Part shown: positions 1 to 27,081 of the stretch, piece by piece
Numbering within the stretch: the first letter of the stretch is position 1
Layout: each line of letters begins with the position of its first letter
Virus record (IMG/VR): IMGVR_UViG_3300034980_000081
Span: 1-27,081 of that record
Strand: one strand, 5' to 3'
From: a virus
Length of the DNA stretch: 27,081 bases
Program-made: the position numbers and the translations under genes
The notes under the pieces: model-generated
What the model saw: the letters and a program-made list of their open reading frames with translations, nothing else
The model's database searches: none
What the model was told of the DNA's origin: nothing

Positions 1-494
1 CCTTCACTATCAGTCCAAGTGTCGTGATATATTCTAGCCACCACTGGTAAGCCTTCAATATCACTTTCATCGAGTTCTGGCAGGTAAAACTTGCCATCCG
101 ATTCTTCCATATTTAAACCAAAAGAATTCACAAGTTCCATATAAGACCTATTAGAACCCATGTTTTCGCTTAAATTGGGGTATTCGCTTTTTCTAGGTTT
201 CTTAAATCTAAAGAAACCCTTGGAACGGAAATCTCTTCCGACAAATGTAGAACCACTAACGGATTCTCCTTTATCGTTTTGATATTCCATATCCTTGTTC
301 TCATCAGCAACCGTGAAAGTAATTTCATAAATGTCTGAAAGAAACTTGCTTTTAACAACTATGTTCCTCTTAACACTTAATGATTTCACGTGAGCTTTGT
401 ACTCTCCTTCAGGCATTGGCCCAGAATAATCTTGTGCTGGGTCATACCAAGAGTCTTGTCCACCGCTGTTGAGTATCGTTCCGACATCAGCCAT
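1..494 (-). CDS. Probable single-strand DNA-binding or DUF669-like protein (partial)
   Basis: The gene reads leftward from an ATG at 494 and is still open at base 1, so only the first 164 residues are seen. An AGGAG sits seven bases before the ATG, inside the end of the upstream gene, and the two genes overlap by eight bases. The N-terminal stretch PMPEGEYKAHV followed by beta-strand-like segments resembles the opening of phage DUF669-type proteins, which usually lie beside recombination genes. No catalytic motif is visible. The position directly after a Rad52-like annealing protein and a Cas4-like nuclease suggests a single-strand DNA-binding partner in phage recombination. That role is inferred from context and fold impression, not from a diagnostic motif. 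Confidence 0.5.
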   Translation of the reverse strand, partial: MADVGTILNSGGQDSWYDPAQDYSGPMPEGEYKAHVKSLSVKRNIVVKSKFLSDIYEITFTVADENKDMEYQNDKGESVSGSTFVGRDFRSKGFFRFKKPRKSEYPNLSENMGSNRSYMELVNSFGLNMEESDGKFYLPELDESDIEGLPVVARIYHDTWTDSE

Positions 495-1125
495 TGGCTT
501 GCTCCTGTTCGTTAGTCAGTTGATCTATTTTGTTAATGACTTTTTTCAAGTCAGTTTTAAGAACCTCACCATTTGTTACGCTAACCATTATCCTGTCTCT
601 CCATTCATCTGAAAGACCATTCATCTTGGTTACTATACTTTCTATATCCTCATCGGATAAAGTAAGGTCTTGTTTTCTGTAAACATCGTCGGCTACATTG
701 CCAAGTCTGTTGACTGCTCTCTTGAATGCATTAGTATTAGCACTTGCTACATTTTTGTCAATATCTCTGACATTTTCAGCGGTGTGCGGTTTACCTCTTG
801 CGAATTGCACTCTTGCAGCTCCAGGCGAAAAGAATTCTCTTAGTACACCATTGTCTTCTATTCTTAGTAACCCCGAAACTATAACCCATTCAGATCCAAG
901 GAACTGTACTGGGTCTGTTCCTGCAGGCGACCAAGACCACACAGGGTATTCTTTCGTCAATTCGTTACGCATATAAGCCTCATCTACATAGTCGTAGCCA
1001 TCAGGCCTCGTCTTTACATGAGACTTTGGTGTAACTTTTTGAGAAATATTCCTGTGCTTTTGAACAATAGACTGTTCTAGCTCTTCGTCTCGAATTCTAA
1101 CTATTTCATTTTTCTTCTTAGCCAA
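487..1125 (-). CDS. Rad52-like single-strand annealing protein
   Basis: This 212-residue protein probably anneals complementary single strands during phage recombination or replication repair. The core at about residues 42-150 looks like the Rad52/Sak group: a WVIVSGLLRIEDNG strand pair, then SPGAARVQFARG, then SANTNAFKRAVNRLG and DDVYRK. The last part matches the family habit of an A-x-T-x-A-x-KRA helix followed by a D-x-Y-x-K turn. The start is TTG at 1125, giving MAKKK, with AAGGAGAG at the right distance; no better ATG is present. Its length fits the family. It lies between a Cas4/RecB-like nuclease gene and a probable single-strand-binding protein gene, the usual exonuclease-annealase layout. 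The exact annealase family cannot be settled by eye. Confidence 0.7.
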   Translation of the reverse strand: MAKKKNEIVRIRDEELEQSIVQKHRNISQKVTPKSHVKTRPDGYDYVDEAYMRNELTKEYPVWSWSPAGTDPVQFLGSEWVIVSGLLRIEDNGVLREFFSPGAARVQFARGKPHTAENVRDIDKNVASANTNAFKRAVNRLGNVADDVYRKQDLTLSDEDIESIVTKMNGLSDEWRDRIMVSVTNGEVLKTDLKKVINKIDQLTNEQEQANG

Positions 1126-1136
1126 AATTGCTCTCC

Positions 1137-2012
1137 TTAAAGTGTTTCTTTAACATACGGACATATCTCCCTAACATCACAATAGCTAGCGCACTTCTTA
1201 CCTCCCCAAGTTTCTTCTACACTGCACATTTCTGGCAGCTTTTTGAACCTTAGAGCTTCAATCAATGCATCTCTTTTTAGGGAGAATTTTTCCTCTATAT
1301 GGTCATTATGAATGTACGGAACTTCTATAAGGTATATTTTCCTCTCTACACCTCGGTCTCTTGCGGCTTGTATACCGCCATCACGAACCGTTATCTGTAC
1401 ATACATATTATCTATTTCTTTGCCTTGTCTTTCAAGCATATATCTGTAGCAATTTATTTGCCATCCCCAATCGCCAAGGTCTGCTTTCTCTGGATTCATC
1501 CAAAATCTTTTTACCTTCTTTGGTTCTCCTTTCTTACCCCACTTGCCCTTACGCAGATACACTGCACCAGTTGGATCGTCCTCTAGGTAAAAGTCTAACC
1601 CTAAAGCCTGTGCTACTTTATAAGAACCTGCATTTTTATAGTCAATAAGTGAATTGCTCTCTTCGTCGTATAAGTCCACGATTCCTGTAATATCCATTCC
1701 TTCCATAGATATTTCAGATAAATCCTCATCTGCATTTCTCTCTAACTTAGCGTGGTGTAATGTACCTGCTAGGGCAAAAGCGTGCTCTTGCGGGTCTATG
1801 AAATATTGTTCAGTTCTTTTAAGATAAGCCTCGCATGTGCCAGTAAGACACTCCGTTACTGATGGCTTTCTATCTGGCGGTCTTTGTTTCGCCAGTTCTC
1901 TTAACATTGGTAAAACTATACCCATTCTCTCTAGGTCTAGCGAACCATCCTCAAATATTTCTTCGAATGAGATGTGTTCACCATTTGGGTATTTAAATCC
2001 GATTGCAGGCAT
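1137..2012 (-). CDS. PD-(D/E)XK exonuclease, Cas4/RecB-like
   Basis: The 291-residue protein has the motifs of a RecB/Cas4-type nuclease: His86-His87 in LAGTLHHAKLE, Asp113 in GIVDLYD, and the Asp124-x-Lys126 pair in LIDYKNAGS, followed by a Gln-containing helix (YKVAQALG). Near the C-terminus are Cys274, Cys278 and Cys284 (CASYC, then EIC), and Cys55 and Cys60 lie near the N-terminus. One early and three late cysteines is the iron-sulphur layout of Cas4 and AddB, so a cluster is plausible. The likely role is to resect DNA ends for the neighbouring annealing protein. The ATG at 2012 has GAGGAAAT just upstream, and a promoter candidate lies about 35 bases before that. There are no CRISPR genes or repeats, so an adaptation role is unlikely. 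Confidence 0.75.
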   Translation of the reverse strand: MPAIGFKYPNGEHISFEEIFEDGSLDLERMGIVLPMLRELAKQRPPDRKPSVTECLTGTCEAYLKRTEQYFIDPQEHAFALAGTLHHAKLERNADEDLSEISMEGMDITGIVDLYDEESNSLIDYKNAGSYKVAQALGLDFYLEDDPTGAVYLRKGKWGKKGEPKKVKRFWMNPEKADLGDWGWQINCYRYMLERQGKEIDNMYVQITVRDGGIQAARDRGVERKIYLIEVPYIHNDHIEEKFSLKRDALIEALRFKKLPEMCSVEETWGGKKCASYCDVREICPYVKETL

Positions 2013-2044
2013 ATTTCCTCTTTTTTAATTATTTATTCGTAATA

Positions 2045-2073
2045 AATATAATGCTTCATAATATGTAAAGCAA
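2045..2073 (-). promoter_or_regulatory. Sigma70-type promoter for the nuclease gene
   Basis: On the minus strand TTGCTT (2073-2068) and TATATT (2050-2045) are separated by 17 bases. An A/T-rich tract lies upstream of the -35 box. The predicted start lies about 25 bases before the nuclease ATG. The -10 box equals that of the other promoters in the window. Confidence 0.45.
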
Positions 2074-2099
2074 GTAATTAATTTTTTTTTATTTTTTGC

Positions 2100-2128
2100 T
2101 TGACAAACTCCCATTTAAGGCTTATATT
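2100..2128 (+). promoter_or_regulatory. Strong sigma70-type promoter pointing against the local genes
   Basis: TTGACA (2100-2105), 17 bases, TATATT (2123-2128). The flanking sequence closely matches the minus-strand promoter at 11386-11414 (TTTAAGGCTTATATTGTTAA against TTTAAGCCTTATATTGTTAG). It shares the preceding TTTTTTGCTTGAC with the plus promoter at 11450. It faces into the 3' end of the amidoligase gene, so its transcript would be antisense. Confidence 0.55.
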
Positions 2129-2150
2129 GTTAATACCTCCTGGTTGGTTG

Positions 2151-2180
2151 ATATATATATATATATATTATACTATATAT
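2151..2180. repeat. TA dinucleotide tract
   Basis: Nearly pure alternating AT over 30 bases, overlapping the last codons of the smaller amidoligase gene (stop TAG at 2175-2173). It is self-complementary. A similar tract lies downstream of the related promoter at 11386. Confidence 0.6.
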
Positions 2181-3327
2181 ACCGAAAGTTAATTTCATTG
2201 TCCATGTACTGTCTTGATTCCTCCGTACTTGGGCGGTCAAATTTGCACACTCTCCTTAGTATATAATATTTTATGGCATCAAGTTCAAGTATTTCTATAA
2301 ACGCTTGTAAGCCTAAATCTCCGTCAGCATTCATAAGTAAGTGCGTGTTAGCATCCCAATCTTCAGGTTTCTTATCAAACTCCCTGCTTAGTGCTATGCC
2401 TTTTTCTACTATTGACTGGCACATAGTAATCCAGTTCTTAATTTTTGTAGGATTATTAGTTCCAGAATGATATCTAAACTCTATAGTTCCAAGATATACC
2501 CTTGCGTGTAAGTTGAGACCTTGATATCTTGCATCATTATACTTGTCAAGCGAGGGGTATTCGTCGCAGTGATTGTAATAGCTGCCAATAAAATCAGAGT
2601 CTGATTGTAAAGCCTTTATTGCATTTACAGACATATTTATACTCTTACACCAATTACTATCATACCTTCTACTTGGCAACATACTAAATATAGTAGACTC
2701 AAAAGCCCTTGTTACGAGCATTATACCCTTTAATTCTTTATAATATAAATCTCTTGCATCAATGTGTATATGTAATCCGCAAGTTTTGTTTATTCTAAAT
2801 TCCTCTCTGCGAAGCCAGGCTCCCATCTTATCTATTTCACTAAATAATGTATCTCCACACATAGGTTGAGATATAAATTCATATCCACCATAATCCTCAT
2901 CAGAAGTGCAGACACTTCCGTCACTTGATGTGTAAAACGAGTCTGGCTTACCATGAGGATTGTAATCACGATGCCCGAGATTTTCTATCTCAACACCTAC
3001 AAATCTTTCAAATTTGTTGTGCTCAAATGTGGTATTTTCTGGTGGATTGTAAACACTAAGAGAATTATCAAAAGAGTTTAAATCTACATCCTCATGTCTG
3101 CTGTCCCAGCAATAATTACAATAGGTATATCCATTGTCATCGTTGTTTGCATACTCGTATTCAATTACCTCTCCACAATCCTCACACTGAGTGAATACCT
3201 CATTGTAACAATCTTCACAATAGAGCCCGTCATCGAGACCACGAAGCTCATACCGTTCCTCTATTTCACGATCACAGCAACAACACTCTCCGATTATCTT
3301 TGGTTTTTGTACAGAATCTGGTGGCAT
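2173..3327 (-). CDS. Amidoligase (Amidoligase_2 family) with N-terminal zinc ribbons
   Basis: This 384-residue protein belongs to the glutamine-synthetase-like COOH-NH2 ligases, which use ATP to join a carboxylate to an amine or ammonia. Two zinc ribbons come first, with CxxC pairs at about C15/C18, C37/C40, C48/C51 and C70/C73. The ligase domain follows: GVEIE near 111-115 (metal-binding acidic strand), YEFISQP near 149, CGLHIHID near 183-190, and a long block near 267-290 containing LNLHARVYLG and TIEFRYHSG. The ATG at 3327 has AGGAGG five bases upstream. It is a shorter paralogue of the 606-residue protein two genes upstream, and a class II glutamine amidotransferase gene lies between them. 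The ligated substrate cannot be read from the sequence. Confidence 0.82.
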   Translation of the reverse strand: MPPDSVQKPKIIGECCCCDREIEERYELRGLDDGLYCEDCYNEVFTQCEDCGEVIEYEYANNDDNGYTYCNYCWDSRHEDVDLNSFDNSLSVYNPPENTTFEHNKFERFVGVEIENLGHRDYNPHGKPDSFYTSSDGSVCTSDEDYGGYEFISQPMCGDTLFSEIDKMGAWLRREEFRINKTCGLHIHIDARDLYYKELKGIMLVTRAFESTIFSMLPSRRYDSNWCKSINMSVNAIKALQSDSDFIGSYYNHCDEYPSLDKYNDARYQGLNLHARVYLGTIEFRYHSGTNNPTKIKNWITMCQSIVEKGIALSREFDKKPEDWDANTHLLMNADGDLGLQAFIEILELDAIKYYILRRVCKFDRPSTEESRQYMDNEINFRYI

Positions 3328-3335
3328 AATACCTC

Positions 3336-3635
3336 CTATGCTATACCATAATTAGCTGTAACTATATACACAGCCAGTACACTTATCTCTTTCAGCCACC
3401 CAAGGCTCTTAAGAGAATTATACATTTCTTCTTCGTTAGAAGCTGTAATTTCCACACCCTCTAAATCTCTAACTTGAGACTTAATGTGCTCCATATACTC
3501 TTCAAATGTCTTATCAGCAATAAACGGATTTTTCCTGGCACGTTTATAGAGCATGTTCATTACATATCTTTTTGATTTTATCTGTATCGGGTCAGCTATG
3601 CCGACAAATACAGCTTTTTTCTTTTTCTTTACCAT
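3336..3635 (-). CDS. Hypothetical protein in the amidoligase cassette
   Basis: I do not recognise this 99-residue protein. It begins with a run of lysines (MVKKKKKAVFVG), is basic in the first half (IKSKRYVMNMLYKRARKN) and ends in a hydrophobic stretch, ISVLAVYIVTANYGIA, which is short for a membrane helix. No cysteines or nuclease motifs are seen. AAGGAA precedes the ATG. It lies seven bases after the amidotransferase gene and eight before the second amidoligase, so it is almost certainly co-translated with them. It could be an acceptor, an adaptor or a small regulatory subunit of the cassette; nothing in the sequence decides between these. Confidence 0.65.
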   Translation of the reverse strand: MVKKKKKAVFVGIADPIQIKSKRYVMNMLYKRARKNPFIADKTFEEYMEHIKSQVRDLEGVEITASNEEEMYNSLKSLGWLKEISVLAVYIVTANYGIA

Positions 3636-3642
3636 AAATTCC

Positions 3643-4848
3643 TTATCCTAAAACCGCTGGGAGATTAGTTTTATCACCGTTTTTACGATTATATTCAGCA
3701 TCATAGCAATATTTACAGAGACCATATCCCTCAGTATATCTCATATCGATTACCGCTACACCATCTCCGCAAAAATCACAACTGTGCATCTTCTCTTCTA
3801 CAACTTGAGCTGTAGAGGATTTTATGTATCCTGAGTTAAATCCACAGGTTTTACATATATACCCACCTTGAGTATCGTATGCGAGATCGTCATAGAACAC
3901 ATCCATATTACAATCAGTACACCTTGCCATCCAGTCGCCATTATTGTCCATTTTAAGCTGTTTTTCTGGCTTATCTGCACATTGGTAGCAAATAGAATCT
4001 GCCCTGTAAGTCGTTGCATGACAAAGTTTACACCTTTTAGCTGAACTACCGTAGTTATTAGAACCGTGGCTCCAACCTCCGTGATAGTAACCAATATTAG
4101 AATATTTATTCCAATTCTCATTGGTTTCTACTTTAGTTTCCTTTGGTTCTAAGCTCTTCCAGAACACAGAAGTATCGTATTCATATACAGTGTCTATTGG
4201 AAGAGAATATACATCTATTACAAGACCAGCAGATTTAAGTGCTTCCTCCATAATATCAGCAGTGGATGCCCAAAACAGACATCTCGCTTTCTTCCAATAT
4301 GCTATATGAAGAGGTCTACCATCTTCGTGCATAAGATTAATCGTCTGATAATCTTCATTTACCCAACTCAGTGCATAATCTCCTTCAAGTAAATCAAACA
4401 CATCTTGATATTTATCTTTTTTGTTGAGCAGCCCGAATATTACCTCAGAATCCACTTGAACATTTTTACCAATTTTACTGGCTATATCTTTATGGTTGTA
4501 TATTACACCATTATGAGCGCCAATAACACTCCCCTTAGTAAAAGGATGAGCGTTTTGTATGTTAATCGTTCCGTGGGTCGCAAATCTCACATGCCCCATA
4601 AAGACGGTAGTGTCTCTATCAACTTTTTCCAGAATCCCATTCCATTCATTACTGCATACAAGTTCATCTGATTGTTGAAGAGTTCTATATACTAACTTAT
4701 CCTCCTTAGAAACAATCGCAAGTCCAGTGGAGTCTTGTCCCCTGACTACGGATTCCCAAGTGAGATTAGTAATCACATCGTCTATTCGGCGCATCTGATC
4801 ATCGCTCTGCCAGCCTTCACGCTTGGCAAATCCGAATATTCCACACAT
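3643..4848 (-). CDS. Class II glutamine amidotransferase with three C-terminal zinc ribbons
   Basis: The protein starts MCGIFGFAKREG, so Cys2 becomes the N-terminal nucleophile after removal of Met. Further class II glutaminase motifs follow: RGQDSTG near 36-42, GHVRFATHG near 85-93, AHNGVIYNH near 111-119 and VDSEVIFGLL near 132-141. The domain releases ammonia from glutamine. It covers roughly residues 1-220 of 401. No synthetase domain follows. Instead there are three zinc ribbons with CxxC pairs at C273/C276-C287/C290, C310/C313-C332/C335 and C357/C360-C378/C381. The start ATG abuts the stop codon of the large amidoligase (TAAATG), with GAGGAAATG as binding site, so the two are translationally coupled. 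The ammonia would feed the flanking amidoligases. Confidence 0.85.
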   Translation of the reverse strand: MCGIFGFAKREGWQSDDQMRRIDDVITNLTWESVVRGQDSTGLAIVSKEDKLVYRTLQQSDELVCSNEWNGILEKVDRDTTVFMGHVRFATHGTINIQNAHPFTKGSVIGAHNGVIYNHKDIASKIGKNVQVDSEVIFGLLNKKDKYQDVFDLLEGDYALSWVNEDYQTINLMHEDGRPLHIAYWKKARCLFWASTADIMEEALKSAGLVIDVYSLPIDTVYEYDTSVFWKSLEPKETKVETNENWNKYSNIGYYHGGWSHGSNNYGSSAKRCKLCHATTYRADSICYQCADKPEKQLKMDNNGDWMARCTDCNMDVFYDDLAYDTQGGYICKTCGFNSGYIKSSTAQVVEEKMHSCDFCGDGVAVIDMRYTEGYGLCKYCYDAEYNRKNGDKTNLPAVLG

Positions 4849-6669
4849 TTACATTTCCTCTCTTTCTTCTATCATATTATCTACTAATGGGTCTGACATT
4901 ATATCACGCAGAAACTCTGCCTGCGACTGATTTCGTGCATTTTCCCATGAACCACTCGTTACTTCTTCAGCCCCTTTTTCAATAATATGGGCATCTGCAT
5001 TTCTCTCTCTCAATTCCTCTACATAAGGAATTAAATCATCCATATTCATAGCAGATAAGTAATCGCTGAAGTCGTTTGACTCATTTTTAATAAATAAATT
5101 CTTTATCTTATCATCTCTCTCTAAAAATCTTGCACCAAAATCTGACATACCTAAGCAGAAAGCCATCCATTTAGTTATAAAGTAACTATTTAGAGTTCCA
5201 TGATGATATCTGTACTCTATAGTGCCGTGTAAAAATCTTGAGTGTATATTTAATCCTCTATATCTTGACGAATTATATTTATCTGTCGTTGCCTCTGTGC
5301 TATTCATACTCTCATACCATAAAACAGACAAATCTTTTGCAGAAGAGATACTAAGTATATCATCAGATGTAATTCCATCATCCATAGGTGGTGAATATCT
5401 GTTTTTACTTCTGTTTGGTGGCAACATATCATAAATAAAAGGCTCTAAAGCTTTAACAGTCAATAATATACCTTTAAGTCCTTGTACTCCTATGTAATAG
5501 CCATCAGTATGCACATGGAGACCACAACTATTATTGACATAAAAATCATTATCATTTGCCCACAAGCAAAAGGATTTAACCAGTGCAAATGCATCATCTC
5601 CTATTTCTGGAACCATAATAAATTCTCTACCAGATTCATCGTCTATCGAGGTATCGTGGACATCAGTCCATCCAGTAGGGTAGCCATCCCAGCTAATATC
5701 ATCATTAAATTCAGGTATGGCTTCTATCTCTACTGCCACTGGAGTTCTACTTCTATTCATACCATACAATTTATCTGGTGGTATACTTAATTTTGCTAAT
5801 ATATCTCGCCTCAACATTCTTGGAGGACTAGTTAAAATACTTGTTGCTCTGTTATTATAGCAGGGGTCGCAATACCTTACTCCGTCATAATTAAAACTTT
5901 TTTTGTCTGAAAATGACCTATTACAGCTATTACATTTGAATACTCGTTCATCATAACAGTAGCGACAAACGAGTTCTCCTTCATAATATCTGGATGGAAC
6001 TCGACGCAGTTGAATTGTCTTATGACACCATTCACAATCATACTCGTGTGTTCTCTGACAAGGTTCGCAAAGACTACCTATACCTTGAGCCTTATAAAGT
6101 TCATCCTCTCTCATCCACTCGCTGCAATCTATACATCTTTCTAAACGGTCTGGAATAAAATCTTCTATATTTGCTATCTTTCTCAAAAACTTCCGAACTA
6201 CTGTTTGAGGAAGCGAGGTTAATCTTTCTTCCGTTAATGGAGAAATACTATCTCTATAATCTTCTAAACAGATTCTCCAATTTCCTCTGTTCGGTGTTAA
6301 AACTTTTAAATATGCTAATCCCTCGATAGTTTCGAAAGCCCGAAGTAAAGCGAGATCAGATGTTTCATCCCTCATTCTGGGATGGTTTATCCTTATTATC
6401 TGTCTAAGTCTTAATTCAGTACTATCGGATATAACAGCAATTTGTTGCCAGAATAAATTTCTTTTTTCAGTTACAGAATATGGCTCAGTATCGGTTGAAC
6501 CTGAATCTGAGTATGTAATCTCAAATTCAGCCTTATATTTATAAGGATTATCTTCTCTTGAGCTTACATTTACAATAGTTCCTAAATAATCTCTGTAAAC
6601 AGTGCTATCATCTACAGAACCTGACCTAAGAAAGAGTACTCTGTCGCCCTCGTTAAATTTAACTGACAA
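4849..6669 (-). CDS. Large amidoligase (Amidoligase_2 family) with central zinc ribbons
   Basis: This 606-residue protein is the larger of two amidoligase paralogues. Residues 1-75 look like a small beta-barrel (GDRVLFLRSG, then YLGTIVNV), similar to KOW/Tudor-type folds. Three zinc ribbons follow, with CxxC pairs at C179/C182-C201/C204, C212/C215-C235/C238 and C246/C249-C267/C270. The ligase domain spans about 305-510: VAVEIEAIPEF near 311-321, CGLHVHTDG near 382-390, and near 469-492 a block with GLNIHSRFLHG and TIEYRYHHGT. The tail beyond about 510 is charged and helical. Translation starts at TTG (6669) behind GGAG; no suitable ATG exists. It is the first gene of its operon, behind a promoter at 6819-6848. 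The substrate is unknown; ammonia from the next gene is a natural nitrogen source. Confidence 0.83.
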   Translation of the reverse strand: MSVKFNEGDRVLFLRSGSVDDSTVYRDYLGTIVNVSSREDNPYKYKAEFEITYSDSGSTDTEPYSVTEKRNLFWQQIAVISDSTELRLRQIIRINHPRMRDETSDLALLRAFETIEGLAYLKVLTPNRGNWRICLEDYRDSISPLTEERLTSLPQTVVRKFLRKIANIEDFIPDRLERCIDCSEWMREDELYKAQGIGSLCEPCQRTHEYDCEWCHKTIQLRRVPSRYYEGELVCRYCYDERVFKCNSCNRSFSDKKSFNYDGVRYCDPCYNNRATSILTSPPRMLRRDILAKLSIPPDKLYGMNRSRTPVAVEIEAIPEFNDDISWDGYPTGWTDVHDTSIDDESGREFIMVPEIGDDAFALVKSFCLWANDNDFYVNNSCGLHVHTDGYYIGVQGLKGILLTVKALEPFIYDMLPPNRSKNRYSPPMDDGITSDDILSISSAKDLSVLWYESMNSTEATTDKYNSSRYRGLNIHSRFLHGTIEYRYHHGTLNSYFITKWMAFCLGMSDFGARFLERDDKIKNLFIKNESNDFSDYLSAMNMDDLIPYVEELRERNADAHIIEKGAEEVTSGSWENARNQSQAEFLRDIMSDPLVDNMIEEREEM

Positions 6670-6818
6670 AATATCTCCTTATTGATTTAAAGCAAACTAT
6701 AATGCTCGAGATGAATGTGCCTCCATAAAAAATATAATGAGGCTCACCACAAAGTCCGAGCAAGTGTTTAATTATCTCTTTCACAAAATCCAAATTTTAT
6801 ACCTCTTTCCGATACGGA

Positions 6819-6848
6819 AATATACGACCAAAAAATCATAAAAGTCAA
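6819..6848 (-). promoter_or_regulatory. Promoter of the amidoligase operon
   Basis: On the minus strand TTGACT (6848-6843) and TATATT (6824-6819) with an 18-base spacer. It is the only good promoter between the small-gene cluster and the amidoligase genes, so the cassette can be expressed separately from the upstream genes. Confidence 0.6.
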
Positions 6849-6886
6849 GTCTTTTCTTTTAGAGATAAAAATAATTTTAGAGCGCT

Positions 6887-6940
6887 CCATTACCCTCTGT
6901 CCGAGCAAATTTCGCTTCATTACGCTCTGTATTACGCTCT
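6887..6940 (-). repeat. Three 12-base direct repeats, possible regulator sites
   Basis: Minus-strand copies AGAGCGTAATAC (6940-6929), AGAGCGTAATGA (6928-6917) and AGAGGGTAATGG (6898-6887). They lie 39-97 bases upstream of the -35 box of the amidoligase promoter. The position suits an activator, but this is inference. Confidence 0.45.
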
Positions 6941-7041
6941 CTATAAAGAACGGAGTATGCCTTATTATTCTCTGGAACGATGGATTCCGAGGACGGCTGG
7001 CTCAGTTTTTGTGGACAATATATTTCAATCTCCTTCTATTT

Positions 7042-7347
7042 TTAGGCTCTTTCGAAAGCTGCTACAACTTTCTTAGCTCCTGGGTTTAACTTGTATCGAA
7101 ACCAAGTTCTAATGAGATCATCATGGTCTCCTGCAGACATATTTGCTACATTTATTCTACCAGGTTGCGATTCATCTGAATCAGATGGGTACAGACTTGT
7201 TATTCTACCATCTTCGATGGTCAAATCAAGTGCTTCCGAGGTCGCATTAATCTCTGGTAGACCGCAAGTGAGCATAGGATATACTCTCATATTATCCTTG
7301 TCTACATAAGCATTAACACTCTGAAGTGCTAATAGATTCTTAGCCAT
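7042..7347 (-). CDS. Hypothetical protein
   Basis: I do not recognise this 101-residue protein. The start is the ATG at 7347 (MAKNLLALQSVNAYV), because a full AGGAGGTGAT lies eight bases before it; an in-frame GTG nine bases upstream falls inside that binding site and is rejected. The sequence looks like a small mixed alpha/beta domain (LDLTIEDGRITSLYPSD, then a helical C-terminus HDDLIRTWFRYKLNPGAKKVVAAFERA split by a Pro-Gly). No cysteines form a metal site. It is the last gene of the small-gene cluster before the regulatory gap. Confidence 0.65.
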   Translation of the reverse strand: MAKNLLALQSVNAYVDKDNMRVYPMLTCGLPEINATSEALDLTIEDGRITSLYPSDSDESQPGRINVANMSAGDHDDLIRTWFRYKLNPGAKKVVAAFERA

Positions 7348-7390
7348 ACTTATCACCTCCTTTCTTTGGCGATTAAGGTTAATAGTTTTA

Positions 7391-7831
7391 TCAGAAATTT
7401 CCGTCTGCTACTTGAAAACAAGGTAGCCCTAATTCTCTCCACATATCCACTACTGGACATTTTTCAGAGTTTCTATCATCGAGAACAAATAGGATTTCAT
7501 ACTTTCCTTTTACATTCTCTTCATATAACTCTCTTTTGATTATAGTATCACTTCTAAAATCATCAGTAGTACGCATAAAGAGTGGACATCCATCAAAACC
7601 ATACTTCTCCAAAAATTCCTGAGTTGGTTCTCTGTCCTTTTCTTGACGACCAGATACAAATATAATATCAAATTCTGGACTACCTAAATTATAGTCTTGA
7701 GCCATATTCAAAACAAGCTGAACAGGTTCATTAATATTATCTAAGTCGCAAGTAGAAGCATCATACCAATCTCTTCCATCGTGTTTAAGAGCTAGCGTTC
7801 CGTCAATATCACATATGATTGCTTGCTGCAT
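7391..7831 (-). CDS. Polynucleotide 3'-phosphatase (HAD family, T4 PNK phosphatase-like)
   Basis: This 146-residue protein is a stand-alone version of the phosphatase domain of T4 polynucleotide kinase, which removes 3'-phosphates from nucleic acid ends so that they can be ligated or extended. The HAD motifs are clear: D8-x-D10-G-T (nucleophile and acid), VSGR at 59-62, Lys99 in IIKRELYEE, and VLDDRN at 117-121. The ending GLPCFQVADGNF also fits phage members of the family. No kinase domain or P-loop is fused to it or adjacent. The ATG at 7831 lies behind AAGGAGGTGAT. The family assignment is firm; whether the substrate is DNA or RNA is not visible. Confidence 0.85.
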   Translation of the reverse strand: MQQAIICDIDGTLALKHDGRDWYDASTCDLDNINEPVQLVLNMAQDYNLGSPEFDIIFVSGRQEKDREPTQEFLEKYGFDGCPLFMRTTDDFRSDTIIKRELYEENVKGKYEILFVLDDRNSEKCPVVDMWRELGLPCFQVADGNF

Positions 7832-7863
7832 TTATATCACCTCCTTTCATAGCAATTAAGAGT

Positions 7864-8334
7864 TTAAGATTCTAAATTATTTGGGTTTTGGCAACAGACA
7901 CGCTTTGTCTGCTTCGGTGGTCTTATTGTAAATGGAGTACGACCTTCACTACCGAGCCGTTCATAAACTGTAAGACCATCTTCCATCACTTCGTAAGCAA
8001 TTCTCCAGCCTTTTTCTTTATCATTTATCAAAACAGTCTGAAAACATACCGAACCCCAGATAACCAAGGCTATCTGTCCGCACCAACCTGGACAGTCGGA
8101 TGTATATGACTCAATAAAGGCTATTCTACTCTTATCAATGTCATACCAATCGTCGCCGCCAGATAATTTATCCATATGTTCTTTCAGAACTTTATTAATC
8201 TCTGATAGAACTTCTTCCGTCAATGCACTATGCTCTCTAAAATCGCATTTCCTTTTATGTGGATTTGCTTCGAGATAAAGTTCATAGTCCCTTTGATTCT
8301 TTTCGGACTGATTGTTTGATTCCATCTGAAACAT
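7864..8334 (-). CDS. Hypothetical protein
   Basis: This 156-residue protein is not recognised. The first 35 residues are charged and probably disordered or helical. The middle has a strand-rich stretch with aromatic and cysteine residues (SDCPGWCGQIALVIWGSVCFQTVLI), then GWRIAYEVMEDGLTVYERLG, and the tail ends CCQNPNN. The cysteines do not form regular CxxC pairs. The ATG at 8334 has AGGAGGTGAT seven bases upstream. It shares its intergenic leader sequence with its neighbours. Confidence 0.65.
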   Translation of the reverse strand: MFQMESNNQSEKNQRDYELYLEANPHKRKCDFREHSALTEEVLSEINKVLKEHMDKLSGGDDWYDIDKSRIAFIESYTSDCPGWCGQIALVIWGSVCFQTVLINDKEKGWRIAYEVMEDGLTVYERLGSEGRTPFTIRPPKQTKRVCCQNPNNLES

Positions 8335-8364
8335 TTAATCACCTCCTTTCTATAGTATTTAAGG

Positions 8365-8604
8365 TTAATCGAAACTTTCTCCATTTTCTAAAACTTTCTG
8401 TTCATACGCTTTATAATCATTAAATATAACTGGGTCATATTTACTCCTTTGTTCCTTCTCGCATTTATTACAAGCATTAAATACAAAAAGTCTGTGATTA
8501 TCATAAACAGGATAAACAAGCCTATTGTGATTCGGTACTTCTTCTCTTGTGGCTAATCCATCCTCTATATCTTTATTCCAGCAAAAGTTACAAGTTGATT
8601 TCAT
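8365..8604 (-). CDS. Small zinc-ribbon protein
   Basis: This 79-residue protein has two CxxC pairs, CNFC near residues 5-8 and CNKC near 45-48, which would bind one zinc ion as a treble-clef or ribbon finger. The fragment VYDNHRLFVFNACNKC is typical of such folds. GGAGATGA precedes the ATG at 8604. It overlaps the leader of the next small basic protein gene. The binding partner is unknown; similar knuckles occur in the amidoligase cassette, but no direct link is shown. Confidence 0.68.
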   Translation of the reverse strand: MKSTCNFCWNKDIEDGLATREEVPNHNRLVYPVYDNHRLFVFNACNKCEKEQRSKYDPVIFNDYKAYEQKVLENGESFD

Positions 8605-8609
8605 TTATT

Positions 8610-8744
8610 TCATCTCCTTTCATTTTGTCTTTCAACTTTTAATTTATGTCTTTTGCGTTGGGCTCTAGTTCTACCTTGCTTGCTGAATTTATCATTAAGC
8701 AGCCGTTTATTACGCTTTCTAATTTTAGCCGATTTATTAGGCAT
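8610..8744 (-). CDS. Small, very basic protein (44 aa)
   Basis: ATG at 8744, stop TGA at 8612-8610, with AAGGAGAG in good position inside the end of the preceding gene. The product starts MPNKSAKIRKRNKRLLND and stays rich in Lys and Arg to the end (QRKRHK, then VERQNERR). Its charge suggests nucleic acid or ribosome binding. It resembles short Arg/Lys-rich phage microproteins, but no specific family is recognised. The strong binding site and tight junctions on both sides support it as a real gene. Confidence 0.6.
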   Translation of the reverse strand: MPNKSAKIRKRNKRLLNDKFSKQGRTRAQRKRHKLKVERQNERR

Positions 8745-8746
8745 TA

Positions 8747-8905
8747 TTACTCTCCTTTCCTTTTTACCCTATGCCACATAGCATAGAGTTGGTCTTTGTG
8801 ATATGAGTCCGCCTTGTGGCGAGAGATTTTGAAATGTTTCTGAGCCCACTTGACAAGCTGATGCTTATTTATATGTGGGCATTTGTCATAAGAGTATCTT
8901 ATCAT
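8747..8905 (-). CDS. Small hypothetical protein (52 aa)
   Basis: ATG at 8905, stop TAA at 8749-8747, three bases before the ATG of the next gene. The product (MIRYSYDKCPHINKHQLVKW at the start) reads as two short helices, KHQLVKWAQKHFKIS and DQLYAMWHRVKRKGE. This spacing recalls the SAP-type DNA-binding motif, but that is only an impression. The ribosome binding site is weak (CGGAAA, far upstream), so the start is less certain than the frame. Confidence 0.5.
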   Translation of the reverse strand: MIRYSYDKCPHINKHQLVKWAQKHFKISRHKADSYHKDQLYAMWHRVKRKGE

Positions 8906-8938
8906 AATGCTGGCTTGTTTGTTTCCGAGGTTTATAGT

Positions 8939-9124
8939 TTACTTTTCAGTCATCAAATAATTCTCAAAAGTTTCTTGTCTAATTAATTGCGTTTTATCCC
9001 ATTCTACTTTATAGTAATCCATAAAGTTATGAGGATTCTTTACCTGACGAATTTGCCGCAGCCTATCGTCTTTGAACCATTTTTTATCCTGATACATTAT
9101 TACGGGGAGCATTCTTGGTGGCAT
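8939..9124 (-). CDS. Small hypothetical protein (61 aa)
   Basis: ATG at 9124 behind AAGGA. The protein is rich in aromatic and charged residues (YQDKKWFKDDRLRQIRQVKN, then HNFMDYYKVEWDKTQLIRQE) and looks like a compact strand-helix domain of the kind found in small phage regulatory or host-takeover proteins. No motif identifies it. It follows a one-helix membrane protein gene by 12 bases. Confidence 0.55.
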   Translation of the reverse strand: MPPRMLPVIMYQDKKWFKDDRLRQIRQVKNPHNFMDYYKVEWDKTQLIRQETFENYLMTEK

Positions 9125-9136
9125 ATCTAATATTCC

Positions 9137-9253
9137 TTATATTGTTAGAAATTCGATTACCCGATAGAAAACCCAAGCTCCCGTGATTGTGGCTATTACC
9201 ACAATCCAGACTTCGAACCATTTATCTATGGCATTTATTAGTCTATTAAACAT
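9137..9253 (-). CDS. Single-pass membrane microprotein (38 aa)
   Basis: ATG at 9253, stop TAA at 9139-9137, with AAGGAG eight bases upstream. It overlaps the end of the preceding gene by 16 bases. After a short amphipathic start (MFNRLINAIDKWFEV) comes one hydrophobic helix, WIVVIATITGAWVFY, and a short tail RVIEFLTI. It would sit in the inner membrane with about equal tails. Candidate roles are superinfection exclusion or membrane stress; nothing in the sequence selects one. Confidence 0.55.
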   Translation of the reverse strand: MFNRLINAIDKWFEVWIVVIATITGAWVFYRVIEFLTI

Positions 9254-9459
9254 TGTTTAATCTCCTTATTGTTATCGAGCCACTTTTGTGCTTTCTCTTT
9301 AGTATCAAAAGTACTAGGTGAAATACCTCTCCAAGCACTACCTGAATATCCCTTGCTGTCGTTCCAAGTTCTAAAAACTTGCACCACCCACTGATTTGTA
9401 AGATATCCTCTGAAAAAGAATTTAGTAACTCTAAATTTACGGTCTTTTATACCAACCAT
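9238..9459 (-). CDS. Hypothetical protein (73 aa)
   Basis: ATG at 9459 preceded by AAAAGGAGGTGA. The product has a beta-rich start (KFRVTKFFFRGYLTNQWVVQ) with Trp and Gly residues (SGSAWRGISPSTFDTKEKAQ) and a C-terminal helix (KWLDNNKEIKQ). The FDTKEKAQKWLD end is a common feature of small single-domain phage proteins, but the family is not recognised. Confidence 0.6.
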   Translation of the reverse strand: MVGIKDRKFRVTKFFFRGYLTNQWVVQVFRTWNDSKGYSGSAWRGISPSTFDTKEKAQKWLDNNKEIKQCLID

Positions 9460-9499
9460 CTAGATGATTCACCTCCTTTTTAGCGATTTATTAGGTCAA

Positions 9500-10009
9500 T
9501 TAATAGTTTCTGTTAAATATTCGTGTATCTATCTTTGGAACATTCTTCTGAACTTTACCATTTCTAGGCATTCTACTACTTTTCAGCTTTTTTACCATAT
9601 TCTCTTGCGTTTCTTCTGCCTTCGGTTTTTGGTCTACCACTTCACCGTCAGCCATTTCCGCATATTCAGTAAAAACACGATAATCCTGGAAAAGCGTCCT
9701 AGTATTTCGGTCATAAAGCTCGAATGCTTGGTTTCTGAATTGTGCCTTAGTATAGAAAGGTTCCATCAGAAATAAGCAAGCCTTAAGAGATTCTAGTTCG
9801 CTAATGGTAATTGGTTTCTTCTCGCCCTTCTTTAGGGGAAGTGTAAGATTCCAGCCTTTAATTGTTTTTTCTATTTCAAGGTGCATAGGCTCTAAACCTT
9901 TACCTTTAGTAGATTCAATCAAGGTATCTCGTTTCTTCTTTTCTTCCTCTAATTGGGTTTCCAATTTAGATATACGACTATTTTGTAGATTAATTAAATT
10001 ATCTGACAT
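9500..10009 (-). CDS. Coiled-coil hypothetical protein
   Basis: The first gene of the leftward cluster, 169 residues. Residues 1-32 form a strong coiled coil (NLINLQNSRISKLETQLEEE) running into lysines. The middle has a folded-looking helical domain (ISELESLKACLFLMEPFYTK, then RNQAFELYDRN and FQDYRVFTEYAEM). The last 50 residues are basic and low in complexity (MVKKLKSSRMPRNGKVQKN), suggesting nucleic acid contact. The ATG at 10009 has AAGGAG nine bases upstream. The operator-like palindrome at 10049-10063 lies just upstream, so it may be autoregulated. No function is assigned. Confidence 0.65.
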   Translation of the reverse strand: MSDNLINLQNSRISKLETQLEEEKKKRDTLIESTKGKGLEPMHLEIEKTIKGWNLTLPLKKGEKKPITISELESLKACLFLMEPFYTKAQFRNQAFELYDRNTRTLFQDYRVFTEYAEMADGEVVDQKPKAEETQENMVKKLKSSRMPRNGKVQKNVPKIDTRIFNRNY

Positions 10010-10048
10010 TTAAATAATCTCCTTAGTTTGATTTAGTCTGAACATATC

Positions 10049-10063
10049 TTCACTTTGGGTGAA
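10049..10063. promoter_or_regulatory. Operator-like palindrome TTCAC-5-GTGAA
   Basis: TTCACTTTGGGTGAA has perfect five-base arms around a five-base centre. It sits 40 bases before the first gene of the leftward cluster, between the candidate promoter at 10109-10137 and the ATG, where a bound repressor would block transcription. Confidence 0.4.
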
Positions 10064-10108
10064 ATTACGCCAAAAATATGACAATTCCTAGACAATTTTT
10101 AAAAATAT

Positions 10109-10137
10109 TTATTAGATTTAATGCCTATCTAATACAA
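10109..10137 (-). promoter_or_regulatory. Candidate leftward promoter with a palindrome in its spacer
   Basis: On the minus strand TTGTAT (10137-10132) and TAATAA (10114-10109) are 17 bases apart. A seven-base perfect inverted repeat, ATTAGAT (10111-10117) and ATCTAAT (10127-10133), fills the spacer and touches both boxes, as operators often do. The hexamers are weaker than elsewhere in the window. Confidence 0.35.
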
Positions 10138-10251
10138 TTATTTATCAGATATAATTACGATCAAGAGAGCATTTTATTACAATCTATACGGAAATAAGTT
10201 GTCTAATAAGTCAAAAGTTGTTAGGAAATAGGTCTATAAGGAAAATATAGG

Positions 10252-10280
10252 TTGCACCGATATATATATATGGGTTAATA
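10252..10280 (+). promoter_or_regulatory. Candidate promoter of the isolated plus-strand gene
   Basis: TTGCAC (10252-10257), 17 bases including a TA tract, then TTAATA (10275-10280). It lies about 55 bases before the chosen ATG at 10335. The boxes are moderate matches only. Confidence 0.3.
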
Positions 10281-10334
10281 TTGGGTGTGAAGATACTAGT
10301 AAATAACAAAAAGATAGAAAGGAATCTAAATCTT

Positions 10335-10649
10335 ATGATTAGATTATCCATAGATCAAGCCATAGACATTTTAATTAATGTCTTTAACGTGGCTAAAAAA
10401 GTAGTGGCGGAACTAGGTACGGGTGAACACTTAAACGCCAAATTGGTAGAAGTTTCGGGCGGTAAAATGTGTTTAAAAGGTACTAGAACCAAAACCAATA
10501 TAGATTATGCACCGAAGGAAGTTCGGGAAAGTTATCTATATTTCAAGGGCGAAATAGAAAAGTTACCGACCTTCAAAAATGATGATGGTAAGGTGCTACG
10601 TTGTTCCGCTTATTGTAACAAGGAAGTAGAAAAGAATACGAAGAAATAG
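10335..10649 (+). CDS. Hypothetical protein of an isolated transcription unit
   Basis: I do not recognise this 104-residue protein. The ATG at 10335 (MIRLSIDQAIDILINVFNVA) is chosen because AAAGGA lies 11 bases before it; a TTG at 10281 would add 18 residues but has no binding site. The N-terminus is helical, the middle is strand-like with GGKMCLKGTRTKTN, and the C-terminus is basic (CNKEVEKNTKK). It is the only plus-strand gene for 11 kb to its left, has its own candidate promoter and ends at a strong terminator. Repeats sharing the AGACAATT motif flank it on both sides. This fits an independently expressed moron, or a regulator or initiator acting at those repeats. Confidence 0.6.
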   Translation: MIRLSIDQAIDILINVFNVAKKVVAELGTGEHLNAKLVEVSGGKMCLKGTRTKTNIDYAPKEVRESYLYFKGEIEKLPTFKNDDGKVLRCSAYCNKEVEKNTKK

Positions 10650-10671
10650 TATAGTTCTACTTACTTAGAAG

Positions 10672-10704
10672 AAACCCCCGCCTAAAAAACGGGGGTTTTT
10701 TTTT
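10672..10704 (+). terminator. Strong intrinsic terminator
   Basis: AACCCCCG (10673-10680), a nine-base loop, CGGGGGTT (10690-10697) and a run of T up to 10704. The stem is six G/C pairs plus A/T pairs. It ends the transcript of the gene at 10335-10649. Confidence 0.92.
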
Positions 10705-10720
10705 ACATAAAATATATTTC

Positions 10721-10794
10721 ATTAGACAATTTCCAATTTATTAGACATTCCAACCCAATAGCAAAATTTCAACTAATTAGATAAATTCCAATCT
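10721..10794. repeat. Four imperfect tandem 18-19-base repeats (iteron-like)
   Basis: Units start at 10721 (ATTAGACAATTTCCAATTT), 10740 (ATTAGACATTCCAACCCA), 10758 (ATAGCAAAATTTCAACTA) and 10776 (ATTAGATAAATTCCAATCT). Common positions are ATTAGA, a central A/T block and TTCCAA. The period of about two helical turns is typical of initiator or repressor arrays. A related TAGACAATT occurs at 10089 and an inverted GTTGTCTAATAAG at 10199. Origin function is a guess. Confidence 0.5.
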
Positions 10795-10926
10795 ACGAGA
10801 CGGGGGATGCCCAATCGCCGATAAAAGATCTACACGCATAATTGGCAAATATTTGTAGTTTAATACACTCTGAAGGCTTGCGGCTATAATAGTATTACAA
10901 GTATAAGATAAATACAGCGGTTTAAG

Positions 10927-10957
10927 CGCCATATTGGTACTTTAACGGCGTTTTTTT
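10927..10957 (+). terminator. Weak terminator-like hairpin
   Basis: CGCC (10927-10930) pairs with GGCG (10947-10950), followed by seven T. The stem is short and the loop long. A TATAAT at 10885-10890 lies upstream without a good -35 box. The rest of 10795-10987 shows nothing I can assign. Confidence 0.22.
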
Positions 10958-10987
10958 GATTTCTTGGTAGTTTGGTAGGCTGAGGGG

Positions 10988-11113
10988 TTATTTTTTAGAT
11001 TTTTGAACGGATTTCTTTTTTCTAAGATCTGGTACAGGAGTACGGCTTTCTACCCAATCCTTAAAAATTTTGGTATAATTTTTTGTATATTGAGTTAAAT
11101 TATTTATTTTCAT
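10988..11113 (-). CDS. Small basic protein (41 aa)
   Basis: The ATG at 11113 is chosen because GGAG lies seven bases before it and it overlaps the stop region of the upstream gene (ATGAAAATAAATAA), a coupled arrangement; a longer reading from 11203 would lie almost wholly inside that gene. The product (MKINNLTQYTKNYTKIFKDW, then VESRTPVPDLRKKKSVQKSK) ends in a strongly basic tail. No family is recognised. The preceding gene encodes a membrane protein, so the two may work as a pair. Confidence 0.5.
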   Translation of the reverse strand: MKINNLTQYTKNYTKIFKDWVESRTPVPDLRKKKSVQKSKK

Positions 11114-11285
11114 CGTTATTCTCCAATGGTGGAATATAAAATGGTGGTTCTGTATTTGTAGTATCAGGCTCTGTATATAGCCCGATTTTCTTTTCAAATG
11201 CATTTAAAGATGGTTCAAGTGTACCTCTTGCATCGGCGATTAGTATAACAATTGCCAATACGCAGTGAAAGTAAAACCAAGTCAT
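11100..11285 (-). CDS. Small membrane-anchored protein (61 aa)
   Basis: The ATG at 11285 lies seven bases after AAAGGA; an ATG five bases upstream is out of frame and stops at once. Residues 1-18 (MTWFYFHCVLAIVILIAD) form one hydrophobic helix or uncleaved signal anchor. The rest (ARGTLEPSLNAFEKKIGLYT, then TEPPFYIPPLENN) is Pro-rich and polar and would face outside or lie in the periplasm. The size and layout recall small phage membrane proteins such as i-spanin-like or exclusion proteins; neither is established. It is driven by the promoter at 11386-11414 with a leader of about 90 bases containing a TA tract. Confidence 0.55.
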   Translation of the reverse strand: MTWFYFHCVLAIVILIADARGTLEPSLNAFEKKIGLYTEPDTTNTEPPFYIPPLENNDENK

Positions 11286-11336
11286 GTCATTTCCTTTCTT
11301 TCTTTTAATATTACGTTAGTAATATGTTTCTTTCTT

Positions 11337-11366
11337 TATATATATATTATATATATATATTATATT
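11337..11366. repeat. TA dinucleotide tract
   Basis: Thirty bases of almost pure TA with two TTA interruptions, in the predicted leader of the minus-strand membrane protein gene. It can fold on itself. A counterpart lies at 2151-2180, also downstream of a closely related promoter. Confidence 0.6.
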
Positions 11367-11385
11367 AAGCTTACTACGTACTAAC

Positions 11386-11414
11386 AATATAAGGCTTAAA
11401 GTACCTTTTGTCAA
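11386..11414 (-). promoter_or_regulatory. Leftward promoter of the divergent pair
   Basis: On the minus strand TTGACA (11414-11409), 17 bases, TATATT (11391-11386). It drives the two small genes at 11285-10988. Its flanks match the plus-strand promoter at 2100. Confidence 0.65.
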
Positions 11415-11449
11415 GCTTTTTCTTAAAAAAAAGAAAAATAATTTTTTGC

Positions 11450-11478
11450 TTGACTTTTATTGTATATTACCTTATATT
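11450..11478 (+). promoter_or_regulatory. Rightward promoter of the divergent pair
   Basis: TTGACT (11450-11455), 17 bases, TATATT (11473-11478), with an A/T-rich tract upstream. The predicted start is about 11485-11487, directly before the GTG of the first rightward gene. Confidence 0.68.
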
Positions 11479-11487
11479 ATGTAGCAA

Positions 11488-11685
11488 GTGGAAAAATATA
11501 AGAAATCTGATGCTAGGAACAATTGTGCTAACTGGAACGCAGGAAAGTGTTTAGGGGCATTAATGTTCAGAAAGGACGACGTGTTACATTATACAATAGA
11601 TAAAGATATGCATGGTAAGGACTGCTTCATAGATAAGGGTTGTGACTACTTTGATAATATAGTGGTACCAGGTATAACCAAATGA
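11488..11685 (+). CDS. Small Cys-rich protein, probably leaderless
   Basis: This 65-residue protein opens the rightward arm. Four cysteines (NNCANWNAGKCLGA and DCFIDKGCDYF) could bind a metal ion or an iron-sulphur cluster. The start is GTG at 11488, only nine bases after the -10 box, leaving no room for a ribosome binding site; the next in-frame Met is at residue 26 and would lose two cysteines. The pattern resembles short phage proteins with a C-x7-C and C-x5-C layout, but no function is known to me. It overlaps the next gene by four bases. Confidence 0.62.
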   Translation: MEKYKKSDARNNCANWNAGKCLGALMFRKDDVLHYTIDKDMHGKDCFIDKGCDYFDNIVVPGITK

Positions 11686-11867
11686 GTGTTATAAACAAAA
11701 AAAACATTACACCGAAGAAAATAAAGTTTCTTGAAAAGATAATTGATGAAGTAAAATCAAAAGAAACGCCTGTCCGCGCAAGTGTGATGCCGCATAGCGT
11801 ACCAGCTTGGGGATGGGGTAGAGATGAAAACAACGATAATAAGGAGAAAGAAGAATGCGAAAAATAA
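11682..11867 (+). CDS. Hypothetical charged protein (61 aa)
   Basis: The ATG overlaps the stop of the previous gene (ATGA). The product has a helical basic start (KKNITPKKIKFLEKIIDEVK), a short Pro/Trp segment (HSVPAWGWGRDEN) and an acidic-basic tail (NKEKEECEK). The tail overlaps the binding site and start of the peptidase-like gene. The short Trp-Gly-Trp-Gly motif may be a docking peptide. No family is recognised. Confidence 0.5.
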   Translation: MSVINKKNITPKKIKFLEKIIDEVKSKETPVRASVMPHSVPAWGWGRDENNDNKEKEECEK

Positions 11868-12148
11868 ACATAGGTGGTCATGAGTATAAGGTAAAGTTCA
11901 TGGATGGCGATAGAAAAGGCGAAGAAAACAAAATGCTCTTCGGAATGAACAATCCACGTACTTGTGAGATATTCTTAGATGAGAAGCTTGTTACATCAAG
12001 AAGGAACGAAACTTTCTTGCATGAAGTAATTCACGTTATTCTCGTAAATACTGGCTCCCCACATGATGAAGGGCTTATCGAGAGTCTTGCGAATGGATTC
12101 CATCAACTAGGAGTAGGAGATTATCTATGGCGGAAAGTAAGCAAATAG
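11855..12148 (+). CDS. HExxH metallopeptidase-like protein (ImmA/IrrE-like)
   Basis: This 97-residue protein has a zinc-peptidase core: H56-E57-V-I-H60 in FLHEVIHVIL, and a candidate third ligand Glu76 in HDEGLIESLANGF, 16 residues later. It is thus a minimal gluzincin-like domain like the ones in phage ImmA/IrrE-related proteins. In those families the peptidase cleaves a repressor or other regulator. Residues 1-50 form strands (INIGGHEYKVKF, then ARKs absent and CEIFLDEKL). The ATG at 11855 has AAGGAG eight bases upstream. No partner repressor gene is seen, so the target is open. Confidence 0.7.
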   Translation: MRKINIGGHEYKVKFMDGDRKGEENKMLFGMNNPRTCEIFLDEKLVTSRRNETFLHEVIHVILVNTGSPHDEGLIESLANGFHQLGVGDYLWRKVSK

Positions 12149-12480
12149 TAAGATCAATAGAAAAAGCCTATCCAGAGATGATGGAAAGGTTTGAAGCTAT
12201 TACTGGAGAGCAATATGAATTGTTCTGCCGAAAGCAGTATGACTACGGTTGTGCAAATATAACGCTTGGTGGCGATTTGAATGATGATGAAGATAGAATG
12301 TTTGCACTTACTGCTTTGGTCATAAGAATGAATGACAAGGTGAATCGGCTTAAAAACATAATTGTAAAGCATAGAGGCGAAAATGCGGTACGTGATGAAA
12401 CATACATGGATGCTTTCAAGGATTTGTCGGTTTACGGAGTAATCGCACAATTAGTTGCAGAAAAGGTATGGGGCAAATGA
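12127..12480 (+). CDS. DUF1599/Nmad1-like protein
   Basis: This 117-residue protein carries the pattern of the DUF1599 family, also called nucleotide modification associated domain 1: RKQYDYGCANITLGGD, then a helix ALVIRMNDKVNRLKNI, then VRDETYMDAFKDLSVYGVIA. Members are small alpha-helical proteins common in phages; the association with modified nucleotides comes from gene neighbourhoods, and a catalytic activity is not well defined. The ATG at 12127 lies inside the end of the peptidase-like gene (22-base overlap). A 76-base gap follows without any clear signal. No base-modifying enzyme is seen in the window. Confidence 0.72.
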   Translation: MAESKQIVRSIEKAYPEMMERFEAITGEQYELFCRKQYDYGCANITLGGDLNDDEDRMFALTALVIRMNDKVNRLKNIIVKHRGENAVRDETYMDAFKDLSVYGVIAQLVAEKVWGK

Positions 12481-12556
12481 AAACATTGTTTCTCTATGTA
12501 GAATCACTATTCTTAAGATTAGTTATTTTTGTAATCAATCAAAGGAGAAAAAGAGT

Positions 12557-13522
12557 ATGAGGTGGACTAAAGCTGAGATGAGTATAATAAGTCAGTATGC
12601 AAGGACAATGAAAAGCGTTAAGGCTCTTTGTTCCGAATTGGATTCTGCTGGTTTTATGCGTACATATAAATCTGTTACTCGGAAAGTAGAATCTATGGGA
12701 TGGTCTAGACCCACTGATGTAGCGGATATAGGTATTCTTCCTAAGATATTGATTTTTGATATAGAAACAACTCCTATGCCTGTATGGGTATGGGATTTTG
12801 GGAAGCAATATATTCCGCATACCAATATTGTAAGAGATAAGGCTGGTCATCAAAAATTTTGGTATGTCCTGTCTTGGGCTGCTAAATGGCTTTATGACGA
12901 AAATGTCTTGTCTGACGTTCTTACTCCAGAAGAAGCTGTTGCTAGGGACGATAAAAGAATATTGGATTCCGTATGGAAGTTGATTGATGAAGCTGATATT
13001 GTAGTTGCTCATAATGGTGATCGGTTTGATATAAGGAAACTCAATGCAAGATTCATACTTAATGATATGAATCCGCCATCTCCATATAAATCAATAGACA
13101 CATTAAAGATTGCAAGAAAGGAATTTGCTTTTAGTTCTAATAAGCAAGACTTTCTTACTAAGACATTCGGTCTTTCGGAGAAATTAAAGACTGAGTTTCA
13201 ATTGTGGATTGATTGCATGAATGGTGATAAAGAAAGATTAGCTGAAATGCTTAAGTACAATAAAAGAGATGTTATTGGACTGGAGCAGCTTTATCTTAAA
13301 TTGAGACCATATATAAAGAATCATCCAAATCTTGGCATATTGATGGATAGTAATGTTTGTCCTTCCTGCGGAAGTAAGAATCTTAAACCGTCGGATGCTA
13401 CATACTTTACAAGTTCTAATGAATTTCCTGTATACAGGTGTGGAGGATGTCATTCTCCGTTCATAAGAAGCAAATCTAGTATAGGCTCTAGCCCAACAGA
13501 ACTAAGAAGTATTGCGAGGTAA
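12557..13522 (+). CDS. DnaQ/RNase H-like 3'-5' exonuclease with HTH and zinc ribbon
   Basis: The start is the ATG at 12557 behind AAAGGAG; upstream in-frame codons back to 12455 overlap the previous gene and are rejected. The 321-residue protein has three parts. Residues 1-50 look like a Myb/SANT-type helix-turn-helix (MRWTKAEMSIISQYARTMKS). The nuclease follows with the acidic motifs of the DEDD superfamily: FDIETTP (motif I), VAHNGDRFDIRKLNARF (motif II) and YNKRDVIGLEQLY (motif III). The C-terminus has a zinc ribbon, CPSCGS and CGGCHS. It would degrade DNA or RNA with two metal ions; the extra domains suggest sequence- or structure-guided recruitment. Its last codons lie directly before the terminase promoter. 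Confidence 0.75.
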   Translation: MRWTKAEMSIISQYARTMKSVKALCSELDSAGFMRTYKSVTRKVESMGWSRPTDVADIGILPKILIFDIETTPMPVWVWDFGKQYIPHTNIVRDKAGHQKFWYVLSWAAKWLYDENVLSDVLTPEEAVARDDKRILDSVWKLIDEADIVVAHNGDRFDIRKLNARFILNDMNPPSPYKSIDTLKIARKEFAFSSNKQDFLTKTFGLSEKLKTEFQLWIDCMNGDKERLAEMLKYNKRDVIGLEQLYLKLRPYIKNHPNLGILMDSNVCPSCGSKNLKPSDATYFTSSNEFPVYRCGGCHSPFIRSKSSIGSSPTELRSIAR

Positions 13523-13525
13523 TGC

Positions 13526-13554
13526 TTGACAAAGGTATACTTAAGGGTTATATT
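13526..13554 (+). promoter_or_regulatory. Promoter of the packaging operon
   Basis: TTGACA (13526-13531), 17 bases, TATATT (13549-13554), starting four bases after the stop of the exonuclease-like gene. The predicted start at 13561-13562 coincides with the ATG of the small terminase gene. Confidence 0.7.
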
Positions 13555-13561
13555 ATAATAT

Positions 13562-14326
13562 ATGCTTGTTCGTAAAATAAAGAATGTCGAACACAGGGTA
13601 TATGATAATGAGAATGAGTTTCGCCAATACTGTCCTGATGAAAATATAATACTGAATTGGAGGGATGGCACCAAAGGTAGCTGGGTTAAGACTGATGATG
13701 ATAAAATATGCCAAGTCCTCAAAAGGGGCAAGCTAAAAATCAGTCAGTCTAAGGGAGTGTATAATTATTACGTCAGGACAGCTATCGGCTCTTTTGTTTG
13801 CAGAGATACTATGAAGATGGAAGGTGATCTTAGAAAGAATATGTATACTTTCGGAGATAGTGATGTTACATTGTATCAACAGAAGAAACATAGGAAGAAG
13901 GCTACTAGGCGTGAATTCTTGTTTGCTAAGTTCGTTGCGCAAGGTGATGGCATCGCAGAGGCATTTATAAAAGCCTTTCCTACCAATAATGAAGAATATG
14001 CAGATTATCAAGGGAAAATACTATTAAGCACAGAAAGGATCAAAAACTTGATAAGAGAAGAAGTTGACAAAGTCCTGCATGAGGCTGAGATTACGCCTCT
14101 GTATTTGCTTGAACAAATGAAAAAAATTGTTGATGCAAAGAAATCGCAGGATAAAGATAAGATTCAGGCTATTAAGGCTCTTATGCAAATTAGCGGAATG
14201 ATGGATACTGAGAAGAGAACTGAATCATTAACCCTATTCCAAGGTTTTACAAAGGAGCAATTAGATGCTATCCAAGGTGGAGATTCGAAAAAGCTCATTG
14301 AAGCTTCGAGAGAAGTTAAGAAATAA
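13562..14326 (+). CDS. Terminase small subunit
   Basis: This 254-residue protein probably recognises the packaging site and recruits the large terminase. The DNA-binding part is seen at about residues 117-175: TRREFLFAKFVAQGDGIAEA, then FIKAF, then KILLSTERIKNLIREEVDKV. This is the layout of Terminase_2-type small subunits (helix-turn-helix with an A-x-x-x-A-F turn). A helical oligomerisation region follows (LLEQMKKIVDAKKSQDKDK). The N-terminal 110 residues are extra and strand-rich. The ATG at 13562 is seven bases after the -10 box, so no binding site exists and the message is predicted leaderless. The gene overlaps the next by 62 bases. The position two genes before the large terminase in the same operon supports the call. 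Confidence 0.72.
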   Translation: MLVRKIKNVEHRVYDNENEFRQYCPDENIILNWRDGTKGSWVKTDDDKICQVLKRGKLKISQSKGVYNYYVRTAIGSFVCRDTMKMEGDLRKNMYTFGDSDVTLYQQKKHRKKATRREFLFAKFVAQGDGIAEAFIKAFPTNNEEYADYQGKILLSTERIKNLIREEVDKVLHEAEITPLYLLEQMKKIVDAKKSQDKDKIQAIKALMQISGMMDTEKRTESLTLFQGFTKEQLDAIQGGDSKKLIEASREVKK

Positions 14327-14489
14327 GAAATGTATAGTTTGTGGATTTCCTATGTGGGAATACACATCTATATGGTACAACCTAACGGAAGATTATTTTT
14401 CCATAGAGTGTTGTGAATGTTTTTCGTCATACGATGAGGACTTCGAAATGCGAATGCCTGGAATAATATTTAATTGTGGAGAAGCATAA
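14265..14489 (+). CDS. Small zinc-finger protein overlapping the terminase gene
   Basis: The 74-residue frame begins with an ATG at 14265, seven bases after AAAGGAG, inside the end of the small terminase gene. After a basic helix (VEIRKSSLKLREKLRNKK) come CIVC and CCEC pairs about 27 residues apart, with aromatic residues between, which suits a treble-clef zinc finger. The tail includes FEMRMPGIIFNCGEA. The strong binding site favours this long overlap over a start after the terminase stop, where no start codon is suitably placed. Confidence 0.6.
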   Translation: MLSKVEIRKSSLKLREKLRNKKCIVCGFPMWEYTSIWYNLTEDYFSIECCECFSSYDEDFEMRMPGIIFNCGEA

Positions 14490-14735
14490 ATGAAAACTGT
14501 TAAATTTGATCTAGTACTAAAAGTACATGATGATTTGAAAGAAGATGAATTGAAGAAGTCTTTGGATGATTATATGATAAATGATAATGTTGCCAGCAAT
14601 GTTGTTCAGCGAGTTATCAGTGAACCAGGTGCTCCAGAGAATTTTTCTATAATTTCAATGGAATTAAAGAAAAAGAGAAAGATTAAAAAGAATACCGTAC
14701 AAAGTAGTGGGAAAAACGGTATGCTTCAAAAATGA
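14490..14735 (+). CDS. Hypothetical protein (81 aa)
   Basis: The ATG follows the previous stop without a gap (TAAATG), with GGAGAAG upstream. The product begins with a strand (MKTVKFDLVLKVHDDLKEDE), has a helix (LKKSLDDYMI), a second helix (SNVVQRVISEP), a strand (NFSIISMELKKK) and a basic, disordered tail. This beta-alpha-alpha-beta order is seen in many small phage proteins; no family is recognised. It overlaps the cyclotransferase-like gene by four bases. Confidence 0.6.
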   Translation: MKTVKFDLVLKVHDDLKEDELKKSLDDYMINDNVASNVVQRVISEPGAPENFSIISMELKKKRKIKKNTVQSSGKNGMLQK

Positions 14736-15082
14736 AGCTTGCGGTATACGGAACTCTTCGTAATGGAAGTAAGGATACTGGAAGAATAGAAAATACTTCT
14801 CTTGTTTATCCTGGGCATCAAAGGTTTCCTGCTGTAATACAGGACTATGAAGGTAAAGGTACTGTGGTAGAGATTCATGATGTAACTAGCGAAGATATTG
14901 CTCAGTATGATTTGTATGAAGGTCTTGCTATTGGTCTTTACGATAGGGTTAAAGTTAAAGTAAATATGGATAAAGGCGAAGAAGTGGAAGCTTGGGCATA
15001 TGTTGCTGGCCCACGCCTTCTTAAATTAGTAGATGTTTTTGAGGAAATTCCAAATGGAGACTGGAATGATAGAAAACTTTAA
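14732..15082 (+). CDS. Gamma-glutamylcyclotransferase-like protein (GGCT/AIG2 fold)
   Basis: This 116-residue protein has the signature YGTLRNG at residues 6-12, the GHQRFPAVI strand near 28-36, and Glu63 in DLYEGL, which matches the catalytic acid of the family, followed by YDRVKVKV. Family members release a gamma-glutamyl group from an amine as 5-oxoproline. The ATG overlaps the previous stop (ATGA). It lies just before the large terminase gene and overlaps its start. This placement is unusual for a metabolic enzyme. It may act on gamma-glutamyl products of the amidoligase cassette at 2173-6669; this link is inference from chemistry only. Confidence 0.8.
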   Translation: MKLAVYGTLRNGSKDTGRIENTSLVYPGHQRFPAVIQDYEGKGTVVEIHDVTSEDIAQYDLYEGLAIGLYDRVKVKVNMDKGEEVEAWAYVAGPRLLKLVDVFEEIPNGDWNDRKL

Positions 15083-16640
15083 TATAGTTTCGAATAACTT
15101 GGACGAGAAAGAAAGAGTCCTTAATATGGTATCAAAGGACTTGGTTGCCTTTGGGCAGCTTTTTCTTCCAGATGATTTTATGAAATCAAAGCCAGCACCG
15201 TTTCATCATAATGTAGGCGAGTTTCTTTTAGATAGCACCATAAGAAGGCTCTGTGTTATATTACCTCGCGGCCATACCAAGTCCACCATGGCAAAAGCAG
15301 CTTTGCTTCATAGGATATATTTTAATCCTAAAGGAAAGAATGAATTTGCAGCTTGGGTATCTGAAGAACAGACACAGGCGATAGACCATTTAAAATATAT
15401 TAAAACACACATAGAATTAAATCCTGCCTTGCATTATTACTTTGGTGATATAGCTGGAAACAAATGGACGGAAAAAGAAATCACCACATCTAAGGGTGAC
15501 AGAATTATAGCAAAAGGAACCAGTCAAAGACTTCGCGGTAGATCGGAACTCGGTCTTCGTTATACAAAAATTATTCTTGATGACTTTGAATCTGAATTAA
15601 ATACAAAAACTCCAGAAAGAAGGCGTGAAGTTAAAGAATGGCTCATGTCAACGGTATATCCAGCATTGGAAGAATCGAAAGGTAATGAAGGTGCAATATG
15701 GCTTGTAGGTACGATTGTTCATTATGACTCTGCTTTGCAGGCTATATATGATGGATATTTAGAGGCCAAAAAAAATAAAGAAGATTATACTTGGCAGATT
15801 ATGTTTCATCGTGCGCTTGAGGATGGTAAACCGCTTTGGCCTTCTTATTTTCCAAAAGAAAAGATTTTAAGCATAAGAAAAGATTATGAGAACGTAGGGC
15901 AACTCCATAAGTTTGCACAGGAGTATATGAATGATGCTCGCGATCTTGAAACAGCTAAATTTAAAATAGATAAGATAAATTATTATGATGGTGAATTTAA
16001 AGCAAAGAATAATCAAGCATATATAATTACCAAGGAAGATGCTATTCCAGTTAATGTTTATATGGGCGTTGACTTGGCTTATGAATCTTCTGCCAAACAT
16101 GATTATCAAGTAATCGTGGTAGCTGGAATTGATAGCGATAAGAATGTTTATGTGATTGATATATTTCACGAACATATTCCTCTTTATGATATGCCTAGAA
16201 AGATATTTCAATATGCTAAAGAGTATCAACCAATGCGAAGGGCGAATGTGGAACATGTAGGTGCTCAAGGAATTATAAAAGATGCTGTTAATGCTCTATC
16301 GGGGAAAGATAGAAAGATGGCTCCTGGTATTGCTCGCGGTGTTAGACCGCCTACTGGAATTAAAAAAGAAGATAGGCTTGAATCATTGCTTTGTCCTCTT
16401 GTAAATCGTGGCAAGTTTTTTATGAAAAAGCAACATAATGAAATAGTGGACGAAATGTTTCATTTCCCTAAAGGAAAGAACGATGATTTGCTTGACGGCA
16501 TTTGGTATTCGATTATAAACGCCAGAGCTCCATTGAGCAGAAAGTTTGACGCTGAGAATTTTGAAGGCAAAGTAGATGAAAAAAAGGAGTTTTTAGCAAG
16601 AAAAATAGTGAGAAACTGGATTACTGGGCAAAGAATGTGA
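15066..16640 (+). CDS. Terminase large subunit
   Basis: The ATPase-nuclease motor that packages DNA into the head. From the chosen start (524 residues) the ATPase has a Walker A-like LPRGHTKST near 66-74, Walker B IILDDFE near 169-175 and a coupling motif WLVGTIVH near 212-219. The RuvC-like nuclease has MGVDLAY with Asp336 and a late acidic cluster KNDDLLDGIWYSI. The start is ambiguous: ATG 15066 (GGAG six bases upstream), ATG 15054 (GAGGA eight bases upstream) and ATG 15033 are all in frame and overlap the cyclotransferase gene. The gene ends about 20 bases before the next promoter. Confidence 0.92.
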   Translation: MIENFNIVSNNLDEKERVLNMVSKDLVAFGQLFLPDDFMKSKPAPFHHNVGEFLLDSTIRRLCVILPRGHTKSTMAKAALLHRIYFNPKGKNEFAAWVSEEQTQAIDHLKYIKTHIELNPALHYYFGDIAGNKWTEKEITTSKGDRIIAKGTSQRLRGRSELGLRYTKIILDDFESELNTKTPERRREVKEWLMSTVYPALEESKGNEGAIWLVGTIVHYDSALQAIYDGYLEAKKNKEDYTWQIMFHRALEDGKPLWPSYFPKEKILSIRKDYENVGQLHKFAQEYMNDARDLETAKFKIDKINYYDGEFKAKNNQAYIITKEDAIPVNVYMGVDLAYESSAKHDYQVIVVAGIDSDKNVYVIDIFHEHIPLYDMPRKIFQYAKEYQPMRRANVEHVGAQGIIKDAVNALSGKDRKMAPGIARGVRPPTGIKKEDRLESLLCPLVNRGKFFMKKQHNEIVDEMFHFPKGKNDDLLDGIWYSIINARAPLSRKFDAENFEGKVDEKKEFLARKIVRNWITGQRM

Positions 16641-16658
16641 AAAAAATAAAAAAAACAC

Positions 16659-16687
16659 TTGACATTGTACCCTTTTATGCTTATATT
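16659..16687 (+). promoter_or_regulatory. Promoter of the head gene operon
   Basis: TTGACA (16659-16664), 17 bases, TATATT (16682-16687), preceded by an A-rich tract. The predicted start at about 16694 leaves a leader of about 30 bases with TTAGGAGAT before the portal gene. It allows head genes to be expressed apart from the packaging genes. Confidence 0.7.
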
Positions 16688-16724
16688 ATAAGTAAGACAA
16701 ATTATATAGTTAGGAGATATCGAT

Positions 16725-18755
16725 ATCGCTAATGAAGAAAATCTCGTCGAAGTTGACGAGGCTCAAAAGAATTTGGATTTGTGGCGTAGATGGCGGGATG
16801 CTCGTGTCGATTGGGACGAAGAAGCCCGTGACGCAATAGATTTCGTTCTCGGAAATCACTATACTCAAGATGAATCAGATACCCTGAGTGCAATTGGTCA
16901 GGGCGATTTTATTATTGATAGAGTATATGCTGCCGTTGATAAGCTCAAATCCTTATTAACATCAAAGAATCCTAAGTTCTCTGCTATCGGAAGAGAAGAC
17001 TCAGATAATAAACTTGCTCAAGTTTGGAAAACTATACTTGAGTATATATGGGATATTTCTGATGGTGACATGGAATTTAAGCAGTCTGTCCACGATTATG
17101 CAATCGCTGGTATGGGATATTTTTATGTATATTTAGACCCCGAGGCGGATTTCGGCAGGGGCGATGTCAAGTTTACCAATGTAAATCCTTTTAGAGTATA
17201 TGTTGATCCTGCTGCGAGAAACAGGTACTTCAACGATGCCACCGCCATTATATTATCAACTATATTAACAAAAGATCAAGTACTTTCTTTTTATCCCCAA
17301 CTTTCTGAATTTCTTCCAGAAATAGATACTATGAGTGATGAGGAAGATTATCCTTCTTCATCCAGAAAAAACTCATCACAATCATTTACTCCAGATATAG
17401 TCAAAGATAGTGATCGAGGAGGATATGAAAGATACAGGGTTTTAGAAAGATTTGAAAAAATAAAAGTTCCTTATTATAGGCTTTTTAATAAACAGAATGG
17501 TGAAGAAAAAGTTGTTGATATGGAGACTTTTGAACAGGTAGCCAGTGAAAACGCACATCTAATAGAATCTGGATTAATAGAAGCTGTCGAAATAATGCAA
17601 ACCCGTGTTAAAGTAGTGGCAACTATGGGACAACATTTATTATATCAGCAATTATTAAATACTGATATATATCCTATTATTCCAGTTCCAAATATTTGGA
17701 CTAATACTCCATATCCAAAATCAGATGTTACAAAAGTTAAAGATTCTCAACGACTTATAAACAAATTATTTTCATTGACACTTAGCCATGCGCAGGCTTC
17801 TGCTGGACTTAAGCTTCTTGTACCCGAAGGAAGTGTTGATGATGTAGGGCAGCTTGAAAGGGATTGGGCTAATCCTAATGCTGTATTAGAATATAATCCA
17901 GAGTTTGGGGAGCCTCATTTTCCTGCTCCGCAACCACTCGCTGGTGAATTTTATCATTTAATAGACAGAGTAGAACATTATATAGATTTAAATTTTGGAA
18001 TACCTGAGTTGATGCAAGGTTTCAAAGAGAAAGCTCCCGACACTGTACGCGGAACGGCTATGCTTTCGGAGATGGGAGAAAGTCGTGGGCGTTCTAAGCT
18101 AAAGGATATTGAAGGAAGTTTGAATCAACTTGGAAGATGCATATATAATTATGCAAAAGGACATTATACATTCCAGAAAACATTTAGAGTCGTGCAGCCG
18201 AATAATGATTTAACTGAATTTTCAGTTAATAATAGGTTGTATGATGATAAGTCCAACGAACTAAAGACCATAGAAAATGATATTTCTTTAGGTCAACATG
18301 ACGTTCGTATTATATCGGGCTCAACATTACCGTCAAACAAGATAGCTGAATATCAGATGTATCTTGAGGCTTATAAGTTGGGATTGGTAGATGATGTCGA
18401 GGTCTTAAAGAAAACTGAGATCTACGACAAAGAAGGTGTACTAAAACGCAAAGGTATGATGGCGAAAATGCAATCATACATACAACAACTAGAAGGTCAG
18501 ATAAAAGAACTTACTGGTGATCTGCAAACGGCTGACAGGGAAGCTGTCCATGCTAAGAAACAGGTTATCACTGAGAAATTCAAGACCGATTTGAATGAGA
18601 TTGCCTCTGAGGCGAAATATAAGGAAAGAGTCAAGCTTAGTAAACTAGAAGGTGTGATTGATAAAGCGGATGTTCGTGCCGAAGCTGCGTTAGTTGTACA
18701 AAAGGCAAATAAAGGGAGCTCCTCTAAGAAAGGGAGCGCACAAAGAAAACAATAA
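16725..18755 (+). CDS. Portal protein, P22-like
   Basis: The dodecameric ring at the head vertex through which DNA passes. The N-terminal LDLWRRWRDARVDWDEEARD, then AIDFVLGNHYT, and the later DRVYAAVDKLKSLLTSKNP, FRVYVDPAARN, and LMQGFKEKAPDTVRGTAML fit the P22-like portal family, as does the length. The C-terminus has a long helical coiled coil (YIQQLEGQIKELTGDLQTAD) ending in a basic tail. The start is a problem: no in-frame ATG or GTG lies near the AGGAG at 16712-16716. An ATC at 16725, eight bases after it, would give ANEENLVEVDEAQKN and keep the N-terminus of normal length; a TTG at 16773 is the other option. I chose the ATC, with moderate confidence in the start but high confidence in the protein. 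Confidence 0.85.
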   Translation: MANEENLVEVDEAQKNLDLWRRWRDARVDWDEEARDAIDFVLGNHYTQDESDTLSAIGQGDFIIDRVYAAVDKLKSLLTSKNPKFSAIGREDSDNKLAQVWKTILEYIWDISDGDMEFKQSVHDYAIAGMGYFYVYLDPEADFGRGDVKFTNVNPFRVYVDPAARNRYFNDATAIILSTILTKDQVLSFYPQLSEFLPEIDTMSDEEDYPSSSRKNSSQSFTPDIVKDSDRGGYERYRVLERFEKIKVPYYRLFNKQNGEEKVVDMETFEQVASENAHLIESGLIEAVEIMQTRVKVVATMGQHLLYQQLLNTDIYPIIPVPNIWTNTPYPKSDVTKVKDSQRLINKLFSLTLSHAQASAGLKLLVPEGSVDDVGQLERDWANPNAVLEYNPEFGEPHFPAPQPLAGEFYHLIDRVEHYIDLNFGIPELMQGFKEKAPDTVRGTAMLSEMGESRGRSKLKDIEGSLNQLGRCIYNYAKGHYTFQKTFRVVQPNNDLTEFSVNNRLYDDKSNELKTIENDISLGQHDVRIISGSTLPSNKIAEYQMYLEAYKLGLVDDVEVLKKTEIYDKEGVLKRKGMMAKMQSYIQQLEGQIKELTGDLQTADREAVHAKKQVITEKFKTDLNEIASEAKYKERVKLSKLEGVIDKADVRAEAALVVQKANKGSSSKKGSAQRKQ

Positions 18756-18827
18756 TCATAGGTTAAGCTTCTTCGAAATATCTAAAGGTAGAGTTCGAAT
18801 CAAAGAAGAAATCTAAAAGGAGGTTAT

Positions 18828-19691
18828 ATGGAAGATCAAGTGCAAAATAGTGTAGTTGAACAAAGTGTTGGTAAAACAACACGCGAAGGCTTGGAAACAT
18901 CAATGCCAGATGTTGAATTGGCATCTGAAATCCCAAGTGTTCAAGATGGCGTAATTGACCAAGGAAATAAACGAGCACCTAATTTAATTACTAAAGAAGG
19001 TGACGAATCTGAGGTTAATTTTGCTACTGATTGGGAAAATGAAACTCGCAAGTTTCAGTCTATGTACGATAAACAAAAGGCTGATTATGAGAGTCTTCAA
19101 AATGATTATAAGCAACTTGCTCCAATGTCTGAACTACAAAAAGTTCTTGAAACAAGACCTGATGTGGTTGAGGCAATAAGAGATAAGTTGGAAGGAAAAA
19201 GTAATCAAGAAACTATACGAGAAGAAGATGATCCTAATGTAATTGATGAATCGTCTTTTGACCCATGGGAAGCCTATTACAAACCAGAGTCTGCCTCATA
19301 TAAAATGAGAACGACTCAGGAGAAGGCTTTGGTAGATGAGGCTGTTGGACAACATATGTCTCAGATACAAGGCCAAGTTGCGTTGCAGAATTTGCGCAAT
19401 GAGTTATCTAGCAACTATAATATGCAGGATGAAAAGGATATCAGTGATTTTATTGAATTTGCGACCACACCGAGAGATCAACTTCCGATTGATCTTTTAA
19501 TCGATGTTTATCGTAAATATTATAATAAAGGAACTGACAATGTTTCTCCAAATATGGAAGCAGTTAGAGCGACTCAAAGCATTCCTAAGACAGCTGGGAT
19601 TCTTCAGGGCGGTGAAGCGCCAAGAAAGAATGAACAGGATTCTGCTTGGGATAGAATTTTGCAAGCTGGGCAAGCAGGGAGAATTCCCTAA
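18828..19691 (+). CDS. Probable scaffolding protein
   Basis: This 287-residue acidic, helix-rich protein lies between the portal and major capsid genes, the standard site of a scaffold. Residues 1-65 look disordered. A coiled coil follows near 69-97 (ETRKFQSMYDKQKADYESLQ), then helices (PDVVEAIRDKLEG) and a Gln- and Glu-rich middle. The C-terminus (NEQDSAWDRILQAGQAGRIP) is a short helix, as in scaffolds that bind coat protein by a C-terminal helix. There is no family motif, so the call rests on position and composition. An AAAGGAGG precedes the ATG. Confidence 0.65.
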   Translation: MEDQVQNSVVEQSVGKTTREGLETSMPDVELASEIPSVQDGVIDQGNKRAPNLITKEGDESEVNFATDWENETRKFQSMYDKQKADYESLQNDYKQLAPMSELQKVLETRPDVVEAIRDKLEGKSNQETIREEDDPNVIDESSFDPWEAYYKPESASYKMRTTQEKALVDEAVGQHMSQIQGQVALQNLRNELSSNYNMQDEKDISDFIEFATTPRDQLPIDLLIDVYRKYYNKGTDNVSPNMEAVRATQSIPKTAGILQGGEAPRKNEQDSAWDRILQAGQAGRIP

Positions 19692-19718
19692 TTAATATAA
19701 TCAAATAGGAGGTAACAA

Positions 19719-21173
19719 ATGGCTGTTACACAAGGAGTAAAATCCAGTTATGATATTACAGCTGCCGCCACAAGTGCTGGTGTAGGACAAGCGCCTGACC
19801 GCCGTCGATTATACGATTTCTCAGATCGGGTTGCCGAATTGGCACCAGAGGAATCGCCGTTTTTTGTATATCTTTCAAAAGTTGCAAAAGTACCAACGGA
19901 CGATCCTGTATTTCGATTCTTAGAAAATCGTTCAAAAGTCGATTGGTCTAGTCGTGATTTCTTACTAGCTGCTACGCCTGGAACGGTTGTAGCTGGTAGT
20001 CAGTACGCATTCACAGTTGATGCAGATAGCACAACGGGTGGAAGCGTTTCTGGTGGAACCGCACCTGGGTTCTTAATAAAAGGCATGGTATTTTCGGTAG
20101 CATCGCTTACTGGAAGTTCCAAACCAAACTCTTCTGCTGGTTACTCGCAGGTTTTAGTTAGAGTTGAAACTAGTCCCGTTGTAGGTAGTAGTTCTACTAC
20201 TTTCACTGGAAAAGTTATTGACTTTTCTTCTTTAACTAACTCTGGCGGTGCTATTAGCGGAGAGGATGTTTTAACAAATAATGACATGTGTCAAGTAATT
20301 GGTACTTCATTTCAAGAAGGTTCAGCATCTCCAGATGCATGGTCTAATGAAATTGAAGATAATTACGGCTATACGCAGATCTTTAAAACGGCTTGCGAAA
20401 TGTCAAACACAGCGATTGCAACACGCTATCGCGGATATGCAAACGAATGGGAGCGCATTTGGGCTCTAAAACTTCGTGAGCATAAAGTTGATATTGAAAG
20501 AGCTTTATTGTTTGGTCAAAAAGCAAGAGTAAGTTCAATTCAATACACAGAAGGTATTGTTGGTCACATACTAAAAAATGGTGTCGCACAAATTGGCGAT
20601 GCTGCTCTTTCATACTCATCTGGAGTACCTTACTTCAGAAGTGTAGAAGATTCTGAATTGACCTATGACAGATTGCTTTCAGACATGGAAGTAATGTTCG
20701 ATCCAGCACGTGGTGGTGCAAGTGAAAAGTTAGTTCTTGCAGGTCTTCCTGTAATTAGTTACTTTAACAAACTTGGCAAAGATTCATTCTTAAGCACAAG
20801 TATGGCTCATAATGCTCACGCAGCATTAAGTGCTTCTGCGACACAACCAAATCAATCACCGCATCGCATGAATATGTCAGAACGAGATGGTGCATTTGGT
20901 CACAAGATATTTACCATTGAAACTATTCATGGTACAATGCACTTGGTCAAAGAACCATTGTTTAGAGGTATGAGTGCTAATTTCATGGCTATGATTGATA
21001 TGAGTCAAGTTGCATACCGTCCACTAGTTGGAAATGGTATCAATCGTGACACAGCAATATTATCTAATGTTCAAAACGCTGATGAAGACTTGAGAAAAGA
21101 TATGATTCTAACCGAAGCGGGTTTAGAAGTTACATTACCTGAATCTCACTCACTTTACAGTGTAGAATTTTAG
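19719..21173 (+). CDS. Major capsid protein, SU10-like (DUF5309 type)
   Basis: This 484-residue protein follows the scaffold and has the best binding site of the arm (AGGAGG). The N-terminus, LYDFSDRVAELAPEESPFFV and KVPTDDPVFRFLENRSK, and the later YGYTQIFKTACEMSNTAIAT, RALLFGQK and the FTIETIHGTMHLVKEPLF stretch match the SU10-type coat proteins with an HK97 fold. About residues 85-190 are a Gly/Ser/Thr-rich beta insertion (GTVVAGSQYAFTVDADSTTG onward), probably an exposed or decorating domain. No protease gene is seen between portal and coat, so maturation may proceed without cleavage. Confidence 0.8.
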   Translation: MAVTQGVKSSYDITAAATSAGVGQAPDRRRLYDFSDRVAELAPEESPFFVYLSKVAKVPTDDPVFRFLENRSKVDWSSRDFLLAATPGTVVAGSQYAFTVDADSTTGGSVSGGTAPGFLIKGMVFSVASLTGSSKPNSSAGYSQVLVRVETSPVVGSSSTTFTGKVIDFSSLTNSGGAISGEDVLTNNDMCQVIGTSFQEGSASPDAWSNEIEDNYGYTQIFKTACEMSNTAIATRYRGYANEWERIWALKLREHKVDIERALLFGQKARVSSIQYTEGIVGHILKNGVAQIGDAALSYSSGVPYFRSVEDSELTYDRLLSDMEVMFDPARGGASEKLVLAGLPVISYFNKLGKDSFLSTSMAHNAHAALSASATQPNQSPHRMNMSERDGAFGHKIFTIETIHGTMHLVKEPLFRGMSANFMAMIDMSQVAYRPLVGNGINRDTAILSNVQNADEDLRKDMILTEAGLEVTLPESHSLYSVEF

Positions 21174-21184
21174 GAGGTTAGAAT

Positions 21185-21739
21185 ATGAAAACTAGCGTAA
21201 TCAATAAAAATAGTGGAGACTACGGGAAATTCACAAACGTATTACACTCCAAGGACATCGCATTCGCAAGTGAAAAATGGCAGGATTTAGTCCGTAATGC
21301 TGAGCTAACATCGTTAGCTGTTACTGATGCAACTGTAGATGCTGGTATAACTCTAGTTAAAAACTACGAGTATACATCAGGATGGTTGGCAGATGCTACA
21401 TCGGCAATCGTTTTACCAGCGGCAGAAGCTGGTGTGTTTATTGCTTGGGTGCAAACTGCTGATGCAGACGCAGCTAACGCAATGACGATAACTGCGGCAA
21501 GCGGTGATACGTATGAACCTTATCAAGAAATTCGTATTGGTACTGGTATTCCAGCTCAACAAGATTCATCTGTTGCAGCGGATTCCGTAATTACAATAAC
21601 TCCCTCAGCTACCAATGGTGGATGGGGAATGACAGGAAGCTACTTCCTACTTTATTGTAAGAATGAAGGCGAATGGCTTGTTAAAGTTAATGGTATAAAA
21701 GAAGGCACTGGAGCAACTTCAACTATTGCTTTTAGTTAA
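21185..21739 (+). CDS. Probable head decoration or minor capsid protein
   Basis: This 184-residue protein follows the coat gene by 11 bases with TTAGGAGG upstream. After an N-terminal arm (NKNSGDYGKFTNVLHSKDIA) it is a beta-rich domain of Ala, Thr and Gly (VLPAAEAGVFIAWVQTADAD, then SYFLLYCKNEGEWLVKVNG). The size, beta character and position fit a capsid decoration or stabilising protein. The ending NEGEWLVKVNG resembles small phage head proteins. No specific family is recognised. Confidence 0.5.
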   Translation: MKTSVINKNSGDYGKFTNVLHSKDIAFASEKWQDLVRNAELTSLAVTDATVDAGITLVKNYEYTSGWLADATSAIVLPAAEAGVFIAWVQTADADAANAMTITAASGDTYEPYQEIRIGTGIPAQQDSSVAADSVITITPSATNGGWGMTGSYFLLYCKNEGEWLVKVNGIKEGTGATSTIAFS

Positions 21740-21764
21740 TAAAAGATAACAGTTTTGGATACTG

Positions 21765-21794
21765 TGGGGCTATTCGTATAAAGGTTTAGCCCCA
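21765..21794 (+). other. Intergenic RNA hairpin
   Basis: TGGGGCTA (21765-21772) pairs perfectly with TAGCCCCA (21787-21794) around a 14-base loop. It is not followed by a T run, so it is not a standard terminator. It lies between the decoration gene and the next gene, in an 89-base gap, and could protect the upstream message end or lower downstream expression. Confidence 0.55.
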
Positions 21795-21828
21795 AAAATC
21801 CTAAAAATTTAAATTAAGGAAATAGAAA

Positions 21829-22038
21829 ATGGCTGACTACGTTTCAGGAAATACAGATGTAAAAGTATTTATTCACGATCCAAAACCAGGAACTAAAACA
21901 CAAAGTGCTGGTCAGATTGCGAAAGATGTTTATGACCACATAGCAGGATTAGATTCTACTAACAATAAAGTTATATCTATATCGCATTGTGCATTAAAAG
22001 GTGATAAGATTATGACTATGGTAGTAAGTGGTGCTTAA
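21829..22038 (+). CDS. Hypothetical protein (69 aa)
   Basis: The ATG at 21829 follows AAGGAAA. The product has a strand (DVKVFIHDPKP), a helix (AGQIAKDVYDHIAGLD) and a strand pair (KVISISHCALKGDKIMTMVV). This strand-helix-strand-strand order is compact and folded. It lies in the head operon between decoration and connector genes. No known family; perhaps a small capsid or connector accessory. It overlaps the following gene start. Confidence 0.55.
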   Translation: MADYVSGNTDVKVFIHDPKPGTKTQSAGQIAKDVYDHIAGLDSTNNKVISISHCALKGDKIMTMVVSGA

Positions 22039-22249
22039 GATTAAGTGTCAACATTGCGATAAACCGAATCCAGAAAACTGGTTTTATTGTAGAGGGTGTG
22101 GAAAAAGAGCTACTCCTCCGAAGTTTACTACTAATTCATTTATTATAAGTGAAGTTGGTAAAAGAACCGATGTAGAGTTTAATACTATTTCCTATGAAGA
22201 AAGTTTTGATAGAATGAATAAAGCCGATAATCGGTGGAAAGGATTTTAA
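22028..22249 (+). CDS. Zinc-ribbon protein (73 aa)
   Basis: The N-terminus KIKCQHCDKPNPENWFYCRG with CGK is a classic zinc ribbon: CxxC, a loop with PxxWFYC, then CxGC. The rest (NSFIISEVGKRTDVEFNTIS, then YEESFDRMNKADNRWKGF) is unassigned, with a charged helix at the end. The start may be GTG at 22028 or 22031, since no ATG is present; both overlap the previous gene. Similar short ribbons occur in head operons of environmental phages, where their job is not known to me. Confidence 0.6.
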   Translation: MVLKIKCQHCDKPNPENWFYCRGCGKRATPPKFTTNSFIISEVGKRTDVEFNTISYEESFDRMNKADNRWKGF

Positions 22250-22250
22250 T

Positions 22251-22361
22251 ATGCCTACAGTAAAGACTAAATCTGGCAAGAAAAAAAAGTATTCATATAC
22301 TAAAAAAGGTAAAGCTGCTGCTAAAAGAGCTAGAGCAAGAGCAAATGGAAAGAGATATTAG
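22251..22361 (+). CDS. Small lysine/arginine-rich protein (36 aa)
   Basis: ATG at 22251, stop TAG at 22359-22361, with AAAGGA nine bases upstream. The product starts MPTVKTKSGKKKKYSYTKKG and continues with Ala/Lys/Arg repeats (KAAAKRARARANGKRY). The pattern of a short GKKKxxYTKKGKAAAKRA protein recurs in structural regions of environmental phages, in my experience, and could be a packaged DNA-binding peptide like a protamine. Function is not established. Confidence 0.65.
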   Translation: MPTVKTKSGKKKKYSYTKKGKAAAKRARARANGKRY

Positions 22362-22364
22362 TAA

Positions 22365-23366
22365 ATGGCAACATTTAGCGTACAAGTAGTAGACTTAGTT
22401 GGTACTTTTAGTGACGAAACTGCTTTAGATTCGTTTATCACAGAAGGTGCTAATGAAGTTATTAATGCTATGCCTCGCTCTATGCAGGAGCGCGTAGCGG
22501 AAGAAACAGCTGTTACTACTGGTACTACCACCTCTGAGGGGCATAAGGTACTTCATATGTTGAGAAGTGATTCAACAATAGATCAGCCTTGTCGTCGTAT
22601 ACCAGCTAGTAAAAGAGGTAGAGTTGCTGATAGTAGTGATATGGAATATGCTACCACATCAGATCCAGCATATTATATTAAAGATGGTAAGTTTAATATT
22701 CTTCCAACTGGAGCTGGCCTTTTGGTTTCTATGCCTACATATAGTCAGTCCTCCCCATTAGACGCTAGTGCTATTAGTACTATAACAAATTTTCCAAATG
22801 AAGCTGAATATTTGGTTACAATATATGCTGCTATAAAAGCATTACAACAGAATATGAGTGGTATGATGACCCTTACTGCTATTACAACTGCGCTTACCTA
22901 TTTAAAAGCTGCATTAGATCAGGCAGAATCCGCAAATAATAAATTTGAATCTGCTACTGAATCTATTTTCGGAGATGAAGAAACTTATTTAACTGCTAAT
23001 TCTCAACTTACAAGAGCTAAAAATGCATTAGATCAAGCATCAGATTTAATAAATGGTGATCAGCCATCAGCTACCACTGATGCTTATGGAGCATTGGCAA
23101 ATGAAGATGTGGAAATAGTTCAAGCTGCATTAAGTGTTGCATCGACTGAAATGCAAAGAGCGCAAACTCATATTCAGGAATGGACATCAGTTGGCGATAT
23201 GAGAGTTAAAGAAATCAATGCTTCGCTATCTGAAGCACAAGGATATGTTCAAGAAGCTCAAATTAGAATGCAAAGAGAAGAACAAAAATATAAATGGTAT
23301 CAGGCTCAACAAGCGAAATTACAAGCTGACTATGATAGAGGAATACAACTTTTAAGGGCTGGCTAA
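22365..23366 (+). CDS. Probable virion or connector protein with coiled-coil tail
   Basis: This 333-residue protein has two halves. Residues 1-155 carry TALDSFITEGANEVINAMPR, CRRIPASKRGRVADSSD, AYYIKDGKFNILPTGAG and FPNEAEYLVTIYAAIKALQQ. This is the layout of phage head-tail adaptor proteins, which have a short helix start, a strand block around a Tyr-x-x-Lys-Asp-Gly turn, and a C-terminal helix. Residues 160-333 are a long Ala/Gln/Glu-rich coiled coil (LTYLKAALDQAESANNKFES, then YQAQQAKLQADYDRGIQLL). A neck or adaptor role is inferred. The ATG at 22365 follows the previous stop by three bases and has a weak binding site, suggesting coupling. Confidence 0.6.
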   Translation: MATFSVQVVDLVGTFSDETALDSFITEGANEVINAMPRSMQERVAEETAVTTGTTTSEGHKVLHMLRSDSTIDQPCRRIPASKRGRVADSSDMEYATTSDPAYYIKDGKFNILPTGAGLLVSMPTYSQSSPLDASAISTITNFPNEAEYLVTIYAAIKALQQNMSGMMTLTAITTALTYLKAALDQAESANNKFESATESIFGDEETYLTANSQLTRAKNALDQASDLINGDQPSATTDAYGALANEDVEIVQAALSVASTEMQRAQTHIQEWTSVGDMRVKEINASLSEAQGYVQEAQIRMQREEQKYKWYQAQQAKLQADYDRGIQLLRAG

Positions 23367-23368
23367 TA

Positions 23369-23635
23369 ATGGCTAAAACTTTAGTAACATTATCCACTAC
23401 ACCATCTTGGTCTTCTAATGCATTAGGAACAACGCCATCGATGTCTGTAACTGCTTTGCCAACTACACCATCAATGTCTGTGACTGCTTTAGGAACTACA
23501 CCTTCATTTACATCGGTATCACTTCCGTCTATTACTTGGATTTTAAGTGGTGGATGGAAAGATGCGAATTTTATTTGGGAAGATGAAACAAGAAATTGGG
23601 AGCATATGGGTATGCTTGGAAGGGATTCAGATTAA
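23369..23635 (+). CDS. Repeat protein with TTPSMSVTAL units (88 aa)
   Basis: Residues 10-53 are four 11-residue units based on TTPSMSVTALG. A short hydrophobic stretch (SITWILSGGWKDANF) and a tail IWEDETRNWEHMG follow. The units could form a beta-solenoid or an elongated connector. The Trp-Glu tail recurs in the 40-residue protein at 25821. No enzyme motif is seen. The ATG follows the previous stop (TAATAATG) with a weak binding site, and its own stop overlaps the next ATG. Confidence 0.6.
   Translation: MAKTLVTLSTTPSWSSNALGTTPSMSVTALPTTPSMSVTALGTTPSFTSVSLPSITWILSGGWKDANFIWEDETRNWEHMGMLGRDSD
23396..23527 (+). repeat. Four tandem 33-base units
   Basis: Units at 23396, 23429, 23462 and 23495. 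The second and third agree best (ATGTCTGTNACTGCTTT core); the first and fourth are more diverged. They encode TTPSWSSNALG, TTPSMSVTALP, TTPSMSVTALG and TTPSFTSVSLP. Confidence 0.8.
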
Positions 23636-23943
23636 TGGCTGTTCATTCTCTAACTGTTAAAAAAATTATATCAATGATAAGACAAGTCTTTTCCGATGCG
23701 CCAGAAACTTATATTATGGCTTTAATAAATGAGGCGCTGGTTGAGGCTGGTAAATACAAAACAAAAATTGAATATGCAAAAGCCGATGCTGTAGAGGATC
23801 AGATGTGGTATACTTTAAGCGATACTAATGCTGGTATTGAAGTAAATAAAGTAATGCGAGTTGATCTTAAAGATAGTAGTGGTGATTATATAAGAATACC
23901 AAGGCTTCTTGATAATGAAGTACTTAAAATGGATATAACATAA
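23635..23943 (+). CDS. N-terminal half of a probable connector (adaptor) protein
   Basis: The ATG at 23635 (MAVHSLTVKKIISMIRQVFS) lies behind GGAAGGGA and overlaps the stop of the repeat gene; an upstream in-frame reading lies inside that gene and is rejected. The 102-residue product has helices (TYIMALINEALVEAGKYKTK) and then strands DQMWYTLSDTNAGIEVNKVM, RVDLKDSSGDYIRIPRLL. This resembles the first part of head-tail adaptor proteins, where a Tyr-x-Leu strand and a D-G/x-L turn precede a second strand-helix half. That second half appears to be encoded in the next gene, so this may be one half of a split protein. Confidence 0.6.
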   Translation: MAVHSLTVKKIISMIRQVFSDAPETYIMALINEALVEAGKYKTKIEYAKADAVEDQMWYTLSDTNAGIEVNKVMRVDLKDSSGDYIRIPRLLDNEVLKMDIT

Positions 23944-24764
23944 TGGCTGTATTAGCACAAGAAGTAACAACAGTTCTTTGTGTAGCTGATTCAAGCTCAA
24001 GTTTAAGTGGTAAATATTTTACTATTTCAGGAATGGGTACAGATTTTGAACAAAATGATTATCATGTATGGATTGATGTAGGGAGTGCAAGTACTGAACC
24101 ATCGGGACTATCTTCAACTGGAGTAGAAGTAAATATATCCGCAGATGCGAGTGCGGCTACTGTTGCTACAGCGGTTAATTCAGCTCTTGACGCACTTGCT
24201 GATTTTGGTTCTTCAAGAGATACTGCTACGTTAACGGTAACAAATGCAGTAAGAGGTTCAGTAACAGATGCTGCTAATATAGATGCTGGATTTACTATTT
24301 CAACAGCTACTGACGGAACTGGTACAAAAAACAGTAATCATAAGCATCCAGAAGATGATATGGCTTGGTTTATTCAAGACGATCATTTAGCTGTTGTTAC
24401 AACAAAAGGAAGCGATTCTACAAGCGTTCATTCAAAATTAGGAGATTGGAAGGGCATTGATGAGTCTGTTATAGAGGGATTCTTAATTCACTATATGGCA
24501 GAACCGAATGCTGTTTCGACGATTGCAGATACACCAGATATAGATAATACACTTCATTCCTTTTTGGTAGATTATGTTAAGTGCAAATTATATATGGATA
24601 GAGCAGGTCTTCTGTCTGTGTCGGATGCTAATGCATCTGCTGTTTTAATGAATCTTTCCAGTCAGCATGAAAGAAAATGGAAAGAATGTTTAATTAAATA
24701 TGGAAGCAAGAAGAGAGATAAAGTTGGTGGCCCCAGACGGATTATGCCACCCAATATGCAATAA
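23943..24764 (+). CDS. Connector (adaptor) second half fused to an Ig-like domain
   Basis: The ATG overlaps the stop of the previous gene by one base (TAATG), with almost no binding site, so translation is probably coupled. Residues 10-125 form a beta domain (GKYFTISGMGTDFEQNDYHV, WIDVG, VATAVNSALDALADF, then ATLTVTNAVRGSVTDAANID), a module that recurs in phage virion proteins. Residues 133-235 (HPEDDMAWFIQDDHLAVVTT, then ESVIEGFLIHYMAEPNAVST, then LHSFLVDYVKCKLYMDRAGL) resemble the C-terminal half of head-tail adaptors. The tail is basic (KYGSKKRDKVGGPRRIMPPN). The role is structural. Confidence 0.6.
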   Translation: MAVLAQEVTTVLCVADSSSSLSGKYFTISGMGTDFEQNDYHVWIDVGSASTEPSGLSSTGVEVNISADASAATVATAVNSALDALADFGSSRDTATLTVTNAVRGSVTDAANIDAGFTISTATDGTGTKNSNHKHPEDDMAWFIQDDHLAVVTTKGSDSTSVHSKLGDWKGIDESVIEGFLIHYMAEPNAVSTIADTPDIDNTLHSFLVDYVKCKLYMDRAGLLSVSDANASAVLMNLSSQHERKWKECLIKYGSKKRDKVGGPRRIMPPNMQ

Positions 24765-24808
24765 ATGGTCTTAAAAGACGGTGGTGGAGGGAAATAGAGG
24801 ATTAAATT

Positions 24809-25819
24809 ATGGCAGTGCCTAGTAAATATCAAGCAAAGGAAGTTTTAAACAAGGTTTTAAACTCAGGCGAGGATGCGTTAAACGTAGACCTTGCTGATTC
24901 CGTATCTGTAACTGTAGACAGCGAATTTCCCGCAGCTTCTGCAATTTCAGATAATTTCGCTAATCCAACAACTACATCAGCTATGTCCATGCTTATGGGC
25001 TATGATGGTAGTACATGGGATAGAGTAACAATAGGTGGTGGTACAGAGGCTGCTGCTTTAAGAGTAACAATCGCCAATGATTCAACGGGTGTGGTAAGTG
25101 TTGATGACGGTGGTGGTGCTCTTACTGTAGATGGTACTGTAACGGCTAATCTTGGAACAACTGACAATGCGGTATTAGATGCAATAGATGCTGTATTAGA
25201 TACAATTAAGATTGATACTGAAGCTATTGAGACGGCTGTAGAAGCAGTTAATCAAGCTGCTGAAGGTACAATTACTTCGACAACTCAAAGAGTTACAATC
25301 GCTACGGATGATGATGGAGTCGCTCATTTAGCTACAATCGCAGGTGCTGTTTCTACTCAAATGCAAGTAGATGTGGTTGCCGCTCTTCCTGCTGGTTCAA
25401 ACACTATAGGAGTAGTTGACCTTGGTTCTACTGACAACGCAGTATTAGATGCGATGGTTGTTGATTTAGCAGCTATGGAAACATTATTAACTGCAGCAAA
25501 CGTAGACCATGCTGCAAATGAAGCTTTACTTACTACTATAGATTCAGATACTAATGATACAAAGAATGCTTTAAATAATATGTTATATGGAACAGCTCTC
25601 GCTGTTACAGCTGTTCATGGAGGTTCAGACCATTCATTAGGGGCTACATATGAAGCATTTCATATTGGAGTTGGTGGAGATATTAGTTTAGATTGTGTAA
25701 CAAGTGGTACTAATATAGTGTTTAAAAATGTAGCAAGCGGTCAAATGTTGCCAGTGAGGGCAACTGTGGTTAACGCAACTAATACAACAGCTACAAATAT
25801 AGTAGCATTGAAAGCTTAG
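24809..25819 (+). CDS. Repetitive virion protein, probable tail or fibre component
   Basis: This 336-residue Ala/Asp/Thr-rich protein has strand repeats in the first half (VTIANDSTGVVSVDDGGGAL and VTIATDDDGVAHLA), and two copies of TDNAVLDAI/MV heading helical heptad stretches (AIDAVLDTIKIDTEAIETAV and AMETLLTAANVDHAANEALL). The C-terminal 80 residues form a beta domain (HIGVGGDISLDCVTSGTNIV, then VRATVVNATNTTATNIVALK). This mix of trimer-like coils and strands suits a tail spike, fibre or collar protein. GAGGA precedes the ATG. The C-terminal domain resembles those of small head or baseplate proteins; no family is certain. Confidence 0.6.
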   Translation: MAVPSKYQAKEVLNKVLNSGEDALNVDLADSVSVTVDSEFPAASAISDNFANPTTTSAMSMLMGYDGSTWDRVTIGGGTEAAALRVTIANDSTGVVSVDDGGGALTVDGTVTANLGTTDNAVLDAIDAVLDTIKIDTEAIETAVEAVNQAAEGTITSTTQRVTIATDDDGVAHLATIAGAVSTQMQVDVVAALPAGSNTIGVVDLGSTDNAVLDAMVVDLAAMETLLTAANVDHAANEALLTTIDSDTNDTKNALNNMLYGTALAVTAVHGGSDHSLGATYEAFHIGVGGDISLDCVTSGTNIVFKNVASGQMLPVRATVVNATNTTATNIVALKA

Positions 25820-25820
25820 T

Positions 25821-25943
25821 ATGCCGATTGTTTGGAAAAGAACTTTGAGTAACTTTTTAAGGTCAGTATATGATGTTATATGGAATATAAATCGACTTGA
25901 CTGGGAAGAAAACACAGTTAAATGGGAAGAATATACAGGATGA
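25821..25943 (+). CDS. Small Trp-rich protein (40 aa)
   Basis: ATG at 25821, one base after the previous stop, TGA at 25941-25943. The product starts MPIVWKRTLSNFLRSVYDVI and ends LDWEENTVKWEEYTG. The W-E-x-x-T-x-x-W-E end matches the tail of the repeat protein at 23369 (WEDETRNWEHMG). The first 28 residues look like an amphipathic helix. The binding site is weak, so it is probably coupled to the upstream gene. Confidence 0.55.
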   Translation: MPIVWKRTLSNFLRSVYDVIWNINRLDWEENTVKWEEYTG

Positions 25944-25968
25944 AAAATTTTAATATGAGGAAAATATA

Positions 25969-27081
25969 ATGGCAAGTTTAACAGGTTCAACGATTGCTGC
26001 TAGTTATGAGCAATTATTATCTTTGCCTGATGGCGGGTTAAACGGAAACACTTTAGTTGCTATTACCGATGGTGATTCAAGTACCGCTATTGGTATGAAA
26101 GTAGCGACAAGCAAAATAGAAATAATACCAGCTTCAGATGATGCGAATGCATTTGAAGTTTCAAAGGCTAATGGTACAGCTGTATTAACAGTTAATACCA
26201 GTACAGTTGGAGCGACACTTATTGGAGCTTTAACCGTTGGTGCTGATGATTTAGGTCACGATGTTATCTTCTACGGAGATTCTGCAAGTTCAAATATGAC
26301 TTGGGATACATCTGGTGATGATTTAATTCTTAATGATTCACGATTGTTTATAGATATGGATGATACTGATTCCAATGCTTTAGATATTGTTACAGAAGCA
26401 ACAGCATATGATGGATTATTTATACAAGCTGATGCTTTAACAACAGGTAAAGCTGCTTATTTCTATTCTAATTCAGATGATAATACCGCAAGAAATCTTG
26501 CTGTCGTTCAAAATAATCATGCTAGTGCGGTTGGGGCGACTTGTTTATTAATTGACCAAAATGCTGCTGCTGTTGGAATCAAAATTGACCAAGCTGGTGC
26601 GGGATATGGTCTTTCTATAAATCAGGATGGTAATAAGGAAGCTCTATTCATTGATAGTGACTCAACTTCAGAAGCTGTTTTGAGAATTGATGGCCCCCTT
26701 GCAAACTCAGGTAATGTATTACAAATAAACGGTGCAGATGCGCTAACAACAGGCGGGATTGCATATTTGCATTCTGATTCAGCTGATAACACCAGTTCAA
26801 GAAATCTTCTCAAAGTTGTAAACGAAAACGCATCAGCCGATAAGACAGTTGGACTTCTGATTCACCAAAACGGTGCAGATGCTCATATAGAATTTGCAGG
26901 TGCGGGTAATGGTGGTTTAAAATTTGGGAAGGATTGTGAGGCGAGTGACGCAAACACCTTCGATGATTATGAGGAAGGAGTATGTGATGAAACTCTCACC
27001 GATACAGCCCCTGGAGCGACATTTACATTAAATGGGGCTTATAATCAATTAGCTTATACTAAAGTTGGTAGAATTGTTCAT
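25969..27081 (+). CDS. Tail fibre-like protein (partial, 3' end outside window)
   Basis: The frame is open from the ATG at 25969 (GAGGAAAAT upstream) to the window end, 371 residues. The start MASLTGSTIAASYEQLLSLP and the strand-turn repeats DDLGHDVIFYGDSASSNMTW, then DTSGDDLILNDSRLFIDM, match the shafts of many environmental phage tail fibres. Two copies of a unit of about 60 residues beginning ADALTTGKAAYF and ADALTTGGIAYL lie 102 residues apart. The last visible part, NTFDDYEEGVCDETLTDTAP to YTKVGRIVH, is a known fibre C-terminal domain type (usually YEEGTWTP, then YTKIG). It should bind the host surface. The end of the gene is not visible. Confidence 0.8.
   Translation, partial: MASLTGSTIAASYEQLLSLPDGGLNGNTLVAITDGDSSTAIGMKVATSKIEIIPASDDANAFEVSKANGTAVLTVNTSTVGATLIGALTVGADDLGHDVIFYGDSASSNMTWDTSGDDLILNDSRLFIDMDDTDSNALDIVTEATAYDGLFIQADALTTGKAAYFYSNSDDNTARNLAVVQNNHASAVGATCLLIDQNAAAVGIKIDQAGAGYGLSINQDGNKEALFIDSDSTSEAVLRIDGPLANSGNVLQINGADALTTGGIAYLHSDSADNTSSRNLLKVVNENASADKTVGLLIHQNGADAHIEFAGAGNGGLKFGKDCEASDANTFDDYEEGVCDETLTDTAPGATFTLNGAYNQLAYTKVGRIVH

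Follow-up and report, generated by a model that had tools for sequence, protein, structure and literature searches.

Organization of the cassette

The window, meaning the whole stretch of DNA analyzed here, is the IMG/VR record IMGVR_UViG_3300034980_000081, a linear viral fragment of 27,081 nt. Four genes follow one another on its minus strand in the order AMDL2, GAT, P99 and AMDL1, with spacers of 0, 7 and 8 bp and Shine-Dalgarno-like sequences; the coordinates, strand and tight spacing of these open reading frames in the original prediction were thus borne out. AMDL2 (4849..6669) has a TTG start and encodes a 606-aa protein in which an N-terminal extension and tandem CxxC zinc-finger (LIM-like) modules precede a C-terminal Amidoligase_2 domain. 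GAT (3643..4848) encodes a 401-aa class II glutamine amidotransferase (Ntn glutaminase) with C-terminal CxxC pairs, P99 (3336..3635) a 99-aa partner protein of no known family, and AMDL1 (2173..3327) a 384-aa protein in which two N-terminal CxxC zinc-finger (LIM-like) modules accompany an Amidoligase_2 domain. A comparison of the window with its nearest relative gave dN/dS values of 0.25 for AMDL2, 0.24 for GAT, 0.08 for P99 and 0.18 for AMDL1, which places all four cassette genes under purifying selection. A fifth gene, GGACT (14732..15082, plus strand), encodes a 116-aa gamma-glutamyl(amine) cyclotransferase of the AIG2/BtrG-like type (PF06094) and was overlooked in the original prediction. 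PADLOC detected no defense family, Rfam gave no match, and megablast against INPHARED gave no match.

The leader upstream of AMDL2 (6670..7041, minus strand) is highly conserved with the nearest relative. The cassette had been proposed to stand behind one promoter. The sequence TTGACT-18-TATATT at 6848-6819, a consensus match only, is compatible with this; the region holds 31 promoter-like matches in all, against 23.6 +/- 4.6 in shuffles, and a single promoter stays a tentative assignment. Upstream of the promoter-like site, three 12-nt direct repeats are found at 6889-6942 (ATTAC[G/C]CTCT[G/C]T on the plus strand, ACAGAG[C/G]GTAAT-like on the minus strand); they are a possible operator. An 18-codon frame on the minus strand (7018-6965) follows AAGGAG, begins with TTG and ends with TAA, with the peptide STKTEPAVLGIHRSRE following the start; to judge from its sequence, it may be a leader peptide or a chance occurrence. 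Further upstream of the cassette, 7391-7831 (minus strand) encodes a polynucleotide kinase phosphatase-domain protein (HAD_PNKP, 1.8e-40) without the kinase domain.

The two amidoligases

Both ligases exceed the Pfam cut-off of 22 for PF12224 (AMDL1, 74.1 bits, 2.1e-20; AMDL2, 75.6 bits, 7.1e-21) and are about 30% identical to each other, so the description of them as two Amidoligase_2-type paralogs holds. PHROGs assignments agree with Pfam for the ligases and for the glutaminase. In AMDL1, the Amidoligase_2 domain covers about residues 105-315 and the zinc-finger modules residues 15-73; in AMDL2, the domain lies at about 311-510 and the tandem CxxC modules at about 179-270. The resemblance to LIM domains comes from a profile of both ligases, which matches LIM structures at 8e-4, and the CxxC pairs are nearly invariant; the Pfam LIM family (PF00412) itself scores 17 bits on AMDL2, below its cut-off of 22.9. 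In a phylogenetic tree, AMDL1 and AMDL2 share one clade, separate from PF14395-type amidoligases (support 87), a topology that leaves a single origin of AMDL2 undecided.

The AF2 model of AMDL1 has a pLDDT of 83.6. For its residues 100-369, the nearest solved folds are YbdK (Z 13.2, 227 aligned residues, rmsd 3.9), plant glutamate-cysteine ligase (GCL; Z 12.6) and glutamine synthetases (Z about 11). AMDL1 thus models as a glutamine-synthetase/glutamate-cysteine-ligase fold. It shares the overall fold of the ligase domain with this superfamily, whereas identity is about 10% and the zinc modules are an addition in AMDL1. The predicted catalytic residues E113, E115, D136, S138, E150, H186, H188, R221, N272, E283 and R285 are invariant in all 50 relatives of AMDL1. 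The same applies to E314, E316, D339, S341, E349, H385, H387, R420, N474, E485 and R487 of AMDL2, again in 50 of 50 relatives.

The glutaminase and the cyclotransferase

GAT matches GATase_6 (PF13522) with 58.8 bits (7.3e-16; Pfam cut-off 27), and its profile matches the glutaminase domain of GlmS in the PDB at 8.7e-12. The protein begins with Met-Cys-Gly, placing the nucleophile Cys directly after Met, and carries no fused synthase, in line with the original prediction. In all 57 proteins compared, residues C2, R88, N113, G114 and D133 are unchanged. A match to the EgtC family TIGR03442 was also obtained (2.8e-7); GAT is nearer to the GlmS/PurF glutaminases than to EgtC. The original prediction had staked itself on a glutamine-synthetase-like fold, the catalytic acids and Cys2; the modeled fold of AMDL1, the acids and Cys2 are all kept.

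Fusions of an amidoligase with GAT occur in three other phage contigs, and fusions of GAT with GGACT in two. In the latter two (L087:279-1136 and L112:3347-4222), a gamma-glutamyl cyclotransferase domain is joined to a short GAT-II-like domain that begins Met-Cys-Leu, and an amidoligase gene lies close by. In a group of viral contigs, GAT is fused to the ligase in L135:5144-7438, L064:7127-9901 and L031:5679-8747 and stands alone in L042:7319-8347. A strongly hydrophobic segment precedes GAT in this group and ends at the catalytic Cys or immediately ahead of it (..ALLVGCGIGAIH.., ..ILVNCGIGAYH..); it resembles a lipobox or a signal-peptide cleavage site, and an N-terminal hydrophobic segment is found on the ligase part as well. 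These sequence features suggest membrane-bound relatives that may take an unusual route to an exposed N-terminal Cys.

GGACT matches PF06094 with 50.5 bits (3.9e-13; cut-off 22.8), and the YGTLR loop is present as YGTLRNG. The gene lies directly upstream of terL, overlapping the start of the terL open reading frame, and belongs to the late/packaging gene block, outside the cassette operon. Of the 50 contigs with the cassette, terL is present in 41, and GGACT occurs in exactly these 41, adjoining terL in every case. The GAT-GGACT fusions tie the cyclotransferase to the same pathway as the cassette.

The small protein P99

No significant match to P99 was found in Pfam, PHROGs or NCBIfam. The protein is 98% identical in the closest relative, and its dN/dS of 0.08 makes it the most strongly conserved of the four cassette genes. 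A scan with a P99 alignment detected homologs at 57 other viral loci (58 with the window), 35-98% identical and with the gene order kept. The conservation, the low dN/dS and these syntenic homologs indicate that P99 is a real gene. No relatives were found in INPHARED or among the 84,980 GTDB species genomes of bacteria and archaea, which accordingly give no hint of a host.

The motif KSKxYV..LY.RAKKNPF is conserved, Trp80 and the lysines K6, K22, K35 and K76 are invariant, and the C-terminus is hydrophobic. An AF2 model, uncertain at a pLDDT of 71, depicts a small, partly helical protein, with much of the conservation in or near the predicted helices. Foldseek searches of this model against the PDB and BFVD returned nothing at E <= 0.001, and the best Z score with VIA-align 2 was 2.6. 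A winged-helix-like fold appeared only in weak rows and was set aside. The small protein encoded between the COOH-NH2_lig and amidoligase genes of PA11-type cassettes showed no detectable relationship to P99 (hhalign probability 0.1%).

P99 had earlier been put forward as the acceptor of the ligation. The last residue is V, A, T, S or G, and there is no conserved terminal Glu, Gln or Gly; this variability gives no support to a C-terminal acceptor, and nothing else speaks positively for an acceptor role. P99 looks more like an obligate or adaptor subunit.

Distribution and core of the cassette

A scan with an amidoligase-motif pattern collected 120 viral stretches, several independent copies of the same cassette among them. 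The four-gene neighborhood survey called for in the original prediction was run on the P99 loci, and AMDL2-GAT-P99-AMDL1 was found at 52 of the 58, the window included; AMDL2 is missing at three others, which keep GAT-P99-AMDL1, and contig ends truncate the remaining three. Wherever the 58 loci were readable, P99 always had GAT on its upstream side and an amidoligase on its downstream side. Ten further loci, picked from single-ligase cassettes, all have GAT-P99-AMDL1 without AMDL2. Since the single-ligase loci keep all three of these genes, GAT-P99-AMDL1 is the core, and AMDL2 is an extra in part of the lineage. Two successive ligations, as once suggested by the presence of two ligases, are therefore not required: at 13 of the loci examined, GAT-P99-AMDL1 stands by itself.

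Clustering of the GAT proteins gives 34 groups at 90% identity and 24 at 70%, a diversity that excludes one phage sampled repeatedly. The terL proteins of cassette contigs are 64-97% identical to that of the window, from which it follows that the cassette belongs to one phage lineage; its cultured relatives are distant, with terL about 25% identical. When terL served as the starting point, 11 of 27 contigs carried an amidoligase, and exactly the same 11 carried GAT. Two long contigs that belong to this terL lineage (G064 and G067) showed neither AMDL nor GAT, and the cassette may thus not be universal in it. Synteny across this diverse lineage, together with the invariant catalytic residues and the amidoligase-glutaminase fusions elsewhere, upholds the view that the genes form one functional unit.

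Two contigs, G004 (IMGVR_UViG_3300030708_000851, 80 kb) and G034 (IMGVR_UViG_3300030101_002855, 64 kb), contain two GGACT/terL/cassette sets each, about 44-45 kb apart. This suggests that, in each case, a single contig joins two related phage genomes.

Comparison with known modules

Phage modules of amidoligases and class II glutaminases are better known than the original prediction implied. In the available text of the published accounts, they are named as peptidoglycan modification modules and are thought to block superinfection, a view resting on Iyer 2009 (PMC5498523, PMC10580990, PMC6256558, PMC11945000). Nitrogen metabolism has been proposed instead for such genes in a chronic phage of a planctomycete (PMC10945688). 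Within the same available text, no substrate or product is demonstrated for any module member (PMC5498523, PMC10580990, PMC6256558, PMC11945000, PMC10945688).

In PA11, phiEco32-type, Vibrio and Alcaligenes phages and in metagenomic podoviruses, an amidoligase, a PF14395 ligase, GAT-II and ATP-grasp occur together, mostly with a cyclotransferase. As in the PA11/phiEco32/LUZ24/RIO-1 module, the window combines a PF12224 ligase, a class II glutaminase and a gamma-glutamyl cyclotransferase as standalone proteins in one genome. The PA11/phiEco32-type cassette contains two ligases, as does that of the window, where the second is a PF12224 paralog. The PF14395 COOH-NH2 ligase was found in none of 50 cassette contigs including the window (control, 6 of 8 phages), and an ATP-grasp ligase in none of 31 contigs (control, 2 of 2), the window itself being a 27-kb fragment. 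With both absent, the window lineage represents a variant, not a member, of the PA11/phiEco32-type module, from which it also differs by the LIM-like zinc modules on its ligases, by P99 and by the position of GGACT beside terL.

In the LUZ24-like phage UFV-P2, the amidoligase and GAT are close together in the early module, as in the window cassette; UFV-P2 differs in having COOH-NH2_lig and ATP-grasp and an HNH gene that separates the amidoligase from GAT, and no P99-like gene is described for it (PMC3890496). The EgtA-EgtC pair of ergothioneine synthesis, a GCL-like ligase with a partner of GAT-II fold, resembles AMDL1 and GAT; it consists of bacterial biosynthesis genes, however, without P99 and without phage context. 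The main novelty of the current work is a LIM-type variant that contains P99, lacks PF14395 and occurs in a phage lineage not yet cultivated, with a second ligase in one subgroup.

Proposed function and alternatives

The reading we prefer, with a probability of roughly 0.45, is that the cassette represents a compact form of the phage amidoligase/class II glutaminase/gamma-glutamyl cyclotransferase module and acts during infection to modify a peptide made by the host, for instance the peptidoglycan stem. The fold, the catalytic residues, the strict co-occurrence and the purifying selection are the directly established parts of the mechanism. AMDL1, and in one subgroup AMDL2 as well, would convert a carboxylate, most probably the gamma-carboxylate of glutamate, into an acyl phosphate at the expense of ATP and would join it to an amine, by analogy with the chemistry of the GS/GCL superfamily. 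GAT, with its free N-terminal Cys, would be coupled to AMDL1 through P99 and would most likely supply ammonia from glutamine for amidation. GGACT would remove or edit gamma-glutamyl amides. An envelope target, for example the peptidoglycan stem peptide, would be the most likely purpose; the five window proteins show no TM-like segments and no other features pointing to contact with the envelope, which counts against it.

The arguments for this reading are the GS/GCL fold of AMDL1, the invariant residues in 57 GAT, 50 AMDL1 and 50 AMDL2 proteins, the unbroken GAT-P99-AMDL1 order, GGACT beside terL in 41 of 41 contigs, the fusions, and the same enzyme trio in other phages. In particular, the AMDL-GAT fusions in three contigs favor direct coupling and ammonia supply. 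Against it stand the location of GGACT outside the cassette operon, the two long contigs without AMDL or GAT, and the prospect that GAT acts as a gamma-glutamyl hydrolase instead of donating ammonia.

This last point leads to a possible but doubtful alternative, a cycle that makes and trims gamma-glutamyl groups on a peptide or small molecule, in which AMDL adds the group and both GAT, as a gamma-glutamyl hydrolase, and GGACT remove it. BtrJ adds a gamma-glutamyl group that BtrG removes, a pair to which AMDL and GGACT can be compared. GCL-like EgtA and EgtC, which has a class II GAT fold acting as an amidohydrolase, are a known pair (PMC9103826), and a Dug3-type GAT functions in glutathione breakdown (PMC12653102); both cases illustrate how a GAT-II fold can hydrolyze or process gamma-glutamyl compounds. 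The match of GAT to the EgtC family, the best folds of AMDL1 (GCL-type YbdK and plant GCL) and the existence of GAT-GGACT fusions fit such a cycle. However, GAT is nearer to the GlmS/PurF glutaminases, two enzymes taking off the same group would be redundant, and the ligase-GAT fusions of other phages suit channeling better.

A more far-reaching form of the preferred module reading, rather unlikely as a whole, would make P99 an obligate component of a novel type, which as adaptor or acceptor locks the glutaminase to the zinc-finger amidoligase; GAT-P99-AMDL1 would then be a minimal set of phage proteins that introduces a new amide modification into a host molecule, and AMDL2 would contribute a second step. 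That P99 is itself the substrate, a small carrier or tag comparable to Pup or LysW that receives a chain built or attached by the ligases, is improbable: its small size, obligatory place between GAT and AMDL1, unmatched conservation among the four genes and invariant lysines would suit that role, but the variable C-terminal residue speaks against it, and conservation lying largely in or near predicted helices is better suited to a structural subunit. Hypermodification of phage DNA bases or nucleotides by the ligases as an anti-restriction measure is very improbable, because two DNA methyltransferases in the early module of a 48-kb relative (G014) and a weak Nmad1-like match at 12127-12480 (E 0.0018, below cut-off) are outweighed by an enzyme set common to phages whose modules are read as peptide-modifying and by the lack of a base hydroxylase, hydroxymethylase or glycosyltransferase among the open reading frames of the window and G014 covered in a partial scan.

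Significance

According to the available text of a published account, phage amidoligase modules have been predicted since 2009 (Iyer 2009) (PMC5498523). The lineage described here carries a reduced version of such a module, a three-gene core of GAT-P99-AMDL1 plus the cyclotransferase. Phages with and without AMDL2 offer a natural comparison for the second ligase, and P99 is a small, cassette-specific protein usable as bait. Together, the reduced core, the natural comparison and the P99 bait make the target of the modification directly testable by co-expression and mass spectrometry.
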